This document shows positions 1-64,000 of a stretch of DNA of 64,000 nucleotides, one piece after another. The DNA comes from Haloarchaeobius iranensis (GTDB lineage Archaea > Halobacteriota > Halobacteria > Halobacteriales > Natrialbaceae): NCBI RefSeq assembly GCF_900103505.1, contig NZ_FNIA01000008.1, positions 1 to 64,000 of the forward strand. Direction: 5' to 3'. Under the pieces are notes generated by a model, which saw only the letters and a program-made list of their open reading frames with translations, was not told the origin of the DNA and made no database searches. The first letter of the stretch is position 1. Each line of letters opens with the position of its first letter. The position numbers were made by a program, and so were the translations under genes.

Positions 1-7
1 TCTACCG

Positions 8-65
8 AAGGAGCATCTTGCAGGGTCGCTGAACTCATTCCACCTCAGCGTTCACCCTGCTCCTT
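8..65. repeat. Long imperfect hairpin at window edge
   Basis: Arms at 8-32 and 45-65 pair as AAGGAG/CTCCTT, GCAGGGT/ACCCTGC and CGCTGA/TCAGCG, with a 5-6 base bulge on the left arm, a 3-base bulge on the right and a 12-base loop. No gene is recognisable in 1-204. It could be the 3' processing or termination structure of a gene left of the window, or the remnant of a small mobile element. The pairing is seen directly; the role is not. Confidence 0.45.
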
Positions 66-204
66 GGTGTGGTAATCGTTCTATGACACCCTCTGCCAAC
101 TATAACTATTGTGGACGACTCACGACTCGATACGCGGGACGCGGGCGGGGTCGAACCAGCGGTGGCCGGAACGTTCAAGCAGCGTCTCGGGCCGGGGGAG
201 CCCG

Positions 205-1467
205 TCAGTCGAGCGCGCTGGCGGCGCGGATGATGGTCTCCTCGCCGAACGCCGGGCCGACGAGCTGCAGGCCGACGGGGAGCCCGTCGGTCTCGCCCGC
301 CGGCACCGAGATGGCGGGGAGGTCCGCGAGGTTGACCGGCACCGTGTTGGCGTCGGCGAGGTACATCTTCAGCGGGTCCGAGAGGCTCTCGCCGAGCTCC
401 ATCGGCGGGACGGGCATCGTCGGCGACGCGAGCACGTCCGCCTCCGAGAGCGCCTCGTCGAAGTCCTGCTTGACCCAGGCGCGGGCGTCCTGTGCCTGCT
501 TGTAGTACTTGTCGTGGTAGCCGGCGGAGAGGGCGTACGTCCCGAGCAGGACCCGGCGCTTGACCTCGGCACCGAATCCCTCCTCTCGGGCCCGGCCGAA
601 CACCTCGTTCCAGTTCCCGTCGTAGCCGCCGGAGTGGCCGTACCGCACGCCGTCGAACCGTGCGAGGTTCGAGGACGCCTCGGACATCGCGATGACGTAG
701 TACGCCTGCACCGCGTACTCGACGGACTCCAGGCTCACCTCGTGAGTGGTCGCGCCCTGCGCTTCGAGCTGGTCGAGCGCGTCGTAGAACGTCTCCACGA
801 CGCCCTCGTCGGCCCCCTCGACCAGTTCGGTCGGGACGCCGATGGAGAGGCCGTCGACGTCGCCGTCGGCGGCAGCGGCGTAGTCCGAGTCCGCACCCTC
901 CTTCCGGGTGGTCGCGTCGCGCTCGTCCGGGCCGGCGATGACGTCGAGCAGCGCGGCGGCCTCCTCGACGGTCGAGCCGAAGGGACCGATCTGCTCCAGC
1001 GAGTTCGCGTAGGCGACGAGGCCGTAGCGAGAGACCAGTCCGTACGTCGGCTTGATGCCGACGACCCCACAGAACGCGGCGGGACAGCGCACCGAGCCGC
1101 CGGTGTCGCTGCCGAGCGCGAGGTCGGCCTCGCCCGCGGCGACCGCCGCCGCGGACCCGCCGGAGGAGCCGCCCGGAACACGCCCGTCCGCGACCGGGTT
1201 CTCCGTCGCGCCGAACGCGCTCGTCTCGGTCGTCGTGCCCATCCCGAACTCGTCCATGTTCGTCTTGCCGACGATGTCCGCGCCGGCGTCCTTCAGCCGC
1301 TCGACGACCGTCGCGTCGTACGGCGGCACGTAGTCCTCCAGCATCGCGGAGCCGCAGGTCGTCCGGACGCCCTCGGTGGAGATGTTGTCCTTGACGGCGA
1401 CGGTGGTGCCGGCCAGCGGGCCGTCGTCGGCACCCTCGACCGTCTCCTCGCTGATGAAGATGCTCAT
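205..1467 (-). CDS. gatA: Glutamyl-tRNA(Gln)/aspartyl-tRNA(Asn) amidotransferase subunit A
   Basis: GatA is the amidase of the GatCAB complex, which hydrolyses glutamine and passes ammonia to mischarged Glu-tRNA(Gln) or Asp-tRNA(Asn) in the cytoplasm. The 420-residue protein has the amidase signature with all three catalytic residues at the family's spacing: Lys26 (VAVKDN), cis-Ser101 (GGSSGGS) and nucleophile Ser125 (DTGGSVR). The ATG at 1467 overlaps the gatC stop by four bases (ATGA), which fixes the start; the frame stays open upstream but there it is opposite tfb. It is shorter than bacterial GatA because of a compact N terminus, as usual in haloarchaea. gatB is not in the window. Confidence 0.96.
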   Translation of the reverse strand: MSIFISEETVEGADDGPLAGTTVAVKDNISTEGVRTTCGSAMLEDYVPPYDATVVERLKDAGADIVGKTNMDEFGMGTTTETSAFGATENPVADGRVPGGSSGGSAAAVAAGEADLALGSDTGGSVRCPAAFCGVVGIKPTYGLVSRYGLVAYANSLEQIGPFGSTVEEAAALLDVIAGPDERDATTRKEGADSDYAAAADGDVDGLSIGVPTELVEGADEGVVETFYDALDQLEAQGATTHEVSLESVEYAVQAYYVIAMSEASSNLARFDGVRYGHSGGYDGNWNEVFGRAREEGFGAEVKRRVLLGTYALSAGYHDKYYKQAQDARAWVKQDFDEALSEADVLASPTMPVPPMELGESLSDPLKMYLADANTVPVNLADLPAISVPAGETDGLPVGLQLVGPAFGEETIIRAASALD

Positions 1468-1742
1468 GAGACGTTCGGCCCCCTGAAGTAGCCGTCCTCT
1501 GTCTCGTCGGCGTTCGACAGCGCCTCCGCCTGACTCAGCCCCTCGCGCACCTCGTCGGGCCGCATCACGTTGACGAGGTCGGCGTCGCGCTCGACCGTCG
1601 GCACCTCGTCGAGGGCGTGGAAGTAGTCGAGGATGTCGGCGAACTGGTCCGCGAACTCGTCGACCTCGTCCTCGTCGAGGTCGACCCGCGCCAGCTCTGC
1701 GACGTGGCGCACGTCGTCGGGCGTCGCCTCGGTGTCGCTCAT
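1464..1742 (-). CDS. gatC: Glu/Asp-tRNA amidotransferase subunit C
   Basis: A 92-residue acidic protein containing the GatC pattern: a helical start (VRHVAELARVDL), then FADILDYFHALDEV, and a VMRPDEVREGLSQAEAL segment that in the family wraps around GatA. It stabilises GatA and helps hold GatA and GatB together. It is the first gene of a gatC-gatA operon, overlapping gatA by ATGA. A TATA-like element (CTTACT on the minus strand, near 1768-1774) lies about 27 bases above the ATG, so the message is probably leaderless. Confidence 0.93.
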   Translation of the reverse strand: MSDTEATPDDVRHVAELARVDLDEDEVDEFADQFADILDYFHALDEVPTVERDADLVNVMRPDEVREGLSQAEALSNADETEDGYFRGPNVS

Positions 1743-1827
1743 GCGCCAACGAAGTCGGTTCCGCAGAGTAAGCGTTTCGATACGGGGTTGGCCAGGGCAG
1801 GAGTCGTCGACGGCTGTCCGGTGGGGT

Positions 1828-1975
1828 GGTTACCCTGGGGTTACCTAATCGACAAAAAATCCTGTTCGAACAGTGACTTGATAGCCCGAAACACCAACGA
1901 TAGTTAGCCCAAGCGTTTAAGTCCTGCTCGCTGCAACAGTTTGCGTACGACCCCCGTTCTGAACACGCGTTCAGA
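1828..1975 (+). promoter_or_regulatory. tfb upstream region with repeats and palindromes
   Basis: A TATA-like TTTAAG at 1916-1921 predicts a start near 1945 and a leader of about 40 bases for tfb. The region also holds two direct GGTTACC repeats 11 bases apart (1828-1834, 1839-1845), a perfect 12-bp palindrome CTGTTCGAACAG (1862-1873), and in the leader a 7-bp stem TCTGAAC/GTTCAGA with loop ACGC (1958-1975) ending 9 bases before the ATG. The sequences are seen; binding or autoregulation is inference. Confidence 0.5.
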
Positions 1976-1984
1976 CACCCCACA

Positions 1985-2956
1985 ATGACTGACACGAGTA
2001 TCCGACGCCAGCAGACCGACGAGAGTCGGGAGGCGCGAACGACCGAGACAGAAACGACCGAGAACCTGCGGACCTGCCCGGAGTGCACCGGACAGCTGGT
2101 CGACGACGAAGAACACGGCGAGACGGTCTGTGCGGACTGCGGCCTCGTCGTCGACGAGGACTCCGTCGACCGCGGGCCCGAGTGGCGCGCGTTCGACGCC
2201 GCCGAGAAGGACTCGAAGTCCCGCGTCGGCGCGCCGACGACGAAGATGATGCACGACGACGGCCTGTCGACGAACATCGGCTGGCAGAACAAGGACGCCT
2301 ACGGCCGGCAGCTCAGCTCGAACCAGCGCAAGAAGATGCAGCGCCTGCGCACCTGGAACGAGCGCTTCCGCACCCGCGACAGCAAGGAGCGTAACCTCAA
2401 GCAGGCCCTCGGCGAGATCGACCGCATGGCCAGCGCGCTCGGCCTCCCGAAGAACGTCCGCGAGACGGCGTCGGTCATCTACCGCCGCGCGCTCGCCGAG
2501 GACCTCCTCCCTGGACGCTCCATCGAGGGTGTCGCGACGGCGTCGCTGTACGCCGCGGCCCGACAGGCCGGGACCCCGCGCAGCCTCGACGAGGTGACCA
2601 ACGTCAGCCGCGTCGAACGCGACGAGATCGCCCGCACGTACCGCTACGTCGTCCGCGAGCTGAACCTCGAAATCCAGCCGGCCGACCCGGTGAGCTACGT
2701 CCCACGCTTCGCGAGCGAGCTCGGCGTGAGCGACGAGGGCGAACGACGGGCGCGCCAGCTGCTCGAGACCGCCAAGCGCGAGGGCCTCCACTCGGGGAAG
2801 TCCCCGGTCGGTCTCGCCGCCGCCGCGGTCTACGCCGCCTCGCTGCTCGCCAACGAGAAGGTCACCCAGAGCGAGGTCAGCGAGGTCGCGAACATCTCCG
2901 AGGTCACCATCCGGAACCGCTACCACGAACTGCTCGAGGCCGGGCACCCGGCCTGA
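1985..2956 (+). CDS. tfb: Transcription initiation factor IIB (TFB)
   Basis: TFB bridges the TBP-TATA complex and RNA polymerase to set the start site. The 323-residue protein has an N-terminal zinc ribbon (Cys31, 34, 49, 52), a B-finger/reader segment (about 62-71, DRGPEWRAFD) and two cyclin-like repeats (about 120-215 and 220-320) ending in a BRE-recognition helix region (SEVSEVANISEVTIRNRY). Length and domain order are standard. Haloarchaea carry several TFB paralogues with different promoter preference; which one this is cannot be told here. It is divergent from gatCA and convergent, three bases apart, with the next gene. Confidence 0.96.
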   Translation: MTDTSIRRQQTDESREARTTETETTENLRTCPECTGQLVDDEEHGETVCADCGLVVDEDSVDRGPEWRAFDAAEKDSKSRVGAPTTKMMHDDGLSTNIGWQNKDAYGRQLSSNQRKKMQRLRTWNERFRTRDSKERNLKQALGEIDRMASALGLPKNVRETASVIYRRALAEDLLPGRSIEGVATASLYAAARQAGTPRSLDEVTNVSRVERDEIARTYRYVVRELNLEIQPADPVSYVPRFASELGVSDEGERRARQLLETAKREGLHSGKSPVGLAAAAVYAASLLANEKVTQSEVSEVANISEVTIRNRYHELLEAGHPA

Positions 2957-2959
2957 CCG

Positions 2960-3463
2960 CTACTTCTGGCGACGGTACTCCTCGTCGGACGGGAACCACT
3001 TCGAGCCGTACTGGACCACCGCGAGCAGCGCCGCCGCGGTCAGCCCGAGCACCGCCAGCCAGAACCCGCCGAACTGCAACACGTCGTCGGTCCCGCCCGC
3101 ACAGTCCTCGAACTCCCGCCCCTCGACCTCGTACAGGGTGCCCTCGAACTGGACGGTCCGTTCCGCCAGCTCGCTGCGGTACTGCGTCGGCTCCAGGAAC
3201 ATCGTCCGGTTCTCCCTGACAGCGGTTCCCACGGGTTCCTGCACCTCGTGCGAGAGGTTCCCCGCCTCGACGACCGGCCGGTCCGTCTCGTTCACCTTCG
3301 TCAGCGAGACCCCGATCTGCGTCTCGCAGTTGTCCGAGACGAGGAACGTGCCGGCCGCCGCGACGCCGGCACCGAGCAGGAACACGACCAGCGCGACGGC
3401 GATTGCGACCGCTCCCAGTCCGATAGTGCGCCCCGGGTCACGGTCGGCTGTCTCTCCTGCCAT
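2960..3463 (-). CDS. Two-pass membrane protein with extracytoplasmic domain
   Basis: I do not recognise a named family. The 167-residue product has a short cytoplasmic N terminus, TM1 at about 13-40, an external loop of about 90 residues with several N-x-T/S sequons and a cysteine pair (SDNCETQ and FEDCAGG) that could form a disulfide, then TM2 at about 131-155 and a short charged tail (SDEEYRRQK). The ATG at 3463 is chosen because the 46 residues upstream are basic and low in acidic residues, unlike haloarchaeal coding sequence. The stop codon lies next to that of tfb, so the two are convergent. Function unknown. Confidence 0.75.
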   Translation of the reverse strand: MAGETADRDPGRTIGLGAVAIAVALVVFLLGAGVAAAGTFLVSDNCETQIGVSLTKVNETDRPVVEAGNLSHEVQEPVGTAVRENRTMFLEPTQYRSELAERTVQFEGTLYEVEGREFEDCAGGTDDVLQFGGFWLAVLGLTAAALLAVVQYGSKWFPSDEEYRRQK

Positions 3464-3643
3464 CCGTCGTTCGAACTGGCGGCCCACGCGAGTAAAGACG
3501 TTCGGTCCGCGGAAGCGGCGGTGGTGGTTCGACGCCTTCGAGCCTGTCGACCCGGCCGGGGAGGCCGCGGCAGGGACGGGCCGCCGCCTCCGAAGCTCCA
3601 ACTGATTGTGACCCTCGCCCGCTGGCGCACGGGAGGCCCGGAG

Positions 3644-4759
3644 TCACTCCCCGGGGACCAGCGACTCGACGTACTTCGTCACGTGGTCGTCCATCCGGCG
3701 CTTGTAGCCGGCCTGTCGAGCCAGCCGGTCGAGCTCGCGGGACGCCAGACTCCCGTACTGCACTGCCTTCTTCTCCCGGCTGGCGACGGCTTCCGGAACC
3801 CACTCCCGCGCGGCGAGCCGGAGCGCACGCTTCCGCGTTCCGTCGTCGTCCACGAGCAACTCGCCGGCCAGGGGGAGTGCGGCCTCGACGACGGCGTCGT
3901 GCAGCAGGGGCGCGACCGGCTCCACGCCGGCCCCTCGCAACGAGAGCACGTCCCGTTCGAGCTGACCGGGCAGGCTCCGGACCATCTCTCGCACCGCGCC
4001 GCGGACCGTCTCGGCCTCGACGCGGGGGTCCTCCGGGGCCTTCGCGACCTTGGCGTAGCCGCCGAACAGCTCGTCCGCGCCCTGGCCGACCGCGAGGTGG
4101 TCGTAACCGTCGGCGGCGACGCGCTCGGCGACGAGGTAGAGGGGGAGCGATATCTGCACGTCCATCGCGTTCGTGCGGCCCGTCGATGCGACGATTTCGG
4201 GCACCGCACGCTCGATTGCGTCGTGGGTGAGTTCGACGACGGTGAGGTCGACACCCATCGCGTCGGCGGCCGAGCGTGCGGCCTCGACGTCGTGGCTGTC
4301 GGGGAAGCCCGCGACGTAGCAGGGACCGTCGACGAGCGCGGCGACGAGCGCGGAGTCGACGCCGCCGGAGAACGCGACCGCGACCGGCGCGTCCGGGAGC
4401 GACGCCGCGCTCTCGCGGATGGCGTCGCGGAGGTCGGCGACGGCCGCGTCGGTGCCGGTCGTCGGTTCTGGGTCGGGGAGTGACCACGCCTGCGTCTCCC
4501 GTCCGTCGGCGGTGCGTCGCACGCCGGCGGGCAGGCTCCGGGGCGCGTCGAGGGCCGTCGGGTCGAACGACCACCGCGGGCCGTCGTTGCTGGCGTCGCT
4601 CCCGTCGTCGTAGTCGTCGACGAAGACGGGTCGCCGACCGAGGACGTCACGCACGAGGGCACCGTCGAGCTCCCCAGCGAAGCCCGTCGTCCCGGGGAGC
4701 GGGTCGCCGGTCTCGACGGCGTGACGGACCGTCGCGGGGTCGGCACCGTCGAGGGTCAC
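3644..4759 (-). CDS. Asparagine synthase C-terminal domain protein lacking the glutaminase nucleophile
   Basis: The 371-residue protein carries the AsnB-type ATP-pyrophosphatase domain: SGGVDS P-loop at 131-136, then GQGADELFGGYAK and a C-terminal EKKAVQYGS segment. The first 100 residues look like only the tail of a class II glutaminase domain (GRRPVFVDD near 41-49) without the N-terminal Cys2 nucleophile, so glutamine use is not expected; ammonia or another amine is inferred. The GTG at 4759 overlaps the stop of the upstream PHP gene (GTGA), indicating translational coupling. Asparagine synthesis is possible, but proteins of this size may act in other amidations. Confidence 0.85.
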   Translation of the reverse strand: MTLDGADPATVRHAVETGDPLPGTTGFAGELDGALVRDVLGRRPVFVDDYDDGSDASNDGPRWSFDPTALDAPRSLPAGVRRTADGRETQAWSLPDPEPTTGTDAAVADLRDAIRESAASLPDAPVAVAFSGGVDSALVAALVDGPCYVAGFPDSHDVEAARSAADAMGVDLTVVELTHDAIERAVPEIVASTGRTNAMDVQISLPLYLVAERVAADGYDHLAVGQGADELFGGYAKVAKAPEDPRVEAETVRGAVREMVRSLPGQLERDVLSLRGAGVEPVAPLLHDAVVEAALPLAGELLVDDDGTRKRALRLAAREWVPEAVASREKKAVQYGSLASRELDRLARQAGYKRRMDDHVTKYVESLVPGE

Positions 4760-5442
4760 GGCAGGAACTCGTGCATCCGGTTCTTCACGCGCCGCTTCGC
4801 CCCGCCGGCGGCCTGCCGGAAGCTGATCCGCCACGGCGTCCGGCGACCCTCGACGGTCGTCCGGCCCTCGCGGATTGCGTCGAGCACCTCCTCGACCGTG
4901 GGCTCGTCCGTGTCGACGCGGGTGACGGCCTGGCCGACCATCTCGCTGATGTGGGCGTCGCTGCCGGCGGTCATCGGCAGCTGGTACTCGCGGGCGAAGC
5001 GCTCCGCCTGGCGGTTCGAGCGCCCCGTGAGGAGCCGCGAGTTGTAGACCTCGATGGCGTCGGCGGTCGCCAGCTCGGCGCGGGTGATGTTCTCCATGAC
5101 GCCGCTTCTGGACTCCTGGAACGGGTGGGGGACGACGGCGATACCGCCGAGGTCCCTGATGATGTCGAGGGTCTCGGCGAACGGCCGGCCCTCCGGAACG
5201 AGCTCCTCGACGCCGAGCGCGAGGACGTGGCCGTCCGCGCTCGTCACCTCCATGCCGGGGATGCCGAGCAGGCCGTACTCGGCGGCCTTCTCGGCGGCGT
5301 CGAGACTGGCGTCGATCTCGTCGTGGTCGGTCACCGCCAGCGCGTCGAGCCCGACGGCCTCGGCCTGTCCGAGGAGCAACTCGACAGGGTCACGGCCGTC
5401 GTACGAGAGCGACGAGTGGCAGTGCAACTCGACCGATAGCAC
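4756..5442 (-). CDS. PHP-domain metal-dependent phosphoesterase
   Basis: A 228-residue PHP-family protein. Metal ligands are visible in order: His7 and His9 (ELHCHSS), Asp15, His40 (TDHDEID), Glu65, His106 (PHPF), then Asp162 and His164 (GSDAH), matching stand-alone PHP phosphoesterases of the TrpH/YciV type that act on small phosphorylated molecules. The GTG start at 5442 is supported by a TATA-like CTTTTAG (minus strand, 5466-5472) about 27 bases above it. It is the promoter-proximal gene of a two-gene operon with the asparagine-synthase-like gene. Substrate is unknown. Confidence 0.88.
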   Translation of the reverse strand: MLSVELHCHSSLSYDGRDPVELLLGQAEAVGLDALAVTDHDEIDASLDAAEKAAEYGLLGIPGMEVTSADGHVLALGVEELVPEGRPFAETLDIIRDLGGIAVVPHPFQESRSGVMENITRAELATADAIEVYNSRLLTGRSNRQAERFAREYQLPMTAGSDAHISEMVGQAVTRVDTDEPTVEEVLDAIREGRTTVEGRRTPWRISFRQAAGGAKRRVKNRMHEFLP

Positions 5443-5578
5443 GCGCTGAGCTACCGGCGGGAGGGCTAAAAGCGCCTCGGTACGTCCGCACGCTATCGAG
5501 TTCGCCGGAGACGGACGGCGTCTGAACGCGTCGAACGGTCGGAAAACGAGTTCTTCATTGGTCCTCGTCGTCGTCTCC

Positions 5579-6133
5579 GTGGCCCGAACCGACAAGACAC
5601 CTCCGGCCGAGGTGGTGCACGTGCGTCGCAACGACTCGCTCTCGGTCGGCAAGCTGTTCCTCGGGTTCCTCGGGCTCTCGGCGGCGTCGGCCCTCTCCCT
5701 CGGAATCCTGGTCGCGGCCGGGGCGACACCCGTGGCCAGTGCGGTCGGCATCGCCGACACCTGGCTGCTGCTGTGTGCCGTCCTCACGCCGATTCTGGTC
5801 GCCCGGTACCGCCACCTGTTCCTCGGAGCGGTCGCGGACCTGGGCCGGGTCCTCCACCCCGGCCGGGCCGCGGAGTCCGGCCCGATACTCGTCGTGTTCG
5901 AGGCGGTCGCGACGGCCGTGCTCGCCCACGGAACGCTGACGATGCTGCTACACGCCGAGCTCGGCGGTCGCGAGGGGTACGGCTACGACTCGTACTCCGT
6001 CGCCGACGCCCTCGGCTGGGAGACGGTGCTCGGCGTCGGCGAGATCGGGGCCGTCGTCGTCTTCGTCGGTGGCTGGCTGCTGTGGGGCGCTGCCTGGGTG
6101 GTCGAGGGGCTGGCGGTGACCGAGAGCGGTTGA
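5579..6133 (+). CDS. Four-pass membrane protein of unknown function
   Basis: The product (184 residues from GTG 5579; a TTG at 5558 would add 7) has a basic/acidic start (VRRNDSLSVGK) followed by four hydrophobic segments: about 23-45, 51-72, 95-117 and 145-172. The loop between TM2 and TM3 is short and basic (RYRHLF), the one between TM3 and TM4 contains a Tyr/Gly-rich patch. No catalytic motif is seen and I do not recognise the family. It stands alone, divergent from the PHP operon and upstream of purL in the same direction. Confidence 0.72.
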   Translation: MARTDKTPPAEVVHVRRNDSLSVGKLFLGFLGLSAASALSLGILVAAGATPVASAVGIADTWLLLCAVLTPILVARYRHLFLGAVADLGRVLHPGRAAESGPILVVFEAVATAVLAHGTLTMLLHAELGGREGYGYDSYSVADALGWETVLGVGEIGAVVVFVGGWLLWGAAWVVEGLAVTESG

Positions 6134-6192
6134 GTGTTCACGAACGTGCGCATAGAAACGCATAAACCGCCCGGGTATCGACATGAGGATGA

Positions 6193-8451
6193 ATGAGCCT
6201 CGCCGACTCCGACCGCGAACTCGTCGTGGACGAACTCGGGCGCGACCCCACACGGGCGGAGGCCGCGCTCTTCGAGAACCTCTGGAGCGAACACTGCGCG
6301 TACCGCTCCTCCCGGCCCCTGCTCGGTGCGTTCGACTCCGAGGGTGACCAGGTCGTCGTCGGTCCCGGCGACGACGCCGCCGTCGTCGCCCTCCCCGACC
6401 CCTCGGGCGACGGCTACTCGGACACGTACATCACGCTGGGCGTCGAGAGCCACAACCACCCCTCCTACGTCGACCCGTTCGACGGCGCGGCGACGGGCGT
6501 CGGCGGCATCGTCCGCGACACGATGTCGATGGGCGCGTACCCCATCGCGCTCGCGGACTCGCTGTACTTCGGGGAGTTCGCCGAACCACGTTCGGCGGCC
6601 CGTCGGACGAAGTCCGACGATGTCGACCGCGAGCACTCCCGGTACCTCTTCGAGGGCGTCGTCGAGGGCATCAGCCACTACGGCAACTGCATCGGCGTCC
6701 CCACGGTCGCCGGCAGCGTCGACTTCCACCCCGACTACGAGGGCAACCCGCTCGTCAACGTCGCCTGCGTCGGCCTCACCGACGCGGACCGGATGGTCAC
6801 CGCCGAGGCACAGGAACCGGGCAACAAGCTCGTCCTCGTCGGCAACGCGACGGGGCGCGACGGCCTCGGCGGCGCGTCCTTCGCCAGCGAGGACCTGAGC
6901 GAGGACGCAGAGACCGAGGACCGCCCCGCGGTGCAGGTCGGCGACCCGTACTCGGAGAAACTGCTCGTCGAGGCCAACGAGGTGCTCGTCGAGGAGCGGC
7001 TCGTCCAGTCGGCCCGCGACCTCGGCGCGGCCGGCCTGGGTGGCGCGTCGTCCGAACTCGTCGCGAAGGGCGGGCTGGGTGCGGAGATCGAACTCGACCG
7101 GGTCCACCAGCGCGAACCCAACATGAACGCACTGGAGATCCTGCTCGCCGAGTCCCAGGAGCGGATGTGCTACGAGGTCCGGCCCGGGGACGTGGACAGG
7201 GTCCAGGAGATCGCCGAGCGCTTCGACCTCGGCTGCTCGGTCATCGGCGAGGTGACCGACGGCAACTACGTCTGCACCTTCGAGGGCGAGGACGGCGAGC
7301 GCGAGACGGTCGTCGACGCCCCCGCCGAGTTCCTGGGCGACGGCGCGCCGATGAACGACCTCCCGGCCGAGGAGCCGCCCGAGCCCGCGGTCGACCGCCC
7401 CGATGTCCCGCTCCGCGAGGCGTACGAATCGGTCGTCGGCAGCCCGACGACCGCCTCCAAGCGCTGGGTGTACCGGCAGTACGACCACGAGGTCGGCGTC
7501 CGGACCAGCGTGCTCCCGGGTGACGACGCGGCACTCGTCGCCATCCGCGAGACCGAGGACGAGGACGGCGTCGGCACCGGACTCGCCATCTCGGCCGGCG
7601 CGGACCCGCTCTGGACCGAGTGCGCGCCCTACGACGGGGCTCGCGCCGTCGCGCTGGAGAACGCGACCAACCTCGCCGCGAAGGGTGCGACGCCGCTCGC
7701 CGCGGTGGACTGCCTGAACGGCGGCAACCCGGAGAAGCCCGACGTGTACGGCGGGTTCAAGGGTATCGTCGACGGGCTCGCCGACATGTGTGCCGACCTC
7801 TCGGTCCCGGTCGTCGGCGGCAACGTCTCGCTGTACAACGACTCGCCCTCCGGTCCCATCCCGCCGACGCCCACGGTCGCGATGGTCGGGACGAAGGCCG
7901 GCTACGACGCGCCGCCGATGGCCGCCGCAGAGGAGGGCGAGCTCCTGCTCGTCGGCGACCGGTCGCTGGGCGGCGACGACGGCGCACAGCCACTCGGCGG
8001 CTCGGAGTACCTCGCCCGCAACGGCGGCTCGGACGAGTTCCCCGCGCTCCCGGCGGACCCCGAGAGCTTCGTCGCGGCGCTCGCCGCGGTCGCCGACGCC
8101 GACCACGTACAGGCGACCCACGACGTGAGCCACGGCGGCCTCGCCGTCGCGCTCGCCGAGATGGTCCACGAGGACGCCGGGCTGCGCGTCGCCCTGCCCG
8201 AGCAGGGTGGTCTCGGCTCCCAGCGCGAGCAGACCGGCCTCCTGTTCAACGAGCAGCCCGGCCGCGTGCTGGTCCAGACGACCGACCCCGACGCCGTACG
8301 CGAGGCGTTCGTCGGTGTCGCACCCGTCGCCAGCATCGGCGAGGGGACCAACGACGGCCGTCTCGAGCTGACGACGTTCTGGACGGAACTGACGTACGAC
8401 GCCGCCGAAATCGCGGACCTGCGGTCGGTCATCGCCGACACGATGGAGTGA
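6193..8451 (+). CDS. purL: Phosphoribosylformylglycinamidine synthase subunit PurL
   Basis: PurL converts FGAR, ATP and ammonia to FGAM in de novo purine synthesis, normally with PurQ and PurS, neither of which is here. The 752-residue small-type PurL shows the N-terminal [10 protein letters not shown] motif (about 34-43), the first AIRS-like ATP domain ([15 protein letters not shown] near 86-91), the [10 protein letters not shown] segment, and the second half with [26 protein letters not shown] and [14 protein letters not shown]. It is longer than expected partly because of an extra 15-residue block at 130-144, described separately. A TATA-like CATAAAC at 6160-6166 lies 29 bases above the ATG. 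Confidence 0.96.
6580..6624 (+). repeat. Apparent 45-bp palindromic insertion inside purL
   Basis: Codons 130-144 of purL sit between GEF and [10 protein letters not shown], where PurL of Bacillus subtilis, recalled as FGEL-TSPRVK-YLFE, and haloarchaeal homologues run straight through. The block has two inverted repeats: CCGAA/TTCGG (6581-6595) and an 8-bp perfect stem CGTCGGAC/GTCCGACG with loop GAA (6601-6619). TCG occurs at both junctions (6578-6580 and 6622-6624), compatible with a short target duplication. The encoded residues are basic and Ala/Arg-rich, unlike the acidic host protein. Palindromes are seen; insertion status rests on family comparison from memory. Confidence 0.55.
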
Positions 8452-8530
8452 CCGGGCCGTCCCGGACGCCGATACCCGCCTGACTCGGCCACAGCGACGG
8501 CTGCTACAGCCCGTCGCCCCCGTCATCTTC

Positions 8531-8585
8531 ATATACTCCAAGTAGCAACACGAGTACAATGTCTTCGGACACCGGGGGTCGGTGA
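8531..8585 (+). promoter_or_regulatory. HalX gene promoter and 8-codon leader ORF with in-frame stop
   Basis: A TATA-like ATATAC at 8531-8536 predicts a start at or next to the ATG at 8559, that is, a leaderless message. That ATG opens MSSDTGGR followed by TGA (8583-8585). The HalX reading frame is the same frame and resumes at GTG 8589, three bases past the stop. Either the leaderless ATG is a short leader whose termination feeds reinitiation at the GTG, or a nonsense change has cut the original N-terminal tail. Confidence 0.5.
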
Positions 8586-8588
8586 GCC

Positions 8589-9161
8589 GTGGCGGACTCA
8601 CCCGCGGTCCTCATCGTCGAGGACGAACCCGACCTGGCGAACCTGTACGCGGCGTGGCTCAGGGACGCCTGCAGCGTGAAGACGGCGTACAACGGCAGCC
8701 AGGCGCTGGAGGCGATGGACGAATCGCGCGACATCGTCCTGCTCGACCGCCGGATGCCCGGGCTCTCCGGCGACCAGGTGCTCTCGACCATCCGCGAGCG
8801 CGAGCTCGACACCCGCGTCGCGATGGTGACCGCGGTCGAGCCCGACTTCGACATCATCCAGATGGGGTTCGACGACTACCTCGTCAAGCCGGTGTCGAAG
8901 GCGGACCTGCTCTCGACCATCGACCAGCTCCTCCTCCGCTCGACCTACGACGAGCAGATACAGCAGTTCTTCGCGCTCGCCTCGAAGAAGGCGCTGCTCG
9001 ACTCCCAGAAGACCGAGGCGGAGCTCCGGGCCTCCGAGAAGTACGCCCGGCTGGAGGACCGGCTGAACGTGATGCGCGCCCAGATCGACGAGACCATCAC
9101 CGAGCTGTCGAACCACGACGCGTACCGTCGGGTCTGTCAGGACCTCTCCAGAACCGACTGA
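8589..9161 (+). CDS. HalX-domain response regulator
   Basis: A 190-residue protein with a receiver domain (about 5-120) and a C-terminal HalX domain (about 125-188), a haloarchaeal output module of two long helices. Receiver residues are intact: acidic pair Glu11/Asp12, phospho-acceptor Asp53 (LLDRRMPG), Thr81 and Lys100 (YLVKPVSK). HalX regulators have no known DNA-binding motif; their output is unclear. The GTG start follows an in-frame TGA that separates it from an upstream ATG. The gene is convergent with the PAS-GAF kinase-like gene 20 bases downstream, its likely signalling partner, and is a paralogue of the HalX gene at 38568-39173. Confidence 0.9.
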   Translation: MADSPAVLIVEDEPDLANLYAAWLRDACSVKTAYNGSQALEAMDESRDIVLLDRRMPGLSGDQVLSTIRERELDTRVAMVTAVEPDFDIIQMGFDDYLVKPVSKADLLSTIDQLLLRSTYDEQIQQFFALASKKALLDSQKTEAELRASEKYARLEDRLNVMRAQIDETITELSNHDAYRRVCQDLSRTD

Positions 9162-9181
9162 GGAGAGCGCTCGCGTCGGAC

Positions 9182-11041
9182 CTACTTCTGCGAGACCTCG
9201 AACGTGACCATCCCGGTCACGGAGAACTGCGTCCCGCTGGCCTGGCCCGTCGACACGTCGACCTCCCAGCCGTGGGCCTCGGCAATCTCGCGGGCGACCG
9301 CCAGCCCGAGCCCGGAGCGCTCGCTGCCCGTCGTCGTCTCGGGCTCGAACACACGGTCGAACTCGGTCTCGGGGATGGCGGCGGCGTCGTCGAGGATGTA
9401 GAACCCGGTCGGCTTGCCCGTGGCGTCGTCCTCGACCGGGCCGATGCGGACCGTCGCGTCGCCCTTCGCGCGGGTGGTCACGTCGTTGAACACCGTCTCG
9501 AGCATGTGGACGAAGCGGGCGCGCTCGGCGCGCACGCTGCCCTCGAACTCGAGGTAGACGGTCATGTCCTCGGCGATCGACGCGTCGAGCGCGTCCGAGA
9601 GGGCGCTCTCGAAGTCGACCGAGGAGCGCGACCCCATCGCGCTCTGGTCGCGAGCGAACTCCAGCACGTCGTCGACGAGCTCCTCGGCGCGGGTGAGCGT
9701 CTCCGTCACCGCGGGGTCGTGGCTCTCCTCGTCGAACTCGCTGGCGACGTCGTCGAGGTGCTGCTGCAGGTCCTCCGAGAGGATGTCAGCGACGGCACGC
9801 AGCCGTTCGGACTGGCGGGCGAGGGACTGTTTGCGGTCCTGGAGCAGCTTCTCGCGGTCGGACCGGTCGAGGGCCGCCTCGGTGTTCGACGCGAGCAGCG
9901 AGACCAGCTCGAGGTCGGTGTCGTCGAACCCCTCGACGCGCGTCGAGCCGGTCATGATGACACCGTGGGTCCCGATGGGGACGATGATCTCCGAGCGAAG
10001 CGGCGTGTCCTCGTTGTAGATGTCCGACTCCTGGGTGAGGTCGTCGAACATCTTCGGCTCGCCCTCGCGGTAGACGTCCCAGATGAGGCCCTCGCCCTCG
10101 TAGAACTGCGGGAGGCCGCCGAGCTCGGTGTGCGCGCCCATCGTCGCCGCCATCGGGTCGAGGCAGCCGCGCTCGTCGTCGATGAGCCAGACACCCGAGA
10201 TGGGCAGGTCGAGCAGTTCGTCGGCGGCGTGGACGGCGACGGAACAGATCTCGGCGGCGTCCTCCGCCCCGAACAGCCAGCGCGTGACCTCGTGCAGGGA
10301 GTCGACGGTCTCCTCGTACTCCCGCTGCTCGGTCACGTCGCGGATGACGCCCGCGACGCTCGCGAGGCCCTCGCCGAGCGGGACCATCCGCATCTCGCCG
10401 ATGCGTTCCTCGCCGTCGGCGTTGGTGAACGAGAGCTCGAAGCGCTGGTAGCTTGTCTCGCCGGACTGCAGCGTGCCGATCGCCTCGCCGATGGCCATCG
10501 CGCCCTCGGAGTCGATGTTCGCGAGCTCGGGGAGCCGCCGGATCGGCTGGCCGACGAGCTCGTCCCGCGTCGCGCCGAGGGTCTCCTCGATGGCCTCGTT
10601 CACGCTGGCGATGCGGTCGTCGTCGTCGACGGTGAGCACGCCGTCGTGGACCGCCTCGACGACCCGGGCGTGCTGTGCGAGCTCGTTCTCGCGCTCCTTC
10701 CGGTCGGTGATGTCGCGGAGGTACACCGAGAGCCCCGACTCGGAGGGGTAGGCGTTGGCCTCGAACCAGGTGTCGAGCGGGTTGTGGTACACCTCGAAGG
10801 AGACCGGCTCCTGGGCCTCCATCGCCTGGTGGAAGCCCTCGGGGAACTGCGTCTCGACCGTCTCCGGGAACTCGTCCCACATCACCCGGCCGATGAGCTG
10901 GCGGCGCGACCGCTTGAGCATCGACTCGGCGCGGTCGTTGATGTACGTAAAGCGCCAGTCGCCGTCGAGGGCGAAGAACGCGTCTCCGACGCGGTCGAGG
11001 ATCGGGACCGAGCGGTCCGTCGCGTGTGGCCCGTTGCTCAC
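9182..11041 (-). CDS. PAS-PAS-GAF histidine-kinase-like protein, probable pseudokinase
   Basis: The 619-residue protein has PAS domains at about 10-115 and 125-245, a GAF domain at about 255-405, a DHp-like helix pair at about 410-480 and a HATPase-like C terminus. The usual SHDLRNPL phospho-acceptor box is SEDLQQHL, with Glu423 where the histidine should be. In the ATPase part an Asn remains in ETVFNDV and the G2-type box is intact (SGLGLAVAREI), but the DxGxG box is reduced to DDAAAIP. I infer sensing without autophosphorylation. No membrane segment. GTG start. The HalX regulator converges on it. Confidence 0.88.
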   Translation of the reverse strand: MSNGPHATDRSVPILDRVGDAFFALDGDWRFTYINDRAESMLKRSRRQLIGRVMWDEFPETVETQFPEGFHQAMEAQEPVSFEVYHNPLDTWFEANAYPSESGLSVYLRDITDRKERENELAQHARVVEAVHDGVLTVDDDDRIASVNEAIEETLGATRDELVGQPIRRLPELANIDSEGAMAIGEAIGTLQSGETSYQRFELSFTNADGEERIGEMRMVPLGEGLASVAGVIRDVTEQREYEETVDSLHEVTRWLFGAEDAAEICSVAVHAADELLDLPISGVWLIDDERGCLDPMAATMGAHTELGGLPQFYEGEGLIWDVYREGEPKMFDDLTQESDIYNEDTPLRSEIIVPIGTHGVIMTGSTRVEGFDDTDLELVSLLASNTEAALDRSDREKLLQDRKQSLARQSERLRAVADILSEDLQQHLDDVASEFDEESHDPAVTETLTRAEELVDDVLEFARDQSAMGSRSSVDFESALSDALDASIAEDMTVYLEFEGSVRAERARFVHMLETVFNDVTTRAKGDATVRIGPVEDDATGKPTGFYILDDAAAIPETEFDRVFEPETTTGSERSGLGLAVAREIAEAHGWEVDVSTGQASGTQFSVTGMVTFEVSQK

Positions 11042-11460
11042 CCTCCGTCCACCTCGTCGGCTTGGGACTGTCGTGGAGGGCGCGAGATGGTGAGGCGAGA
11101 ATGCATGGCTGCGGGGTCGTACGGGGGTACGTGATTCCCCTACTTACGTTTCGTGGCCAGGCTCGCCGCCGCCATCGGAGCGGAGTCCCCCACTCCGCCC
11201 GGTCGACGGCCGCACTCCTCACAGTGTGCAGACAGCTTCGGACGCCGCCGCTGTCCCCCCGGAACGACGGGGTCGGCATGACTGCCATCCAGTGTTGGAC
11301 TGGTCGCCGGCGGAGCTGTCCGTCTGTCGCCACGTTCGTAGCCGCTGACGCCGCCTTCGAGACGGCACGACCGACCCCGGGGACTCCGTGAGCGGCCTGC
11401 AGGGCACCCCGAACAGGGGCCGCAGACAAGAGTTAACTCGGTTCTCGCCCTGGCTCCGGT
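11042..11460. other. 419-bp intergenic region with promoter at right end
   Basis: No open frame here has haloarchaeal coding character; the frames present are basic and Arg/Pro-rich. At the right end GTTAACT (about 11432-11438) lies 26 bases above the ATG of the flavoprotein gene at 11461, consistent with a leaderless promoter. The left part should hold the promoter of the divergent PAS-GAF gene, but no clear TATA box was identified there. Confidence 0.4.
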
Positions 11461-12612
11461 ATGACAGTCGTCGTCGTGGGCGGTGGCATCGTCGGGATGG
11501 CGGCCGCGTACAGCCTCGCCGAGCGGGGCCGCGAGGTCGTCTGCTGCGAGAAGGGCTCGCTCGGGTCGGGGAGCACCGAGCGCTCGGCCGGCGGCATCCG
11601 AACGCAGTTCTCCACGCGGGTGAACGTCAGGCTCTCACTGGCGAGCATCGCGGTCTGGGAGTCCTTCGAGGCGGAGTTCGGGGTCGACATCGAGTACCGG
11701 CGCTCCGGCTACCTCTTCCTGGCCCGCGAGGAGGCGACCGTCGAGGACTTCGCGGCCAACGTGGCCATGCAGCAGGAGGAGGGTGTCGACAGCGAGCTGC
11801 TCACCCCGGAAGAGGCACGGGAGCACTGTCCAGAGCTCGATCCGTCGCCCTTCCGTGCGGCGACGTACTGCCCGACGGACGGCTTCGCCGACCCCCACCT
11901 CGCACTGCAGGGCTACTCGCAGGCGGCCGCCGAGGCCGGCGTCGAGGTGCGCACGAAGACGCCCGTCACCGACGTCCACCGCGACGGCGACGGGCGGGTG
12001 ACCGGCGTCGAGACCCCCGACGGCGCCATCGACGCCGACTACGTCGTCAACGCCGCCGGGCCCTGGGCGGGCGGGCTGAACGAGCTGGCGGGCGTGGACC
12101 TGCCCGTCGCGCCGAAGCGCCGGCAGGTCGCCGTCGTCGACCCGGAGACGCCGGTGCCCGAGTCCACCCCGCTGACCATCGACCTCGACACCGGTTCGTA
12201 CTTCCGGCCCGAGCGGGAGGGCGCGGCGCTCGTCGGCGGCCACTTCGGCGGCGACGACCCCGAGGTGGACCCGGACCGCTTCTCGGCGTCGGCCGACACC
12301 GACTGGACGGTCGAGGCCGTCGAGCACGCCGCCGCCTACGCCTCCTACTTCGGCCCCGAGACCCGCATCAAGAACGGCTGGGCGGGGCTGTACGCGGTCA
12401 CGCCCGACCACCATCCCATCGTCGAGGAGGTCGCGCCGGGCTACCTCGTCGCCATCGGCTTCTCGGGCCACGGTTTCCAGCACGCCCCCGCCACGGGGCG
12501 CCTCGTCGCGGACCTGGTGGTCGACGGCGAGACCGACCTGGTGCCCCTCGACGCGCTCTCGGCCGACCGGTTCGAGCGCGGGGAGACCCACGACGAGCGG
12601 AACGTCGCCTGA
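11461..12612 (+). CDS. DAO-family FAD-dependent oxidoreductase (sarcosine oxidase beta/proline dehydrogenase-like)
   Basis: A 383-residue flavoprotein of the D-amino-acid oxidase fold. The Rossmann FAD motif is at the very N terminus (VVVVGGGIVGMAAAYSL, 3-19), followed by the acidic ribose-binding Glu and the SGSTERSAGGIR segment, a middle VVNAAGPWAG, and the C-terminal AIGFSGHGFQHAP flavin-contact motif. These features fit sarcosine oxidase beta-like or proline/glycine oxidase-like enzymes that oxidise secondary amino acids. No partner subunits are next to it, so the substrate cannot be set. A TATA-like box lies 26 bases above the ATG. Confidence 0.87.
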   Translation: MTVVVVGGGIVGMAAAYSLAERGREVVCCEKGSLGSGSTERSAGGIRTQFSTRVNVRLSLASIAVWESFEAEFGVDIEYRRSGYLFLAREEATVEDFAANVAMQQEEGVDSELLTPEEAREHCPELDPSPFRAATYCPTDGFADPHLALQGYSQAAAEAGVEVRTKTPVTDVHRDGDGRVTGVETPDGAIDADYVVNAAGPWAGGLNELAGVDLPVAPKRRQVAVVDPETPVPESTPLTIDLDTGSYFRPEREGAALVGGHFGGDDPEVDPDRFSASADTDWTVEAVEHAAAYASYFGPETRIKNGWAGLYAVTPDHHPIVEEVAPGYLVAIGFSGHGFQHAPATGRLVADLVVDGETDLVPLDALSADRFERGETHDERNVA

Positions 12613-12648
12613 GCGGCGAGGACCGTGCCGTCGTCGGGAGCGGCCAGT

Positions 12649-13878
12649 TCAGAAGAAGTCGAGGACCGCGGCGTCGTTCTCGGGGAACAGCCGGTCGAGC
12701 GTCGCGAGGGTCTCGTCGTCCGCGGTCAGGTCGGTGGTCTTCGCCAGCGACCCCGCCGGCGCGTAGCCGACGAGCAGCTGGGTGAGCGCGCCGACGTCAA
12801 GCTCTGCGTCGGCGTCACCCTCGACGCGGTGCACCGTCCCCGACCCGGCGCTCACGTCGACGCTGAAGGTGTCGTCGTTCCACGGGGCGAGCCCGTCGGA
12901 CACGTCGACGGTGACCGTGCCGTCGGCCCCGTAGGCGACCGTCTCCAGCGCGTCGGCCACGTCCACGATGCGGACCATCGGCCCGCCCTGTAACTCCACG
13001 TCGAGGTCGTCCCGGTCGTCGACAAGGTCGGGCAGGTCGGTGCCGCGCTGCTCGTGCAGCGTCACCGTCGACACCTGCGAGTCGTGGTCGCGGCAGAACG
13101 CGAGACACCGCAGGTACGCCTCGTGGTCGCGCGCCCGGTGCTCCCAGACATCCAGCTCGCGGCCGTCCTCGCCCTCGTTCACCTCGTAGATGACGTACGC
13201 CCGCAGCTCGTCGTCCGTGCCCCAGCCGTAGACGAACGGGTCGTCCTCCCAGCCGGTGAACCGTCGGTGTCGCCACCAGTCCTCGTCGCGGTCGACGGTC
13301 AGGTCCATCCCCGCGGTGTCGGCGCGGTAGACGGCGTCGGCTTCCGCCCAGTCGTCGGCGTCGAGCCGCCGCCAGCGCGTGTCCTCGGCGGTCCGGCCCG
13401 CTCGCTCGGCGGCCGCGTCGGCAGCCTCGGCGGCGAACGCGAGGGCCGCCGGCGGGCAGGAGATGTCGACGTACCGGTTCGCCGTCTCCCAGCCGTACTG
13501 CCGGTAGAAGCCGTACTCGAACGGCCACAGGGTACAGATTGGTGCGCCCCGCTCGTGGTACTCCTCGACCGACGCTTCGAGCATCCGCCGGACGTTTCCA
13601 CCGCGGCGGTGCTCGGGCGGTGACGCCACCGCGGAGAGTCCCGGCATCTCCACGGTCGCACCCCGGAGCGACGTCTCGAACCAGTAGTGCCGACAGACGG
13701 CGAGCGGCTCGCCGTCGTCGGCGAACAGCCCGCGTTTCACGCCGAGGCGGTCGCGCTCGTCTGCCTCCTCGGGGTCGTACTCCATGCTCTCGGGACCTGC
13801 CTGTGGACGGAAGGCGTAGGTGACGAACTCGTGGAAGGTCGCCGCCTCGTCGTCCGTGAGTGGGCGGTACTCGGTCAT
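12649..13878 (-). CDS. Eis-like GNAT acetyltransferase with SCP2-like C terminus
   Basis: The 409-residue protein matches the enhanced-intracellular-survival (Eis) architecture: an N-terminal GNAT domain with acetyl-CoA loop region SPPEHRRGGNVRRML (about residues 85-100), a second GNAT-like domain in the middle, and a C-terminal sterol-carrier-like domain (about 300-409) ending in a free carboxylate (AVLDFF), which in Eis-family enzymes sits in the active site. Eis proteins acetylate amines, including aminoglycosides and lysine side chains; the physiological substrate in archaea is unknown. ATG 13878 is chosen; a further 9 codons are open upstream. It faces the DAO gene convergently. Confidence 0.85.
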   Translation of the reverse strand: MTEYRPLTDDEAATFHEFVTYAFRPQAGPESMEYDPEEADERDRLGVKRGLFADDGEPLAVCRHYWFETSLRGATVEMPGLSAVASPPEHRRGGNVRRMLEASVEEYHERGAPICTLWPFEYGFYRQYGWETANRYVDISCPPAALAFAAEAADAAAERAGRTAEDTRWRRLDADDWAEADAVYRADTAGMDLTVDRDEDWWRHRRFTGWEDDPFVYGWGTDDELRAYVIYEVNEGEDGRELDVWEHRARDHEAYLRCLAFCRDHDSQVSTVTLHEQRGTDLPDLVDDRDDLDVELQGGPMVRIVDVADALETVAYGADGTVTVDVSDGLAPWNDDTFSVDVSAGSGTVHRVEGDADAELDVGALTQLLVGYAPAGSLAKTTDLTADDETLATLDRLFPENDAAVLDFF

Positions 13879-13952
13879 GGTCGAGTCGGCGACGCCGCGG
13901 GGCAAGAAGGTTGCTGTCCCGTGGTTGGCGGTCCCACGCTCCGCGGGGTGGC

Positions 13953-15104
13953 TCAGTCCGAGATGTACGCCTCGAACCGGCGCATCGCCTCGCGCAGGTC
14001 GTCGAGCCCGGTGGCGTAGGAGACCCGGAGGTGGCCCTCACCGCCGTCACCGAACGCGTCGCCCGGGACCATCGCCACGCCCTCCTCGCGCAGGAGCCCC
14101 TCGGCGAACGCCTCCGCCGACTCGTCGGTCGGCACCTCGGGGAAGACGTAGAACGCGCCTCTCGCCCGGAAGCAGTCGACCCCCATCTCGTCGAACCGGG
14201 AGAGGACGAACCGCCGCCGTCGGTCGTACTCGTCGACCATCGTCCCGACCTCGTCGTCGCAGGAGCGCAGCGCCTCGAGCGCGGCGTACTGCGCGGTCGT
14301 CGGGGCCGACAGCATGCCGTACTGGTGGACCCGGTTGATGGCCGTCGTCACCTCGGGCGGGGCCATCGCGTAGCCCAGCCGGAGGCCCGTCATCGCGTAC
14401 GCCTTCGAGAAGCCGTTGAAGACGACCGTGCGCTCGCGCATCCCCGGCAGCGTCGCGATGGACGTGTGGTCGTTCTCGTACTGGAGCTCGGCGTATATCT
14501 CGTCCGAGAGGACACCGACGTCGTGCTCCCGGCAGAACTCGGCGACGGGTCCGAGCTCCTCGCCGGTCATCACGGCGCCGGTCGGGTTGTTCGGGTAGCA
14601 GAGCATCAGCAGGTCGGCGTCGGCCGCACCCGCCCGCTCCAGGGCCTCGTACGTGAGCTTGAACTCGTCCGCTTCGCGGGTCGGCACGCGCAGGGGCTCG
14701 CCGCCGGCGAACACGACGCCGGGCACGTACGAGATGTACGCCGGCTCGACGACGGCGACGGTGTCGCCGGGGTCGACGAGCGCCCGGAGCGTCGCGTCGA
14801 CGGCCTCGCTCACGCCCGTCGTCACCAGTATCTCCTCGTCGGCGTCGTAGTCGAGGTCGTAGCGGTCGTCGACGTGCCCCGAGATGGCCCGCCGTAGCTC
14901 CAGCAGCCCCCGGTTCGACGTGTAGCTCGTCCGGCCGCGTTCCAGCGAGTCGATGGCCGCGTCGCGGGCCGCCCACGGCGCGGAGAAGTCGGGCTCGCCG
15001 ACGCCCAGCGAGATGACGTCGTCGCGCTCCTCCGCCAGCTCGAAGAACTTGCGGATGCCCGACGGTGGCACCGACCGCACGCGTTCGGAGATGTCCAGTC
15101 CCAT
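13953..15104 (-). CDS. Class I/II pyridoxal-phosphate aminotransferase
   Basis: A 383-residue fold-type I aminotransferase. Visible motifs are the N-terminal GVGEPDFSAPW substrate loop, the YPNNPTGAVM Asn-containing PLP/substrate motif (about residues 170-180), DEIYAEL, the Schiff-base lysine in FNGFSKAYAMTGLRLGY (about 230), and the C-terminal carboxylate-binding Arg region (LRVSYATG). It resembles archaeal AspC/aromatic or alanine-type aminotransferases; the amino donor is not determinable. It lies two bases downstream of an Lrp-family regulator on the same strand, so the pair is likely co-transcribed and controlled by an amino-acid ligand. Confidence 0.93.
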   Translation of the reverse strand: MGLDISERVRSVPPSGIRKFFELAEERDDVISLGVGEPDFSAPWAARDAAIDSLERGRTSYTSNRGLLELRRAISGHVDDRYDLDYDADEEILVTTGVSEAVDATLRALVDPGDTVAVVEPAYISYVPGVVFAGGEPLRVPTREADEFKLTYEALERAGAADADLLMLCYPNNPTGAVMTGEELGPVAEFCREHDVGVLSDEIYAELQYENDHTSIATLPGMRERTVVFNGFSKAYAMTGLRLGYAMAPPEVTTAINRVHQYGMLSAPTTAQYAALEALRSCDDEVGTMVDEYDRRRRFVLSRFDEMGVDCFRARGAFYVFPEVPTDESAEAFAEGLLREEGVAMVPGDAFGDGGEGHLRVSYATGLDDLREAMRRFEAYISD

Positions 15105-15106
15105 GG

Positions 15107-15595
15107 TCAGGGTGACACCGAGAGTCTGTCGTCGTCGTCGTCGTCGTTCAGCGCGACCCCGCGGTCCTTGTACGTCGTCATGACGTAGTGCGTGACCGTC
15201 TGGGTCACCTCCGGGACCGGCGCGACCTTCTCGCTGATGAAGATGGAGACGTCGTGCATCGACGACCCCTCGACCTCCATGAGGAAGTCGTAGTCGCCGC
15301 TGACGAGGCGCAGCGTCTTCACCTGCGGGAACCGGGCGATCCGCTCGGCGATGTCGCCGTAGCCCGTCTCGCGGTCGAGCGTGACGTTGAGCTCGACGGT
15401 CGCACGGACCACCTCGCGGTCGGTCTTCTCCCAGTCGACGATGGCCTGGTAGCCAGCGACGACGCCCTCGGCCTCGAGGTCCGCGAGTGCTGCCTCGACC
15501 TCGTCCTCGGACAGGTCGGTCATGCGTGCGAGGTCCGCCGTCGTGTGACGTGCGTCCTCGACCAGCAGGTCGAGCAGGTCGTCCCGTGCCGTCAT
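15107..15595 (-). CDS. Lrp/AsnC family transcription regulator
   Basis: A 162-residue protein with an N-terminal winged helix-turn-helix (about 5-55; LARMTDLSEDEVEAAL) and a C-terminal RAM/AsnC ligand-binding domain (about 65-145) containing the VKTLRLVSGDYDFLMEVEG pattern typical of the family. A short acidic tail (six Asp in a row) follows. Lrp proteins form octamers and sense amino acids. The start ATG at 15595 is clear; the frame open further upstream is opposite the next gene. It is the first gene of an operon with the aminotransferase, suggesting that it senses that enzyme's substrate or product. Confidence 0.93.
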   Translation of the reverse strand: MTARDDLLDLLVEDARHTTADLARMTDLSEDEVEAALADLEAEGVVAGYQAIVDWEKTDREVVRATVELNVTLDRETGYGDIAERIARFPQVKTLRLVSGDYDFLMEVEGSSMHDVSIFISEKVAPVPEVTQTVTHYVMTTYKDRGVALNDDDDDDRLSVSP

Positions 15596-15672
15596 ACCCC
15601 TACAAGTCGGTGAGGGAGTCAAAAGCGTTTCTTCCGCGTCGGGGTTCGCCGCGAACGAATCGGCCGGTCGAC

Positions 15673-16497
15673 TCACTCCGGGACGTGCCCGAAGTCGACG
15701 TCCTCGAACGCACCCGGGCGGCGACCCTCCGTCGCGTAGACGTAGAGTGCGGTCTTCGCGATGCTCGACAGGGTCGTGCTGAAGAGGTACATGCAGACGA
15801 ACAGTCCGGCGACGACCGCCAGGGTGAGGCCGACACCGACGCCGCTGCCGGAGGCGACGCCACCGACGACGAGCAGTGCAGCGACGAGCACGACCGGCAG
15901 CATGAGCAGGAACGTCACGATGCCGACGCCGAAGTGCGCGCCGGCGGTCTCGCCCCAGGTCTGCTTGAACGTGTCGCCGCTCCGGCGTATCGCCTCGACG
16001 ACGGACACGTCCTCGAAGGCGATGACGGGGACGACGAAGTAGGTGAGGATCGACCACGCGACGCTGACGATGCTCGCCAGTATCTCCGCCACGAGGTTGT
16101 CCTGGCTGTCGATGAGCTGGATGATGACGCCGACGGTCGCGGAGACGACCGACCACGCCAGCAGGGTCCCCTTGTTCCGCCACGCCGCCGCCATCCCGCT
16201 CCGGAACGACGGGTCGCCACCTTCGAAGGCGGTCCGCGTCTCGTGCACCAGCGCCGCCGTCGTGAACGACGCGACGAACGTCGTCCCGAGGTAGAGCAGG
16301 AACAGGGTCGCGTACAGCCCCACGTCCGTCGCGAACACGCCCGCGAGGCTGGAGCCACCGAACAGCAGCGCCATGTACGCCAGCCCGGCGACGCCGCCGA
16401 CGAGCGGGAACACGGCCAGCTCGGGGTCGCCGCGGAGCACGCGGAGGCTGTCCTTCGTGAGCGCCCAGCCGGTCTTGAGTCTCGTGAGGAAGCCCAT
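15673..16497 (-). CDS. Polytopic membrane protein (DUF6159-like)
   Basis: A 274-residue integral membrane protein with an N-terminal amphipathic stretch (FLTRLKTGWALTKDSLRVL) and about six hydrophobic segments arranged in pairs: about 24-47, 54-85, 113-130, 135-165, 198-222 and 225-250. The conserved-looking feature is a cytoplasmic loop (VVEAIRRSGDTFKQTWGE) similar to YciC/DUF975-type membrane proteins that often have 'ATxxW' helices before each TM pair. I think of the DUF6159 group but cannot confirm. The nearest neighbours are unrelated. Confidence 0.8.
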   Translation of the reverse strand: MGFLTRLKTGWALTKDSLRVLRGDPELAVFPLVGGVAGLAYMALLFGGSSLAGVFATDVGLYATLFLLYLGTTFVASFTTAALVHETRTAFEGGDPSFRSGMAAAWRNKGTLLAWSVVSATVGVIIQLIDSQDNLVAEILASIVSVAWSILTYFVVPVIAFEDVSVVEAIRRSGDTFKQTWGETAGAHFGVGIVTFLLMLPVVLVAALLVVGGVASGSGVGVGLTLAVVAGLFVCMYLFSTTLSSIAKTALYVYATEGRRPGAFEDVDFGHVPE

Positions 16498-16541
16498 AGT
16501 GTCGCCAACAGAACAGCCGGATAAAAGCGCCGTGGTTCCGC

Positions 16542-17078
16542 TCAGTAGTTCTTGAACAGGTGCGCCCGCACGTCGTCCTTCGTCTGGACGTACTGCGTCG
16601 TCCCGTCGGGCATGTCGACCTCGTACCGGGCGTCCTCCTTCGAGGCCTCGCGCCACTTGTCCTCGTGCGTGTCGAGCAGGTTCATCATCGCGTTCAGCCG
16701 GTCGTCACCCTCCTCGCCCCCGTCGCTCGGGTCGGGCATCGGCGACGAACTCGCGCTCGTCGTCCCACCGTCCGCCGCCTCGGCCTGTGTGCTCCCGTCC
16801 GCGCCGGCCCCGCCGTCGGCCGTCGCCTCCGCCTCGTCCTGATGTTCGACGGCCTCCGCCGCCTGCTCCTCCGTCGACTCGTCGCCGGCCTCGTCGTCGG
16901 TCTCCGAGGGCGGCGCGACGTCGGCGTCGGCGTCGATGTCGTCCGCATCGACGTTGTCGATGAGGTACTGGAGCGCGTCTCGCTTTCGCACGTAGCCGTA
17001 GCGCGTCTCGGCCTGTATCTCCGTCCGCAGCGATTCGAGGAACTCCGCCTGCGCGTCGGAGATGGTCATCTCTGGCAT
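16542..17078 (-). CDS. Acidic hypothetical protein with low-complexity middle
   Basis: I do not recognise this 178-residue protein. It has a short ordered N-terminal part (about 1-50, with YGYVRKRDALQYLIDN), a long Asp/Glu/Ala/Gly/Ser linker (about 50-125) and an ordered C terminus (about 130-178) ending in a motif of an aspartate-rich turn plus TQYVQTKDDVRAHLFKNY. Such a split suggests two small interaction modules joined by a flexible tether. No cysteine, signal peptide or membrane segment. ATG 17078 (MPEMTIS) is preferred, as 29 upstream codons are basic. Function unknown. Confidence 0.75.
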   Translation of the reverse strand: MPEMTISDAQAEFLESLRTEIQAETRYGYVRKRDALQYLIDNVDADDIDADADVAPPSETDDEAGDESTEEQAAEAVEHQDEAEATADGGAGADGSTQAEAADGGTTSASSSPMPDPSDGGEEGDDRLNAMMNLLDTHEDKWREASKEDARYEVDMPDGTTQYVQTKDDVRAHLFKNY

Positions 17079-17211
17079 GGTTCCACTCTCGAAGGCGTCC
17101 GTAATAAGCGTGGACGCTCTCGTCCGTCGAGGCGGCCCGACAGCCCGCCGCGGGCCGCCCGGCACCGGGAACGCCAGTTCTTAAGCCCGCGAACGCCAAG
17201 GTCTGGACGAT

Positions 17212-17775
17212 ATGGTCCAGATGGAGTCAGACTCGAACCTCGCGGCCGGCGACCTCGCGCCCGACTTCGAGCTGCCCGGCGTCGACGGCGAGACGTACAC
17301 GCTCGACAGCTTCGCCGACGACGAGGCGCTGCTGCTGGTGTTCACCTGCAATCACTGTCCCTACGCGCAGGCGAAGTTCGGCCTGCTGAACGAGCTCGCG
17401 GCCGAGTACGAGGACGTGGCGGTCGTCGGCGTCAACCCGAACGACGCCGAGGAGTACCCCGACGACTCCTTCGAGGCGATGCGGGAGTGGACCGCGGACG
17501 GACGGGTGCAGTACGACGCCTACCTCCGCGACGAGTCCCAGGACATCGCGGCCGAGTACGGCGCCGTCTGTACGCCGGACCCGTTCCTGTTCGCGAAAGA
17601 GGACGGCGAGTTCAGACTCGTGTACCAGGGCCGGCTCGACGACGCCCTGAACCCGGAGGACGAGCCGACGCGGTTCCACATCCGCGAGGCAATCGAGGCC
17701 GTCCTCGCCGGCGAGGAGGTCGACCTCGACTGGGAGCCCTCCCGGGGCTGCTCCATCAAGTGGAAAGAGGACTGA
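17212..17775 (+). CDS. Thioredoxin-fold (AhpC/TSA-type) protein with CxxC
   Basis: A 187-residue peroxiredoxin/thioredoxin-like protein. The N terminus has the family start GDLAPDFELPGVDGETYTL, and the active site is Cys46-Asn-His-Cys49 followed by PYAQAK, the pattern of the thioredoxin-family 'CNHCPY' group rather than classic AhpC. A third cysteine lies at CTPDPF, typical of this group, and one more near the C terminus (SRGCSIKW). It is probably cytoplasmic since no signal peptide is present; a thiol-disulfide reductase or peroxidase activity is inferred. It stands alone, convergent with the acyl-CoA synthetase gene. Confidence 0.87.
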   Translation: MVQMESDSNLAAGDLAPDFELPGVDGETYTLDSFADDEALLLVFTCNHCPYAQAKFGLLNELAAEYEDVAVVGVNPNDAEEYPDDSFEAMREWTADGRVQYDAYLRDESQDIAAEYGAVCTPDPFLFAKEDGEFRLVYQGRLDDALNPEDEPTRFHIREAIEAVLAGEEVDLDWEPSRGCSIKWKED

Positions 17776-17803
17776 CGCGGCGGTAGCGCCCGACCACTGG
17801 TTC

Positions 17804-19468
17804 TCAGGCCGTCGGGTCCTCGGTGCGGTCGCGGAGCTCCGTCCGCCGGATCTTCCCGGTGACGGTCTTCGGGAGTTCGTCGACGAACTCGATCTCGCGC
17901 GGGTACTCGTGGGCCGAGAGCTCGTCTTTGACGTGGGTCTGCAGCTCCGAGACCAGCGCGTCCGAGCCCTCGTACTCGTCGGTGGGGACGACGTACGCCT
18001 TCACGATGTTCCCCCGCTCCTCGTGGGGTTTGGGGACGACGGCCGCCTCGGCGACGGCCGGATGCTCGCCGAGCGAGGACTCGACCTCGAAGGGGCCGAT
18101 GCGGTAGCCCGAGGAGAGGATGACGTCGTCGGCGCGCCCCTCGAACCAGAAGTACCCGTCCTCGTCGACGTGGGCGAGGTCCCCGGAGAGGTACCAGTCC
18201 CCGACGAAGCAGTCCTCGGTCTGTTCTGGCTTCTCCCAGTAGCCCGCGAAGAAGCAGGGGTAGTCCCCGCGCTGGGCGATCTCACCGGTCTCGCCGGGAG
18301 GCAGTTCCTCGCCGGTCTCGGGGTCCACGATCGCGGCCTCGACACCCGGCAGCGGCCGGCCCATGCTGCCCGGCTTCACCGCCATCGTCGGGTAGTTGTT
18401 GATTATCATGTTGCCCGTCTCGGTCTGGCCGTAGGTGTCGTGGACGGTCACGCCGAGGCGGTCCTCGGCCCACTCGACGACCCCGCCGGAGAGGGGTTCG
18501 CCGATGGAGAGGGCGTGGCGCAGGTCAAGCGACGCGCCGTCGAGGACCGCCTCGTTCGCCCGGAGCATCCGGTAGGCCGTCGGGACCGAGAACAGCACCG
18601 AGATGGGGTACTCGTCGAGCAGCGTCGCCCACGTCTCGGGGTCGAACTCGCCCTCGTAGGTGAACAGGGTCGCGCCCCAGAACCACGCGCCGAGCGTGTT
18701 GATGGGGCCGGTGAGCCAGCCGAGGTCGCCGGTCGACCAGTAGCAGTCGCCGGGCTGCAGGTCGACGGCGTAGCGCTGTGTGGCCGCGACCCCGGCGACC
18801 CAGCGGTGCTTGTGCTGGACGCCCTTGGCCAGCCCGGTCGTCCCGCTGGTGTAGTACAGCAGCGCGTCGTCCTCACCGCCGGTCTCGGCCACCTCGTACT
18901 CCCGGCTGGCGTCCTCGACCGCGGCCCGGAAGCTGATGTCGCCCCGACGGATGCCGCGGCCGTCCTCGGAGAGCACGATGACGTGCTCGACGGAGGGCGC
19001 GTCTTCGAGCGCGCGGTCGATGGTGTCGCGGTTCTCGGCGGTCGTGACGACCACCTTGGCGTCGCAGTCGTCGAGTCGGTAGGCGATGCCGTCGGGGCCG
19101 AACCGCTCGTTCACCGACCCCCACACTGCGCCGGTCTTGAGCGTGCCGACCAGCGCGACGTAGTGCTCCGGCACCCGGGGCATGTACGAGAACACGCGGT
19201 CGCCCTCGTCGACCAGCCCGTCGAGGACGTTCGCGAACCGGTTCGAGCGGTCCCGCAGCTCCCAGAACGGGAGCGTCTCGGTCTCGCCGTCGGTGCCGAC
19301 GTAGTAGAGGGCGACCCGCGACCGGTCCGTGGCGTGGCGGTCACAGACCTCGTGAGCGATGTTCAGCTGGTCGGGGGCGTCCCAGTCGGCCTCGCCGTAG
19401 ATGTCGTCCCAGGAGAAGGTCTCGCGCAGTGCGTCGTAGTCCGTGAGGTTGTGGTCGTGCTCCTGCAT
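17804..19468 (-). CDS. Acetyl-/acyl-CoA synthetase (AMP-forming)
   Basis: A 554-residue ANL-superfamily ligase that activates a carboxylic acid via acyl-AMP to acyl-CoA. Motif A3 is YYTSGTTGLAKGV (about 206-218), A5 is DTYGQTETG, A7 is WYLSGDLA, A8 is RADDVILSSGYRIGPFEVE, and A10 with the catalytic lysine is PKTVTGKIRRTEL near the C terminus. Length (shorter than ~650-residue Acs) suggests a medium-chain/butyryl or propionyl-type enzyme close to ACSM proteins rather than true Acs. The gene is monocistronic; substrate range is not decidable. Confidence 0.92.
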   Translation of the reverse strand: MQEHDHNLTDYDALRETFSWDDIYGEADWDAPDQLNIAHEVCDRHATDRSRVALYYVGTDGETETLPFWELRDRSNRFANVLDGLVDEGDRVFSYMPRVPEHYVALVGTLKTGAVWGSVNERFGPDGIAYRLDDCDAKVVVTTAENRDTIDRALEDAPSVEHVIVLSEDGRGIRRGDISFRAAVEDASREYEVAETGGEDDALLYYTSGTTGLAKGVQHKHRWVAGVAATQRYAVDLQPGDCYWSTGDLGWLTGPINTLGAWFWGATLFTYEGEFDPETWATLLDEYPISVLFSVPTAYRMLRANEAVLDGASLDLRHALSIGEPLSGGVVEWAEDRLGVTVHDTYGQTETGNMIINNYPTMAVKPGSMGRPLPGVEAAIVDPETGEELPPGETGEIAQRGDYPCFFAGYWEKPEQTEDCFVGDWYLSGDLAHVDEDGYFWFEGRADDVILSSGYRIGPFEVESSLGEHPAVAEAAVVPKPHEERGNIVKAYVVPTDEYEGSDALVSELQTHVKDELSAHEYPREIEFVDELPKTVTGKIRRTELRDRTEDPTA

Positions 19469-19563
19469 GCGTGTTCACCGTTCACGTGGGGCGCTAATGA
19501 TGGTTTGCCTGGATACCCAACGTACCGAGATGTCGTGGCCGCGGCTGTCCGTGACCGGCTCCG

Positions 19564-20646
19564 CTACACTGCCCGCCGGTACTGGATGGGCCACTCGACC
19601 GCGTCCTCCCTGTCCAGCTCCTCGGCCGCGTGCAGCGTGAAGTACGGGTCGCGCAGGTGCTCGCGGCCGACGATGGCGAGGTCGGCGCGCCCGTTCCGGA
19701 CGAGTTCGTCGGCCTGCTCGGGCGTCGTTATCCCGCCGACCGCACCGACGAGCGCCTCCGTCGCCCCGTTCACGCGTTCGGCGTAGGGCACCTGGTAGCC
19801 CGGGCCGGCGTTCGGAACCTGCTGGTCGGGATGGAGTCCGCCCGCGGACACGTCGACGAGGTCGGCCCCCTCGTCGGCGAGGTCGCCCGCGAGCCGCGCG
19901 GTGTCGTCGACGGTCCACGACTCGCGGTCGGGGAGCCAGTCCGTCGCGGAGACGCGGACGAACACGGGCTTCCCGTCGGGCCAGACCTCGCGGACGGCGG
20001 CCGTGGTCTCGCGGACGATGCGCGTCCGGGCCTCGAAGTCGCCGCCGTAGCGGTCGTCGCGACGGTTGGTGACCGGCGACAGGAACTCGTGGAGCAGGTA
20101 GCCGTGAGCGGCGTGGACCTCCGCGACTTCGAAGCCGGCGTCGAGCGCGCGCTCGGCCGCGGCGCGGAAGTCCTCGACGAGGCCCTCGACCGCCTCGGTC
20201 GTCATCGTCGCGACGGTCTTGTCGTCGTCGTAGGGGTACGCCTCGGCCGACGGCGAGGGGGCGACCCAGCCCTCGCCGTCGGGCTGGACGGGGGTCGAGC
20301 CGTCCCACGGCGGCGTCTTCGAGCCCTTGTGGCCGGCGTGGGCGAGCTGGATGGCCGGCACCGAGCCCTGCCCCGCGATGAACGCGGCGATGGGTGCGAG
20401 CGCGTCGACGTGGGCGTCGCTCCAGATGCCGAGGTCGTCGGTGGAGATGCGGCCCGCGGGCGAGACCGCGGTCGCCTCGGTCATGACGATGCCCGCGCCG
20501 CCGACCGCCCGGCTGCCGAGGTGCTGCTGGTGCCAGTCCGTCGCCAGGCCGTCGCCCGCACAGGAGTACTGGCACATCGGGGAGACCATCACGCGGTTCG
20601 GCACTGTCGTCTCGCGTATCGTCAGGTCCGCGAAGAGGTCGCTCAT
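19564..20646 (-). CDS. NADH:flavin oxidoreductase, old yellow enzyme (YqjM-like)
   Basis: A 360-residue FMN-dependent ene-reductase family protein. It starts with the OYE pattern LTIRETTVPNRVMVSPMCQYSC, in which the cysteine following MCQYS is typical of the YqjM thermophilic-like subgroup, followed by HLGSRAVGGAGIVMTEAT, IQLAHAGHKG (His of the active site), EVHAAHGYLLHEFLSP with the substrate-contacting residues, and the C-terminal phosphate-binding region LAIVGREHLRDP. It reduces activated C=C bonds with NAD(P)H; the natural substrate is unknown. ATG 20646 is chosen on this N-terminal match. Confidence 0.93.
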   Translation of the reverse strand: MSDLFADLTIRETTVPNRVMVSPMCQYSCAGDGLATDWHQQHLGSRAVGGAGIVMTEATAVSPAGRISTDDLGIWSDAHVDALAPIAAFIAGQGSVPAIQLAHAGHKGSKTPPWDGSTPVQPDGEGWVAPSPSAEAYPYDDDKTVATMTTEAVEGLVEDFRAAAERALDAGFEVAEVHAAHGYLLHEFLSPVTNRRDDRYGGDFEARTRIVRETTAAVREVWPDGKPVFVRVSATDWLPDRESWTVDDTARLAGDLADEGADLVDVSAGGLHPDQQVPNAGPGYQVPYAERVNGATEALVGAVGGITTPEQADELVRNGRADLAIVGREHLRDPYFTLHAAEELDREDAVEWPIQYRRAV

Positions 20647-20782
20647 CGAGGGCCGTAGCGCGCCGTCGGGGGTCAAGCCCACGGTGGCCGCACCCCTTGC
20701 CGCTATGACTGACGCCGGCGGCGCCGCGACCCGCCAACAGCGAAGGACGGGGCTTATCGCACTCGCCGGACAATCCGCTCGC

Positions 20783-21592
20783 ATGAACCTACAGGAGACG
20801 TTCGGGACCGACGCGCCGGTCGTCGGCATGGTCCACCTGCCACCGCTGCCGGGCGCACCACGGTTCGACGGCGACCGCCAGGCGCTCCGCGAGCGGATGC
20901 TGGCCGACGCCCGCGCGCTCGAATCGGGCGGTGTCGACGGCATCATGGTCGAGAACTTCGGTGACGCGCCGTTCTACCCCGAGGACGTGCCGAAGCACGT
21001 CGTCGCCGAGATGGCGTCGCTCGGCACCGAACTCGTCGACGAGGTTTCGGTGCCGGTCGGCATCAACGTCCTCCGGAACGACGCCGAGGCGGCGCTCTCC
21101 GTCGCGGCCGCCGTCGGCGCCGACTACGTCCGGGTGAACGCCCACGTCGGCGCGACCGTCACCGACCAGGGACTCATCGAGGGCACGGCACACGAGACGA
21201 TGCGGTTGCGCGACCGGCTGGACGCCGACGTGGCCGTGCTCGCCGACGTGGGCGTCAAGCACGCCGCGCCCCTGGCAGACCGCCCGATGCGCGAGGAGCT
21301 GGTCGACGCCGTCGAGCGCGGGCTCGCCGACGGCATCCTGGTGTCGGGCTCCGGGACCGGCGACCCGACCGACCGGAGCGTCCTCCAGACCGCCCGCGAG
21401 ACCATCGACGACGCGGTGCCGGGGACCCCGCTGTTCGTCGGGAGCGGCGTGACGGCTGAGACGGTCGGCGAGACGCTCGAACTGGCCGACGGCGTCGTCG
21501 TCGGCACGGCGCTGAAGGACGGTGGCGAGACGACGAACCTCGTCGACGAGACGCGGGTCCGTTCGGTCGTCGAGGCGGCCCGAAGTCGATAA
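20783..21592 (+). CDS. BtpA/SgcQ family protein
   Basis: A 269-residue TIM-barrel-type protein. The family N terminus is evident: VVGMVHLPPLPGAPRFDGD, then GVDGIMVENFGDAPFYPEDVP, VPVGINVLRND, GADYVRVNAHVGA, ADVGVKHAAPLADR, and VSGSGTGDPTD before the last VGSGVTAETV. BtpA was named for photosystem I biogenesis in cyanobacteria, but archaeal members more likely act on a phosphorylated nucleoside or sugar, as judged from the phosphate-binding loops. ATG 20783 is chosen since the frame upstream is antisense to the divergent OYE gene. The gene is followed, convergently, by the DJ-1 gene 13 bases away. Confidence 0.9.
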   Translation: MNLQETFGTDAPVVGMVHLPPLPGAPRFDGDRQALRERMLADARALESGGVDGIMVENFGDAPFYPEDVPKHVVAEMASLGTELVDEVSVPVGINVLRNDAEAALSVAAAVGADYVRVNAHVGATVTDQGLIEGTAHETMRLRDRLDADVAVLADVGVKHAAPLADRPMREELVDAVERGLADGILVSGSGTGDPTDRSVLQTARETIDDAVPGTPLFVGSGVTAETVGETLELADGVVVGTALKDGGETTNLVDETRVRSVVEAARSR

Positions 21593-21604
21593 AAGCCGAA
21601 GCGG

Positions 21605-22198
21605 TCAGTCGTCGGCCGGGACGGGTTCGCCGTGGCTGACCTCGGTGCCGAGCACCTCGAGGAACTGCGAGAGCCACTCGGGGTGGTCCGGCCAGGCCTG
21701 GGCCGTGACCAGGTTCCGGTCGGTCGTCACGCCGTCGTGCCACGTGCCGCCCGCCTCCTCGACGTCGTACTCGAGCGCCGGATACGCCGTGCAGCCGTAG
21801 CCCTCGACGACGTCCGCGGCCGCGAGAATCTGCATGCCGTGGCAGATGCAGGCGACCGGCTTGTCCGCCTCGAAGAAGTGCTGGACGGCGTCGATGACCT
21901 GGTCGTAGTTGCGCAGGTACTCCGGGGCGCGCCCGCCGGGAACGACCAGCGCGTCGTAGTCCGCGGGGTCGATGTCGTCGAACGTCGCGTTCAGTGCGAA
22001 GTCGTGGCCCCGCGTCTCCAGATAGGTCTGGTCGCCCCGGAAGTCGTGGACCGCCGTCTTGACCGTGTCGTCGGCCGTCCGCTCCGGACAGACGGCGTGC
22101 ACCTCGTGGCCGACGGCCTGGAGCGCCTGGAACGGCACCATGATCTCGTAGTCCTCGACGAAGTCGCCAGCCAGCAGCAGGATGTTCTTACCTGACAT
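21605..22198 (-). CDS. DJ-1/PfpI family protein
   Basis: A 197-residue protein of the DJ-1/PfpI superfamily, with a flavodoxin-like fold. The nucleophile-elbow cysteine is in [10 protein letters not shown] (about residue 115), preceded by the [14 protein letters not shown] Gly-rich segment and an acidic residue early in the protein (GDFVEDYE), the usual Glu/Cys/His set of PfpI-type proteins. Members act as protein/nucleotide deglycases, glyoxalases or chaperones; which applies is unknown. Start ATG 22198 (MSGKN) is preferred over a slightly longer ATG at 22210. Confidence 0.9.
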
Positions 22199-22261
22199 GG
22201 TGGAGTACACCGCCGAGAACTACGCCCGCGACGGGCTTAACGCTTGAGCCCCGTCGCCGAC

Positions 22262-22750
22262 TTACTCCACGAGGTCCGCGTCGACGGTGTCGTCGTCTCC
22301 ACCGTCGCCCACCGTGGGACCCGCCTCGACCGGTACGACCGTCGAGACGCGGGCGTTCTCCTTGATATCGATGCCGGCACCGCCGACCGTCAGCGGCACG
22401 AGCGGGAGGTGGCTGCCGACGGTCACCGTCGGGTGCGAGACGCCGCGGGCCATCAGCTTGTTCCGTGGCTGGAGCAGCAGCCGCGCGTGCTCGTCGCCGG
22501 TCACCAGCTCGTTGTACTGGAGCACGTACGTCCCCGCGTCGAGGTGCCACCACTGGTACTCGTCGTCGGGGTTTCGACGGGTCAGGTCGTGTGGTTCGAG
22601 GGCGGCCTCATCGAGTTCGTCCCCGCCGAAGTCGATGCGTCCCGAGCCGGCCACCTCGTGGATGGCGCCGACTGTCAGGTCGATGCCGTGCTCTCGAACC
22701 TGGGTCTCCGGGTGGACGAGGTTCTCCACGCGGTCGAGTACCTCCTGCAT
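22262..22750 (-). CDS. dCTP deaminase/dUTPase-fold protein
   Basis: A 162-residue (169 if ATG 22771 is used) trimeric dUTPase-fold candidate. The HGIDLTVGAI segment, the WWHLDAGTYVLQYNE strand, the LLQPRNKLMARGVSHP motif (equivalent to the RSS/RSG motif with its following Gly-Val) and VGGAGIDIKENARVS resemble dCTP deaminase/dUTPase family proteins in haloarchaea. The deaminase Glu and the dUTPase Asp cannot be assigned with confidence, so nucleotide hydrolysis is not certain. A short acidic tail follows (DGGDDDTVDADLVE). It may alternatively regulate nucleotide pools. Confidence 0.78.
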   Translation of the reverse strand: MQEVLDRVENLVHPETQVREHGIDLTVGAIHEVAGSGRIDFGGDELDEAALEPHDLTRRNPDDEYQWWHLDAGTYVLQYNELVTGDEHARLLLQPRNKLMARGVSHPTVTVGSHLPLVPLTVGGAGIDIKENARVSTVVPVEAGPTVGDGGDDDTVDADLVE

Positions 22751-22866
22751 GGCCGGGGGTTGGAGTGCCATCCTCAAAAAGACCGGCTGGTTCCCCGCGG
22801 GAGTCGGCCGCGGGCCGACCACCGACAACACAACGGTTTTGACGGCAGCTTCCGACCGACGATGGT

Positions 22867-23814
22867 GTGAAGCGACGTCTCGGCTACCTCGCGTTCGTCG
22901 TCGCGCTGTCGGCTATCCTCGCGGTGAGCGTCCTCGAGACGGCGTGGGTGCCCCCCGAATCGCAGCAGTCCGCGAAGCCATGGGTACTGAAGGGACTGCT
23001 CGCGCTCGCCATCGCGAGCGGGACGTACGGTGTCTACCTCCTGCTCTCGGCGGGGATGAGCCGGCTGGTCCACGACAAGCGGCGTCGGCACGACATGCGC
23101 AACGTCGTCCGCTTCGTCATGGTCGTCGCGGCGATCGTCGCCGTCGCCGGCGTGCTGACCGACCAGTGGCTCGGGGTGCTGTTCTCGCTCGGCATCGTCG
23201 GCTTCGGGGTGACGGTCGCGCTGCAACAGCCCCTCACGTCGCTGCTCGGCTGGGTGTACATCCTCTCGATGCGGCCGTACCAGGTGGGCGACCGGGTCCG
23301 TATCGAGGACGCGAAGGGCGACGTCATCGACGTCGACTTCCTCGTGACGACGCTGTGGGAGGTCGAGGGCGACCTGGTCTCCTCGCATCAGCCGTCGGGG
23401 CGGACCGTGACGGTGCCCAACAGCCTCATCCTCACCTCGGAGGTGTTCAACTACACGCGGGACGACTTCCCGTTCGTCTGGAGCGAGGTGTCGATGCAGG
23501 TGTCGTACGAGACGGACCTCGACTTCGCGAAGGAGACCATGCGGGCGGTGGCCGAGGAGCAACTCGGCGAGGAGATGCGGGGACAGGTCGAGACGTACCG
23601 GGAGCAGCTGGCGGCGACGCCGGTCGACCTCGAGGTGCAGGACGGGCCGTCCGTGAACGTCGTCCAGAAGGAGACGTGGGTCGAGCTCCGGCTGCGTTTC
23701 CTGACCCGTCCCCGGCGGATACAGCGGACGAAGAACGCGCTGTACGACGAGATACTCGCGCGGTTCCAGGCGAACCCCGACAAGGTCGCGTTCCCGGCCG
23801 GTCGGTTCCGGTAG
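22867..23814 (+). CDS. MscS-family small-conductance mechanosensitive channel
   Basis: A 315-residue protein with three hydrophobic helices (about 5-25, 40-62, 78-100) and the MscS pore/beta domain: GIVGFGVTVALQQPLTSLLGWVYIL forms the Gly/Ala-rich pore helix, cut here to short motifs GFGVTVALQQ and SLLGW, followed by YQVGDRVRIED and VTVPNSLILTSEVFNY, the hallmark of the beta domain, and an alpha/beta C-terminal vestibule part. It releases osmolytes on hypo-osmotic shock. The GTG at 22867 is used; an ATG at 22862 runs only ATG-GTG-TGA. It is the first of three co-directional genes (spacing 37 and 48 bp). Confidence 0.92.
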   Translation: MKRRLGYLAFVVALSAILAVSVLETAWVPPESQQSAKPWVLKGLLALAIASGTYGVYLLLSAGMSRLVHDKRRRHDMRNVVRFVMVVAAIVAVAGVLTDQWLGVLFSLGIVGFGVTVALQQPLTSLLGWVYILSMRPYQVGDRVRIEDAKGDVIDVDFLVTTLWEVEGDLVSSHQPSGRTVTVPNSLILTSEVFNYTRDDFPFVWSEVSMQVSYETDLDFAKETMRAVAEEQLGEEMRGQVETYREQLAATPVDLEVQDGPSVNVVQKETWVELRLRFLTRPRRIQRTKNALYDEILARFQANPDKVAFPAGRFR

Positions 23815-23851
23815 CCCGACGTATTTCTCGGTCCGGGCCGTCCGCCCCCGC

Positions 23852-24997
23852 ATGACGGACGAGTACGACGTCATCATCGTCGGCGTCGGTGGCATGGGCA
23901 GTTCGGCGTGTGCCCACCTCGCCGACCGCGGCGTCGACGTGCTTGGCATCGAGCGGTTCGACGTCCCGCACAGCAACGGGTCCTCGCACGGCTCAACGCG
24001 CATCATCCGGACGGCGTACCACGAGCACCCCGACTACGTGCCGCTGGTCGAGCGCGCCTACGAGAACTGGCGCGACCTCGAGGACGCGACCGGGCGGGAC
24101 CTGCTCCACGTCACGGGGTCGGTCTGTGCCGCGCCGCCGGACGGCGACCTCGTCGACGGCGCGCGGCTGGCCTGCGAGGACCACGGCCTCGACCACGAGA
24201 CGATGACGGGCGCGGCGCTGAACGAGCGGTTCCCGGGCTACGGCGTCCCCGGCGACTACGACGCGCTCTACCAGCCCGACGGCGGGTTCCTCGACTGCGA
24301 GCGCGCCGTCAGCGCCCACGTGGAACGGGCGATGGCCGAGGGCGGAACCGTCCACGCCCGCGAGACGGTCACGGACTGGACGGCCGACGCGGACGGCGTC
24401 ACCGTCGAGACGGACCGCGGTGCGTACGCCGCGGACGCGCTCGTCCTCGCGGCCGGCGCGTGGACCGGCGACCTGCTGCCCGAGCTCGGGGGGACGGTCG
24501 TCCCGGAGCGGCAGGTGCTCGGCTGGTTCCAGCCGCCCGAACGCCCGGACGACTTCGCCCCCGAGCGGTTCCCCGTCTTCGTCACGGAGAGCGACGACGG
24601 CGACGAGTACTACGGCTTCCCGCGCTACGACCGCCCCGGTGTGAAGGTCGGCCTCTACCACCACCTGCACGAGACCGTCGACCCCGACGACGTGGCCGCA
24701 CCGACACCCGAGGACGAGGACGCGCTCCGCGGCCTCCTCCAGGACCACTTCCCCGCCGCCGACGGGCCGACGATGGGGCTGTCGACGTGCCTGTTCACCA
24801 ACTCGCCGGACATGGACTTCGTCGTCGACACGCTGCCCGAGCAGGAGAACGTCGTCGTCGCGGCGGGCTTCTCGGGCCACGGCTTCAAGTTCGCCAGTGC
24901 GGTCGGGGAGGCGCTCGCCGACCTGGCGCTCGACGGCGAGACGCCCCTGCCGGTCGGCGGGTTCGCGGTCGACCGGGCGGCGATACGGGCCCCCTGA
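23852..24997 (+). CDS. solA: Monomeric sarcosine oxidase / N-methyl-L-tryptophan oxidase family protein
   Basis: A 381-residue FAD-dependent amine oxidase of the MSOX/SolA group. The FAD motif is VIIVGVGGMGSSACAHLA (8-25), followed by the diagnostic SSHGSTRIIRTAYHEHPDYVPL region (shown here as STRIIRTAY and HPDYVPL), and near the C terminus TCLFTNSPD with Cys313, the position at which these enzymes attach FAD covalently, then GFSGHGFKFA. It oxidises N-methyl amino acids to formaldehyde, peroxide and amino acid; the exact substrate is open. Gene symbol is by family similarity. It is the second DAO-type oxidase in the window but clearly of another subfamily than the one at 11461. Confidence 0.88.
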   Translation: MTDEYDVIIVGVGGMGSSACAHLADRGVDVLGIERFDVPHSNGSSHGSTRIIRTAYHEHPDYVPLVERAYENWRDLEDATGRDLLHVTGSVCAAPPDGDLVDGARLACEDHGLDHETMTGAALNERFPGYGVPGDYDALYQPDGGFLDCERAVSAHVERAMAEGGTVHARETVTDWTADADGVTVETDRGAYAADALVLAAGAWTGDLLPELGGTVVPERQVLGWFQPPERPDDFAPERFPVFVTESDDGDEYYGFPRYDRPGVKVGLYHHLHETVDPDDVAAPTPEDEDALRGLLQDHFPAADGPTMGLSTCLFTNSPDMDFVVDTLPEQENVVVAAGFSGHGFKFASAVGEALADLALDGETPLPVGGFAVDRAAIRAP

Positions 24998-25045
24998 ACC
25001 ACCGCGCCGGAAACGCTTAGGTGGCCGTCGGTCCCAGTGCCTCGC

Positions 25046-25711
25046 ATGGACCTCCTGCCAGACGAGACCGCACGGTTCGTCCGCGCGACAGCCCCCGAGG
25101 GGGACGACCTCGCCGCCGAGATGGACGCCTACGCCGAAGAAGAGGACTTCCCACACGTCGGGCCCGAGGTCGGAGGGCTGCTACGGAGCTTCGCGCGGAT
25201 GGTCGACGCCGAGCGCGTCTTCGAGTTCGGCTCCGGCTTCGGCTACTCCGCCTACTGGTGGGGACAGGCTCTCCCGGCCGACGGCGACCTCGTCCTCACC
25301 GAGTTCGACAGGGACGAACTGGAGATGGCCCGCGAGTTCATGACCAGCGCCGGCCTCGACGCCATCGCGTACTACGAGCACGGCGACGCCCTCGACGCCA
25401 TCGAGCGGTACGACGGCCCGTTCGACTGCGTGCTCGTCGACCACCAGAAACACCGCTACGCCGAGGCGTTCGACGCCGTCCGCGAGAAGGTCGCCCCCGG
25501 CGGTATCGTCGTCGCGGACAACGCGATGACCGCCGGCATCATCGAGTTCGAGAAGCTGCTCGCCATCGTCGAGGGCGACGACCCCGGCGAGGTGAACGAA
25601 CACACGCAGGGCATCGCTGACTACCTGGCGACCGTGCGCTCGGACCCCGAGTTCGAGACGAACGTGCTGCCGGTGGGGGAAGGAATCGCGGTCAGCTACC
25701 GACTGGGCTGA
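25046..25711 (+). CDS. O-methyltransferase (SAM-dependent, COMT-like)
   Basis: A 221-residue class I methyltransferase. Motif I is VFEFGSGFGYSAYW (about 57-70), the acidic ribose-binding residue is in LVLTEFDRDEL, post-motif DCVLVDHQKHRYAEAF holds the Asp/His/Lys metal and catalytic residues typical of cation-dependent O-methyltransferases, and GGIVVADNAM is the second metal motif. It most likely methylates a catechol-like or other hydroxylated small molecule; substrate unknown. ATG 25046 is preferred over GTG three codons upstream. A broken copy of its 3' end lies at 27405-27525, beyond the next gene. Confidence 0.9.
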   Translation: MDLLPDETARFVRATAPEGDDLAAEMDAYAEEEDFPHVGPEVGGLLRSFARMVDAERVFEFGSGFGYSAYWWGQALPADGDLVLTEFDRDELEMAREFMTSAGLDAIAYYEHGDALDAIERYDGPFDCVLVDHQKHRYAEAFDAVREKVAPGGIVVADNAMTAGIIEFEKLLAIVEGDDPGEVNEHTQGIADYLATVRSDPEFETNVLPVGEGIAVSYRLG

Positions 25712-25712
25712 G

Positions 25713-27338
25713 TCACTCCTCGTCGTCGTCGCTCGCCTCGTGTGCGTCCGCGGCGGGCGCGTTCCGCTTGACGCCCTCGATGGCGTCGTAGACCGCGGTC
25801 CGCTCGCTGTAGCCCTGGCCGCAGTCGGCGATGATGTTCCCGTTCCGGTGGCGGAGCCGCCAGCGCCACTTCCCTCCCCTGTCCTCGTACACCTCGAATG
25901 CCGCTCGACCGACGTCCAGCGCGTCGGCGTCGGGCGCGTACCGCCCGATGCGCTCGACGGCCTCCTCGACGCCGGACTCTGACGCGTAGCCCTCGCCGGA
26001 GTCGGCGACGAGTTCGTCGTTGCCGGCCCGGAGCCGCCAGCGCCAGTCGCCGCCCCTGTCCTCGAACGTCTCGAAGGCGAGGCTGCCGTCCGCGACACCG
26101 GACCGGACGGTGTCGACCGCACGCTTGGCGTCTCGCCGACGCGTGTACCCCTCACCGGAGTCGCCGAGGATGTTCCCGTTCTTGTGGACGAGCCGCCAGC
26201 GCCACTCTCGGGCGTTGTCGCGGAACACCTCGAACGACACCGGGTCGAACCGCAGGTAGTCGGCCGGCCCGACGTTGCCCCGGACGCTCTTCAGTGCGCG
26301 GGTCACGCCGCTTCGGTTCGAGTAGCCCTCGCCCGAGTCGGCGATGACGTTGCCGTTGTCGTGTCTGAGCCGCCAGCGCCAGTCGCCGCCCCTGTCCTCG
26401 AACAGCTCGAAGGTCGCCTGCGACTCGGTCTCGGTCACCGCCGGGAGCAACGGCACGTCGTCGAGTGCGTCCTCGCCGGTCTCCGCGGGCTCCTCGGCCG
26501 CGGCCGCCGGCGGCTGGACGACGGTCGCCCCGAGCGCGTTTCGACGGACGCTCTGGAGCCCATTCTGGGCGTTGTGCTTCCGGGTGTACCCCTCACCGCT
26601 GGAGGCGATGACGTTTCCGTTCCGGTGTCGCAGCCGCCAGCGGTACTCGCCGGCCCTGTCCGGGTACAGCTCGAACTGCGCGCTGCTCGTCCGGAGCGAG
26701 TCGAGCTCCGCGGACAGCGCCTCGACCTCGGCCTCCAGCTCGGTCTGGGCCGCCGCTGCATCTGTCCCGGCCTGCTCGCTGGCTGCCGTGTCCCGCTCGA
26801 CCTGCTGTGCCAGCTCGTCCCGGTCCTCGCGGAGCGACTCCAGCTCCGATTCGAGTTCGGAGACGCGCTGGCCCGACGCGGCCGCAGCAGCCCCCGTTCG
26901 TGTCTCGGTCGGGCTCAACAGCGGCACGAACACGCCACCGATACCGATGATGGCGAGCCCCGCCGCGTACAGCAGCGCCACGGGTCGGTTTCCGGTCGTC
27001 GTGCTCCAGTCGACCGGGAAGACGACGGTGAACCAGACGATCGCGGCCGCACACATCACCAGCCCGAGGTACGTCGTGTACGTCGCGGTCCGCTGGAGCG
27101 GGAGCCTGATGACCGGCCCCGCGACCAGCAGCGCGATGCCCGCCGACGCGAGGACGATGCTCGCCTCACGCATCGTCGTCGCGCTCTCGCTCGACATGAA
27201 CAGTGCGATGCCGACGACGCCCACCACGACCCCCACCGCGAACACCCAGTAGCCGTACGCCTCGTCCCCGGTGTCGGCAGTACCGATTCGGTCCTCGTAC
27301 GCGGAGCGGAGCGCCCCGGATTCGTCGTCTGTTGCCAT
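25713..27338 (-). CDS. Membrane protein with coiled coil and five HVO_2922/YegP (DUF1508) repeats
   Basis: A 541-residue protein with four TM helices (about 31-48, 60-79, 88-106, 119-140), a Glu/Arg/Ala-rich coiled coil (about 157-217) and five copies of the DUF1508 (YegP/HVO_2922) module: 220-267, 308-355, 367-414, 420-467 and 479-526. Each repeat has F/E-x-Y/F-x-D-R, a W-RWRLR strand, NGN-I and SGEGY-x9-A-x3-V. The fourth keeps only the frame of the NGN motif (GNDELVADSGEGY). Single or double modules are usual, so five on a membrane anchor is unusual. A TTTTAT box 26 bases above the ATG (27361-27367) supports start 27338. Function is unknown. Confidence 0.88.
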   Translation of the reverse strand: MATDDESGALRSAYEDRIGTADTGDEAYGYWVFAVGVVVGVVGIALFMSSESATTMREASIVLASAGIALLVAGPVIRLPLQRTATYTTYLGLVMCAAAIVWFTVVFPVDWSTTTGNRPVALLYAAGLAIIGIGGVFVPLLSPTETRTGAAAAASGQRVSELESELESLREDRDELAQQVERDTAASEQAGTDAAAAQTELEAEVEALSAELDSLRTSSAQFELYPDRAGEYRWRLRHRNGNVIASSGEGYTRKHNAQNGLQSVRRNALGATVVQPPAAAAEEPAETGEDALDDVPLLPAVTETESQATFELFEDRGGDWRWRLRHDNGNVIADSGEGYSNRSGVTRALKSVRGNVGPADYLRFDPVSFEVFRDNAREWRWRLVHKNGNILGDSGEGYTRRRDAKRAVDTVRSGVADGSLAFETFEDRGGDWRWRLRAGNDELVADSGEGYASESGVEEAVERIGRYAPDADALDVGRAAFEVYEDRGGKWRWRLRHRNGNIIADCGQGYSERTAVYDAIEGVKRNAPAADAHEASDDDEE

Positions 27339-27404
27339 GTGCCATATCTCTGGTGCGCAACATAAAAGTCCTCGTGCGAACTGGAAGACAGGTCGGGGCC
27401 GGCG

Positions 27405-27525
27405 ACACGGGCTATCAGAGTGAACACATGTAGCGCATCTCGGACAATCCGGCGACCGTGCGCTCGGACCGCCAGTTCGAGGCGGACGTGCTGCCGTCCG
27501 GTGGTCGAATCGTGGTCGGCCACCG
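27405..27525 (+). pseudogene. Decayed copy of the O-methyltransferase 3' end
   Basis: The + strand frame here reads as a degenerate version of the C-terminal 40 residues of the methyltransferase at 25046: EHM-stop-RISDNPATVRSDRQFEAD and VLPSGGRIVVGHR against EHTQGIADYLATVRSDPEFE and VLPVGEGIAVSYR. An in-frame TAG replaces a Gln codon, and 20 consecutive bases (27451-27470) match the gene exactly. No promoter or 5' part remains. It lies on the other side of the YegP-repeat gene, which suggests that a second methyltransferase copy, or a duplicated block, once existed here. Confidence 0.7.
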
Positions 27526-27545
27526 GCGAGGCCCGCTGATGCCAC

Positions 27546-27725
27546 TCAGTCCATCGCGTCGAGCAGTCGGTAGCCGAAGACCGGAATGCCGAGCAGCCAG
27601 GCCGGTGCCACCAGGCCGAACCCCTGGGACCCCCAGAGCACGACGTTCAGAAGCGCCAGGACGATCATGAGTCCCATCGTCCGCGGCGAACCGTTCTCCC
27701 ACGACAGAATCGCGTTCGACCCCAT
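27546..27725 (-). CDS. 59-residue two-pass membrane protein
   Basis: A short ORF beginning ATG at 27725 and ending TGA at 27546. It encodes MGSNAILSWENGSPRT, a hydrophobic segment (about 17-33, LMIVLALLNVVLW), a turn with GSQGFG, a second hydrophobic stretch (about 37-52, VAPAWLLGIPVFGY) and RLLDAMD. A TATA-like TTTTTATT on the minus strand near 27748-27756 lies about 26 bases above the ATG, giving a leaderless message, and codon use is haloarchaeal. Function is unknown; the size and topology fit small haloarchaeal membrane proteins. Confidence 0.65.
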   Translation of the reverse strand: MGSNAILSWENGSPRTMGLMIVLALLNVVLWGSQGFGLVAPAWLLGIPVFGYRLLDAMD

Positions 27726-27834
27726 ATATCATCGCCAACGTATGGGAATAAAAACCACTTCTACTCGCTGTACATTACTGGCCGTGGACCGACTGTGGAT
27801 CCCCCTACTCCCCACGGCGCCCCGCTCGCATATC

Positions 27835-27863
27835 GGAGACGCTTCGCTGCGCTCCGCGTCTCC
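27835..27863. terminator. Hairpin abutting the aminopeptidase stop codon
   Basis: An 8-bp perfect stem GGAGACGC/GCGTCTCC encloses a 13-base loop (TTCGCTGCGCTCC) and touches the stop codon of the M29 gene read on the minus strand. The loop resembles that of a hairpin at 43921-43947 (TCGCTCCGCTC). A role in 3'-end formation or mRNA stability is plausible but unproven. Confidence 0.45.
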
Positions 27864-28952
27864 CTATTCGAACCCGTCCTCGAACACGAAGGTCCCGTCG
27901 CGCTGGACGACCTCGCCGTCGACCTCGATGAAGCTGTCCTCGCTCATGTCGACGATCATGTCCTCGTGGACGACCGAGTCGTTGCCCTCGTTCTCTTCGC
28001 CGACGTTCTTCTCGTAGGCACGGCCGAGCGCGAGGTGGATGGTGTCGCCCATCTTCTCGTCGAACAGCATGTTGTACGTGAACCGGTCGATGTCGCGGTT
28101 CATCCCGATGCCAAGCTCGCCGAGGTGGCGGGCACCGTCGTCGGTGTCGAGCAGTGCCGAGAGCACCTCCTCGTTCTTCTCGGCGCTGTGCTCGACGACC
28201 TCGCCCTCCTCGAACTTCAGGTAGACGTTCGTTATCTCGCGCCCCTGGGCCATCAGCGGCTTGTCGAACAGCACCTCGCCCTCGACAGAATCCGGGATGG
28301 GTGCGGTGAACACCTCGCCGCCGGGCATGTTGTTCTCGGCCGTGTCGTTGACCGTGATGTTCCCGGCGACGGACATCGTGACGTCGGTCGTGTCGCCGCT
28401 CACGATGCGGACCTCCTCGGCGGGGTCGAGAATCTCGACCATCTGGGCCTGGAACTCGCGCTGCTCGTCCCAGTCCTTGTTGATGGCGCCCCAGACGAAC
28501 TCCTCGTACGCCTCGGTGCTCATCTCGGCCTTCTGGGCGTCGCCGGGCGCGGGGTACTGCGTGACGACCCAGTTCGACTCCATCACCGTCTCCTGGATGG
28601 GCTTCATGTGCTGGCGACGGGCCTGGTTCTTCTCGGGCGGCACGTCGCTCGTCTCGAACATGTTCTTCGAGCCCCGGATGGAGATGAAGGCGTCCGTCTC
28701 CTCTGCGGCGGCGAGCGTGTGCGAGGGCGTGTCGAAGTCCTCGGGGTCGGCAGCACGCATGTACGCGCGATCCACGCGACTCGACTGGAGGCGTGTCTGT
28801 GGGTGCGCCCCCTTCTCGCCGAGCAGTTCGGCGACGGCGACGGCGAGGTCCTCCGCCTCCGGCGGCCCCGTGACGGTGACGTTGTCACCGGCTTCGATCT
28901 CGGCACAGTCCTCGACGAGTACTTCGGCCTGTTCCCTGACGCGTTCGTCCAT
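27864..28952 (-). CDS. Aminopeptidase, M29 family
   Basis: A 362-residue thermophilic-type (AmpS/PepS, M29) metalloaminopeptidase. Family segments include the N-terminal VLVEDCAEIEAGDNVTV, the NNMPGGEVFTAPIPDSVEG block that supplies the first metal Glu, FEEGEVVEHSAEKNEEV with the second, HLGELGIGMN with catalytic and metal residues, and the final HLALGRAY and HEDMIVDMS. These enzymes release N-terminal residues and bind two metal ions. ATG 28952 has a TATA-like AATATC (28973-28978) about 24 bases above it. Stop abuts a hairpin. The protein is strongly acidic. Confidence 0.9.
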   Translation of the reverse strand: MDERVREQAEVLVEDCAEIEAGDNVTVTGPPEAEDLAVAVAELLGEKGAHPQTRLQSSRVDRAYMRAADPEDFDTPSHTLAAAEETDAFISIRGSKNMFETSDVPPEKNQARRQHMKPIQETVMESNWVVTQYPAPGDAQKAEMSTEAYEEFVWGAINKDWDEQREFQAQMVEILDPAEEVRIVSGDTTDVTMSVAGNITVNDTAENNMPGGEVFTAPIPDSVEGEVLFDKPLMAQGREITNVYLKFEEGEVVEHSAEKNEEVLSALLDTDDGARHLGELGIGMNRDIDRFTYNMLFDEKMGDTIHLALGRAYEKNVGEENEGNDSVVHEDMIVDMSEDSFIEVDGEVVQRDGTFVFEDGFE

Positions 28953-29061
28953 ACCACGGGTTACGACAAGCGACTGATATTCGTTTCGAAACATGGCCTG
29001 CCCGCCCACGGGCCGCGCTGTCGGGCCGTCGGTGGCAGACGAGGAGGACGGAGCCGCCGTG

Positions 29062-29856
29062 CTACCGCCGGCTGCCGGGCTGTGGGTCGACGTGGGGCGC
29101 GGCCATGAGGTCGTCGAACGGTTTCCCGTCGAGCCACTCGAGCAGGGCGACGAGCTGCTCGGTCGCGGCCTCGAACAGCTGTTCGCCCTTCTCGGCGGTC
29201 GCGTCGGTCTGGTCGCCGAAGACGCCGTTGGGCGAGTTGTCGATGGCGTCGTAGTAGTTCCGGGCACCGTGAATCGTCGGGTCCCCATCTTCCAGGTTCA
29301 CGCGGCCGCCGTCGCGTGCCTGCTCCAGGCGGTCGTCGTGGACGTTGTCGCCGTCGAGGTACTGCAGCATCGCCGTCTCCTTCGGGCCGCCGTGGGGGCC
29401 GTTGTGCTCGAACAGCTCGTTGACGAGGTCGGGGATGGACTCGTCCCACATCCACTCGACGGCGAAGGCGACGCGGTCCTCTCGAAGGCGTCGGCCCACC
29501 TCGCGGAGGTGCTGCATGTTGCCGCCGTGCGCGTTGACGTAGACGACGCGGTCGATGCCGTGGTGGGTGAGGCTCCGCGTCATGCTCTCGACGTAGTCGC
29601 GGAACGCCGGCGGGTCGACCGACATCGTCCCGTGGAACTGCCGATGGTGCATGCTCACGCCCACGTTGACCGTCGGTGTGCAGAGGTAGCCGGCGCGGTC
29701 GGCCGCCTCGCGGGCGAGGTGTTCCGCGATCACGTGGTCGGTGCTCTCGGGGAGGTGTGGCCCGTGCTGCTCCGTCGACCCGATGGGGACGACCGCGAGC
29801 GACTCCTCGGCGAAGTACGAACCGAGGTCCGGCCACGCCTGGTCGGCGAGGTACAT
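29062..29856 (-). CDS. Creatininase-family amidohydrolase (ArfB/MftE-like)
   Basis: A 264-residue creatininase-superfamily metalloenzyme. Metal ligands are visible at Glu29-x-His31 (STEQHGPHLPESTD) and Asp40, a His near 112 in VNAHGGN and a Glu near 140-160 (GPKETAMLQ). Archaeal members include ArfB, the FAPy deformylase that makes a riboflavin/F420 precursor, and bacterial MftE. I infer ArfB-like function from the family and the archaeal context only. ATG 29856 is the sole suitable start. Confidence 0.85.
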   Translation of the reverse strand: MYLADQAWPDLGSYFAEESLAVVPIGSTEQHGPHLPESTDHVIAEHLAREAADRAGYLCTPTVNVGVSMHHRQFHGTMSVDPPAFRDYVESMTRSLTHHGIDRVVYVNAHGGNMQHLREVGRRLREDRVAFAVEWMWDESIPDLVNELFEHNGPHGGPKETAMLQYLDGDNVHDDRLEQARDGGRVNLEDGDPTIHGARNYYDAIDNSPNGVFGDQTDATAEKGEQLFEAATEQLVALLEWLDGKPFDDLMAAPHVDPQPGSRR

Positions 29857-29937
29857 GGAGGTGCACGGGTACGCGGCGACGAAAAAGGTGGCTCTCCCGG
29901 CCAGCCGCGGGGTGGACCCGCGACTGGGACCGTCCCC

Positions 29938-30591
29938 CTACTCGTCGCTGCGGCGGCTCTCGTCCCGTCGCGACGACCGGTCCCGGCTGCTACCACTGGC
30001 GGTACTGCCGGACTCCGGCTCCGACCCGCGGTCGCCGGCGCGGCCGCCGGACGAACGCGAGCGACTGCTGGACGCGTCACGTCGCGTGGTCTCGACCGAC
30101 GTCTCCGCCGAGCTGTCGTCGTCGGACGGGCCGTCCCGCGCCGACCAGTCCGCCGTCGAACCGCCGCCGCCCCCCTTCTTCCTGGGCGCCGGGTCGGACG
30201 ACGAGGACGAGTCGCGGGCACGTCCCCCGCTGCGGCCCGTCCGTGCCTCGGCGCCGGACGCGCGCCCGCCGCTGCCCGACGTCGTCGTCCGGCCCAGTCC
30301 GGTGGTCGCGCTCTCGGTGCCGGCCTCGACCGCGTCGGCGACGACCTTGTACGTCGTCCCGGCCATCCCGGCGGTCCAGATCGCGGCGGCGGCAAGGAAG
30401 ACGGCGCCGCCGACGAGGACGGTGAGGAAGCTCGCCTCCGCCGACCCGCTTCGCATCGAGGCGGCACCGCCGATGCTGAGTATCATGAACCCGGCGAACC
30501 CGACGGCGCCACTCAGGATCGTGACCAGCAGCTGGTAGCCCATCAGCTTGAAGCCGTACTTGATGCCGTCCATCGTCGAGACCGCGGTCAT
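29938..30591 (-). CDS. Two-pass membrane protein with long Ser/Arg/Gly-rich tail
   Basis: I do not recognise the family. The 217-residue protein has two hydrophobic helices (about 15-40 and 56-82, GFKLMGYQLLVTILSG and FLTVLVGGAVFLAAAAIW) followed by about 120 residues of low complexity made of Ser, Arg, Asp and Gly (for example SSSSSDPAPRKKGGGGG) that should be disordered. The ATG at 30591 has a fair ribosome-binding sequence (GGTGAG) five bases above it. It is co-directional with, and 74 bases from, the zinc-ribbon membrane protein, whose arginine/aspartate-rich tail is similar in character. Confidence 0.75.
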   Translation of the reverse strand: MTAVSTMDGIKYGFKLMGYQLLVTILSGAVGFAGFMILSIGGAASMRSGSAEASFLTVLVGGAVFLAAAAIWTAGMAGTTYKVVADAVEAGTESATTGLGRTTTSGSGGRASGAEARTGRSGGRARDSSSSSDPAPRKKGGGGGSTADWSARDGPSDDDSSAETSVETTRRDASSSRSRSSGGRAGDRGSEPESGSTASGSSRDRSSRRDESRRSDE

Positions 30592-30665
30592 CGTCTCACC
30601 ATGCACCCAATCTTGTCACTGCGGTGTTTAGTTCTTCTCGCCGACGGGGTTGGCTTCTCATCGAA

Positions 30666-31925
30666 TCACGCGTCGGCGAGCCACTGCTGACGCCACCAGA
30701 GGTAGAGGCCGGTGACGACGAGGTTCAGGTACGGCACCGCGACGAGGTAGTAGGCGGCCGAGGGCCTGCGGCCGGTCTCGTGGGCGACGTACCGTCGGTC
30801 GAAGTAGAGCGCGAACGGCGCGAGCGTCGGCGTCAGCACCACGCCGAGTTCGAGCAGCCCCCCACCGTCGCCGACCCACGGTACCGTCCCGGACGCGACC
30901 GCGGTCGGGTCCGCCGCGACCCCGAGGACGGCACCGAAGAACGTCAGCACGGCGGGAACCAGCACGCCGGCCCACCACCGACTGCTCGGCACCGCCGGCT
31001 CGTACGGCGTGTCGGCGTCGGCCCGCCGGGCGGCCTGTCGCTCCGCCAGCCGTTCGCTCCGGTCGCGGTCCGGTGCCGGTCCGCGGGGTGGCTCTCGCGG
31101 TTGCCGCCGGCGGGCCGAGCGTTCGCGGTAGTCGCCGCCAGCGCCGTGCCGCGGCTCCTGCTCCGAGGCGATCGTCTCCGCGCGGCGGTCACGTTCGTAC
31201 TGTACCTCGCCGCCGGCGTCGGTCGTCCGGCCGCTGCTCTCCCGGCTCGGCTCGCGGCGGCCGGGCTGTTGCGGTTCGCTCCGGCGGTCGCGTCGCCGTC
31301 GGTCCCGAGGCCGACTCTCGGGTGGGTCCCGCCGGCGCGGACGCGACTGGCCGTCCGAGCCGGTCTCGCGGTCGTCACGCTGCCCGTCGTGCTGCGCCTG
31401 GTCACTGCCTGCCCCGTCGTCCGCCGTGGCCACGTCCGGCTGCGTCGCGCCACAGCCCGTACAGCGGACCGCCTGTGCGACGAGCACCGAACTGCACTCC
31501 GGACAGCGCTTCTGCCAGGGTTCCAGCGTCGCCGTCTCGGCGTCGGCGGCGTCCGTCCGGTCCCTGTCGGCGGCGTCCTGGGTACCGCCCGATTCGCTGC
31601 TAGCGCCGCCCCCGTTCGACCTGTCGCGCTCGGTCCCGTCCGCGGGTCCGGTTCCGGTCGACGCCGCCTCGGGTGCTGCAGGGTCGGTCGCCCGCACTAT
31701 CTCCTCGGACTCGTCGTGCTGGTCGTCGCTTGTCTCACTGCCGGAGCTGCTGTCGGCATCGGACGAACTATCTGCCGGACCGGCCGCAGCGGTCTGGCCG
31801 GACTGCTCGCCACGCTCCTCGGTGGCGAGCGCCGTGCCGCAGGCCGAGCAGAACCGGTCTCCGGCGTCCGCACGCGTCCCACAGGATGGACACACCGTCG
31901 CGTCGGCACCACCGTCACGACTCAT
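30666..31925 (-). CDS. Double zinc-ribbon membrane protein with RD-rich linker
   Basis: A 419-residue protein with two zinc ribbons (Cys12-15-26-29 and Cys141-144-155-158), a Ser/Asp/Gly-rich stretch between them, a long Arg/Asp/Gln/Glu linker (about 170-305) and a C-terminal membrane domain with three hydrophobic helices (about 309-335, 348-368 and 390-412). The ribbons match short zinc-ribbon modules seen at the N terminus of haloarchaeal membrane proteins. The RD-rich linker could bind RNA or membranes; that is inference. A TATA-like box on the minus strand near 31950-31958 lies about 26-29 bases above the ATG. Confidence 0.78.
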   Translation of the reverse strand: MSRDGGADATVCPSCGTRADAGDRFCSACGTALATEERGEQSGQTAAAGPADSSSDADSSSGSETSDDQHDESEEIVRATDPAAPEAASTGTGPADGTERDRSNGGGASSESGGTQDAADRDRTDAADAETATLEPWQKRCPECSSVLVAQAVRCTGCGATQPDVATADDGAGSDQAQHDGQRDDRETGSDGQSRPRRRDPPESRPRDRRRRDRRSEPQQPGRREPSRESSGRTTDAGGEVQYERDRRAETIASEQEPRHGAGGDYRERSARRRQPREPPRGPAPDRDRSERLAERQAARRADADTPYEPAVPSSRWWAGVLVPAVLTFFGAVLGVAADPTAVASGTVPWVGDGGGLLELGVVLTPTLAPFALYFDRRYVAHETGRRPSAAYYLVAVPYLNLVVTGLYLWWRQQWLADA

Positions 31926-32020
31926 TGGATATTGACACGTTCGGCAGGGGGAGGCAAATAAGTTCCTGCGTCGACCGCTGCACTCAACGCCTTTGGGCCT
32001 CCGTCACGAACTGCCGAACG

Positions 32021-33514
32021 ATGCGCCGCCGTGCCCTGCTCTCCACGCTCGCGACCGCCTCCATCGCCGGCTGTAACGGCCTCGCAGACGGCGGAGGGAC
32101 GACCCGACGGCCGCTGGAGGTCGAGACACCGACGCCGACAGCGACCGACTCGCCGTTCGCGGAGCCACGCGTCGAGCGGTCGCCGGCGACCGTCAGCGAG
32201 GTCGGCCCCGAGCACCGCCTGGTCTCGCTCCGCGCGACCGACGTTCCTGACGGACTCGCCCTCGATGCCGGGTTCGTCGGGACGGCCACCGAGTCCCACC
32301 CGGCGCTGCTCTGGGTCGGTCTCCGCAACGTCTCCGACTCCGACCGGACCCTCGAGTTCGGGGCGACCCCGCCGGTCTCCACGTACCGCCTCCGTGGCCG
32401 CGGCCTGCCGCTGTACGTCGTTCCCGTCTCCCAGGGGGACCCGACGGAGGGCCTCCGGCTCTGGAACGCCTGCTGGAAGACCCGTTCACGGGACGTGGTC
32501 GAGCCCGAGGACGAGACCCGGTCGGTGACGATACCGCCCGGCGCGACTGTCGGCGGACGCTACGGCGTCGTCGTGATGCGCGGTGCGGACGTGTGTCTCC
32601 CGACCGGCCAGTACGCGGTCGTCGGCGACGGTGGCTGGCGGCTCGGGCTCTCGGTGTTCCCCAGTCGGGCGGACGACTGGCGTGGGTCACAGTTCACGGA
32701 CCCGTCGACGCCGGGACTGACCGCGATCGACGGGACCGTCCACTGGTTCCACGAGGCCGACGCGGACACGCCACGCTACCTGGAACCGAGCGCGGAGCAG
32801 GTCGGCCTCGCCAACGGCCGGCTCCGGACGACGCTGCACAACTACGGGCCGGGCTCGCTCGTCCACGACGGGGCGTGGGCGCTCGTCTCCCGGCACGAGG
32901 ACGGCTGGGCGGTGGTCGCGCCGCTCGCCAGGGAGAGCAGCAGCGACGAGGACACCGTCGTCAGGCCGGGCGAACGGGACCGGACGACGTTCGACATCGA
33001 CGGCCGGCCGCGGCTCGCCTACGGCGACCCCGCGAGCATCGGCGGGCTGTCTCCCGGGCGGTACGCTGTCGTCTTCCCCCGGGTGCAGGTGTGGCGCGGC
33101 AACGAGCGCCGCTCGCTCGACGTGTTCGCCACGCTCGTCGAACTCGTGGGGGACGGCCCGGAACTCGCACCGTCGGGCATGGTCGAGTCGACGACCAGGC
33201 GCGGCGACACCCTCGACGTGCTCGCCTCGGGCGACTCCGGCCCGTCGGACGCCGTCGTGACGGTCGAACGCACGGCGACGCGACCGGACACCTCGCTGAT
33301 ACTCCCGCAGGTGCTCCAGTTCCAGGCGCTCCGGGACACGCTCTCGTACCTCGTCGACGGCGACGTCGACCGGGTCGAGCTGCGGACGCCCGACGTGCGC
33401 CGGGAGCGGTTCGCCATCGGTGCCGCGACCCTTGGGCTCCCGACGGGGGAGGACGGCGGCGTCGCCTTCGCCTTCGATGGCACCGGCTACCGCGTCCGGA
33501 CCGAGTCGGGCTGA
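32021..33514 (+). CDS. Secreted lipoprotein, paralogue of next gene
   Basis: A 497-residue haloarchaeal lipoprotein of unknown family. It begins MRRRALLST, a Tat-compatible basic/hydrophobic signal, with a lipobox ending at Cys18 (ASIAGC), then a Thr/Pro-rich spacer (about 28-45). The remainder is beta-rich and repeats the layout of the next gene: an LRATDVP-type first block, an LYVVPVSQGDP block, NACWKT, LVNPGTTVG-like strands, and a C-terminal LQFQALRDTLSYLVDG segment. ATG 32021 is taken because it immediately precedes the signal. No enzymatic motif is seen; an extracytoplasmic binding or structural role is inferred. Confidence 0.85.
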   Translation: MRRRALLSTLATASIAGCNGLADGGGTTRRPLEVETPTPTATDSPFAEPRVERSPATVSEVGPEHRLVSLRATDVPDGLALDAGFVGTATESHPALLWVGLRNVSDSDRTLEFGATPPVSTYRLRGRGLPLYVVPVSQGDPTEGLRLWNACWKTRSRDVVEPEDETRSVTIPPGATVGGRYGVVVMRGADVCLPTGQYAVVGDGGWRLGLSVFPSRADDWRGSQFTDPSTPGLTAIDGTVHWFHEADADTPRYLEPSAEQVGLANGRLRTTLHNYGPGSLVHDGAWALVSRHEDGWAVVAPLARESSSDEDTVVRPGERDRTTFDIDGRPRLAYGDPASIGGLSPGRYAVVFPRVQVWRGNERRSLDVFATLVELVGDGPELAPSGMVESTTRRGDTLDVLASGDSGPSDAVVTVERTATRPDTSLILPQVLQFQALRDTLSYLVDGDVDRVELRTPDVRRERFAIGAATLGLPTGEDGGVAFAFDGTGYRVRTESG

Positions 33515-33566
33515 CCGGCCGACGGGCACCGCAAGAGGGATGTCGGTCCGCTGACCATCGACGGTC

Positions 33567-35048
33567 GTGCGACGCAGAGCAGCCCTCGCCGCCCTGACCG
33601 GTTCCCTGTCCGCCCTCGCCGGGTGTAACACGCTCGACCGCGGTGGTGGGACCGACCGGCCGGCGTTCGACGTGGCACCGCGCACCGAGGACCACGACGA
33701 CCCCAACGACGCCGACGCCTACGACGACGGCCCCCCGGCCGACCCGAGCGACGCCGTCACCGTCGACGGGGTCCGACGGCGGCTGTCGGTGTTCGACCGC
33801 GCCGACGCCGAGCCGTTCGCGTACGACGTTGGCCTCCTCCCCCGCGACGACGGCGGTCCGGTCCGGCTGTGGGTGGCCCTGACGAACCGGAGCGACGCGG
33901 AGCGCGAGGTCGAGTTCGACGGCGCGGTCCCGTTCGGTGCCCCGATAGGCATCGCGTACGAGCCCGAGGAGGGGGTGCTCGAACCGGCTCCGGACGGCCC
34001 CCGGCTGTTCCTGGTGCCGACGAGCGACCCGGCGTTCGAGACGGTCCGCCCGGGCGACCCCGACACCGGCTGCTGGCGTGCGAGTGCCGACGTGAACGGG
34101 GTCGGCTACGTGCGGTCGGTCACGGTCGACCCCGGAGCCACCGTCGGACAGGTGTTCGAGCTGCTGACGCCCCCGTCGACGGACGGCTGCCTCCCGCCGG
34201 CGACGTACCGGTTCGAGACCGCCGACGGCCGCGCCGGGTTCTTCCTCGCCGTGCGACGGGTCCGCGCGGGTGGCGGCCCGCCGGCCTCGGTGCTGACCGA
34301 CGTCGCGCTGCCCGTGCTGGAGTCCGAGACGAGCTGGTTCCACGACGCCCGTGCCGAGGACGCGGCGGTCTACCTCGAACCCGCCGCCGAGACGGCCGCC
34401 GCCGCGGAGGCGGTCACGTTCACCCTCCGTAACGACGGCGACCGGCCCGTCACCGTCGTCGGCCACGAGCTGTTCCGGTCGAACGGGACGGCGTGGCTCC
34501 CGGTCGCATCGTCCGCGGTGACGCTGTCGGGGAACCGGGAGTTCGTCCCCGTCGGCGGAGCGAGGGCCGTCGAGGTCGGCTTCGGGCGCTACGGCGACGA
34601 CGTGACGCTCGACGAACTCCGGGCGGGCTACTACGCGGTGCGGCTCCGGCTCGCCGAGGCCGGGAGCGACCCGGCCGCCGCGGTGCACGTGACCGACGGG
34701 ACCGACCCCGAGCTGACGCGGACGGACACGGTCGAGGCGACCACCGAGGAGCCCGACGGTACGCTCAGGGTCCGGACGAGGGAGTACGACCCGTCGGACC
34801 CAGGGGTGCTGACGGCCGAGGCGACGGGGGCCGGCGACGCCACCTCCGTACCGCTCGAGCTGGTCCTCAGGTTCCCCGCACTGCGGAACTCGCTGTCGTT
34901 CCTCGACGGCGTGGACCGGGACCGAGTCCGGCTGCTGACCGGTGACCACCGTGTCGACCCGGCGGTCGTCGCGCTCCCCGGTAGCGAGTCGTCGCGGGCC
35001 GTGGTCCGCTTCCGCGGCGAGACCTACACCGTGCGGGCGGTCCGGTAG
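33567..35048 (+). CDS. Secreted lipoprotein, paralogue of preceding gene
   Basis: A 493-residue lipoprotein starting at GTG 33567 with MRRRAALAALTG and a lipobox ending at Cys20 (ALAGC). It has a Pro/Asp-rich spacer followed by the same block order as its neighbour: LPRDDGGPVRLWVALTNRSD, LFLVPTSDPAFETV, DTGCWRASAD, SVTVDPGATVG, and the C-terminal LELVLRFPALRNSLSFLDGVDRDRVRLLT. It is 52 bases downstream of, and same-strand as, the paralogue, so they are probably co-transcribed and arose by tandem duplication. Function unknown; the conserved Cys in 'GCWRA/ACWKT' may form a disulfide. Confidence 0.85.
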   Translation: MRRRAALAALTGSLSALAGCNTLDRGGGTDRPAFDVAPRTEDHDDPNDADAYDDGPPADPSDAVTVDGVRRRLSVFDRADAEPFAYDVGLLPRDDGGPVRLWVALTNRSDAEREVEFDGAVPFGAPIGIAYEPEEGVLEPAPDGPRLFLVPTSDPAFETVRPGDPDTGCWRASADVNGVGYVRSVTVDPGATVGQVFELLTPPSTDGCLPPATYRFETADGRAGFFLAVRRVRAGGGPPASVLTDVALPVLESETSWFHDARAEDAAVYLEPAAETAAAAEAVTFTLRNDGDRPVTVVGHELFRSNGTAWLPVASSAVTLSGNREFVPVGGARAVEVGFGRYGDDVTLDELRAGYYAVRLRLAEAGSDPAAAVHVTDGTDPELTRTDTVEATTEEPDGTLRVRTREYDPSDPGVLTAEATGAGDATSVPLELVLRFPALRNSLSFLDGVDRDRVRLLTGDHRVDPAVVALPGSESSRAVVRFRGETYTVRAVR

Positions 35049-35133
35049 TCCCCGGTCGACCCGCTACCGGGTCGGCCGGACACCGGGCTGCCGTCGCCAC
35101 ACCGTATTTGGGCGTCCGGACCGAACCGCAGGC

Positions 35134-36282
35134 ATGGAACTCTTAGAGGACAGTCTCGTTCCGGAGGCGGCCCACGACATCAAGGCCGAGGCGCGGGCGT
35201 TCGCCGCCGAGCACATCGAGCCGAACGCACAGGAGTACTACCAGTCCGGCGAGTACCCCTGGGAGATACTCGAGGCGGGACAGGAGGCCGGGCTGGTCGG
35301 CCAGGACATCCCCGAGGAGTACGGCGGTCGGGGGCTCTCGCTGCCCGAGATTCTGGCGATGACGGAGGAGTTCTACAAGGCGGACGCGGGCATCGCGCTC
35401 ACCCTCCAGCTCGCCAGCTTCGGCTGCGAGATGACCTACGAGTACGGCAACGAGGAGCAGAAAGAGACGTTCCTCCGACCCGTCGCCGAGGGCGAGCAGA
35501 TATCGGGACTGGCGGTCTCCGAGCCCGAGACGGGGAGCGACCTCGCCGGCATCGAGACCACCGCCGAGAAGGACGGCGACGAGTACGTGCTCGACGGCGA
35601 GAAGTACTGGATCGGCAACGGCGTCGAGGCCGACTGGATAACGGTGTACGCACGCACCGACGACGACGAGGACAACCGCTACGGCAACCACTCCATCTTC
35701 ATCGTGCCGACCGACATCGACGGCTACGAGCCCGAGCACATCCCCGAGAAGATGGGCTTTCGCGCCTCGAAGCAGGCCCACATCACGTTCGACGGCGCAC
35801 GCATCCCCGAGGAGAACCTCGTCGGCCACGAGGGGAACGGCTTCATGATGCTCGCCGACTTCTTCAACCACGGCCGCGTCGCCGTCGCGGGCCACGGGCT
35901 CGGCCTCGCCGCCGCCGCCATCGAGGAGGCGTGGGCGTTCGTCCACGACCGCGAGCAGTTCGGACGCTCCATCTCCGACTTCCAGTCGGTCCAGCACGAC
36001 CTCGCGGACATGCTGCTCGAGTTCGAGTCCGCACGGTCGCTCGTCTGGCGGGCCTGCGAGAAGGTCGAGAGCGGGCAGAACCCCGGCTACTGGGCCGCGA
36101 TGGCCAAGACGAAGGCGACCGAGACCGCGACCGAGAACGCCGAGCTGGGGATGCAGCTCCACGGCGGCCGCTCCGTGCTCGACGAGCGGCGCATCGCCCG
36201 GGTGTACCGCGACGTGCGCATCCCGGTCATCTACGAGGGCGCGAACGCCATCCAGCGCAACCTCATCTACCGCCAGGCCTGA
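35134..36282 (+). CDS. Acyl-CoA dehydrogenase
   Basis: A 382-residue ACAD. It has the N-terminal helical domain, the middle beta domain with SEPETGSDLAGIETTA (flavin-binding signature 1), KYWIGNGVEADW, and the C-terminal bundle with QLHGGRSVLDERRIARVYRDVRIP, then VIYEGANAIQRN, whose Glu is the catalytic base in the short/medium/isovaleryl groups. FAD-dependent alpha,beta-dehydrogenation of an acyl-CoA is expected. A TATA-like GTATTTG (35103-35109) lies about 28 bases above ATG 35134. It is a separate transcript from the ACAD at 42701, with which it shares the fold but a distinct substrate tail. Confidence 0.92.
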   Translation: MELLEDSLVPEAAHDIKAEARAFAAEHIEPNAQEYYQSGEYPWEILEAGQEAGLVGQDIPEEYGGRGLSLPEILAMTEEFYKADAGIALTLQLASFGCEMTYEYGNEEQKETFLRPVAEGEQISGLAVSEPETGSDLAGIETTAEKDGDEYVLDGEKYWIGNGVEADWITVYARTDDDEDNRYGNHSIFIVPTDIDGYEPEHIPEKMGFRASKQAHITFDGARIPEENLVGHEGNGFMMLADFFNHGRVAVAGHGLGLAAAAIEEAWAFVHDREQFGRSISDFQSVQHDLADMLLEFESARSLVWRACEKVESGQNPGYWAAMAKTKATETATENAELGMQLHGGRSVLDERRIARVYRDVRIPVIYEGANAIQRNLIYRQA

Positions 36283-36530
36283 CCCGGCTCAGACGACACC
36301 GGGGCAGCGGGTCGACGCGGCGTACGTCGCCTGCCGGTGGACGCCACAGGGTGGAGGCCGCGACCGACACACCCAGCCGGCGGCGTCAGCCGTTCTGTTC
36401 CCCCGGTGCCAGTCGGCTTCGGGGTGGGCTACCACAAGCGTCATTATCGCGACACCGAAACAGACGGGTAACCGAACTGCGCCCGGCCGACGGTGGCGAG
36501 CGTCGACCGGTCGCGAAAGGACTTGACACA

Positions 36531-38567
36531 ATGACGGCCACGAAACGGGTTCTCATCATCAGCAACGACGCGCAGTTGCGCGCCAGTCTCGCCGCTCCCC
36601 TGCAGTGGTCCTACCCGAACGTCGAGGTTCTCACGGCCGCGGGCTTCACCGGCGTCATCGAACACCTCGCCGACGGCGACCTCGACTGCATCGTCAGCGA
36701 CATGGAGACCATCGATGCCTCCCCGGCGGTGCTCCAGGCGACCCGCGAGCGACACCCCGACATCCCGCTGCTCGTGCTCACCGAGTACGAGGCCGACCGT
36801 GGGAGCGGTGCCGCCGTCATGGAGGTCGTCGACTTCCTCGACGGCGTCGGCGACGCCGGCTCGGACGACGCGTTCGCCGCCTGGGTCGCCAACTCCGTCG
36901 TCCGCAACCCGACCGACGCCGCGCCGCCCGGTGGGAGCCGTCCGGAGGACCTCGTCCGCGACGTGAAACGGGCGCTCGTCGACGCCTCGTCGCCCATGGA
37001 CATCGAACAGGCCGTCTGCGAGCAGCTCACACTCGGCGGGCGCTACACCTTCGCGTGGATCGGCGAGTACGACAAGCGCGAGGGCCAGGTCGTCCCGTGG
37101 GTGTCGGCGAGCGCGACCGACGACTGGCCGGTCAGCGTGACCTTCCCCGTCGGGCGCGGCGGCGGCGGTGAACAGACGGTCATCGAGCGCGCGCTGCGGA
37201 CCCGCGAACCCCAGGTCGTCAACGACATCGAGGCCCATCGCGCGGCCGTCCCGTGGCGGTCCGCGGCGACCGAACGTGGCTGCAACGCCGTCGTCGTCGC
37301 GCCGCTGTACTCCGACGACGAACTGTACGGCGTCCTCGGCGTCTACTCCGACGACCCCGGCGGCTTCTCCGAGATGGAGGTCAGCGCGCTCTGGGAGATC
37401 GCCGGCAGCGCCTCGCACGTCCTCGACACCATCGCCATCCGCGGCCGCATCGACCAGCAGGAGCGCGTCCTCAAACGCTACGAGCGTCTCGTCGAGACCG
37501 TCGGCGACGGCATGTACGCGCTCGACAGCGACGGCCACTTCATGACGGTCAACGACGCGATGCTCTCGATGACCGGCTACAGCCGGGAGGGGCTGCTCGG
37601 CGAACACATCTCCATCATCCTCGACGACGAGACCGTCGAACGGGGGGAGCGGGTCATCCAGGGGATGATCGCCGACGGCCGGATGGAGGGCGAGACCCAG
37701 GAGGTCACCGTCGACACGAAAGGTGGTCGGCGGTACCCCTGCGAGGTCCAACTGGCGCTGCTCCCCTACGACGACGAGTTCCGGGGGACGGTCGGCGTCA
37801 TGCGCGACATCACGGAACGGAAGCAACGCGAACGCGAGCTCCAGCGTCAGAACGAGCGCCTCGACGCCTTCGCGAGCATCGTCAGCCACGACCTCCGGAA
37901 CCCGCTCGGCGTCTCCCAGGGCTACCTCGAGATGGCGATGGAGAGCGCGCCCGAGGACGTTCGTGGCTCGCTCGAACACGTCGCCGACGGCCTCGAACGG
38001 ATGGAGGACATCGTCGGCGACGTGCTCGCGATCGCCAGACAGGGCCAGACCGTCACCGAGACCGAGCCGATGGAGCTCGACGCGCTGGTCCGCGAGGCGT
38101 GGGCGAACGTCGAGACGCCCGCGGCGACGCTTAACATCGAGGGGTCGGGTCGGTTCGAGGCCGACCGCTCACGGCTCCTGCGGGCGTTCGAGAACCTGTT
38201 CCGCAACGCCATCGAGCACGGCGGCGAGGACGTCACCGTCGAGGTCGGACTGTTGTACGAGGAGCCGGAGCACACCGTCGACACCGGTGGGTTCCAGTTC
38301 CCGGAGGAAGCCGGAACCGGCGTCGAACACGTCGAGACGGAGACGCAGACGATGGTCGGGTTCTACGTCGCGGACGACGGCGAAGGGATGCCGGCGGAGG
38401 TACGAGAGAACGCGTTCGACTCGGACTTCTCGACCTCGGACGAGGGTCTCGGCATCGGGCTGTGGGTCGTCAGAGAAGTCGCGAGTGCGCACGGCTGGAC
38501 GACACGGGTCGTCGAGAGCGAGTCTGGTGGGGCCAGGTTCGAGTTCTCGGACGTGGAGTCGCCGTAA
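36531..38567 (+). CDS. Histidine kinase: REC-like, GAF, PAS, HisKA, HATPase
   Basis: A 678-residue sensor kinase. The N terminus (1-115) looks like a degenerate receiver (Asp57 in CIVSDMET retained, no conserved Lys), then GAF (about 135-300), PAS (about 318-435), HisKA with the phospho-acceptor His453 in SHDLRNPL, and HATPase with FENLFRNAIEHGGED (N box), DDGEGMP and GLGIGLWVVREV. No TM, so a cytoplasmic sensor. ATG 36531. Its stop is directly adjacent to that of the convergent HalX regulator at 38568, the likely partner. The arrangement repeats that at 8589-11041. Confidence 0.92.
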   Translation: MTATKRVLIISNDAQLRASLAAPLQWSYPNVEVLTAAGFTGVIEHLADGDLDCIVSDMETIDASPAVLQATRERHPDIPLLVLTEYEADRGSGAAVMEVVDFLDGVGDAGSDDAFAAWVANSVVRNPTDAAPPGGSRPEDLVRDVKRALVDASSPMDIEQAVCEQLTLGGRYTFAWIGEYDKREGQVVPWVSASATDDWPVSVTFPVGRGGGGEQTVIERALRTREPQVVNDIEAHRAAVPWRSAATERGCNAVVVAPLYSDDELYGVLGVYSDDPGGFSEMEVSALWEIAGSASHVLDTIAIRGRIDQQERVLKRYERLVETVGDGMYALDSDGHFMTVNDAMLSMTGYSREGLLGEHISIILDDETVERGERVIQGMIADGRMEGETQEVTVDTKGGRRYPCEVQLALLPYDDEFRGTVGVMRDITERKQRERELQRQNERLDAFASIVSHDLRNPLGVSQGYLEMAMESAPEDVRGSLEHVADGLERMEDIVGDVLAIARQGQTVTETEPMELDALVREAWANVETPAATLNIEGSGRFEADRSRLLRAFENLFRNAIEHGGEDVTVEVGLLYEEPEHTVDTGGFQFPEEAGTGVEHVETETQTMVGFYVADDGEGMPAEVRENAFDSDFSTSDEGLGIGLWVVREVASAHGWTTRVVESESGGARFEFSDVESP

Positions 38568-39173
38568 TCAGCTACCGCCGGGGAGGTCCTGGAACGCGCC
38601 GACGAAGTCGTCGTGGTCCTGCATCCCGGAGACGGTCTGGTCCACGCGCTCGCGGAGTTCGTCGACGCGCTCGCAGAGTTCCGCGTACTCGTCGTTGTCT
38701 TCGAGCTCCCGCTCGGACTTCTCGGACTCGAGCAGGGACTTCTTCGAGACGAGTGCGTAGTACTCCTGGATGTCCGTCTCGTACTCGGAGCGACCGGTGA
38801 CGCTCTCGACTACCTGGAGGAGTTCGTCCTTCGAGACCGGCTTCACGAGGTAGTCGTCGAAGCCCATCTCGATGATGTCGAAGTCGGGGTCGACGGCGGT
38901 GACCATCACGACGCGACAGTCGTAGCCCTGCTCGCGGATGCGGTCCAGCACCTCGTCGCCGGAGAGACCGGGCATCCGCCTGTCGAGCAGCACTATCTCG
39001 ACAGTGTCCTCCATCAGCTCCAGCGCCGACTCGCCGTCGTAGGCCGCCTCGACGTTGTAGTCCGTCTGGAGCCACGCGGCGAAGAGGTCCGCCAGTCGCG
39101 ACTCGTCGTCGACGACGAGCACCTCGAGGCCACCCGATGTGTCGCCAGCCCCTTGACCGTCGTTTTCTGCCAC
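38568..39173 (-). CDS. HalX-domain response regulator (second copy)
   Basis: A 201-residue receiver-HalX protein. Acidic residues Asp22/Asp23, phospho-acceptor Asp64 (LLDRRMPG), a Thr at about 92 and Lys111 (YLVKPVSKDELL) are intact, and the C-terminal HalX helix pair is present. The GTG at 39173 is preferred: TATTTATG-like sequence (minus strand, 39201-39209) lies about 30 bases above it; an ATG at 39200 would fall inside that promoter element. The protein is about two-thirds alike in layout to the HalX protein at 8589 and converges, stop to stop, on the histidine kinase. Confidence 0.9.
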   Translation of the reverse strand: MAENDGQGAGDTSGGLEVLVVDDESRLADLFAAWLQTDYNVEAAYDGESALELMEDTVEIVLLDRRMPGLSGDEVLDRIREQGYDCRVVMVTAVDPDFDIIEMGFDDYLVKPVSKDELLQVVESVTGRSEYETDIQEYYALVSKKSLLESEKSERELEDNDEYAELCERVDELRERVDQTVSGMQDHDDFVGAFQDLPGGS

Positions 39174-39306
39174 GTTCGGGCTATGGTGTCTATGGTTCAT
39201 AAATGCCGCGCCCACAGTTCTTCTTTCTGATATAAGGAGGGCCAGATAACAACCCGCGGTGGGTTTTCTCTGTCACATCGTACCGAGACGAACGCGGCCG
39301 AGCGGG

Positions 39307-40035
39307 TTACGGCGCGACGCGGTCGTACCGTCCCGACAGGTACTCGACGACCCGGTCCACGACGTCGGGGTCGTACGTCCAGCAGCCGTAGAACCCCTCG
39401 ACCTCGCCCTCGCGAGCGAGGAGGGCACACTTCTCCTCGGGCGTGTCACCGCCGTCGAACGCGACGAACCAGGTGAGCCGGAGCTCCTCGTCGTCGCTGG
39501 CGTGGACCTGCAGGCCGTCGACGTCGACGGTCGCGTCCGGTGCCCCGTAGATGTGGATGTCGAGGTCGGTCGTCGCGAGCCGACGGTACACGTCGGTCTG
39601 GTCGGTAAAGCGCGAGAGCTCCTGGAAGCCGACGTGTAGCTCGCCCGTCCCGTAGCGGAACGCGCGGTCCTCTATCTCGCGGGTCACGTCCATCATCCGG
39701 CCGCTGTCGTAGGACGTGAACGTCGTCTCTTTCAGCGGCAACAGCAGCGGCTCGTGGTCGGTGTCGTCGATTCCGAGGCCATCGGGGCCCGGATTCGGGC
39801 CGTCGAGCAGCGACCGTAGCTCGTCGCCGGTGACGGCGGCGTAGAACTCGTCGGGCGCGGTCAGCGTACCGAACGTCGGCGCGTCGGCGACCGTCTCGTC
39901 GACGTCGACACGGACGTTCATGTCCTCGAAGAAGGACGCGAGTTCGGTGTCCAGCGACGACGCTGGCGGGAGATTGAACAGCGTCAGCGTCTTCTCGCTC
40001 GACCGAACCCGGTCGATGATGTCGAGGAGTGTCAC
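39307..40035 (-). CDS. DICT-domain sensory protein
   Basis: A 242-residue protein with the DICT pattern in its N terminus (LLDIIDRVRSSEKTLTLFN, short stretches LLDIIDRV and KTLTLFN) and mixed alpha/beta core with a C-terminal CALLAREGEVEGFYGCWTYD. DICT domains occur beside two-component and cyclic-dinucleotide proteins and are thought to sense or relay signals, without a known ligand. The start is GTG at 40035, and no membrane segment is present. The neighbouring kinase and HalX gene provide suggestive context only. Confidence 0.82.
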   Translation of the reverse strand: MTLLDIIDRVRSSEKTLTLFNLPPASSLDTELASFFEDMNVRVDVDETVADAPTFGTLTAPDEFYAAVTGDELRSLLDGPNPGPDGLGIDDTDHEPLLLPLKETTFTSYDSGRMMDVTREIEDRAFRYGTGELHVGFQELSRFTDQTDVYRRLATTDLDIHIYGAPDATVDVDGLQVHASDDEELRLTWFVAFDGGDTPEEKCALLAREGEVEGFYGCWTYDPDVVDRVVEYLSGRYDRVAP

Positions 40036-40113
40036 ATCCCTTACTCGCGCGCCGGGGGATTTGAGGTTTACCCCTCCGCGCCGGCCCGCGGGGCAGCCAC
40101 GACCGAATCGGCG

Positions 40114-40530
40114 TCAGCCCTCCGCCAGCGTCCACTGAACGAGTCTGGCCTGTACGCGGGCCGGGTCCTCCGCGTCGTCCGCCGACAGCGTCGCCTCGCT
40201 CTCCTCGAGCATCCGCCGCTCGACCGGGCCGTGGTCCGGCTCGTCGCGCACGTCGTTCAGCAGCGCCTCGAAGTCCTCCCGGAGGTCGAAGGAGGCGCGG
40301 GCGACGTTGCAGCGCGACAGCGGGCTCATGCCCATGTCGAGGACGAGTTCGCGGACGAGCTCCCAGTCGTTCGCACAGAAGTGGATGGACACCTCGCCGA
40401 CGATATCCTGCCAGGCGATGGCTCCGGAGTGCTTCATCTCGGGGACAGCACGCGGTGGCAGGTCGAGCCGGACCGCCGTCTCGGGGTCGTCACAGAGGCA
40501 GCACGGCTGCTCGGTCTTGCCCGTGTACAC
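40114..40530 (-). CDS. Cys-rich hypothetical protein
   Basis: A 138-residue protein with a GTG start at 40530. It begins with a cysteine cluster, PCCLCDD (about 9-15), followed by a single HFCAND at about 51 and NVARASFD with another Cys (RCN) at about 74. The order could build a small zinc site. The remainder is helical and acidic with an LLNDVRDEPD segment. I do not recognise a family. It is followed after 68 bp by the fused beta-oxidation gene on the same strand, with an independent promoter likely. Confidence 0.7.
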   Translation of the reverse strand: MYTGKTEQPCCLCDDPETAVRLDLPPRAVPEMKHSGAIAWQDIVGEVSIHFCANDWELVRELVLDMGMSPLSRCNVARASFDLREDFEALLNDVRDEPDHGPVERRMLEESEATLSADDAEDPARVQARLVQWTLAEG

Positions 40531-40598
40531 GCCGCCGGCTTGGAACCGGACCGAAAAAACGCTGTCTCAGCCGGAAGGGGCCGCCGCGGTCGGTGTGG

Positions 40599-42584
40599 TT
40601 ACTTCCCCTCGAACTCGGGGTCGTCGTCGCCGAAGAACGCGTTGATGCCCTCGTGGACGTCCTCGCTGCCGACGACGTGCCCGAAGCCGAGCGACTCGAC
40701 CTCGAGGCCTGCCTCGCTGTCGTCCCAGCCCTTGAGCATCGCGCGCTTGGTGAAGCGCTGTGCGAGCGGCGGGCCACCGGCGAGCTTCTCGGCGTACTCG
40801 ACGGCCGCGGCCTCGAACTCGTCGGGATCGTAGACCTCGTTCACGAAGCCGAACTCTTCCATCTCCTCGGCGGGGAAGCGCTCGGCGGTGAAGATAATCT
40901 CCTTCGCACGGCCCATGCCGACGATGCGCTGGAGACGCTGCGTGCCGCCCCACCCCGGGAGGAGGCCGAGGTTGAACTCGGGCTGGCCGAACTCGGAGCG
41001 CGAGGACGCGACGCGGATGTCCGCACAGGTCGCGAGCTCCATGCCACCGCCGAGACAGTAGCCGTCGATTGCCGCGACGACGGGCATCTCGACCTGCTCC
41101 AGACGGCCGAAGGTCTCCTGGCCGTACTTCGAGAGCTCGACGGCGTTGAACGGGTCGGCACCGCCGCCGGCGATGCTCATGAAGTCGGCGCCAGCGGAGA
41201 ACGCCTTCGAACCCGCACCGGTGAGCAGGACCGCGCGCACGTCGTCGTCCTCCTCGAACAGGTCGATGGCGGCGTCCAGGTCCTCGATGAGTTCGAGGCT
41301 GATGGAGTTCATCTGCTGGGGCCGCGAGAGCTCGATCTGCCCGACCATGTCGCCGGGGTAGCTGATCTCGAGCGTGTCGAAGTCGGGCGTCCCCTCGGCG
41401 TCACCCTCGGCCTGGTCGTAGAAGCCGCCCTCCTCGGCGACCGTCGCGAGGTAGTCGAACGCCTCGTAGCGCGGGTGGCCGGACGCCTCGTACGCCTCGT
41501 CCAGTGCGTCGGCGAGCTCCGCGACGCCGTACTCGTCGGCGAACTTCGCCGGCCCCTTCGGCCAGCGGCCCCCGAGCTTGACGGCGGTGTCGATCTCCTC
41601 GGGCGAGGCGACGTCGTCGCCGACGAGGAACGCGACCTCGTTCGCGAGCGCGGCGAGCAGGCGCTCCTTGACCGTCTCGTTGAACAGGTCGTCGTCCATC
41701 GAGACGTCGGCGCCGTCGCCGTCCTCGTAGTCGTAGAAGCCCTGCCCGGTCTTCTGGCCGAACTCCTCGTTCTCGACCTTCTCGACCATCATCGGCGCGG
41801 GCTCGTAGCGCTCACCGGCGACCTCGTGCATGTAGTCGAGGACGTGGTAGCCCACGTCGATACCGACGTAGTCCGACAGCTCGAAGCTCCCCATCGGCAG
41901 GCCGATGTCGAACTTCGTCGTCGCGTCGACCTCCTCGATGGTGGCGACGCCCTCGTCGACGAGCCACGCGGCCTCGTTCATCAGCGGGACGAGGACGCGG
42001 TTGACGATGAAGCCGGGGACGTCCTTGCGGACGCGGACCGGCGTCTTGCCGAAGTCGTCGGCGAGGTCCTCGACGATGTCGAGCGTCGCGTCGTCTGTGT
42101 GCTCGCCGGAGATGACCTCCACGAGGTCCATCCGGATCGGCGGGTTGAAGAAGTGCATCCCGCAGAAGCGCTCCGGCCGGTCCGTGAACTCGGAGAGGTC
42201 CGTGATGGAGAGCGAGGACGTGTTCGTCGTGAACACGGTGTGCTCGGGGGCGTACTCCTCCACGTCCGTCCAGGTGTCCTCCTTGATGTCCATCTTCTCG
42301 GGGACGGCCTCGATGACGACGTCGGCGTCGGCGACGGTCTCCTCGAGGTCGACGAGTGGCGTGACGCGGTCGAGGGCGGCGTCGGCCTCGTCCTCGCTGA
42401 TCTGCTCGCTGTCTGCGAGCTTGCCGAGCGACCACTCGATCTTGTCGTAGCCCCCCTGGACGAACTCGTCCTTGATGTCCCGCATGTTCACGTCGTAGCC
42501 CGCGAGTGATGCGACTTCGGCGATGCCGTGTCCCATGTTACCCGCACCGAGAACTGCGACGGTGTTGATTTCTTCCAGGTCCAT
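40599..42584 (-). CDS. 3-hydroxyacyl-CoA dehydrogenase fused to enoyl-CoA hydratase
   Basis: A 661-residue bifunctional enzyme. The N-terminal 3-hydroxyacyl-CoA dehydrogenase has the NAD motif VLGAGNMGHGIAEV (11-24), the catalytic His in MHFFNPPIRMDLVEVI and a C-terminal helical domain (about 200-390). The crotonase domain (about 405-661) has GAGSKAFSAGADF and DGYCLGGGMELATCADIRVA with the oxyanion-hole glycines. The order (dehydrogenase first) is the archaeal type, as in crotonyl-CoA hydratase/3-hydroxybutyryl-CoA dehydrogenase of the hydroxybutyrate cycles, rather than bacterial FadB. ATG 42584 replaces an upstream in-frame start that encodes a basic extension. Confidence 0.92.
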   Translation of the reverse strand: MDLEEINTVAVLGAGNMGHGIAEVASLAGYDVNMRDIKDEFVQGGYDKIEWSLGKLADSEQISEDEADAALDRVTPLVDLEETVADADVVIEAVPEKMDIKEDTWTDVEEYAPEHTVFTTNTSSLSITDLSEFTDRPERFCGMHFFNPPIRMDLVEVISGEHTDDATLDIVEDLADDFGKTPVRVRKDVPGFIVNRVLVPLMNEAAWLVDEGVATIEEVDATTKFDIGLPMGSFELSDYVGIDVGYHVLDYMHEVAGERYEPAPMMVEKVENEEFGQKTGQGFYDYEDGDGADVSMDDDLFNETVKERLLAALANEVAFLVGDDVASPEEIDTAVKLGGRWPKGPAKFADEYGVAELADALDEAYEASGHPRYEAFDYLATVAEEGGFYDQAEGDAEGTPDFDTLEISYPGDMVGQIELSRPQQMNSISLELIEDLDAAIDLFEEDDDVRAVLLTGAGSKAFSAGADFMSIAGGGADPFNAVELSKYGQETFGRLEQVEMPVVAAIDGYCLGGGMELATCADIRVASSRSEFGQPEFNLGLLPGWGGTQRLQRIVGMGRAKEIIFTAERFPAEEMEEFGFVNEVYDPDEFEAAAVEYAEKLAGGPPLAQRFTKRAMLKGWDDSEAGLEVESLGFGHVVGSEDVHEGINAFFGDDDPEFEGK

Positions 42585-42649
42585 GCGGAACAACTCAACT
42601 GGAAGCCGTTTCAAGGTTTCCCTTAGCGCATTCGGAAACTCCTTGTACG

Positions 42650-42677
42650 TTTATAATCGGGTACATAGCTTTTTAAC
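42650..42677 (+). promoter_or_regulatory. Divergent promoter region of hbd-ech and acyl-CoA dehydrogenase genes
   Basis: TTTTAAC at 42671-42677 lies about 27 bases above ATG 42701 and should give a leaderless transcript of the acyl-CoA dehydrogenase. TTTATAAT at 42650-42657 reads ATTATAAA on the minus strand, 66-73 bases above the start of the fused gene at 42584, giving a leader of about 40 bases. Both are AT-rich in an otherwise GC-rich region. Confidence 0.5.
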
Positions 42678-42700
42678 GAACAATGTGTTAATGGTTTACT

Positions 42701-43852
42701 ATGGATTTCGCGCTGTCCGACGAGCAGAAACAGATCAAGGAAGAAGTGGCACGCTTCGCGGAGAACGAGATCGAGCCGGTCGCACAGGAGTACGACGTCG
42801 AGGAGAAGTACCCCTGGGATATCATCGAGAAGGCCGCCGACGCGGGACTGCTCGGGGCGCACATCCCCTTCGAGTACGGCGGTGCGGACTACGGGAACCT
42901 CGAGTCCGCCCTCATCACCGAGGAGCTGTTCGCCGTCGACCCCGGCATCGGCCTCTCGCTGACGTCCACGAGCTTCGGCGCGGACGCTATCATGGAGTTC
43001 GGGACAGATGACCAGAAGGAGCGGTTCCTCGAGCCCATCCCGACCGGTGACGCCATCATGGGTGCGGCCATCTCCGAGCCCGATACCGGCTCCGACGTCT
43101 CCTCGGTCTCCACGCAGGCCGAGAAGGACGGCGACGAGTGGGTCATCAACGGGAACAAGATGTGGATCACGAACGGCTCCATCGGCGACTACTACGTCGT
43201 CCTCTGTGAGACCGACCCCGACGCCGAGGGGCGCTACAACGGCTTCAGCCAGATCGTCGTCGAGTCCGACCGCGACGGGTTCGAGGCGGAGAAGATCACG
43301 GGCAAGCTCGGTATCCGCGCCAGCGACACCGCGGAGCTCATCCTCAAGGACGTGCGCGTCCCCGAGGAGAACCTCATCGGCACGCGCGGCATGGGCTTCC
43401 TCCAGCAGATGCAGTTCTTCGACGAGACGCGCACCGCGGTCGCCGCACAGGGTGTCGGTATCGCCAAGGGCGCGAACGAGGCCGCGCTCTCCTACGCCCA
43501 GGAACGCGAGCAGTTCGACCGCCCCATCTCGGACTTCCAGGCCATCCAGCACAAGCTCTCGGACATGCACACCCGCACCGAGGCTGCCCGCATGCTGACG
43601 TACAAGGCCGCCTGGAACGTCGACCAGGGCGCGGACATCACGAAGCTCGCCTCCATGGCCAAGGAGTACGCCTCCCGCGTCGCCGTCGACGTCGCCAACG
43701 AGGCCGTCCAGATCCACGGCGGTGCCGGCTTCGTGAACGACTTCCCCGTCGAGCGGTTCTACCGCGACGCGAAGATCACCCAGATCTACGAGGGCACCAC
43801 CGAGATCCAGAAGAACATCATCGCCCGCGAGCTGCTCGGCAAGGGTTACTAA
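42701..43852 (+). CDS. Acyl-CoA dehydrogenase (short/medium-chain-like)
   Basis: A 383-residue acyl-CoA dehydrogenase with the N-terminal helix [19 protein letters not shown], the [17 protein letters not shown] signature, [36 protein letters not shown] and [19 protein letters not shown], in which the Glu is the catalytic base. It resembles butyryl-/glutaryl-type ACADs. Divergent from the fused 3-hydroxyacyl-CoA dehydrogenase/enoyl-CoA hydratase, the two could be co-regulated for beta-oxidation of short acyl-CoAs. Its transcript appears leaderless (TTTTAAC, 42671-42677). Confidence 0.94.
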
Positions 43853-43873
43853 CCACGACCTTTTTCGTCGTCG

Positions 43874-43975
43874 GGTGCGCCGGAGGCGCACCGCTCCTCG
43901 AAAAAGCTCGGCCAAAAAGGCCGGCGACTCGCTCCGCTCGTCGCCGGTGAACCGCGCTCGCTGACGCGAGCGCGG
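43874..43975. repeat. Four consecutive hairpins in 102 bp
   Basis: Perfect stems follow one another between the acyl-CoA dehydrogenase and the methyltransferase: GGTGCGCC/GGCGCACC with loop GGA (43874-43892), GGCC/GGCC around AAAAA (43910-43922), CCGGCGAC/GTCGCCGG with loop of 11 (43921-43947), and CCGCGCTCGC/GCGAGCGCGG with tetraloop TGAC (43952-43975). The strong 10-bp stem and their spacing look like a terminator/processing cluster or a REP-like array. No coding potential. Confidence 0.55.
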
Positions 43976-44070
43976 ACGGTCGGTCTGATTTCTGCGAAAG
44001 CTCACGCTTCTGGACTTGCTATTGAGGGCCGGCTCAGCAGGGTTGTTGCTCGTTCTTCGCCGCAGAGCTG

Positions 44071-44775
44071 CTACGCCGGTTTCGGCACGTAGACCAGCGG
44101 GACGTGACTCCAGGCCCACCGCTTCTCGGGCTTCTCGGCGACCTCCCAGATGCTGCGGGGCCAGGTCCCGAGCGCGTTGCGGATGGCGTCGAACGACAGG
44201 GTACTCCGCTCGTCCATCACGAGGCCGAAGCGTTCTCCGTACTCGTCGGGGTCGCGTCGCGGGTCGTCGCTCTCCGTCAGGTCGGCGTGCTGGGCGCGGA
44301 ACTGGGCCGCTCCGAACTCGTTGACGTAGCCGAGGACGAGGTGGCCACCGGGGGCGACCGCGTCGTAGAGGTTCTGGAGGGCCTGCTCGGACTCGGTGAC
44401 GTAGGCGAGGGTGCCGTAGCAGAGGACGAGGTCGAACTGGCGATCGGGCTCGAACGCCGGGAGGACCGCGCGCTCGAAACTGATGTTGCCGATGCTATCG
44501 GTCGTCGCTCGCTCGCGGTTCGTCTCCAGGACGGCCTCGGCGGCGTCGTAGCCGACCACGTCGGCCTCGGGGTTCCGCTCCGCGACGTCGAAGGTGACGA
44601 CGCCCGGGCCACAGCCCACGTCGGCGAAGGAGTCGATACCGCCCGTCTCTGCCACGAGGTCGGCGAGTGCCTCCCTGACGTGGTGCGCGCTCGGGGTCGC
44701 GCTCTGCTGGTCGTCCTCGTCGGCGGTACGCCAGAACTCGTCCCAGTCGATGGTCTGCTGGTGTGCCTCGGTCAT
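44071..44775 (-). CDS. SAM-dependent class I methyltransferase
   Basis: A 234-residue protein with the Rossmann methyltransferase motifs: motif I DVGCGPGVVTFDVAERNP (about 50-67), motif II acidic residue in VVGYDAAE, motif IV FDLVLCYGTLAYV and post motif GGHLVLGYVNE. The substrate cannot be derived. The C terminus contains RRDPDEYGERFG, WPRSIWEVAEKPEKRWAW. It stands on the opposite strand from the downstream hairpin cluster, with its upstream region holding repeated CCGGTAG/CTACCGG words. Cytoplasmic, with no signal. Confidence 0.88.
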   Translation of the reverse strand: MTEAHQQTIDWDEFWRTADEDDQQSATPSAHHVREALADLVAETGGIDSFADVGCGPGVVTFDVAERNPEADVVGYDAAEAVLETNRERATTDSIGNISFERAVLPAFEPDRQFDLVLCYGTLAYVTESEQALQNLYDAVAPGGHLVLGYVNEFGAAQFRAQHADLTESDDPRRDPDEYGERFGLVMDERSTLSFDAIRNALGTWPRSIWEVAEKPEKRWAWSHVPLVYVPKPA

Positions 44776-44845
44776 GAATATGCGTCCGTTTTCGGATGCT
44801 TCTCGTGGTAGTCACTCGTCGGCACTGTCCCCCCGCGGGCATCAG

Positions 44846-44895
44846 CCGGTAGTAGACGCTTCCTACCGGGATTAGGGGATAGCAGCTGCTACCGG
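44846..44895. promoter_or_regulatory. Three CCGGTAG/CTACCGG words upstream of the methyltransferase
   Basis: CCGGTAG at 44846-44852 is inverted relative to CTACCGG at 44863-44869 and 44889-44895. The first two form a 7-bp inverted repeat with a 10-base spacer; the second and third are direct copies 26 bases apart. They lie in the divergent region between the methyltransferase (start 44775) and the DNA glycosylase (start 45018), and may be operator sites. Region 44880-44950 is AT-rich. Confidence 0.4.
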
Positions 44896-45017
44896 ATAAG
44901 TATTACCAAAATAGTTTAGTTTACCGTCTACTTACATATTCTCGCGCTGGGTACTTAGTCGTTTCGGGAGGGAGGTGTACGCTTATCGGGCTCCGGCTCC
45001 TGCTTCCGGATACGTAG

Positions 45018-45593
45018 ATGAGCGAAGACGCGTTCGAACAGCTCCGGACCGACCGCGAACTCGGTCCCGTCGTCGAGGAGCACGGTGCGCTCGAACTGGA
45101 GCCGGCCGAGGACCCGTTCGAGCGGCTGGTCCGGTCCATCGTCAGCCAGCAGGTGTCGACCTCGGCGGCGACGGCCATCCGGGAGCGACTGTACGACGCG
45201 GTCGATGTCGAACCGGCGGCCGTCCTCGCCGCCGACGAGGCCACGCTCCGGGACGCCGGGCTGTCCGGCCAGAAGGTCGGGTACGTCCGGAACGTCGCCG
45301 AAGCGTTCGAGGCGCACGGCTACACGCGTGAGCACTTCGCCCGGATGGACGACGAGGAGGTCGTCGCCGAGCTCACCGACATCAAGGGCATCGGCGTCTG
45401 GACCGCCAAGATGCAGCTCATGTTCAGTCTCGCGCGGCCCGACGTGTTTCCGGTCGAGGACCTCGGCATCCGGAACGGGATGTCCGCGCTCTACGGCGAC
45501 GACCTGACCCGCGGCGAGATGGTGGAGACGGCCGAGCGCTGGCGCCCGTACCGCTCGTACGCCTCGCTCTACCTCTGGCGGACAGTCGACTGA
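45018..45593 (+). CDS. DNA-3-methyladenine glycosylase II-type HhH-GPD protein
   Basis: A 191-residue helix-hairpin-helix-GPD glycosylase that excises alkylated purines. LVRSIVSQQVSTSAATAIRERL (helices seen as SIVSQQVS) matches the AlkA-type entry, followed by the HhH motif LTDIKGIGVWTAKM (about 119-132) and the GPD region with catalytic Asp148 (VEDLGI). It lacks the AlkA N-terminal TBP-like domain, as in archaeal short AlkA-like enzymes. ATG 45018 is the chosen start, with no clear alternative. It acts in base excision repair. Confidence 0.9.
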   Translation: MSEDAFEQLRTDRELGPVVEEHGALELEPAEDPFERLVRSIVSQQVSTSAATAIRERLYDAVDVEPAAVLAADEATLRDAGLSGQKVGYVRNVAEAFEAHGYTREHFARMDDEEVVAELTDIKGIGVWTAKMQLMFSLARPDVFPVEDLGIRNGMSALYGDDLTRGEMVETAERWRPYRSYASLYLWRTVD

Positions 45594-45849
45594 CCGACCA
45601 TCGCCGGCGGCCCGGCACAAACCGGTGAACGGTTCACTGGAGTTTCTCTCGAGGTGTAGTTCTCCCGATGGGTGCCGTAAAATTAGCCCCGGGATACATC
45701 CGCCGAAGCACAGAACACCGAACCAGTCGCTCACGTTTCACTCGAACCACGTTTCTCTGGGCCTGCTACCGGCTCATCTGGGCGGAACTGGGCTGATGTC
45801 AGCGGTTCACACACCAGTCACCCGGAAACTATCGGATGATTTCGTGCCG

Positions 45850-45856
45850 TTTTATC
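45850..45856 (+). promoter_or_regulatory. TATA box of the NhaC antiporter gene
   Basis: TTTTAT at about 45850-45856 lies 29 bases above ATG 45882, giving a leaderless or near-leaderless message. The 288-bp stretch 45594-45881 holds no convincing gene. Confidence 0.5.
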
Positions 45857-45881
45857 CAGTGGGCTAGTCACCGGCTTCCCC

Positions 45882-47420
45882 ATGGAAGAGACGGAATCGC
45901 TCGATGCTATCGAGGAATCGGACCCACCCGACCTGAAGTTCTACGGTGGGCGTGCCGCGAGCACGGTCCCGCTCGCCGTCTTCGTCGCCTGGGCCATCTT
46001 CCAGAGCGGCGTCCTCGGCGTCGGCGACACGCAAGGCCTGGTCGTGGGCATGCTCGTCGGCCTCATCGCGGGCCTGTTCCTCGTGAAGGGCTCGTGGAAG
46101 GACTACGCGGACACGATCTTCGACGGGATGACCCAGCGCGTGGCCGCGACCGCGGTCGTCGCCTGGCTCTGGGCCGGCATGTTCGCGAACGTCCTGCAGG
46201 CCGGCCAGTTCGTGAACGGACTCGTCTGGGCCGCCGACGTCACCGGCGTCGCGGGCGACCTCTTCCCGGCGCTGACGTTCGTGCTCGCGGCCCTGCTCGC
46301 GACCGGTATCGGCACCGGCTACGGGACGGCGATCACGTTCACGACGGTCGTGTTCCCCGCGGGCATCCTGCTCGGCGCGAACCCGACGCTGCTCTTCGCC
46401 GCTATCCTCTCCGGGGCGGTGTTCGGTGACAACCTCGCGCCGGTCTCGGACACGACCATCGTGAGCGCGGTCACGCAGGACGCCGACATCGGGGGTGTCG
46501 TCTCCTCCCGACTGAAGTACGCGCTCGTCGCGGCGGTGTTCGCGTTCGCGGCGTACGTCCTCGCCGGACTGTCGATGTCCGGCATCGAGGTCACCGGCGC
46601 CGGGACGAGCCTCGCCGAACAGGCCAACGCGCTCGGCCTCGTCCACCTGGTCTCGATGGGCGTCGTCATCGTGACGGCCATACAGGGACGCCACATCGTC
46701 GAGGCGGTCTCCTGGGGGCTGCTGACCGCCATCGTCGCGAACCTCGCCCTCGGGCTCTCGTCGCTGTCCGACATCATCGTGTTCGTCGCGCCCGCCGAGA
46801 CGAGCCTCGCATCCGAGCTGACGTGGCTCCCCATCGTCCGACTGGCTGGCCCCGAAGAGTCCGCCGTCGTCGGCGGCGCACTCTACAATGGCGCGGTCGG
46901 GTTCTTCCCGCTCATCGTCCTGACGCTACTCATCGTCGCGGCGGCGGAGATCATGATCCGCGGCGGCGGCTTCGAGGCCATCCTCGACTTCCTCATCAGC
47001 TCCGTCGCGACGACGGTCCGCCGCACGGAGCTGACGATGGTCCTCGGCACGGCGCTGGTCAACGGGATGATCACCATCAACACCGCGGCGGAGATAGCCA
47101 TCGCACCGTACATCGCACGCCTCGGCGGTCGATTCAACCTGAACGGCTACCGCCGCGCGAACATCCTCGACGCGAACACCTCCGCACTCGGGTACATCTT
47201 CCCGTGGGGCGGCGGGCTCCTCGCGGGGTACGGCGCGATGACGAGCCTGACCGAGAGCGTCCCGTGGTTCACCGAGTCGATGGTCGTCAACCCGGTGACC
47301 GTCTGGCCCTACGTCTTCCACGGCTGGTTCCTCGTGGCGGTGTTCGTCTTCGCCGCGTGGACCGGCTACGGCCGCGAGTACGTCCACGACCGCCAGTCCG
47401 CGGAGGTGGAGCGCGTATGA
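45882..47420 (+). CDS. nhaC: Na+/H+ antiporter, NhaC family
   Basis: A 512-residue multi-pass transporter with about 12 hydrophobic helices and the family features GIGTGYGTAITFTT (about 145-160), the LAPVSDTTIVSAVTQDADIGG motif carrying the ion-coupling Asp residues (shown as PVSDTTIVS and TQDADIG), and a C-terminal half with ALVNGMITINTAAEIAIAPYI. It exchanges external H+ for internal Na+, which suits a halophile keeping low cytoplasmic Na+. The ATG 45882 start gives a short acidic cytoplasmic N terminus (METESL...ESDPPD type). It overlaps the next small gene by ATGA. Confidence 0.92.
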   Translation: MEETESLDAIEESDPPDLKFYGGRAASTVPLAVFVAWAIFQSGVLGVGDTQGLVVGMLVGLIAGLFLVKGSWKDYADTIFDGMTQRVAATAVVAWLWAGMFANVLQAGQFVNGLVWAADVTGVAGDLFPALTFVLAALLATGIGTGYGTAITFTTVVFPAGILLGANPTLLFAAILSGAVFGDNLAPVSDTTIVSAVTQDADIGGVVSSRLKYALVAAVFAFAAYVLAGLSMSGIEVTGAGTSLAEQANALGLVHLVSMGVVIVTAIQGRHIVEAVSWGLLTAIVANLALGLSSLSDIIVFVAPAETSLASELTWLPIVRLAGPEESAVVGGALYNGAVGFFPLIVLTLLIVAAAEIMIRGGGFEAILDFLISSVATTVRRTELTMVLGTALVNGMITINTAAEIAIAPYIARLGGRFNLNGYRRANILDANTSALGYIFPWGGGLLAGYGAMTSLTESVPWFTESMVVNPVTVWPYVFHGWFLVAVFVFAAWTGYGREYVHDRQSAEVERV

Positions 47421-47689
47421 GCTACCTGTCATCCGTCCTCGCTGGCGTCGGCTTCCGCACCCGCACCCCGGCGTTCGACCCGGGCGAGGAGGTAACCGCG
47501 TTCGTCAGTGGCGTGCAGGACGGTGCTGCGGTCATCCGCATCGGCGACTCGCGGCTCAGCCTGCCAGGCGTCGAGGACCCGGACGTGCTCGTCGACGAAC
47601 GGGTCCGCGTTCGCGTCGAGGAGTTCGACGAGACGAGCCACTCCGGCAGCGGGGTCCTCGTCGAGGTCGTCGACGGGCGGGGACTGTAG
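47417..47689 (+). CDS. Small TRAM-like beta-barrel protein
   Basis: A 90-residue protein overlapping the antiporter stop by ATGA, so translated with it. It is beta-strand-rich: PGEEVTAFVSGVQDGAAVIRIGDSRLSLPG then VLVDERVRVRVEEFDETSHSGSGVLVEVV (short motifs VTAFVSG, AAVIRIG, RVRVRVEEFD). The pattern resembles TRAM/OB-type barrel proteins common in haloarchaea, which may bind RNA. I do not know a named family member here. Its coupling to nhaC suggests a regulatory or membrane-related role, but this is inference. Confidence 0.75.
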   Translation: MSYLSSVLAGVGFRTRTPAFDPGEEVTAFVSGVQDGAAVIRIGDSRLSLPGVEDPDVLVDERVRVRVEEFDETSHSGSGVLVEVVDGRGL

Positions 47690-47779
47690 GGTCTCCGTGA
47701 CGGACCGGCCGCAAGGACAGAGACGGCGAAGGTACCCGGGAACCAACGACCTATTGGCCTCGGTGTCGTCGCCCCGACG

Positions 47780-47821
47780 ATGACAGGCGACCGTCGTGGT
47801 ATCGAGGTGACCCGCGAGTGA
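47780..47821 (+). CDS. 13-codon leader ORF overlapping azlC
   Basis: ATG at 47780 opens MTGDRRGIEVTRE and ends in TGA at 47819-47821, which overlaps the GTG start of azlC (47818) by four bases as GTGA. It is in another frame. The coupling geometry is that used throughout this genome for operon genes. A short translated leader that feeds azlC is plausible, but conservation is untested. Confidence 0.4.
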   Translation: MTGDRRGIEVTRE

Positions 47822-48546
47822 GCGTCCGCAGCGATGCAGCCGAAGGTGCTCGGGCGATCGGTCCGTTCATGCTCGGCGTCGTCCCGTTCGGGCTCATCAC
47901 CGGTATCAGCGCCCTCGACGCCGGCTTCGGAGCGCTCCAGACGGTCGCGATGTCGGTCGTCATCTTCGCCGGCGCGTCCCAGCTCGCACTCATCGAGCTC
48001 GTGGGCGACGGCGCTCCCGTCGCCGTCGTCGTGGTGACCGCCGCCGTCGTCAACCTCCGCTACCTGATGTACAGCGCGTCCATCGCGCCGTACTTCCGTG
48101 ACTTCTCGCCGCCGTGGAAGTGGCTCTCCGCGTACGCGCTGACCGACCAGTCCTACGCGGTCGCAGTCACGGAGTTCCGTGGCGACGAGCCGGGCATCGG
48201 GCGGCGGCGCTGGTACTACCTCGGCGCGGCGCTCGCGCTGTGGGCGGTCTGGGTCGTCTCGACGGCCGTCGGCGTCGTCGTCGGCGGGAGCGTGCCACCC
48301 GGGCTGTCGCTGGAGTTCGCCGTGCCACTGACGTTCCTCGCGCTGCTCGTCCCGTCGCTGAAGGACCGCCTCAGCGGCCTCGTCGGCGTGGTTGCTGGCG
48401 GCGTGGCCATCCCGGCGGCCGCGCTCCCGCTCGACCTCGGGCTCGTGGCCGCGGCGCTCATCGGGCTGACCGTCGGCGTGCTCGTCGACACGTTCACCGA
48501 CTGGCCGGCGGACGAACGACCCGGCGAGACGGAGGGGGAGGCATGA
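47818..48546 (+). CDS. azlC: AzlC family branched-chain amino acid exporter subunit
   Basis: A 242-residue membrane protein of the AzlC/LIV-E group with the N-terminal GARAIGPFMLGVVPFGLITGISAL and GASQLALIELVGDGAPVAVVVVTAAVVNLRYLMYSASIAPYF, the conserved region (quoted in parts FGLITG, NLRYLMYS), and about seven hydrophobic helices. With AzlD it exports branched-chain amino acids. GTG 47818 is used; its ribosome entry is probably tied to the leader ORF. It overlaps azlD by ATGA, a translationally coupled pair. Confidence 0.9.
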   Translation: MSVRSDAAEGARAIGPFMLGVVPFGLITGISALDAGFGALQTVAMSVVIFAGASQLALIELVGDGAPVAVVVVTAAVVNLRYLMYSASIAPYFRDFSPPWKWLSAYALTDQSYAVAVTEFRGDEPGIGRRRWYYLGAALALWAVWVVSTAVGVVVGGSVPPGLSLEFAVPLTFLALLVPSLKDRLSGLVGVVAGGVAIPAAALPLDLGLVAAALIGLTVGVLVDTFTDWPADERPGETEGEA

Positions 48547-48875
48547 GCTACGACGCGACGACCCTGTGGGGCATCGTCGTCGCAGTCGGCCTCGTCACGC
48601 TCGCGCTCCGCCTCTCGTTCATCCTGCTGTTCGGCCGGGTCGACGACGTTCCGGCCCGCGTCGAACGGACCCTGGAGCTCGTCCCGGCGGCGGTGCTCGC
48701 CGCGCTGGTGGTGCCGGCCATCGTCGCGCTCGAACCCAGCGGCGCGGTCGAGGCCGAGCCACCGAAGGTGATCGCGGCGGTCGTCGCCGCGGGTGTCGCG
48801 TGGCGGACCGAGAACGTGCTCGCGACTATCGCGGTCGGCATGGGGGTGCTCTGGCTGGTCGGCGCGGTCGTCTGA
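48543..48875 (+). CDS. azlD: AzlD family branched-chain amino acid transport protein
   Basis: A 110-residue protein with about four hydrophobic helices (about 8-30, 45-62, 73-88 and 92-110) and the AzlD pattern LWGIVVAVGLVTLALRLSFILL, RVERTLELVPAAVLAALVVPAI. It is the small partner of AzlC and overlaps its stop by ATGA. The exporter is known from Bacillus azlCD; regulation by Lrp-like proteins in that system is established, and an Lrp-family gene occurs elsewhere in the window, but no link is visible here. Confidence 0.88.
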   Translation: MSYDATTLWGIVVAVGLVTLALRLSFILLFGRVDDVPARVERTLELVPAAVLAALVVPAIVALEPSGAVEAEPPKVIAAVVAAGVAWRTENVLATIAVGMGVLWLVGAVV

Positions 48876-49016
48876 GCCGGGCCGGGGTCCGGCGAGAGCC
48901 CAGTTATCGCCCCGCCATCGAATGTTTCTGACCATTCGCCGAGCTCCAATGGTTATGCCGGTTTAACGACCTTACAGAAGCCAGCCTCGGGTGTTGCGGG
49001 CGAATCCCTGATAAAG

Positions 49017-49078
49017 CCACACCATTAAGTGTGGTGGCCACCACTTGGTCAAGTGTCATTCCCACCTGTCAGGGAATG
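49017..49078 (+). promoter_or_regulatory. Palindrome-rich leader of the winged-helix gene
   Basis: Three inverted repeats occupy 62 bp: stem CCACAC/GTGTGG with loop CATTAA (49017-49034), a perfect 14-bp palindrome GTGGTGGCCACCAC (49031-49044), and stem CATTCCC/GGGAATG with loop of eight (49057-49078), the last ending seven bases from ATG 49086. TATA-like TGATAAAG lies at about 49008-49015 and CATTAAG at 49023-49029. These may be operators, mRNA structures or both. Confidence 0.5.
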
Positions 49079-49085
49079 GGGAACC

Positions 49086-49685
49086 ATGGGAACTACGACT
49101 ACGACCACCACGACCGAGACGAACCGACCACCAGAGGGGGGCGGACCGTCGAAGGGAGAGCTGTTCGAAGCGCTCTCGAACGACCGACGGCGCGAGACGT
49201 TGCGATACCTGCTCCGGCAGGACGACGGGCGGACAACGAAGGGGGAGGTCGCCCGCCACATCGCCGCGCGCGAGACCGACAAACCCGTCGCGCAGGTGAC
49301 CTCCGACGAGCGGAAGCGGGTGTACATCGCCCTCCACCAGACCCACCTTCCGAAGCTCCACGACCTCGGACTCGTCGAGTACGACTCATCGCAGGGAGCA
49401 CTCCGACTCAGCGACGGCTGTGACGGACTGGCCGTCTACCTCGACGTCGAGACCGCGGACGACGACGATGCCGAACCACGGCCCTGGAGACGGTACTACC
49501 TCTCGATAGGCATGACCGGCCTCTGTCTCACCGCCGTTCTCGCGACCGGTGTCGGCCCGCTCACGGCCGGTCCCGGGCTCGGCGTCGCCGCGGCGCTCGC
49601 GCTCGCGGTCACCCTGACCGGTATCGCAGAGACGTACGGTGAAGAACGCGGCTTGCTCCCGGCGAGCGAGGAGATCGACGGGTAG
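49086..49685 (+). CDS. DUF7344-type winged-helix protein with two TM helices
   Basis: A 199-residue protein with a Thr/Pro-rich N terminus (MG and eight Thr), a winged-helix domain (about 25-115; ELFEALSNDRRRETLRYLL, VARHIAARE, LPKLHDLGLVEYD), an acidic linker (TADDDDAEP) and two C-terminal hydrophobic helices (about 138-158 and 160-180). This is the haloarchaeal DUF7344 layout of membrane-tethered transcription regulators. ATG 49086 follows the palindromic leader; 19 upstream codons in frame encode an unlikely sequence. The DNA target could include its own palindromic upstream region. Confidence 0.83.
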   Translation: MGTTTTTTTTETNRPPEGGGPSKGELFEALSNDRRRETLRYLLRQDDGRTTKGEVARHIAARETDKPVAQVTSDERKRVYIALHQTHLPKLHDLGLVEYDSSQGALRLSDGCDGLAVYLDVETADDDDAEPRPWRRYYLSIGMTGLCLTAVLATGVGPLTAGPGLGVAAALALAVTLTGIAETYGEERGLLPASEEIDG

Positions 49686-51044
49686 CTACTCCAGCGTCTC
49701 CTCCTCTTCCTCGCGGTCCTCGTCGTCGCTCACGGCGTCGACGCGCTTCGACACGTCGACCTGGTAGTTCTCGAGGATGTCCCGGCCGAGGAGGATGGGG
49801 TAGTCCATGTGCGAGCGGTCCTCGACGCTCGCGGTGACGGTGTGCTGCTGGCCGCCGACGCCGACCACGAGGTCGACGACGGGGCGGGACTTGCCCTGCT
49901 TCAGGCTGCCGGACTTCACGCGCATCACCGACTTGATGGGGCCCGCACCCACGTCGGCCGCCAGCCGGGTGTCGATGCTCGTCCGCGTCGCGCCCGTGTC
50001 GGACTTCGCGATGACCGTCTTCGAGCCGGAAGTCCCGGAGACGACGACCTCCTCGGTGTAGCCGACGAGGACCGGCTCGTCGCTCGAGGACTTGGCCTTG
50101 ATGGGTGCACACGCCGGCATCGAGTCGTCCAGCGTCGCGGAGAGTTCGCGAACGCGCTCGTCGTCGACCTCGCCGCCGGCCGCCTCGATGGCGAGCTTCG
50201 CGATGTACGGTGCGGGCGACCGCTCGGTCGCCTTGTAGAGCCCCTTGAAGCCGGCCGTGGGATTGACCTCGAGGACGAACCAGCCGTCGTCACCCTCGAC
50301 GATGTCCACGCCGGCGTAGTCGAGTCCGACGACCGAGGTGGCCCGCTTCGCGATGTTCTCGACCGCTGCGGGCAGGTCGTCCGTCGCGTCCTGCACGTCG
50401 CCGCCGAGGGCGACGTTCGTCCGCCAGTCGTTGTCCGGCGCGTAGCGGTACATCGCACCGACGACCTCGTTGCCGACGACGTAGACGCGGAGGTCGCGGT
50501 GGCGTTCCCCGTCGCGCTCGATGAGCTTCTGCAGGAACGCGTAGCGGTTCCCGACCTTCGCGTTGACCGGGTCCCCCTGCCCGACCTTCCAGGTACCGCC
50601 GCCGTGGGTACCGATGGCGGTCTTGTAGACGGCCTCCTCCCCGAACTCGTCCCGGTGGGCGTTCAGCTCGTCCGAGTCGAGCGCCATCAGCGCATCGGGG
50701 ACCTGGATGTCGTTGTCCGCGAGGGCCGCGGCGCTCGCGATCTTGTGGGTCGCCCGGAGCGTCGCCGACGGCTCGTTCAGCATCGGCCGCAGCGTCGCGA
50801 GCGTGTTCGCCAGCCCGAGCTCCTCACAGGGCTGTTCGGTGTTCGAGAGCAGCATCCGGTTCGCGATGACGTCGACGTCGGGCTTGAGCGTGGCCCCCTC
50901 GGGACCGACACGGACCGAGGTGTTCTCGGTGCGGAGCCACTCGGGGTCGTGGCCCAGTTCCGCCACCGCGTTGCAGATCGCCTTCGATTCCTTGCTGCTG
51001 TGGAGGCTGAGAACCCCCACGGTCACAGGAGAAGATGTACCCAT
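49686..51044 (-). CDS. RimK-like ATP-grasp ligase fused to retropepsin-like/RimB-type domain
   Basis: A 452-residue fusion. Residues about 10-300 form a RimK-type ATP-grasp enzyme (VGVLSLHSSKESKAIC N-lobe, VYKTAIGTHGGGTWKV for nucleotide binding, VVGLDYAGVDIVE and FVLEVNPTAGFKG for the ATP/Mg residues), and residues about 320-440 form a retropepsin-fold domain with the Asp349 motif SDTGATRTSID and HMDYPILLGRDIL. In bacteria RimK and a small RimB/RloA-type protein are separate neighbouring genes. ATP-grasp ligation to a C-terminal glutamate or similar, plus processing by the protease-like domain, is inferred. Stop adjoins that of the winged-helix gene. Confidence 0.86.
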   Translation of the reverse strand: MGTSSPVTVGVLSLHSSKESKAICNAVAELGHDPEWLRTENTSVRVGPEGATLKPDVDVIANRMLLSNTEQPCEELGLANTLATLRPMLNEPSATLRATHKIASAAALADNDIQVPDALMALDSDELNAHRDEFGEEAVYKTAIGTHGGGTWKVGQGDPVNAKVGNRYAFLQKLIERDGERHRDLRVYVVGNEVVGAMYRYAPDNDWRTNVALGGDVQDATDDLPAAVENIAKRATSVVGLDYAGVDIVEGDDGWFVLEVNPTAGFKGLYKATERSPAPYIAKLAIEAAGGEVDDERVRELSATLDDSMPACAPIKAKSSSDEPVLVGYTEEVVVSGTSGSKTVIAKSDTGATRTSIDTRLAADVGAGPIKSVMRVKSGSLKQGKSRPVVDLVVGVGGQQHTVTASVEDRSHMDYPILLGRDILENYQVDVSKRVDAVSDDEDREEEEETLE

Positions 51045-51123
51045 AACGAATTCACTCGACCCCACATCAAAAACGTTGGCAGTTCCCAGCCGCCCTGCGC
51101 CGGTTGCGCACGGTTCTGGCCCG

Positions 51124-51876
51124 TCAGAGGTACGCCGCGTCCCAGCGGGTCGCCTTCCGGCGGTTCCCGCAGCTGTTGCAGACGACCTCCTCCATCGGGC
51201 CCATGGCGGTGTCGAAGGAGTTGCAGGCTCCACAGAACAGTCCGTAGCGCCGTTCGCGCTCGGCGTCGACGTACGCCTCGTAGAACTGACCCTCGGTGCC
51301 GCGGTGGGCCTCGGCGTAGTTCACGTGGGCGGTCTCGTCCCCGAGCGTGACCTCGTCGAGCGACTCCCACTCGACGTGTTCCTCGTCGGCCGCGACGAAC
51401 ACGTTCTCCGTCAGCGTCTCGTCGGCGACGGTGACGGTCCGGTCGCCGGCACGTTCGAAGCCGTGGCCCCTGTAGAACTCGTTCCCGTGCCGGTTCCCGT
51501 CGAGGACCACCCCGGAGATCTGCTGTGCGCCGTGGTCGACCAGGGCCTCCTTCGTCCTGGTCAGCAGCCGCGAGCCGTAGCCGTGCCCCCGGTGGTCGGG
51601 GTGGACGTGGAGCCACAGGATGCGCCCATCGGCCGGGGTCCTCCCCACGATCTCGCTCTGGGAGAAGGCGACGACGCCGGCGTCGTCCTCGGCGACGAGG
51701 AGGACGGCGTCGTCGTCCGCCAGCTGCTGGGCGAGCAGGTCGGCCGCGTACCACTCCTCCAGGGCCTCGTCGATCGTCTTCGGGTCGAGCATGTGGTGGT
51801 AGGAGTCGTGGAGCGACGCCGCTGCGACGGCCCGTAACGCCTCGAAGTCGTCGGCGGTTGCATCCCGGATCTGCAT
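51124..51876 (-). CDS. GNAT acetyltransferase with C-terminal zinc ribbon
   Basis: A 250-residue protein with a GNAT fold (about 1-150): LWLHVHPDHRGHGYGSRLL holds the acetyl-CoA loop R/Q-x-x-G-x-G/A, and NEFYRGHGF the C-terminal strand, followed by a linker and a zinc ribbon near the C terminus with CGAC and CNSCG. The ribbon could recruit a protein or nucleic acid partner. ATG 51876 is preferred: GTATTAT (51903-51909, minus) lies about 29 bases above, whereas an ATG at 51903 would sit inside that element. Substrate unknown. Confidence 0.86.
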   Translation of the reverse strand: MQIRDATADDFEALRAVAAASLHDSYHHMLDPKTIDEALEEWYAADLLAQQLADDDAVLLVAEDDAGVVAFSQSEIVGRTPADGRILWLHVHPDHRGHGYGSRLLTRTKEALVDHGAQQISGVVLDGNRHGNEFYRGHGFERAGDRTVTVADETLTENVFVAADEEHVEWESLDEVTLGDETAHVNYAEAHRGTEGQFYEAYVDAERERRYGLFCGACNSFDTAMGPMEEVVCNSCGNRRKATRWDAAYL

Positions 51877-52067
51877 ACGCGCCCCTTGGGCGGGAACTGA
51901 CATAATACTCCGCCAACGAGCAGATCGAGTGGTCGTTCGTCCACTTTCGAGCCGCAGGAGGCCCCTTCGTCTGCAGTTTCCGAGGTAGAGGCCACACACC
52001 CGAATATTACGTCACCGTGCCGCCCCGGACGCACACACTCTTATGCCGTGAGCGTCGCAGGTGAGGT

Positions 52068-53111
52068 ATGGCATCGGACACGGTCCCCCCGGGGGACAAC
52101 GAGCCCTTCACCTACAACGGCGGGCGGGTCGACCCCGGTGAGATCGCGAACATCAGGTACGGTATCAGCGAGACGTATCTCGGCGACCCCGTCCGAATCC
52201 CGGTCACCATCATCAACGGCGAACAGCCCGGCCCGACCGGGTTCCTCTCCGCGGCGGCCCACGGCGACGAGCTCAACGGCATCGAGGTCGTCCGCGAGGT
52301 CGCCCACGAGTGGCCGCTCGATGACCTCAAGGGCTGTCTCGTCTGCATGCCCGTGCTCAACGTTCCCGGCTTCCTCGCCCAGCAGCGCTACCTCCCGATC
52401 TACGACCGCGACCTGAACCGGTCGTTTCCCGGGCACGAGGAGTCGACGAGCGCGAAGCGGATGGCACATCGCATCTTCACGAACTTCGTGGAGCCCTGTG
52501 ACTTCGGCATCGACCTCCACACCTCGACCCGCGGCCGGACCAACATGCTCCACGTGCGCGCCGACACCGGCCACGAGGGCGCGAACCGGGTCGCCCACGC
52601 CTTCGCCTCGAACGTCATCATCTCCAGCGAGGGCCCCAGCGGCTCGCTCCGCACCGAGGCCACGGAGGCCGGGGTTCCGACCATCACCGTCGAGATGGGT
52701 GAGGCACACCGCTTCCAGCGTGAGTTCATCGACGAGGCCCTCGACGGGGTGATGAGCGTCCTCGCGGAGTACGGGATGCTCGACACCGAGGCGGTCCGCT
52801 GGCCCGGCTGGCGCACCGTCATCGAGGAGAACGACGAGAAGACCTGGCTCCGGGCCGACGTCGGCGGGATGGTGGATATGCATTACGACTGCGGGTCCCT
52901 CGTCCACGAGGGCGACAGCATCTGCACCATCACCAGCCCGTTCAAGACCGACCAGACGCACGTCGACGCACCGTTCACGGGCGTCCTCGTCGGGGTGCTG
53001 GAGAACCCCGTCGTCTACCCGGGGAACCCGCTCTGTCACCTCGTCGAGCTCGACCAGACGACGCTGCACGCGGTCGAGCAGGAGCAGTCACCCCCCGCGG
53101 GTCTGTCCTGA
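52068..53111 (+). CDS. Succinylglutamate desuccinylase/aspartoacylase family protein
   Basis: A 347-residue zinc carboxypeptidase-fold amidohydrolase (AstE/ASPA-like, DUF2817-type). The zinc ligands are visible: His and Glu in [15 protein letters not shown] (about 61-66) and the third His in DLHTSTRG (about 145), with the catalytic region [17 protein letters not shown]-terminal beta domain with [24 protein letters not shown] follows. Proteins of this group release small carboxylic acyl or amide groups; the substrate is unknown. ATG 52068 lies close to the predicted RNA start; the gene is followed by the sdh operon. Confidence 0.86.
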
Positions 53112-53172
53112 CGCGACTGGCGCGCCGGCCCGTCCAGGGCAACTTCCGGCAGGGGCCGCGAAAGAAGTAACT

Positions 53173-53179
53173 TCTATAC
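53173..53179 (+). promoter_or_regulatory. TATA box of sdhCDBA
   Basis: TCTATAC at 53173-53179, preceded by a purine-rich GAAAGAAGTAAC, lies about 33 bases above ATG 53209, predicting a leader of only a few bases for the sdhCDBA transcript. Confidence 0.5.
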
Positions 53180-53208
53180 CCCCACGGTCCAACCCTCGGA
53201 CAGAGAGT

Positions 53209-53646
53209 ATGAGCCAGTCTTACAATCGTGGCCTCGTCGAGGACTTCGGTCGCTGGAAGGAGTTCTCGGCCGGCATGTGGGCGTGGATCTTCCACAAGTT
53301 CACGGGATGGGTCCTCGTGGGTTACCTGTTCACCCACATCGCCGTCCTGAGTACGGCAATTCCGGCACAGCAGGGAGAGATGGTGACCAACAGCGCAGGC
53401 GAGCAGGTCGACGTGTACACCAACACGCTCACGCTGCTCGAGAGCACGTTCGTCGTCCGACTGCTCGAGGTCGGGCTGCTCGCGGTCGCCGTCTTCCACA
53501 TCCTGAACGGCATCCGCCTGCTGCTGGTCGACCTCGGTATCGGGCTCGAATCGCAGGACAAGACGTTCTACGCGTCGCTCGTGCTGACCGGTGCTATCGT
53601 CATCGCGAGCGTGCCGACGTTCATGGCGGGAATCGGGGGTGCCTGA
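53209..53646 (+). CDS. sdhC: Succinate dehydrogenase cytochrome b subunit SdhC
   Basis: A 145-residue membrane subunit with three TM helices (about 30-55, 85-107, 118-140). [20 protein letters not shown] holds a heme-ligand or quinone-site His; the family signature appears in parts (HKFTGW, FTHIAVL). With SdhD it anchors the flavoprotein and iron-sulfur subunits to the membrane and passes electrons to the quinone. Start is ATG 53209, just below a TATA box. The gene is separated from sdhD by one base. Confidence 0.94.
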
Positions 53647-53647
53647 G

Positions 53648-54019
53648 ATGTCGGCAGGCGCACCTACCTCCTTCGAGCGGGGCGGACGCATGTGGCTCCT
53701 CCAGCGGGTGACGGCCGCGTTCCTGGTCGTCGTGCTGGCGTTCCACTTCTTCCTGCTCCACTTCTACCACCACGCGTTCGAGATCACGCTCATGGGCACG
53801 CAGACGCGGATGCAGGACGTGGGCTACTTCGCGACGATGTGGCTGTTCCTCGTGACCGCGACGTTCCACGGGGTCAACGGCGTCTACAACGCCCTCGTCA
53901 ACCAGGGAATCTCCGGCACGCCCAAGACGGCCGTCAAGGCCATCCTCGGGCTGGCCGGCCTCCTGCTGGTCGCACAGGGCACGCGAGTCGCGCTGTACAT
54001 GAACGGGTTCTTAGCATGA
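53648..54019 (+). CDS. sdhD: Succinate dehydrogenase membrane anchor subunit SdhD
   Basis: A 123-residue membrane anchor with three hydrophobic helices (about 14-35, 57-78, 95-115). Conserved histidines lie in AFHFFLLHFYHHAFE and the GVNGVYN segment follows TATFH. It is paired with SdhC and completes the quinone site. The ATG 53648 comes one base after the sdhC stop, and its own stop overlaps sdhB by ATGA. Confidence 0.93.
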   Translation: MSAGAPTSFERGGRMWLLQRVTAAFLVVVLAFHFFLLHFYHHAFEITLMGTQTRMQDVGYFATMWLFLVTATFHGVNGVYNALVNQGISGTPKTAVKAILGLAGLLLVAQGTRVALYMNGFLA

Positions 54020-54891
54020 GTACGCAAGTTCCAGAGACCGAGACCGAGGCAGAGACCGAGGCGGAACCGGCCGGCGAGTCCCATCAAGAGCGTCGGATGG
54101 CCGACAAGGCCGCCAGGCGGGAGTACCGCGAGTCGGAGAAGAAAGCCGAAGCGGAGCTGCGGGCGGCCGAGGAGTCGGTCCACCTCAAGGTGTTCCGGTA
54201 CGACCCCGAGGTGGAGGACAAGCAGGAGCCCCGCTTCGACGACTTCTACGTCCCGTACACGAAGGGGATGACGGTCCTCGACGCGCTGATGTACGCGCGA
54301 GACCACTACGACTCGTCGCTCACCTTCCGGCACTCGTGCCGGCAGGCGGTCTGTGGCTCCGACGCGATGTTCGTCAACGGTCGGCAGCGACTCTGTTGCA
54401 AGACACAGCTCTCCGAGATGGCAGAGCCGGTCCGCATCGAGCCGCTCCCGCACCAGGACGTGGTCAAGGACCTCGTCGTGGACATGGAGCACTTCTACGA
54501 CCAGATGCACGCGGTCGAGCCCTATTTCCAGTCGGAGGACGTACCTACGGAGGAACAGCGACAGAGCCGTGAGAACAGGGAGAAGATCAAGATGTCCACG
54601 CGCTGCATCTGGTGTGGGGCCTGCATGTCCTCGTGTAACATCGCCGCGGGCGACAACGAGTACCTCGGACCGGCGGCCATCAACAAGGCATACCGGTTCT
54701 ACATGGACGAGCGGGAGGACGAGGAGGAGCTGAAGGAGCATCGACTCCGCATCCTCGAGCAGGAACACGGCGTCTGGCGGTGCCAGACCCAGTTCTCCTG
54801 CACCGAGGTCTGCCCGAAGGACATCCCCCTCACCGAGCACATCCAGGAGCTCAAGCGCGAGGCGGTCAAGAACAACCTCAAGTTCTGGTAA
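54016..54891 (+). CDS. sdhB: Succinate dehydrogenase iron-sulfur subunit SdhB
   Basis: A 291-residue protein with an extra acidic/Glu-rich N-terminal arm (about 1-55), the 2Fe-2S ferredoxin domain (Cys108, Cys113, Asp116 and Cys127/128) in which the third Cys is Asp, as in E. coli SdhB, then the 4Fe-4S motif Cys197-200-203-207 (CIWCGACMSSC) and the 3Fe-4S cysteines at 256, 262 and 266 (CQTQFSCTEVCP). It carries electrons from the flavin to the quinone. Overlaps sdhD by ATGA; six bases separate it from sdhA. Confidence 0.95.
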   Translation: MSTQVPETETEAETEAEPAGESHQERRMADKAARREYRESEKKAEAELRAAEESVHLKVFRYDPEVEDKQEPRFDDFYVPYTKGMTVLDALMYARDHYDSSLTFRHSCRQAVCGSDAMFVNGRQRLCCKTQLSEMAEPVRIEPLPHQDVVKDLVVDMEHFYDQMHAVEPYFQSEDVPTEEQRQSRENREKIKMSTRCIWCGACMSSCNIAAGDNEYLGPAAINKAYRFYMDEREDEEELKEHRLRILEQEHGVWRCQTQFSCTEVCPKDIPLTEHIQELKREAVKNNLKFW

Positions 54892-54897
54892 TCAACA

Positions 54898-56739
54898 ATG
54901 TACGAACACGACGTCATCGTGGTCGGTGGCGGTGGCGCGGGACTCCGCGCCGCCATCGCGGCCCAGGAAGAAGGAGCGGACGTGGCTATCGTCACGAAAC
55001 TCCACCCAGTTCGCAGCCACACGGGCGCTGCCGAGGGTGGCATCAACGCGGCACTGCGCGAGGGCGACGACTGGGAGCTGCACGCCTACGACACGATGAA
55101 GGGGTCGGACTACCTCGGCGACGCCCCCGCAATCGAGACGCTGGCGCAGGACGCACCCGAGGAGGTCTTCCAGATCGAACACTGGGGGATGCCGTTCTCC
55201 CGCGAGGAGGACGGACGCGTCTCCCAGCGACCGTTCGGCGGGCTCTCGTTCCCGCGCACCACCTACGCCGGTGCCGAGACGGGACACCACCTGCTGCACA
55301 CGATGTACGAGCAGGTCGTCAAGCGGGGCATCCAGGTGTACGACGAGTGGTACGTGATGAACCTCGCCGTCACCGACGAGGAGACGCCCGAGGACCGCTC
55401 CTGTCACGGCATCGTCGCCTACGACGTGCAGTCCGGCGAGATCTCCGGGTTCAAGGCCAACGACGGGGTCATCCTCGCGACCGGCGGCCCGGGGCAGGCG
55501 TTCGACCACACGACGAACGCGGTCGCCTGCACCGGCGACGGCTACGCGATGGCCTACCGTGCGGGCGTCCCGATGGAGGACATGGAGTTCGTCCAGTTCC
55601 ATCCGACGACGCTGCCGAGCACGGGCGTTCTCATCTCCGAGGGTGTCCGCGGCGAGGGTGGTATCCTCTACAACGCCGACGGGGAGCGGTTCATGTTCGA
55701 GCACGGCTACGCGAACAACGACGGCGAGCTCGCCTCCCGTGACGTGGTCTCGCGCGCGGAGCTGACCGAGGTCAACGAGGGCCGCGGCTTCGAGGACGAG
55801 TACGTCATGCTCGACATGCGCCACCTCGGCGAGGAGCGCATCGTCGACCGCCTGGAGAACATCCTCCACCTCGCGGAGGACTTCGAGGGCGTCGACGGCC
55901 TGAAGGAGCCGATGCCGGTCAAGCCCGGCCAGCACTACGAGATGGGCGGCATCGAGACCGACGAGAACGGTCTCACCTGCATCGACGGGCTCTACGCGGC
56001 CGGCGAGACGGCGTGTGTCTCGGTCCACGGTGCGAACCGCCTCGGCGGCAACGCCCTGCCCGAACTCATCGTCTTCGGCGCACGTGCCGGCAAGCACGCT
56101 GCCGGCGGCGACATGGCCGAGGCGAAGATCGAGACCGGCGAGCGCGGCGACATCGAGTACGACGAGACGGAGCTCCCGTACCAGCCCGGCGAGGTCGGCA
56201 TGGACGCCGGCCCCTCGGGCGTGGCGGCCGACGGCGGTGCGGTCACGGCCGACGCCGGCGCGGTCGTCGAGCAGGCCGTCGAGACGGAGCGCGAGCGCGT
56301 CGCGACGCTGATGGAGCGCGACGAGGGCGTCCAGCACTCCCAGATTCGCGCGGACCTCCAGCAGACGATGACCCAGAACGTCAACGTCTTCCGCGAGGAG
56401 GAGGGCCTGAAGCAGGCGCTGCAGGACATCCGCGAGATCCGCGAGGCCTACCAGGATGTCTACGTCGACGACCCGTCGCGAACGTTCAACACGGACCTCC
56501 AGCAGACCATCGAGACGCGCAACCTCATCGACGTCGCCGAGACCATCACGCTCGGCGCGCTCGTCCGCACGGAGTTCCGCGGCGCACACTGGCGCGCGGA
56601 GCACCAGGAGCGCAAGGACGACGAGTGGCTCAAGCACACGCTCGTCGCCTGGAACGACGGCGAGCCGACCATCTTCTACCGCCCGACCATCCTCGAGGGC
56701 GAGAACAAGACGTACGAGCCGAAGGAACGGTCCTACTGA
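54898..56739 (+). CDS. sdhA: Succinate dehydrogenase flavoprotein subunit SdhA
   Basis: A 613-residue flavoprotein. The FAD motif VVGGGGAGLRAAIAA is at 8-22, the His41 (VRSHTGAAEGG) is the covalent FAD attachment position, and FRTTYAGAETGHHLL, MEFVQFHPTT, GVRGEGGILYN, RGFEDEYVMLDMRH, PGQHYEMGGIETD (substrate/FAD contacts) and GANRLGGNALPE follow. It oxidises succinate to fumarate. It is the last gene of sdhCDBA. Confidence 0.96.
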   Translation: MYEHDVIVVGGGGAGLRAAIAAQEEGADVAIVTKLHPVRSHTGAAEGGINAALREGDDWELHAYDTMKGSDYLGDAPAIETLAQDAPEEVFQIEHWGMPFSREEDGRVSQRPFGGLSFPRTTYAGAETGHHLLHTMYEQVVKRGIQVYDEWYVMNLAVTDEETPEDRSCHGIVAYDVQSGEISGFKANDGVILATGGPGQAFDHTTNAVACTGDGYAMAYRAGVPMEDMEFVQFHPTTLPSTGVLISEGVRGEGGILYNADGERFMFEHGYANNDGELASRDVVSRAELTEVNEGRGFEDEYVMLDMRHLGEERIVDRLENILHLAEDFEGVDGLKEPMPVKPGQHYEMGGIETDENGLTCIDGLYAAGETACVSVHGANRLGGNALPELIVFGARAGKHAAGGDMAEAKIETGERGDIEYDETELPYQPGEVGMDAGPSGVAADGGAVTADAGAVVEQAVETERERVATLMERDEGVQHSQIRADLQQTMTQNVNVFREEEGLKQALQDIREIREAYQDVYVDDPSRTFNTDLQQTIETRNLIDVAETITLGALVRTEFRGAHWRAEHQERKDDEWLKHTLVAWNDGEPTIFYRPTILEGENKTYEPKERSY

Positions 56740-56796
56740 GGGCCGCGGTTCGGCCGGCGGTCTTTTGCTGTCGACGGCGCGCCAGCGGCGCGTCGG

Positions 56797-56898
56797 CTAC
56801 GGGACGACGCCGTTAGCCCCCGGCGTCGGCATGTAGAACAGCGCCCGGAGGATGAGCAGGGCGAGGACGGCGAGCCCGACGAGCCTGGCGCGTGGCAT
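56797..56898 (-). CDS. 33-residue single-pass membrane protein
   Basis: ATG at 56898 to TAG at 56797 encodes a short peptide: basic start MPRAR, a hydrophobic helix (about 6-22, LVGLAVLALLILRALF) and a PTPGANGVVP tail. The composition and the hydrophobic-then-TPGANG layout look coding-like, and no other gene fits this stretch between sdhA and the XapX gene. A conserved small haloarchaeal membrane protein is suspected, without a known function. Below the usual annotation cut-off. Confidence 0.5.
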   Translation of the reverse strand: MPRARLVGLAVLALLILRALFYMPTPGANGVVP

Positions 56899-57023
56899 GG
56901 AGTCCGGCCTGCTCCGCGCCGCGGAGGGTGGTCGACCACGCGACACAGTTCAGCGTACGGCGGCCAGCACAAAGGAGGTGCGTCCGGACGTGACGGCGTT
57001 CGAGTCGGTCGGCGGGGGAGTCC

Positions 57024-57221
57024 TCACAGCCCGAGCGCGGTGAACAGGTCGTCGATGGTCACCCCCAGTTCCGACATCACCTGGAAGCCGACGAAGATAC
57101 CGACGATACCCATGATGCCCGCGAGGTTCGGTGGGGCGGGGATGGGGATCTCGACGAACTTGAACAACGCACCGACGGTGAAGCCGGTGAGCGTGGCGAG
57201 GACGACCTGCGTGGCGTTCAT
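57024..57221 (-). CDS. XapX-domain small membrane protein
   Basis: A 65-residue protein with two hydrophobic stretches (about 5-22 and 32-52) and the XapX-like core LTGFTVGALFKFVEIPIPAPPNLAGIMGIVGIFVG (parts: FTVGALFKF, APPNLAGIMG). XapX proteins are small, often paired with transport or xanthine metabolism genes in bacteria; their function is not known. It is alone here. ATG 57221 is chosen because it opens the family motif. Confidence 0.85.
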   Translation of the reverse strand: MNATQVVLATLTGFTVGALFKFVEIPIPAPPNLAGIMGIVGIFVGFQVMSELGVTIDDLFTALGL

Positions 57222-57354
57222 GGCAACCTCAGTGGTCTCTCCTGCGCGAACAAAAGCCGTTCCATTCCCGGATCGGGCCGTGCTACCGTCGCCGCACGGA
57301 TTCGGTCGGAACCCGCCCCCGTCCCTCGTTCTCGCGAATCGGGAACTACAGACG

Positions 57355-57396
57355 GTATATACGGCGTATCCCGGCGTCTGTACTGGTATAGGAGGA
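57355..57396 (+). promoter_or_regulatory. Promoter and Shine-Dalgarno site of the DoxX gene
   Basis: GTATATAC at 57355-57362 is a strong TATA-like box for this GC-rich DNA, about 42-49 bases above the ATG at 57404, giving a leader of about 20 bases. GGAGGA at 57391-57396 precedes the ATG by seven bases and is a clear Shine-Dalgarno site, which most genes in this window lack. Confidence 0.6.
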
Positions 57397-57403
57397 AAGA
57401 ACG

Positions 57404-57973
57404 ATGGCAACCAATCAGATATCGGCCGACGCGAACACGTTCGAGAGCAAACTCGGTGGCATCACCGTCAAGGGCAGGGCACACAGTCTGAGCGCGTGGT
57501 TCGTGCTCGCACTCCGGCTGATGATGGGGTACGCGTTCCTGCAGGCTGGCTGGGACAAGGTCGCAGCCGGTGGGTGGACGGCGAACGGCTACCTCGAGAA
57601 CGTCGCGGCCGCGAACGGCAACCCGCTCGAAGGGATGTTCGCGGCCATGGCGGGCTCGCCCCTGTTCATGGACTTCGTGAACATCGCCGTCCCGTGGGGT
57701 GAGCTCCTCATCGGTCTCGGGCTCCTCGTCGGTGCGCTGGTCCGCCTCGCGGCGTTCTTCGGCGCGCTCATGATGCTCATGTTCTACTTCGGGAACTGGA
57801 GCGTCGAACACGGCGTCATCAACGGCGACTTCGCGTACATGCTCGTGTTCCTGGCCGTCGCGGCGTTCGGTGCGGGCCGCATCCTCGGTCTGGACACCTA
57901 CATCGAGCAGTACGAGCTCGGCGGTGAACCGCTCATCGAGAAGTACCCGGCGCTGCGCTACATCCTCGGCTGA
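57404..57973 (+). CDS. DoxX family membrane protein
   Basis: A 189-residue DoxX/DoxD-like protein with four hydrophobic helices (about 27-45, 88-105, 112-128 and 138-155). The family pattern FVLALRLMMGYAFLQAGWDKV is in the first (parts RLMMGYAF, GWDKV) and IAVPWGELLIGLGLLVGALVR in the middle. Members occur with thiosulfate:quinone oxidoreductases and with oxidative-stress enzymes; no redox partner is adjacent here. The Shine-Dalgarno site and the TATA box fix the ATG at 57404. Confidence 0.88.
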   Translation: MATNQISADANTFESKLGGITVKGRAHSLSAWFVLALRLMMGYAFLQAGWDKVAAGGWTANGYLENVAAANGNPLEGMFAAMAGSPLFMDFVNIAVPWGELLIGLGLLVGALVRLAAFFGALMMLMFYFGNWSVEHGVINGDFAYMLVFLAVAAFGAGRILGLDTYIEQYELGGEPLIEKYPALRYILG

Positions 57974-58019
57974 GGGGTCGCGCACCCGAACTGCGGCTCT
58001 TTTCGTCCGTTTCAGCGTT

Positions 58020-58316
58020 TCAGTGCAGCCTGTCGTAGAGCGCGTCGCCCACGAGTCCACCGACGAGCAGGGGGAGGATTAGGAAGCCACCGACCTGCAG
58101 CAGGACGAGCGTGGCCCAGCGGGTCAACGGCTCCTGTGGTGGCCAGAGCGCTTCGAGCAGGAAGCCCGTGATGTAGCCCCAGAAGAGCGCGACGAGGAGA
58201 CCGGCGACGACCGCGGAGCAGGCGAGCCTGAACCGGAGTCGGGCCCAGTTCTGTCCCCGCTCCTCGCCGACGCCGGGCGGGTCCGGCCACTCGCGGTCGT
58301 CTCCGTCGGATGTCAT
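58020..58316 (-). CDS. Small two-pass membrane protein
   Basis: A 98-residue acidic-start protein with two hydrophobic helices (about 33-55, AVVAGLLVALFWGYITGFL, and 70-92, VLLQVGGFLILPLLVGGLVG). I do not recognise a named family. It is the downstream-most of three small membrane protein genes on the minus strand (58020-58965) and is separated from the second by 146 bp. No motif suggests a ligand. Confidence 0.72.
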   Translation of the reverse strand: MTSDGDDREWPDPPGVGEERGQNWARLRFRLACSAVVAGLLVALFWGYITGFLLEALWPPQEPLTRWATLVLLQVGGFLILPLLVGGLVGDALYDRLH

Positions 58317-58462
58317 ACGTCAGCTAGCGGTGCGGCCTACATGAACGCCGCGCTCCAGCCATCCGGAGACGGCGCTGGTCGGCCGACGAGGGCTGGCGCA
58401 CCCGGAGCGCTGGAACCACCCCGGACGGAACCGTGTGGCGGTCGCGAAAGGAGCCGCTTGCC

Positions 58463-58735
58463 CTACGTCTCGGTCGGCTCCGAATCGAAGTGGCCCAACA
58501 TGTCGAGGATTGCGCCGAGGATGAAGCTGATGACGGCCACCACGAGCACGGCACCCGTAAGCAGGTTCGAGATCGGCGGCGTGAGGGCCAACTGGAAGAC
58601 GGCGATGAACATGCAGGTCACGATACCGACGACCAGCAGGAACGACCCGGCGTTCGGGTCCGGTCCGGTGAGGAACTCGAGCCCGGTGAGGAACCGAGAG
58701 CTGGGTTGCTCGTCGGTTGTGGTATCGGCACTCAT
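58463..58735 (-). CDS. Small two-pass membrane protein
   Basis: A 90-residue protein with a Thr/Pro-rich cytoplasmic N terminus, two hydrophobic helices (about 32-52 and 57-77) and a LGHFDSEPTET tail. ATG 58735 overlaps the stop of the preceding gene by ATGA, so the two are translated together, and a longer in-frame start would read through that overlap. Family unknown. Confidence 0.75.
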   Translation of the reverse strand: MSADTTTDEQPSSRFLTGLEFLTGPDPNAGSFLLVVGIVTCMFIAVFQLALTPPISNLLTGAVLVVAVISFILGAILDMLGHFDSEPTET

Positions 58736-58965
58736 TGGCCGGTCGTTCCATCCGCGACTGCTCTCTGCACGAGTTGGATGAGGTGGGAGACCCACAGCCC
58801 GGCGGTGAAGCCGAAGAGCATCGCGACGACGGCGATCTTCGTGAGCTCACCGAGTGGGGCGAAGGCGGCCACCAGGCTCAGCGAGCCGAAGAGGAACATG
58901 AGACCGTACTGGACTCTGGTCTCGATCTTGATTCGGCGGAGCGACTCCGAGAAGTTCTCGTCCAT
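58732..58965 (-). CDS. Small two-pass membrane protein, first of a coupled pair
   Basis: A 77-residue protein with an amphipathic N terminus (DENFSESLRRIKIETRVQYG) and two hydrophobic helices (about 20-37 and 42-62, LMFLFGSLSLVAAFAPL and KIAVVAMLFGFTAGLWV). Its stop overlaps the next gene by ATGA. The pair looks like a stable small membrane complex; the function is unknown. The ATG at 58965 is the first suitable start. Confidence 0.75.
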   Translation of the reverse strand: MDENFSESLRRIKIETRVQYGLMFLFGSLSLVAAFAPLGELTKIAVVAMLFGFTAGLWVSHLIQLVQRAVADGTTGQ

Positions 58966-59169
58966 AACTACCACGCCTAGGGTCCGTATCTGTATGAAGG
59001 CTCGCACGGGTTTCTCGCGGTTCGACGGGTCCCGTTTCGGCGGCACGGACGCCACGGACTCGCGGCCCGCCTCGTCCCCTGGTCCGGCCAAGGGACGGTC
59101 ACGTGGACACTGGGAGCCACACCCGGTGAGCGTCACCCCCCGCTACAGCGGTAGCTCCCGCGACTGGGT

Positions 59170-60471
59170 TCAGTCCCCGGCGACGGGTGTCCCCTCGGGC
59201 GCGGGGTCGACGCCGAAGAGCACCGCGAAGACGAGCGCGGAGAGTAGCAACGCACAGGCGGCGACCGCGAAGGCGACGAACACCGAGGTCGCGTCCCAGA
59301 TCGCGCCGACGAGGACCGGACCGGAGACCTGGCCGAGCTTCCAGGCGATGGAGCGCAGCGACATGCTCCCGGCGACCGCGTCGAAGTGCTCGCCCTCCTC
59401 GACGAACAGTGACATGCTCGCGGGGAGCCGGACGCTGTCGCCGACGCCGAGCACGGCGTAGGCGAGGAAGAGCGAGAAGAACGCCGGTGGGAGCGTCATG
59501 CTCGCCGCGGAGACGGGAGAGGCGATGACCACCGTCGGGAACACCCGGTGTGCGACCTCGGCGTATGGCACGAGGATGGTGCCCAGCGCGTACAGCACTG
59601 CGCCGCCGAGGATGAACAGGTACGGGTCGTCGGAGCGGTCGGTCAGGGCACCGACGTACCCCTGGAGCGCGGACTTGGTCAGCTTCCCGCCGGCGAGGAT
59701 ACCGCCGATCGCGAGCGGGTTGATGCCGAAGGCGGTCCGTGCGTAGATTGGCAGGAAGATGATGACCGCCATCTTGCCGACGGAGAAGGAGACGCGGAAC
59801 AGGACGAGCGCGCGGATGGCGGTCCGGCCCAGGAGTCGACGGAGCGTCTCGATGCCCGTCGCCTCCTCGGGGTCCTTCCGGCCGCCGGGTTCGTCGCGGA
59901 GGTAGGCCACCACGAGCCCGAACGCGACCATCGTGATGACGATGAGCGCCGCGTACGCCACCTGGTAGCCGTAGACGTACAGCAACAGCCCGCCGAAGAC
60001 GTCGCCGGCGAGGCTGGAGAGCGCCCCGACCTGGTTGTAGACGCCGAGCCAGTGCCCGCGCTCGTCGTCGGGTGATATCTCGCCGACGACCGCGGAGCCG
60101 GTGAGCCAGAGCAGGCTCGCGCCGATGCCCTGGACGACCCGGACGAGGATGACGTGCTCGACGGTCCCGACGAGGGAGAAGCCGACGAAGACGAGGACGT
60201 TGAGCGCCAGCCCCGCCAGCAGGTAGTGCTTGGAGTTGCCGACGTCGATGTAGCGGCCGAGCGGGAGGACGATGACGAGCTGGGCGAGCGCGAACGCGGT
60301 TCCGAAGAGCCCCTCGACGGTGCCGGTGGTGTCGAACTGCTCCGCGTACAGCGCGAGGGCGATGAGCACCGTCGAGTACGCCTGCGCTCTGGCGAAGGCG
60401 GTGCCTGCGAGCGCGAGGAACTCCCGGTTCCTGAGCAGGCCGATGGACCCGCCGGTCGCCGCCGAGCTCAC
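59170..60471 (-). CDS. MFS-family transporter
   Basis: A 433-residue transporter with about 12 TM helices. The first loop motif LGRYIDVGNSKHYLL is a variant of the MFS motif A, and GERGHWLGVYNQVGALSSLAGDVFGG lies before the sixth helix (parts RGHWLGVYNQ, AGDVFGG). A second copy of the motif-A loop is in the middle (GALTDRSDDPYLF). The substrate is unknown, drug efflux or sugar/osmolyte export being possible. Start is GTG 60471. The gene is 60 bases downstream of the HD hydrolase on the same strand. Confidence 0.88.
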   Translation of the reverse strand: MSSAATGGSIGLLRNREFLALAGTAFARAQAYSTVLIALALYAEQFDTTGTVEGLFGTAFALAQLVIVLPLGRYIDVGNSKHYLLAGLALNVLVFVGFSLVGTVEHVILVRVVQGIGASLLWLTGSAVVGEISPDDERGHWLGVYNQVGALSSLAGDVFGGLLLYVYGYQVAYAALIVITMVAFGLVVAYLRDEPGGRKDPEEATGIETLRRLLGRTAIRALVLFRVSFSVGKMAVIIFLPIYARTAFGINPLAIGGILAGGKLTKSALQGYVGALTDRSDDPYLFILGGAVLYALGTILVPYAEVAHRVFPTVVIASPVSAASMTLPPAFFSLFLAYAVLGVGDSVRLPASMSLFVEEGEHFDAVAGSMSLRSIAWKLGQVSGPVLVGAIWDATSVFVAFAVAACALLLSALVFAVLFGVDPAPEGTPVAGD

Positions 60472-60531
60472 TGTTGCGAACCGAAACAGTGGCGGACAAA
60501 AAGGCCGTCACTCGCGGCAGCGAGTGCCTCT

Positions 60532-61344
60532 TCAGAGCTCGATGCGCTCGACGAGCTCGTCCGTTTCGTCGGCCTGTACGGCGACGATACGGACGAACTG
60601 CTCCAGCTTGGAGTCGTGGAGCTTCGCCTTCAGCAGGTTGTCGACCTGGTAGACGCCGGCCGCGCTCGTCATCTCTATCTCGACGAGGACGGGGTAGTCG
60701 TCGCCGGCCTGGAGCGAGACGTTCTTGATGGCCTGGCTGGAGAGCGTGTCGATGCCGCGGCCGCCCTTCTTGTACGGGATGCGCGAGCGCCCACGCTCCA
60801 TGTCGAGTGCGTCCGCGATACGGACGACGCCGGCCTCGCGCGTCAGCGGCTCCTCCTCGGTGTGGTGACAGAGGATGGCGTGGAGCACCTCGCCCTTCAC
60901 GCGGACCGCGTCGGGTTTCGTGTAGAACTCCGGCAGGATGCGGTCGAGCTCGTCGGCCGCCAGCGGAATCGAGTAGTACGAGTGCGAGTCGCGGTGGACG
61001 ACGTGCCCGATGTCGTGCAGCGTCGCCGCCAGCGCGACGATGACGGCCTCGTCGGCCTCCTCGAGGCCCTGCTGGCGTGCCCCGTTGAACTCGATGCCCG
61101 ACTGCTTCAGCAGGTCGTAGAGACAGAGCGCGCGGTGGCGGACGATGGAGATGTGCTTCGAGCCGTGGTCGTTGTACCCCTTCCGGTCGACGGCGTTGAC
61201 GTTCTGGGCCTCCAGGTAGGTGGTGATCTCCGCGTCGTTCTCGACGAACTCGAGCACGTCGTTCAGTCGGTCGTCGGGGAAGGCGTGTGCCTCGCTGGGG
61301 CGGTAGATCCGGCCTGCAGACTGGGTTTCCTCGGTGTCACTCAT
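60532..61344 (-). CDS. HD-domain phosphohydrolase
   Basis: A 270-residue metal-dependent HD protein with His-Asp ligands in LHDIGHVVHRDSH (His110, Asp111 and following His residues) and a preceding DHGSKHISIVRHRALCL (about 59-75). A C-terminal extension (about 200-270) has strands VEIEMTSAAGVYQVDN. Members act on nucleotides, including (p)ppGpp or cyclic nucleotides, though in archaea the substrate is mostly unknown. ATG 61344 gives the family N terminus. It is preceded by the peroxiredoxin gene by 45 bases. Confidence 0.87.
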   Translation of the reverse strand: MSDTEETQSAGRIYRPSEAHAFPDDRLNDVLEFVENDAEITTYLEAQNVNAVDRKGYNDHGSKHISIVRHRALCLYDLLKQSGIEFNGARQQGLEEADEAVIVALAATLHDIGHVVHRDSHSYYSIPLAADELDRILPEFYTKPDAVRVKGEVLHAILCHHTEEEPLTREAGVVRIADALDMERGRSRIPYKKGGRGIDTLSSQAIKNVSLQAGDDYPVLVEIEMTSAAGVYQVDNLLKAKLHDSKLEQFVRIVAVQADETDELVERIEL

Positions 61345-61388
61345 ACCCTTGCAGTCGACCCTCCGACTACAAAAGAAACCGGGTGTCT

Positions 61389-61886
61389 TCAGTCGCCGTC
61401 GGCCTCGACGGTGTCGGACGCGGCAGCCGCGGCGGCCTCGCGGACCGCGTCGTAGTCCGGTTCGACGCCGGGGTCGTCGCTGACCCAGCGGTAGCTGACC
61501 TCGCCGTCGTCGTCGACGACGAAGACGGCGCGCTTGGCCACGCCCGGAACGCCGAGGTCCGCGAAGTCCATCCGCACGTCGTACGCGTCGACTATCTCGC
61601 GGTCCGAGTCGCTGACCAGCCCGAACGAGAGGTCGTTCTGCGTGCGGAACTCGTTGAGCGCGAAGGGCAGGTCGACCGAGACACCGAGGACGGTCGCGCC
61701 CACGTCCTCGAAGTTCCCGAGTCGGTCGCGGAACGTGCAGAGTTCGTCGGTGCAGACGCTCGTGAACGCTCCGGGGAAGAACGCGAGGACGACGGGTGTC
61801 GCTTGGTCGGAGAGGGTGGCCTCTTCGACGCCGCCGTTCGCGATCGGTGCAGTGAAATCTGGTGCTTCGTCGCCTACGTCTACCAT
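61389..61886 (-). CDS. Peroxiredoxin (BCP/AhpE-type)
   Basis: A 165-residue peroxiredoxin. Peroxidatic Cys45 is in FFPGAFTSVCTDELC, and a second Cys at 50 is spaced as in atypical two-Cys BCP enzymes (C-x4-C). The N-terminal GDEAPDFTAP and C-terminal DVRMDFADLGVPGVAKRAVFVVDDDGEV match the family. It reduces hydroperoxides using a thioredoxin- or glutaredoxin-like donor. ATG 61886. The downstream neighbour is the HD hydrolase. Confidence 0.92.
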   Translation of the reverse strand: MVDVGDEAPDFTAPIANGGVEEATLSDQATPVVLAFFPGAFTSVCTDELCTFRDRLGNFEDVGATVLGVSVDLPFALNEFRTQNDLSFGLVSDSDREIVDAYDVRMDFADLGVPGVAKRAVFVVDDDGEVSYRWVSDDPGVEPDYDAVREAAAAAASDTVEADGD

Positions 61887-61967
61887 CGACGGGGCTTGGA
61901 AACGGACCGAAAAGAGCCGTTCGATTCCCGAACCACGCCGGTCTCACCCCCCGGGTCGAGCAAAAAG

Positions 61968-61976
61968 GTTATAATT
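61968..61976 (+). promoter_or_regulatory. TATA box of tatA
   Basis: GTTATAATT at about 61968-61976 lies about 26-34 bases above ATG 62002, giving a leaderless or very short-leader transcript of tatA. A poly-T run (62322-62327) follows the gene as a possible terminator. Confidence 0.5.
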
Positions 61977-62001
61977 ACCAGCGGGCAAGCATCGCGTAGA
62001 G

Positions 62002-62316
62002 ATGGCACTTGCAACCACACCGCTGTTCGTCGGCGGACTTGGCGCTCCCGAAGTCGTGCTCATCTTCCTCGTGGTCGTGCTCCTCTTCGGAGCCAACAAG
62101 ATTCCGAAGATCGCACGCTCGACCGGCGAGGCGATGGGTGAATTCCAGAAGGGACGAGAAGAGGTCGAACAAGAACTCGAGGAGATCCGCGATGGAGCAC
62201 AGGTAGAGGCAGGCTCCAGCAGCGCTGGCTCCGCCAGCTCGGACGCGACGGTCGAGCCGGACCCGATCGACACGGAGTCCGAGACCGAGACGGAGACCGA
62301 GTCCGACTCGAACTAA
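62002..62316 (+). CDS. tatA: Twin-arginine translocase TatA-type subunit
   Basis: A 104-residue TatA/E protein with the N-terminal helix PEVVLIFLVVVLLFGANKIP (about 15-34, parts VVLIFLVVVL and FGANKIP) ending in the FG hinge, an amphipathic helix with the KIARSTGEAMGEFQKG pattern, and a long acidic Ser/Thr-rich tail (about 55-104). It forms the pore of Tat export, which carries most secreted proteins in haloarchaea, including the RR-signal lipoproteins at 32021 and 33567. Which paralogue this is cannot be told. Confidence 0.92.
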   Translation: MALATTPLFVGGLGAPEVVLIFLVVVLLFGANKIPKIARSTGEAMGEFQKGREEVEQELEEIRDGAQVEAGSSSAGSASSDATVEPDPIDTESETETETESDSN

Positions 62317-62344
62317 CCGGCTTTTTTCGCGGACGAGATATCGA

Positions 62345-62417
62345 GGGCGTGTGGCCTAGTGGACAGGGCGGACGGTTCCTAACCTTCAGATCGCGGGTTC
62401 GAATCCCGCCACGCCCG
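62345..62417 (+). tRNA. tRNA-Arg (anticodon CCU)
   Basis: The 73-base gene folds as a cloverleaf: acceptor GGGCGTG/CACGCCC, D stem GCCT/GGGC with loop AGTGGACA, anticodon stem GACGG/CCTTC around loop TTCCTAA (anticodon CCT), and T stem GCGGG/CCCGC with TTCGAAT. The discriminator base is G and no CCA is encoded. The anticodon stem has a C-U mismatch at positions 29-41. It decodes AGG. A near-identical copy of its 3' 22 bases lies 105 bp downstream. Confidence 0.9.
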
Positions 62418-62500
62418 TGCAGCGACCGAAGGGAGCGAACCGGCATGGCGGGGTTCTAATCAGGGAGGTCGCGCGCAGCGAAGCGAGCACGTCCGACCGT

Positions 62501-62522
62501 GGTTCGACTGCCGCCACGCCCG
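62501..62522 (+). repeat. Near-copy of the tRNA-Arg 3' end (possible attachment-site scar)
   Basis: The 22 bases match the tRNA 3' end at 62396-62417 at 20 of 22 positions (T loop, T stem and acceptor strand), with the copies 105 bp apart in the same orientation. Integration of archaeal plasmids and viruses at tRNA 3' ends leaves such direct repeats. No integrase is visible in the window, so this is a candidate relic rather than an active site. Confidence 0.5.
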
Positions 62523-62920
62523 GCCGCGGTAGTCCGGCCGGGTCGCTGGCGTGTGGCTCGGTGGCCACCGACATCGGCGGCGGGCCGTGTCGAGTTTGCG
62601 AACGCGTGCGGCCGGACAGCAACTAGAACCGGGTGTGGGTGTCTGACGTGTCCCCGTCTCTCGATTCTGTGAGCCTGTCTGGCGCCAGTCCGAAAGTTAA
62701 TTCTGTCTATTCGGATGAGAATGCAGAAAGAAAATATATTGGTGTTATCCCAAATATAATGGAATTAAGTAAATACGTAGTTACCGAGGCCGACCGATAA
62801 CCGCATGCAAGCGACGGTGTAATGGGAGAATAACTAATCCTGCTGACTCGATGGGCGACTGGGTTTCACATCTGATAATCGGTGGAAGGTTTTTTGCTCG
62901 CGTAGGAAAAGGGGTAGTCA
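62523..62920. other. AT-rich intergenic region before the pilus ATPase gene
   Basis: No gene is seen. From about 62690 to 62900 the sequence is clearly poorer in GC than the rest of the window, with runs such as AAAATATATTGG and CAAATATAATGG. T6 at 62890-62895 lies about 26-31 bases above ATG 62921 and may act as the TATA element of the pilus ATPase gene. The composition shift begins just right of the tRNA-repeat. Confidence 0.5.
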
Positions 62921-64000
62921 ATGGCTGTTAACGACGCCGACGGTTCCGAGGCGAATCAGTTCGAGGGGACTGATGAATCGGCCTCCACGTCGGGTGACGG
63001 CCCCCCTGAACGTCCGGTCGAGGGCTCGGACACCAGAGTGGGCGAGTACACGTGGCGGGACTTCATGGAGGAATACGGGTACGAGGACGAAGTCTCGACG
63101 CTGTACGCTGGCGTCAACCGACAGACGACGGAGGATTCAGAGCGGCTCGGATTGGGCAACAGCGAGGGCGAAGTGGCAACGGCACCGCACGGTTCGGCGT
63201 GGGACGAGGTCGAGTTCGACCCCGAGGTGTACCTGGGCTACCACCCGGACGAGCTGGCGGAGACCATCGCCGGCCACGCAGGCGCGAACGGGAAGTGGCT
63301 CTGGCAGGAGTTCGCCGCGTACTGCGACCCCGCGACCACACCGGTCGTCAAGGACGAGTGGACCTGGGAGCACTTCAAGTGGGAGTACCACTACGAAGAC
63401 GACGGCTCCATCCCGAGCGACTCGGCCGGCGAGAAGGTCGAGTTCGACGAGGAGGAGTACCTCGGCTTCGACGCCGAGGAGACCGAGGGCATCCTCAGTC
63501 AGGCCGACGACTTCGCACAGGAGCTCGACGACCTCGTCGAGGACCGGACTGTCAACATCACGCACGAGGACGAGGACGAGTTCTTCTCGACGGACGCGGG
63601 CAACACGACCGTCGCCAACCGCTACGACCTCGAGAAGGCGGTGCCGCGGGAGAAGAAGCTCCACTTCCGCGAGGAGGAACGCTACTGGGTGAACAAGCCC
63701 TACGCGTTCGTCATCATCTTCCACTCCGAGAAGGAGAACGAGAAGAAGTACTACGCGATCGAGCCGTACATGAACGAGATCGAGGACGACCTCCAGGAGT
63801 TCATGTCCGGCAAGCTCCGGACGGCCATCAAGTACTCCGACGACGAGGTCACCGTCGAGGGTGACGAGGACGCCCGGCGGGAGGTCATCGACCGCGAGAC
63901 CAAGCGGCTGCTGCGGCGCTACGACCTGTTCTCGGGGAAGACACGCGGACGCGGTTCGTCCGGCGGCGCGGGCGGCATCGTCCAGCAGATCCGCCAGATG
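62921..64000 (+). CDS. pilB3: Type II/IV secretion ATPase, PilB3-like (partial, 5' part)
   Basis: An open frame starts at ATG 62921 and runs off the window, giving 360 residues. It has an acidic N terminus (MAVNDADGSEANQFE), repeated motifs of EYLGF/EVYLGYHP type with an aspartate/glutamate-rich linker, and the haloarchaeal pilus-ATPase core YDLEKAVPREKKLHFREEERYWVNKPYAFVIIFHSEKEN (parts YDLEKAVP, YWVNKPYAF, IIFHSEKENEKKYY), then IEPYMNEIEDDLQEFMSGKLRTAIKYS and LLRRYDLF. The nucleotide-binding part would lie beyond the window edge. PilB3 powers assembly of type IV-like pili. Symbol by similarity. Confidence 0.88.
   Translation, partial: MAVNDADGSEANQFEGTDESASTSGDGPPERPVEGSDTRVGEYTWRDFMEEYGYEDEVSTLYAGVNRQTTEDSERLGLGNSEGEVATAPHGSAWDEVEFDPEVYLGYHPDELAETIAGHAGANGKWLWQEFAAYCDPATTPVVKDEWTWEHFKWEYHYEDDGSIPSDSAGEKVEFDEEEYLGFDAEETEGILSQADDFAQELDDLVEDRTVNITHEDEDEFFSTDAGNTTVANRYDLEKAVPREKKLHFREEERYWVNKPYAFVIIFHSEKENEKKYYAIEPYMNEIEDDLQEFMSGKLRTAIKYSDDEVTVEGDEDARREVIDRETKRLLRRYDLFSGKTRGRGSSGGAGGIVQQIRQM

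Follow-up and report, generated by a model that had tools for sequence, protein, structure and literature searches.

A single open reading frame on the minus strand (25713..27338, stop included) of the window, i.e. the 64,000-nucleotide stretch of a Haloarchaeobius iranensis contig that was analysed, encodes a membrane protein of 541 amino acids. Pfam placed a DUF7139 membrane domain (PF23600; 85.3 bits, cut-off 30) at residues 10–133 (26940..27311, minus strand), followed by five DUF1508 matches (E = 3.1e-80, 264 bits, cut-off 22), and NCBIfam returned five copies of HVO_2922 (NF041908; 358 bits, cut-off 90). In a whole-genome search, each of the modules M1 to M5 exceeded the Pfam DUF1508 (PF07411) cut-off alone (E = 8.5e-20, 2.7e-13, 2.6e-12, 1.0e-14 and 7.3e-18, respectively), in agreement with the first-pass annotation, which had recognised five YegP/HVO_2922 modules. 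At 541 amino acids, with five modules and a membrane domain, the protein departs from the build of the NF041908 equivalog, a single module of ~60 amino acids. No signalling domain was found in it by Pfam or NCBIfam.

An AT-rich, TATA-like hexamer (TTTTAT; 27362..27367, minus strand) lies ~25–30 nt before the ATG; such a hexamer was present 18–38 nt upstream in only 13 of 44 loci with an ATG at the start of the match, and it is thus weak evidence of a promoter. Also upstream of the gene, at 27392–27532, there is a copy (74% alike) of the last 141 bp of an O-methyltransferase gene (window 25568–25708). This copy was absent from three other loci of the genus in a nucleotide search (L123, L072 and L017), and is possibly the trace of a rearrangement.

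The genome from which the window comes (3.77 Mb in 73 contigs) contains seven DUF1508 matches, five of them in the window gene and the other two in a single frame of 177 codons on a different contig. DUF7139 occurs three times, in the window gene, in a 331-codon frame with a DUF7140 end and in a 329-codon frame. The DUF7139–DUF7140 protein shares the membrane anchor of the window protein (174 bits) but ends in the Cys-rich DUF7140 rather than in YegP modules. A further arrangement was seen in genome G307, where DUF7139 lies near the C-terminus of a 524-amino acid protein (L118:4206-5777; two matches of equal score on one contig), the N-terminal 320 residues of which had no Pfam match at E 0.01.

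The AlphaFold model of the full-length protein (63 sequences, pLDDT 85.2, pTM 0.43) comprised four membrane helices, a helix of 72 residues and five beta-beta-beta-alpha modules, bearing out the four transmembrane helices noted previously. All of these features are read from the minus strand. Predicted transmembrane helices 1 to 4 span residues 24–49 (27192..27269), 55–78 (27105..27176), 83–106 (27021..27092) and 118–141 (26916..26987), and the acidic 72-residue helix (145–216; 26691..26906) is likely a coiled-coil stalk, with weak Pfam coiled-coil matches over 155–220. It is followed by M1 (221–274; 26517..26678) and by an acidic, Pro-rich linker (275–307; 26418..26516) that appeared flexible, as judged by pLDDT values below 50 at residues 271–300 and by variable spacing in homologues. 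The remaining modules are M2 (308–360; 26259..26417), M3 (365–418; 26085..26246), M4 (419–471; 25926..26084) and M5 (477–534; 25737..25910). M1 of the model aligned with HVO_2922 of Haloferax volcanii (6Q2Z, 60 amino acids) over 60 of 60 residues (Z 8.7, rmsd 1.6, 50% identity), and is thus predicted to adopt the same beta-beta-beta-alpha fold. Matches of the membrane part to LTC4 synthase, the adiponectin receptor and VTC had low Z scores (5–7) and were set aside.

Across 63 homologues, Lys and Arg residues together averaged 2.60 in the loop between helices 2 and 3, 0.27 in each of the loops between helices 1 and 2 and between helices 3 and 4, and 3.25 in the stretch after helix 4. Read with the positive-inside rule, these loop charges place both the N- and the C-terminus inside, with the stalk and modules predicted to be cytoplasmic. 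The module count and the loop charges support the earlier suggestion that the protein is multivalent and intracellular. They contradict its other suggestion, a surface location: a receptor or adhesin facing outwards would fit the large soluble portion of this membrane protein, but the even number of helices, the positive loop between helices 2 and 3 and the nearly uncharged outer loops of the 63 homologues make this very improbable.

When used as a query, the five-module protein matched sequences in 377 of the 392 genomes of the order, and DUF7139 alone was present in 372. With best-E limits that we chose ourselves (1e-45 for the five-module and 1e-60 for a thirteen-module type) and lists copied by hand, the five-module gene was assigned to 118 of the 392 genomes. 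DUF7139 matched in 47 genomes of a phylum-wide sample of 148 and passed its cut-off in 43; 24 of the 47 were from the order of the window and 23 from others. The nearest relative among the matches listed was from Haloarchaeobius sp. FL176 (88% identity). Overall, the family is genuine, widespread among haloarchaea and uncharacterised, and the gene in the window is a typical representative of it.

Modules were counted at 80 loci, the best among 251 relatives in a scan of named genomes. At 72 of these loci, a single frame contained all five modules; at seven, the modules were divided between two frames (three plus two), the remaining locus (L189) being cut by a contig end. Module number thus looks fixed in this family. 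The division fell cleanly between M3 and M4 at six loci (L144, L151, L167, L191, L198 and L202), where the first frame ended after M3 and the second began with an ATG directly before M4 (with an overlapping stop and start, ATGA, at L191), while the two frames of L196 resulted from a frameshift inside M4. Since the clean divisions recur at the same junction with an ATG of their own, each half may function as a polypeptide in its own right. Deviating loci outside the 80 had four modules (L074), three plus one (L068) or a broken frame (L073). In the 72 homologues, the starts of M2 and M3 were always 59 residues apart, and those of M4 and M5 were 59 apart in 68 and 58 in four; spacing varied from 65 to 121 residues between M1 and M2 and from 48 to 85 between M3 and M4. 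For 329 of 365 modules, the nearest relative from another genus was the module at the same position, from which we conclude that module order and the separate identities of the modules are old.

Searches of the surroundings did not name a process. Clustering of 26 loci gave no conserved neighbour pointing to one beyond close relatives, the commonest neighbour family (5 of 26 loci) being an ABC-type ATPase by its look. No PADLOC defence match was meaningful (the best covered 28 residues at E 0.00048, and most others were of coiled-coil type), PHROGs included DUF1508-like phage families without known function, and the viral collection contained one weak locus.

The core motifs RWRLR, NGN and SGEGY had been described as complete in M2, M3 and M5. 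This was correct for M2 and M3 and extends to M1, which also has the full core, while M5 reads CGQGY rather than SGEGY. M4 had been called partly degenerate, a description that we abandon: M4 passes the cut-off and carries a position-specific variant kept across genera, with Arg233 (M1 numbering throughout) in 71 of 72 homologues, Glu or Gln249 in 67 and His238 in only 33. His238 was kept in M1, M2, M3 and M5 of 72, 72, 69 and 70 of the 72 homologues, respectively, and Asn240 in 68 to 72 in all five modules. Solved relatives offer an explanation for part of this conservation. The one-module HVO_2922 (6Q2Z) is presented as a symmetrical dimer in PMC7217052, and in the homodimer of Atu0232 (2K7I), Arg15 of one subunit forms a bond with Glu30 and Ser29 of its partner, an asymmetric hydrogen bond described in PMC7239866 for this one relative only. 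In our alignment, Arg15 falls on the first Arg of RWRLR (Arg233 of M1) and Glu30 on the glutamate of GEGY (Glu249 of M1). Across the 72 five-module homologues, 349 of 360 modules had Arg or Lys at 233 together with Glu or Gln at 249, from which we infer that the motif core is at least partly a surface for module pairing. His238 and Asn240 may serve something other than pairing.

As to which modules pair, Foldseek/VIA-align placed YegP of E. coli (2k8e; 113 residues, Z 15.0) within residues 365–502 of the model and SO3888 of Shewanella (2k49; 110 residues, Z 15.2) within 365–498, and these alignments must therefore cover the greater part of both M3 and M4. M3 and M4 thus resemble the two modules of the YegP/UPF0339 proteins, which, unlike the window protein, have no membrane part, and are likely a cis pair in the predicted structure. 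Their separation at the divided loci, where no covalent link joins them, counts against cis pairing. M1, isolated by the stalk and the flexible linker, is a candidate for pairing in trans, its partner probably being the M1 of a second copy; either cis or trans pairing may apply to M2 and M5. The pTM of only 0.43 makes the module arrangement of the full-length model uncertain, and the likeness of this model to YegP may be learned, since the YegP structures were possibly in the AlphaFold training set. The constant spacing of 59 residues had suggested M2–M3 and M4–M5 as pseudo-dimers. This idea is not supported, as the YegP alignment fell on M3–M4 and M4–M5 folded alone did not reproduce it: that model was poor (pLDDT 66.3), its match to YegP was confined to a single module (49 residues, Z 6.3), and it did not indicate pairing across the 59-residue junctions. 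The M4–M5 junction is also ~7 residues longer than that of YegP.

The statement that YegP-type proteins have one or two modules holds for the solved proteins, but haloarchaea commonly have five or thirteen. Homologues with five or more modules, which had been named as grounds for setting aside the idea of an unusual receptor if they had an assigned role, are plentiful, and the literature search returned none with such a role. DUF7139 proteins in frames of ~925–1070 codons contained exactly thirteen DUF1508-like modules in 33 of 33 cases sampled (L111–L117, L204–L223 and L228–L233), a sample hand-picked from strong matches, mostly with one open frame, in which split copies (e.g. that of G047) are under-represented. 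Like the five-module protein, this paralogue (e.g. L112) consists of DUF7139 followed by a DUF1508 array; unlike it, it has no long stalk and a near-constant module spacing of ~58 residues. Trp234 was nearly always kept in the thirteen-module proteins, while Arg or Lys233 together with Glu or Gln249 occurred in only 51 of 429 modules, 25 of which were module 7; in contrast to the five-module family, the pair is thus found mainly in one module. Beside another thirteen-module DUF7139 protein (L105) lies a gene of kinase look, presumably an archaeal pantoate kinase.

By the same self-chosen limits and hand-copied lists, the thirteen-module type, a separate many-module DUF7139 protein, was present in 103 of the 392 genomes of the order. 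Both types occurred together in 14 genomes compared to 31 expected if independent (Fisher p 1e-5, uncorrected for relatedness), and neither in 185. With relatedness uncorrected, these counts suggest that the five- and thirteen-module forms tend to replace each other. Within the genus of the window, four genomes had only the five-module type and two only the thirteen-module type.

We consider the protein most likely to be a cytoplasm-facing, membrane-anchored haloarchaeal scaffold, the modules of which pair in cis and probably in trans, and assign this reading a probability of about 40%. The four helices of DUF7139, with both ends inside, would fix the protein in the membrane, and the five YegP-type modules would project from it into the cytoplasm on the long acidic helix. 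Each of them, keeping the two side chains that join the subunits of a one-module homodimer, would act as a pairing unit; M3 and M4 would form an intrachain pair like that of YegP, and M1 would probably pair with M1 of another copy, giving a membrane-bound oligomer of fixed valency. Its cellular role would perhaps be linked to stress, as induction by stress has been reported for YegP and HVO_2922. A wider form of this proposal, which we hold with much less confidence, is a scaffold of pairing modules of counted size, either five, every one of them able to pair, or thirteen, as a rod in which only a central module pairs.

Other uses of the modules were weighed against this scaffold. The protein might tether an anionic polymer such as nucleic acid or polyphosphate to the membrane, with M1 and the RWRLR strands binding and the stalk acting as a spacer. 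M1 is basic, with a mean net charge of +4.2 in 24 genus representatives, compared to an average of −3.2 for 50-amino acid stretches of the window (61 of 623 at +4 or above), a background that takes in some wrong-frame open reading frames. M2, M3, M4 and M5 are neutral or acidic (−1.6, −0.1, −5.9 and +0.2, respectively), however, and the arginines are at least partly accounted for by pairing. CHAD binds polyphosphate, and anchors resembling DUF7139 are fused to it in two proteins that belong to different orders of the phylum than the window (L224:2101-4023 and L225:1214-3088), but the DUF7139 scores of these are below the cut-off (25 and 21.5 compared to 30 bits). Induction of YegP/HVO_2922 together with DNA-damage and stress genes, as indicated in PMC12175516 and PMC9501238, and the position of yegP beside DNA-damage-controlled capK and capS in 57 cases, as given in PMC13373217, would also suit such a tether, which we nevertheless consider doubtful.

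An intracellular receptor, each module of which would bind a small molecule or peptide at a site of its own, is about equally improbable. The strong conservation of His238 and Asn240, not all of which is explained by the dimer contact, speaks for it; no ligand was found in any relative, no signalling domain accompanies the modules, and the core supposed to bind overlaps the dimer contact of Atu0232, so that of the receptor proposed in the first-pass annotation we retain the multivalency and not the ligand. Less likely still is a docking platform on which soluble one- or two-module YegP/HVO_2922 proteins form hetero-pairs with the modules. The separate two-module protein in the genome of the window would be a candidate partner, and further DUF1508 matches occurred in 19 of 24 genomes with the five-module gene, but in the other five its modules were the only DUF1508 matches, and a soluble DUF1508 partner is therefore not required.

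In published work, YegP/HVO_2922 proteins are linked to perchlorate and DNA-repair genes (PMC12175516), are counted among multi-stress hubs (PMC9501238) and are linked to RpoS (PMC2907692); the passages concerned, and that of PMC13373217, do not give a mechanism. The literature searched contained no mention of DUF7139.

YegP/DUF1508 modules of E. coli, Neisseria, haloarchaea and phages have, to our knowledge, no known role, and we are aware of little work on cytoplasm-facing membrane scaffolds in archaea. New here are the regular anatomy of the family, its predicted cytoplasmic placement, the fixed numbers of five and thirteen and the proposed link from motif to pairing. If the wider proposal of a scaffold of counted size is true, these proteins would be cytoplasmic organisers of a kind that the literature searched does not describe for archaea, and the YegP fold would work in them as a pairing unit rather than as a receptor. 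If the motif is a pairing surface, this 50-residue module would gain a testable use, for which the fixed five and thirteen would provide a natural series.
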